Notes under the pieces: generated by a model
The model's input: only the letters and a program-made list of their open reading frames with translations
Told to the model about the DNA's origin: nothing
The model's database searches: none
Program-made: the position numbers and the translations under genes
From: Alphaproteobacteria bacterium
GTDB lineage: Bacteria; Pseudomonadota; Alphaproteobacteria; Thalassobaculales; Thalassobaculaceae
Assembly (NCBI GenBank): GCA_028822575.1
Contig: JAPKDN010000241.1
Location: 1 to 5,457, forward strand
Length of the DNA stretch: 5,457 bases
Reading direction: 5' to 3'
Shown: positions 1 through 5,457 of the stretch, in pieces
Layout: each line of letters starts with the position of its first letter
How positions within the stretch are numbered: position 1 is the stretch's first letter

Positions 1-12
1 GAAGGGACGCCC

Positions 13-1102
13 CTAAATAATTTTGTATTCAGCCAGTTTTTCTGTTTGAAAATCCACCAAACCACTGACAATACGCCGTCCAGACGGGCTAGGCGCCCAG
101 TCAGCTAAATCGTGCAAATCAACGAGATAGGCGGCCGTCCGATCGATCACCACCTCCTCCAGGCAGCTGAACAAGCGTGACATGGTTTCTGGGGACAAGC
201 CCTTGTGCCAAAGCACCAGGGCCAGGGTCAGGTCGCGCCGAAGCGCCGAGCCGGTCTTCGTCGGGAACGACGAAGAGGCTGGAGACTTCCTGAACTCCAT
301 CGGTGGCGATGGCGTCCTTCGGGATCGACCAGGACGTATCGGAGCCACGTGCCAGTGTCATGATCTGGCCCTGGATGGATATTTTGCCACCGAAGCGAGC
401 CGACCTCAGGAACCAAACGCGTGTATCGATAAAACCGTGCGTCATAAGCAGGTCCTGCGCGTCTTAGGGCCCGTACCACACGAAACACCAGGCATTCCCT
501 AGCCAGCATCGTGCTTGATGCACGAAGCACGTGGCTTTGTCAGAGCGTTTGGTATAAGCCCCGCCACCGGCATCATGATCCATGTAATCGATAAGGCTGA
601 TCAGCACATTGGCGGGCCTGCCGTCCGTAACATAATCGAGCTAAATCAGGACCCAGGTGGACAAAAAGGCACCAAACACACCGTCGTTCGACCTCCGCGG
701 GGAGGCGGCGTTACTCCTCCCCCCCAAGTGCCTGTCTAATAAAGCCGTGAGCAGTAACGGGTCATCCCACAGAAAGAATCTCGGCAACGACGCATAGGTC
801 TCTTGGATCTTGTCGGTAAGGTTATAAATTTTGATTTGAAGGTCGAACAGACGGGCCAAATCCCGTAGCAGCGACGATCACGCCGGATCGAAGTCGATCT
901 CATCGCCATTCAACATTGGATTCGCCTGCTCCACCGATATGAGACAAGCCCTCGGCATGGTGATCAGTGGAATATCCCCAACCTTAACGTCGTCGCACGA
1001 AAGCGAGATATTCACTTCCCGGCATTCGATGATTAGATCATCCCTGATCCACACCCCATGAGCCGCAGTATAGCCACGCGATCCTCCGATCGTCTCGGGG
1101 TT
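13..1102 (-). pseudogene. SET-domain protein lysine methyltransferase-like gene (Rubisco LSMT/SETD type), degraded
   Basis: Read on the minus strand, one frame carries family-like motifs in the right order. First comes an N-terminal stretch with GVWIRD (about 1050), then MPRACLISVE (about 928-958), the usual approach to the SET core. Next are the insert region ASLPRFFLWDD (about 765-800), LIDYMDHDAGG (563-595, where SET proteins normally have an Asn-His pair and this copy has Asp-His), CFVWYGP (467-487) and LLMTHGFID (about 423-449). A C-terminal part ending FQTEKLAEYK resembles the Rubis-subs-bind region. The frame is interrupted by TGA at 878-880, TAG at 641-643 and TAA at 464-466. A frameshift near 245-262 moves the reading into the frame that ends at TAG 13-15. 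A further in-frame TAG lies at 1103-1105, and I find no true start. Intact relatives use S-adenosylmethionine to methylate protein lysines; this copy cannot make a full protein. The family call rests on motif memory, so an unrelated family is possible, but a broken minus-strand gene is well supported. Confidence 0.6.
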
Positions 1103-1324
1103 CTAGAGGATACAACAGTTACGGTGCTCCCGTTTGGTCAATCTCTATATCGAAGAGCTCCACCAAATAACCTTGCCCCAGATCACGGCTCATGAACGGC
1201 CCCCGCCCCCGCTTACCAGCAGGTCATGTTTTGTTCCTTTCACTCTACCCCCCTTTCCACTGAGATCGCGGCGGGGGAGCCTATCCCTCGGTTCCAACTC
1301 CCTGCCATCGAATTCCTCGACATG

Positions 1325-1440
1325 ACCGTCGCGCCAGCGAAATCTGGCGCTCGCGGCCCGAAAACGCTTCGCCTTCATATTTTCGGTGGCGCTCCCGCGC
1401 CTAGCCCCAGATAACCTTCAGCTTTCGCTGGTGCGACGGT
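1325..1440. repeat. 116-base inverted-repeat element, 22-base arms
   Basis: Bases 1325-1346 and 1419-1440 are reverse complements at 20 of 22 positions; the outer 18 bases match at 17 of 18 (ACCGTCGCGCCAGCGAAA against the complement of TTTCGCTGGTGCGACGGT). The arms enclose 72 bases. The left arm also holds part of a perfect local hairpin (1331-1350), and the right arm holds a small CAGC/GCTG hairpin. A T-rich run, TTTTTATT, begins at 1440, as after an intrinsic terminator on the plus strand. No flanking target-site duplication is visible. Possible readings are a small non-autonomous repeat, a structured RNA with its own terminator, or a relic of an insertion. The repeat itself is directly seen; its role is unknown. 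Confidence 0.6.
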
Positions 1441-1450
1441 TTTTATTGAT

Positions 1451-1466
1451 CTCGGATCTATCCGAG
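1451..1466. repeat. short perfect dyad upstream of merF
   Basis: CTCGGAT-CT-ATCCGAG forms two 7-base arms around a 2-base centre. As RNA it would form a 6-base stem with a TCTA loop. It lies about 55 bases before the proposed merF -10 box. No T-run follows it on either strand, so it is not an intrinsic terminator. It could be a regulator binding site or chance. Confidence 0.35.
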
Positions 1467-1488
1467 CATAGTGAACGCAAAGCGCTGA

Positions 1489-1526
1489 GCCCGCCAGTTG
1501 GTCGGGCCCCCGGTTAGGCTTATACT
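1489..1526 (+). promoter_or_regulatory. candidate merF promoter with overlapping dyad
   Basis: TTGGTC (1498-1503) and TATACT (1521-1526) are separated by 17 bases and fit a sigma-70-type -35/-10 pair. A near-palindrome, GCCCGCCAGTTGGTCGGGC (1489-1507, one bulged base), overlaps the -35 box and would suit a repressor or activator site. The spacer is not the 19-20 bases expected of a classic MerR-controlled promoter. Transcription starting about 7 bases after the -10 box would begin at or next to the merF ATG at 1533. This is prediction from base patterns only. Confidence 0.4.
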
Positions 1527-1532
1527 TTAGCG

Positions 1533-1736
1533 ATGAACAATAAATCACTCTTTCGCATCGGCATCATCGGAACCTCCCTGGCGGCTCTTTGTTGTTTCAC
1601 GCCGGTCTTGGTGGTGGTGCTGAAAACCCTTGGCATGGCAAGTTTGATCCCGAGGCTTGATCCGATCCTGATCCCGGTGATGGTCTCTTTCGCGGCCTTT
1701 ACCTTCTGGGCGTATAGCCGAAAGGATAGGGACTAG
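1533..1736 (+). CDS. merF: MerF family mercuric-ion transport protein
   Basis: This small inner-membrane protein (67 residues) of the MerF family moves Hg(II) into the cytoplasm, normally for reduction by MerA. The N-terminus FRIGIIGTSLAALCCFTPVLVVVL matches the family signature: helix 1 carries the vicinal Cys pair (Cys20-Cys21) followed by FTPV. A short linker leads into a second hydrophobic helix (about residues 42-61), and a charged SRKDRD tail follows. Plasmid-type MerF is about 80 residues with a second Cys pair in the cytoplasmic tail; here the protein stops before that pair. The ATG at 1533 has no Shine-Dalgarno sequence and sits 7 bases after a TATACT box, so translation may be leaderless. 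The next reading frame, a GDCCVxC-family remnant and a common merF companion, begins about 6 bases later. No merR, merA, merT or merP is in the window. The frame appears intact, but whether it is expressed is unknown. Confidence 0.85.
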   Translation: MNNKSLFRIGIIGTSLAALCCFTPVLVVVLKTLGMASLIPRLDPILIPVMVSFAAFTFWAYSRKDRD

Positions 1737-1741
1737 CGCCA

Positions 1742-1948
1742 ATACTCGAACTTCTCTCCACGCTGACCTGCCTGGATTGCGGGCATATTAGAACCGAGGC
1801 GATGCCAACGGCATGCCTACCAGTTTTCCATGATTGCAAGGGATGCGGCGTAGTCTTGAAGCCAAAGCCCGGCGATTGCTGAGTCGATTGTTCATACGCC
1901 TCCGTGCCCTGCCCGCCAATTCAGGAAGACGACTGCCGTTGCGCCTGA
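1742..1948 (+). pseudogene. GDCCVxC-domain small Cys-rich protein remnant (TGA at a motif Cys)
   Basis: This frame reads ILELLSTLTCLDCGH, then FHDCKGCGVVLKPKPGDC, then TGA (1880-1882), then VDCSYASVPCPPIQEDDCRC, and ends at TGA 1946-1948. That is the family layout as I know it: an N-terminal CxxC, a central CxxC, GDCCVxCSYG and CPPIQ. Its function is not established; the Cys pairs suggest metal binding or redox work beside mercury transport. The second Cys of GDCC is TGA. I recall this family having some selenocysteine members at that site, so the TGA may once have been, or still be, Sec. Decay is also evident. The first codon position is ATA (1742-1744), and an in-frame TAG at 1727-1729 leaves no ATG, GTG or TTG start. 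The usual TDACQFF appears as TACLPVF, explained by an extra C at 1812, G-to-A at 1819 and a lost T in the run at 1824-1827. A pseudogene is the best call. Family identity is strong; Sec is open. Confidence 0.75.
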
Positions 1949-1973
1949 CATCGCCAGATAGAAGCGATCGGAC

Positions 1974-2261
1974 ATGATCGACGGACCGACCAAGACGGCC
2001 CACGCGATCGGTATCAATAATATCAGTCTCGAGGTCGATGATCCCGACGCGTTGCGCGCGGCGCTGGCCGTCAGGGATGTGGAGGTGATTAGGCACCAGA
2101 ACAACAATTTCTTCGATCCGTGGGGCAACCGGATAGAAATCATCGAACACCGGGGCATCCAGTTTTCCAAAACGGAGGCGGTATTCCGCGCCATGGACCG
2201 CGGCAACATCAAGAAGACCGCGGCGGCGAAGAAGGAATTGGCGGAAAAGGGTCCCGGTTAA
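1974..2261 (+). pseudogene. VOC (glyoxalase/dioxygenase fold) protein, C-terminal half only
   Basis: The 95-residue frame contains one beta-alpha-beta-beta-beta unit. GINNISLEVDD is the first strand, PDALRAALAVRDVEV the helix, and NNNFFDPWGNRIEIIEH the closing strands with the metal-ligand Glu region. A tail follows (IQFSKTEAVFRAMD, then KKTAAAKKELAEKG) like that of certain alphaproteobacterial VOC proteins of unassigned substrate. VOC proteins of this kind are usually about 130 residues or more with two such units; the N-terminal one is missing. Read upstream, the frame meets TAG at 1959-1961 just beyond a short stretch (RKTTAVAPDIAR) that loosely recalls a VOC N-terminus, suggesting an internal deletion. 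The ATG at 1974 has no ribosome-binding site. Only 25 bases separate it from the GDCCVxC remnant. The frame could still be translated as a single-unit protein, but I call it a remnant. Confidence 0.6.
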
Positions 2262-2267
2262 GCTACG

Positions 2268-2296
2268 TTGTCGCGCCGCAGCTACGCGCTTATGGT
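2268..2296 (+). promoter_or_regulatory. candidate glnD promoter
   Basis: TTGTCG (2268-2273) and TATGGT (2291-2296) are 17 bases apart; each matches the sigma-70 consensus at 4 of 6 positions. A start near 2303 would give a short leader of roughly 23 bases containing the GGGAGG ribosome-binding site (2313-2318). No NtrC or sigma-54 (GG/GC) element is evident, which fits the usually constitutive expression of glnD. Pattern-based only. Confidence 0.4.
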
Positions 2297-2325
2297 ATCT
2301 CCGACGTACTCTGGGAGGATAGGTC

Positions 2326-5160
2326 ATGACCGTCGCGACAGTCGATGGAAAACCCGTCACACCGCTGATCGACGGCTTGGCGCCCGACGATCGGAAACTG
2401 CGCAATCGACGCGTGATCGCTGACCCGGCGATGCTGGCGGAACGCGTTGAGAAAGCCTGGAGGGACACGGATGATCACCTCGCGTTTCGGGCCCTGCTCC
2501 TCGACCTGCTCCGCCAAGCGTTGGATGATGGCCGTGAAGAGATAAAAACCCGGTTCATGCGCAAGAATGACGGCGCCGAAGCGGTATTGGCGCAGGCCTA
2601 TCTGATGGATACCCTGATTCGCGCGATCCACGACGCCGCGACCTCCAAACTCTATCGTGCGTCAAACCCCACCCATGCGGAGCAAATTTGCGTCATCGCC
2701 GTCGGCGGATACGGCCGGGGTGAATTGGCGCCATTTTCGGATATAGATCTGCTTTTTCTGCTGCCCTACAAACAAACCCCGCATGTCGAGCAGGTCGTCG
2801 AGGCGATCCTGTATCTTTTATGGGATCTGCGACTGAAAGTCGGCCATTCAACCCGTTCGATCGATGAATGCATGCGTCAGGCCAAGGCTGACATCACCAT
2901 CCGCACGGCGATGCTGGAGGCCCGTCACATTTGCGGCGAACAGCCACTTATGCTGGAGATGGTCACGCGTTTTCAAAAGGAGATCGTTGCCGGCACCGCG
3001 TTGGAGTTCGTCGAGGCGAAACTTCAGGAATCCGACGAACGACACAAGAGGCTCGGTGATTCGCGCTATGTAATCGAGCCCAACGTCAAGGAAGGCAAGG
3101 GCGGCCTTCGGGATCTGCACAAGTTGTTCTGGATCGGCAAATACGTTTATCAGGTCGAGGCCGTATCCGCGCTGGTCGACAAGAAGGTGTTGTCGCTAGT
3201 CGAAGCCAAACGGTTCGCCAAGGCCCAAAAGCAGCTCTGGACGATCCGTTGTCACCTTCACTATCTCGCCGGTCGGGCCGAAGAACGACTGACAGTGGAC
3301 CTTCAACGAGAGATCTCTGCGCTCCTAGGCTATACCGATCGGATTGGTAGCGCCGCCGTTGAACGGTTCATGAAACATTACTACCTCACGGTCAAGGATA
3401 TCGGCGATCTGACCCGAATTTTTTGCGCGGCCATTGAGGCGGAACATCAGCGCCGCCCGCGTCTACGCCTGTCGAACTTGTGGACCCGGAACCGGCAGTT
3501 CGGTGACTTCAAAATTGACGGCAACCGTCTAAACGCCAATGATGATGGGATATTCGAAAAGGATCCGGTCAATCTTGTTCGGATGTTCCATGTCGCCCAA
3601 GCCAATAACCTGGAATTCCATCCGCATATTTTGCGTCTTGTCACCCAGAACTTGAAACGGATCGACTCGTCCTTGCGCAACGACGCGGAGGCGAATCGGC
3701 TGTTCCTGGAGATCTTGACCTCGGAAAAGGGTCCGGAACGGATCTTGCGGCGGATGAACGAGGCTCAGGTTTTTGGCCGTTTCGTGCCCGATTTCGGCCG
3801 TGTCGTCGCGCAGATGCAATACGATATGTATCATGTGTACACGGTGGACGAGCATACGATCATTATGCTTGGCATCCTGTTCAGGATCGAGCAGGGAGGT
3901 TTGTCGGAGATCGCGCCGGTTGCTTCCGACGTAGTCCATAAGCTGATTTCCAGGCGCGAGCTTTATGTGGCCGTCCTGCTTCATGATATTGCCAAGGGGC
4001 GCGGCGGAGATCATTCAATCCTCGGCGAGAAAGTCGCCCGTCGGCTTTGTCCCCGGTTGGGCATGACCAAGCAGGAAACCGAAACCGTCGCGTGGCTGGT
4101 GCGCTGGCATCTGCTGATGAGCTATGCCGCGTTCAAGCGCGACGTGAATGATCCGAAAACCATCGACGATTTTACCAATATCGTCCAATCCCCAGAGCGG
4201 CTTCGCCTGCTGTTGGTTCTGACGGTCGCCGATATCCGCGCCGTCGGGCCTAATGTCTGGAATGGCTGGAAGGCGGCACTGCTTAGGGATCTTTATTGGC
4301 GGGCGGAGGAGGTGCTGTCCGGGCAAACCTTGGAAGCCGGTCAAAATGCACGGGTCGAGGCGGTCCTGATTGAACTGCGGGAGACACTGCCCGACTGGGA
4401 CGACACAGCCTTCGCCGCACATGTCGAGCGCGGCTATCCTTCTTATTGGCTTACCCATGACGTCGAAACCTTGATGCGTCACGCCCGACTGATACGCAGC
4501 GCTGCGGCCGAGGACAAACAGCTAACCGTCGCCACGCGGATCGATGAATTTCGCGAAGTTACTGAAGTCACGGTCCACACTGCGGACCATCCGGGTCTGT
4601 TCTCGCGAATTGCCGGGGCCATGGCCTCCGTGGGCGCCAATATCGTTGACGCGCGGGTTGTTACGCTGAGTACCGGCATGGCTATGGACACGTTCTGGAT
4701 TCAGGACGCCAATCGCAAAGCCTTCGAGGGGCCGGACGCGCAATCACAGATCGATACCGCGATCGAACACGCACTGTCCGGCGAACTTAAGTTGAAACAG
4801 GTGATCGAAAAACGCCCATCCGCATTGCCAAAGCGAGCCCGTGGCATGACCGTGGCGCCCAGGGTCCTGATTGACAACAAGGCAAGCACAACCCATACCG
4901 TGGTTGAGGTCAACGGCACCGACCGGGCCGGTCTGCTGCATCGTCTGACCCGCAAGCTGGCGCAGAAAAATCTGCAGATTGCGGCGGCCAAGATCTCCAC
5001 ATACGGCGAGAGCATCGTCGACGTGTTCTATGTCAAGGATCTATTCGGCTTGAAAATCCAGAGCGAAAGTAGGCTCGACGGGATTCGCGAGGCAATGCTG
5101 GAAGAACTAGAACCGGTTGGAAAACGATCGAAGAAAGTGGCCATTGCGGCGGCCAACTAA
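2326..5160 (+). CDS. glnD: bifunctional [protein-PII] uridylyltransferase/uridylyl-removing enzyme GlnD
   Basis: GlnD is the primary nitrogen sensor. When glutamine is low it adds UMP to PII proteins (GlnB/GlnK) from UTP; when glutamine is high it removes it, so setting glutamine synthetase and nitrogen-gene activity from the cytosol. The 944 residues match the usual length (about 900-950). The nucleotidyltransferase domain carries GGYGRGELAPFSDIDLL at 127-143, with catalytic Asp139 and Asp141. The conserved EPNVKEGKGGLRDLH lies at 251-265. The HD hydrolase domain follows: HVYTVDEH at 503-510, His553-Asp554 (LLHDIAKGRGGDH), His595 (VRWH) and LTVADIRAVGP at 632-642. Two C-terminal ACT domains bind glutamine: VTVHTADHPGLFSRI from 748 and VVEVNGTDRAGLLHRL from 859. 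All catalytic motifs are present and no break is seen. The ATG has GGGAGG 7 bases before it. In many alphaproteobacteria murJ follows glnD; here a YbjN-domain gene does, after a 186-base gap, so glnD is probably transcribed alone. Confidence 0.98.
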   Translation: MTVATVDGKPVTPLIDGLAPDDRKLRNRRVIADPAMLAERVEKAWRDTDDHLAFRALLLDLLRQALDDGREEIKTRFMRKNDGAEAVLAQAYLMDTLIRAIHDAATSKLYRASNPTHAEQICVIAVGGYGRGELAPFSDIDLLFLLPYKQTPHVEQVVEAILYLLWDLRLKVGHSTRSIDECMRQAKADITIRTAMLEARHICGEQPLMLEMVTRFQKEIVAGTALEFVEAKLQESDERHKRLGDSRYVIEPNVKEGKGGLRDLHKLFWIGKYVYQVEAVSALVDKKVLSLVEAKRFAKAQKQLWTIRCHLHYLAGRAEERLTVDLQREISALLGYTDRIGSAAVERFMKHYYLTVKDIGDLTRIFCAAIEAEHQRRPRLRLSNLWTRNRQFGDFKIDGNRLNANDDGIFEKDPVNLVRMFHVAQANNLEFHPHILRLVTQNLKRIDSSLRNDAEANRLFLEILTSEKGPERILRRMNEAQVFGRFVPDFGRVVAQMQYDMYHVYTVDEHTIIMLGILFRIEQGGLSEIAPVASDVVHKLISRRELYVAVLLHDIAKGRGGDHSILGEKVARRLCPRLGMTKQETETVAWLVRWHLLMSYAAFKRDVNDPKTIDDFTNIVQSPERLRLLLVLTVADIRAVGPNVWNGWKAALLRDLYWRAEEVLSGQTLEAGQNARVEAVLIELRETLPDWDDTAFAAHVERGYPSYWLTHDVETLMRHARLIRSAAAEDKQLTVATRIDEFREVTEVTVHTADHPGLFSRIAGAMASVGANIVDARVVTLSTGMAMDTFWIQDANRKAFEGPDAQSQIDTAIEHALSGELKLKQVIEKRPSALPKRARGMTVAPRVLIDNKASTTHTVVEVNGTDRAGLLHRLTRKLAQKNLQIAAAKISTYGESIVDVFYVKDLFGLKIQSESRLDGIREAMLEELEPVGKRSKKVAIAAAN

Positions 5161-5212
5161 GGTTTCAAAGCGTTGCTGGCCGGCCTAAATTTTTGATATC
5201 TAGGGTTTTAGG

Positions 5213-5241
5213 TTGACAGATTCGGCGCATCTGAGATCCTA
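5213..5241 (+). promoter_or_regulatory. candidate promoter in the glnD-ybjN gap
   Basis: A perfect TTGACA (-35) stands at 5213-5218 in the 186-base gap after glnD. The matching -10 is weak: the best choices are GATCCT (5235-5240, 16-base spacing) or ATCCTA (5236-5241, 17-base spacing). Just upstream, CCTAAA (5184-5189) and TTTAGG (5207-5212) are inverted. Small inverted repeats, AGATC/GATCT (5234-5238/5246-5250) and CCTAG/CTAGG (5242-5246/5258-5262), sit over and just after the -10 region. A start here would give a leader of roughly 100 bases before the YbjN gene. I see no convincing glnD terminator: GGCCGGCC followed by TAAATTTTT (about 5178-5194) has no room for a loop. Confidence 0.35.
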
Positions 5242-5346
5242 CCTAGATCTGGTGGAACTAGGCAGCTGTGATACAACACCTATGCATGTATCTAAATATA
5301 GTAGGCGATTAGCGACACATCGGACCCGGAACCGGGAGGCCGCACG

Positions 5347-5457
5347 ATGTCCCTGAGCTATACAGAATCGACAAGTATCGCACGCAACCCTCTGGATTTG
5401 CTTGAGGAAATTGTTGATGCCAATGATTGGCCGCATGAGCGCGCGAGCGGTGATGAG
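5347..5457 (+). CDS. YbjN-domain protein, 5' end only (runs off the window)
   Basis: Thirty-seven codons are visible. The reading ARNPLDLLEEIVDANDWPHERASGDE matches the opening of alphaproteobacterial YbjN-domain proteins, which typically begin with an NPLD(L/M)VE-type helix and an (A)N-D/E-WPF/H-R-x-S-DDE segment. YbjN proteins resemble type III secretion chaperones in fold; their role is unclear, with links to stress and motility regulation reported in Escherichia coli. The ATG is supported by GGGAGG at 5334-5339, 7 bases upstream, the same arrangement as at glnD. The gene probably has its own promoter in the preceding gap. The rest lies outside the window, so intactness cannot be judged. 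Confidence 0.75.
   Translation, partial: MSLSYTESTSIARNPLDLLEEIVDANDWPHERASGDE

Follow-up and report, generated by a model that had tools for sequence, protein, structure and literature searches.

An in-frame TGA in a GDCCVxC family gene between merF and glnD is very probably a nonsense mutation in a recent pseudogene

The stretch of alphaproteobacterial DNA analysed here (5,457 nt; hereafter the window) carries a merF-like gene, the remnant of a GDCCVxC family gene directly downstream of it, a shortened glyoxalase/VOC-like gene and glnD, the two damaged genes both lying upstream of glnD (Table 1). Comparison of GlnD sequences placed the source of the window among uncultured Alphaproteobacteria. 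By this comparison the nearest genome contigs, among the matches listed, were L003 in genome G001 (MAG BS301-5m-G13; 85% identity over the best segment) and L004 in G002 (82%). L003 shares the gene order of the window, namely merF, GDCCVxC, glyoxalase and glnD, and its merF counterpart lies at 1615-1818. Among the matches listed, merF and GDCCVxC matches were found only in L003 of the seven nearest loci tested (L003-L009), and a glyoxalase match only in L003 and L004. The name glyoxalase/VOC is weakly based, as PF13669 matched the window copy with an E-value of 0.15 and the L003 protein matched Fos-type VOC models far under their cut-offs (best 39.2 bits, cut-off 275). A merF neighbourhood of the GDCCVxC gene was also seen on an Agrobacterium plasmid, in a comparison covering two stretches out of the 342 plasmid records that matched. 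Positions 1-1530 of the window, about 1.5 kb, hold no recognisable gene, while L003 has a TcuA-like flavoprotein gene there. A Pfam search with ten ORFs from 1-1380 returned a single match (E 0.1), no plasmid DNA match to 1-1530 was found, and Rfam gave no match in the window at the gathering score.

Table 1. Coordinates of features in the window and of GDCCVxC gene copies used for comparison.
Feature	Position	Strand	Basis
merF-like gene, 67 aa, intact ORF	1533..1736	+	NF033565 trans_MerF 73.4 bits (cut-off 50); PF11431 40.8 bits (cut-off 24.3)
GDCCVxC (NF041374 / GOS_B) gene remnant, probable pseudogene	1742..1948	+	NF041374 match; counterpart of the open L003 gene, 1823-2029
ATA codon in the place of the start codon; ATG in L003 and L127	1742..1744	+	comparison of sequences
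Altered MPTDAC..DC segment, reading MPTACLPVFHDC	1802..1837	+	alignment to L003 (MPTDACQYFYDC) and to A1
In-frame TGA in the position of the second GDCC Cys; nonsense mutation as the favoured reading	1880..1882	+	frame and homology on both sides; TGT in L003 and L127
Glyoxalase/VOC-like gene remnant	1974..2261	+	codon alignment; 55 codons (165 bp, in frame) missing relative to L003 2076-2528
glnD, [protein-PII] uridylyltransferase, intact 944-aa ORF	2326..5160	+	NF003467 1297.6 bits (cut-off 959)
Sec-form GDCCVxC gene L161, TGA at MPTDAC	1568-1735		
Sec-form GDCCVxC gene L162, TGA at MPTDAC	1449-1637	-	
Sec-form GDCCVxC genes L190, L191, L192 and L193, TGA at MPTDAC			
GDCCVxC copy L163 (G134:C160), TGA in the position of the second GDCC Cys	1812-1958		
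Degenerate or fragmentary copies L184, L185 and L186			
Copies with TAG, L187 and L188			
Copy with TGA just past the domain, L183			

The frame around the TGA opens after TAG 1727-1729 and closes at TGA 1946-1948. Against the curated NF041374 cut-off of 40 bits, which the window copy passes, the part upstream of the TGA scored 46.4 bits alone and the frame read through scored 77.3 bits. The first-pass annotation of this DNA had placed homology on both sides of the TGA in one frame, which was confirmed, with DCKGCG before and CSYASVPCPPIQ after. It was also right that the TGA stands at a conserved Cys: in alignment A1, where 23 of the 26 family matches from the search were compared with the window copy, the aligned residue is Cys in 23/23 other proteins. 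Hence the window has an in-frame UGA where its homologues have Cys. The name-giving motif itself is broken (GDC-stop-VDC), so that the window copy is a broken member of the family and not a working one. Reassignment of TGA as a sense codon was rejected, as glnD of the window uses 13 TGG and no TGA codons.

A TGA at a conserved Cys had been taken as the classic sign of selenocysteine (Sec), and this weighting did not hold. All single-base changes that would yield TGA in three stop-free relatives fall on Cys codons (10/10 in L003, 11/11 in L127 and 9/9 in L165, the last count covering a 62-codon stretch). If a TGA is present at all, it is therefore expected at a Cys, and finding it there carries almost no weight.

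The nearest relatives among the matches listed carry Cys at the site. The GDCCVxC gene of L003 is open with TGT, the G002 copy (L127), which sits on a separate contig (C192), has TGT as well, and so does L128, a duplicate of L003. The UGA is thus not conserved in close relatives, and the suggestion that the parent gene had been a selenoprotein at the GDCC site finds no support in these two nearest copies. Within the order of G001, the family was found in 14/36 genomes with 18 matches, 0/18 of which contain a stop. Over 95 covering matches of 98 (not all independent), the codon at the window site was TGC in 69, TGT in 22, TGA in 2 and CGC in 2.

The TGA is accompanied by other lesions. Apart from the ATA that replaces the start codon, no ATG, GTG or TTG was found in frame ahead of the first CxxC of the window copy. 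The altered MPTDAC segment violates the conserved columns C23 and Y27, and the change from MPTDACQYFYDC to MPTACLPVFHDC is taken to be the outcome of compensating small indels, as read from the alignment. In total, the window copy breaks 4/22 conserved columns, the second worst among 97 rows in a ranking that leans towards intact copies, since most loci fetched are top-scoring matches and a row from a protein database cannot contain a stop. Of these rows, 95 break two columns or fewer (79 none, 11 one, 5 two), and the degenerate L184 breaks eight. Three columns invariant in A1 (C48, C51 and C58) fall in the part lost after the TGA.

Differences between the GDCCVxC genes of the window and L003 numbered 15, 13 and 36 at codon positions 1, 2 and 3, and dN/dS was 0.16 for GDCCVxC, 0.19 for merF, 0.25 for the glyoxalase remnant and 0.063 for glnD, with dS near saturation (0.9 to 1.6). 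The excess at third positions together with the dN/dS of 0.16 indicates that the inactivation of the GDCCVxC gene must be recent. The open sister copy L003 (1823-2029) reads CKGRAT for CKGCG and so has lost a Cys invariant in A1, suggesting that this lineage may be under loose constraint.

These lesions bear on whether the gene works and the contig is simply wrong at the TGA base. A sequencing or assembly error of this kind would fit a difference confined to a single codon, and a 99% identical GlnD (P0027) exists on another contig, with a further GlnD, P0028, at 95%; however, the downstream glnD is open across 2.8 kb, and the error would have to extend to the ATA, the MPTDAC segment and the 165 bp absent from the neighbouring gene. 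We consider this explanation improbable, and we infer that true mutations, not assembly errors, account for the lesions.

The alternative that the organism inserts Sec at 1880-1882, giving GDCU, perhaps with an atypical SECIS element and a start at the ATA or coupling to merF, draws on the family itself, which includes Sec forms. Table 1 of PMC13188914 lists NF041374/GOS_B as a predicted selenoprotein family, with its Sec motif entered as '-' ('not available'); PMC2398784 counts 11 Sec and 125 Cys sequences of GOS_B, and the family is also listed in PMC9312934. For Alphaproteobacteria, one selenoprotein family was counted in the 2006 set of PMC1794560. A literature search by the family name GDCCVxC found no paper, nor did one for selenoprotein, MerF and zinc ribbon together.

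We therefore looked at where the family uses Sec, in genome surveys that overlap one another and for which genome completeness is not reported. Among 385 genomes of the class, 60 were over the cut-off and three had a full-length match with one TGA (G309, G219 and G134). The order of G309 (24 genomes) had 12 over the cut-off, and 6/12 full-length matches there contained one TGA. In the six Sec forms of this one order (G309, G219, G776, G784, G793 and G794), the TGA stands at MPTDAC in 6/6 and GDCC is Cys, whereas the TGA of the window is at GDCC. The statement in the first-pass annotation that some family members are annotated with Sec at the GDCC site was thus not borne out by the six Sec forms found, and the assignment of MPTDAC as a Sec site of NF041374 comes solely from the present survey.

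SelB was found in 6/6 Sec-form genomes, with SelA and a tRNA-Sec with TCA anticodon also in G309 and G219, and in 5/6 genomes of this order with a stop-free full-length match. A 12-nt core 3' of the TGA is invariant in 6/6 Sec forms, which is suggestive only, as it also encodes residues conserved in related species. The L161 gene is accompanied by moaD (91.5 bits, cut-off 66.15), a moaE-like gene (164.5 bits, under the cut-off of 175) and a branched-chain aminotransferase gene, with homologues of all three on 6/6 Sec-form stretches; this shared neighbourhood hints at a link of the Sec-form genes to molybdenum cofactor synthesis.

Hairpins were evaluated by the bSECIS geometry given in the legend of Fig. 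2 of PMC13188914: a loop of 3-9 nt with G in its first two positions, an upper stem of 4-16 bp, a spacing of 16-37 nt and an energy of -7.5 kcal/mol or lower. No hairpin with this geometry follows the window TGA, even at a 3-bp stem and any negative energy. The complementary segments pointed out in the first-pass annotation, GTCG 1883-1886 with CGAC 1930-1933 and ATTG 1887-1890 with CAAT 1917-1920, lie at these positions, but their pairing is not above chance.

All six window segments that were folded had less stable structures than their shuffles on average (z +0.85 to +2.00). Fold energy is a poor marker of real or likely SECIS segments too (z -0.36 for E. coli fdhF, +0.50 for L162 and -1.67 for L161), so energies by themselves say little. 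Among the Sec forms, 3/6 gave a hairpin with 22-nt spacing at -13.8 to -17.5 kcal/mol, L191 gave a different hairpin (-10.3), L162 reached only -6.2 and L192 gave none. For the E. coli fdhF control, the -7.5 threshold was reached only once a 3-bp stem was allowed (-12.6); strict settings miss both fdhF and L162, and strict-scan shuffles passed in 3/60 cases for the window, 11/60 for L161, 16/60 for L162 and 17/60 for fdhF. As both the sensitivity and the specificity of the scan are limited, the negative result in the window is supporting and not decisive. A relaxed Rfam search of the window, L161, L162 and L163 returned six sub-threshold matches, to unrelated families only.

Sec decoding may be available to the lineage of the window. 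The first-pass annotation had named a genome without sel genes as one mark of a plain nonsense mutation, and this does not describe G001, the nearest genome among the matches listed, whose contig C6 holds both selA and selB and whose contig C114 holds a tRNA-Sec (anticodon TCA), although contamination is possible as G001 is a MAG. Neither selA nor selB was found in G002, whose best tRNA-Sec match (49.2 bits) slightly exceeds the gathering score (47); that score was also passed by 7/12 genomes and 5/14 controls, and a match of this type is common in genomes without SelB.

Another TGA at the same site occurs in L163. This copy shares the TGA site with the window and differs from it in keeping the ATG and an MPTDAC-like segment (MPSDAC) and in its neighbourhood, where the ORFs, judged by their translations, are presumably PEPCK-like and MerR-like. 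In the relaxed scan L163 gave a hairpin at -13.2 kcal/mol with a 3-bp upper stem and a spacing of 27. However, neither selA, selB nor a strong tRNA-Sec was found in G134, which has a second GDCCVxC copy (L164) with TGC at the site. The TGA of L163 is read as a second nonsense mutation.

Sec at GDCU thus has in its favour a TGA that lies in frame at a conserved Cys and is flanked by homology, the machinery in G001, the Sec forms of the family and L163, but it is opposed by the site used in those Sec forms, the hairpin scan, the TGT in the two nearest copies, the machinery not found in G134 and the missing standard start codon. On these grounds (the site, the scan, the relatives and the start codon) Sec at 1880 was rejected, and we regard it as quite improbable. 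A wider form of this reading, in which Sec occupies either of two sites in the family, MPTDAC in one order and, rarely elsewhere, GDCC (the window and G134) with a SECIS that the known model does not describe, is kept alive mainly by L163 and is very improbable. A working short protein that stops at GDC because of the TGA is scarcely credible: the pre-TGA part still scores over the family cut-off, but it lacks a standard start codon ahead of the first CxxC, its MPTDAC segment is altered and the lost part holds A1-invariant columns (C48, C51 and C58).

Between the two readings first offered, Sec or nonsense, the second is the one favoured by Cys in the nearest relatives, the lack of a SECIS-like hairpin in the scan and the other lesions. 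TGA 1880-1882 is very probably a nonsense mutation in a recent pseudogene of the known GDCCVxC family, which is an ordinary finding. The ancestral gene, open in sister genomes, would have encoded a small Cys-rich putative metal-binding protein beside the mercury transporter gene merF. In the lineage of the window, the Cys codon at GDCC would then have become TGA, with changes also in the start codon and the MPTDAC segment, and the next, glyoxalase-like gene would have taken an internal deletion, while merF and glnD stayed open. Any translated product would stop at GDC, without the C-terminal cysteines. The window copy has presumably lost its function, and metal binding is the probable role of the working protein.

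Loss of the gene seems to recur. In a phylum sample of 398 genomes, 101 were over the cut-off and six further stop-bearing matches were fetched (L183-L188), of which L184, L185, L186, L187 and L188, in five other genomes, are degenerate or stop-bearing; no SelB match at E 1e-60 was found in the six genomes. Partial matches with TAA in G329 and G534 were left out of the fetched set. These results show why, in a small gene rich in Cys, a TGA in frame at a conserved Cys is only weak evidence of Sec: every single-base change to TGA can fall on a Cys codon there. They also indicate MPTDAC, not the name-giving GDCC, as a Sec site of NF041374 '(seleno)proteins', a point that annotation could take up.

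Compared with known systems, the window copy belongs to the sequence family of the NF041374 GDCCVxC (seleno)protein, 'Hypothetical protein GOS_B', and has a merF neighbourhood in common with the Agrobacterium plasmid copy, but differs in its internal TGA at GDCC, the absence of a standard start codon and the altered MPTDAC segment. With the Sec forms of G309's order it shares the family and an in-frame TGA at a conserved Cys; these, in contrast, have their TGA at MPTDAC, SelB in their genomes, the invariant 12-nt core and moaD-, moaE- and aminotransferase-like neighbours.
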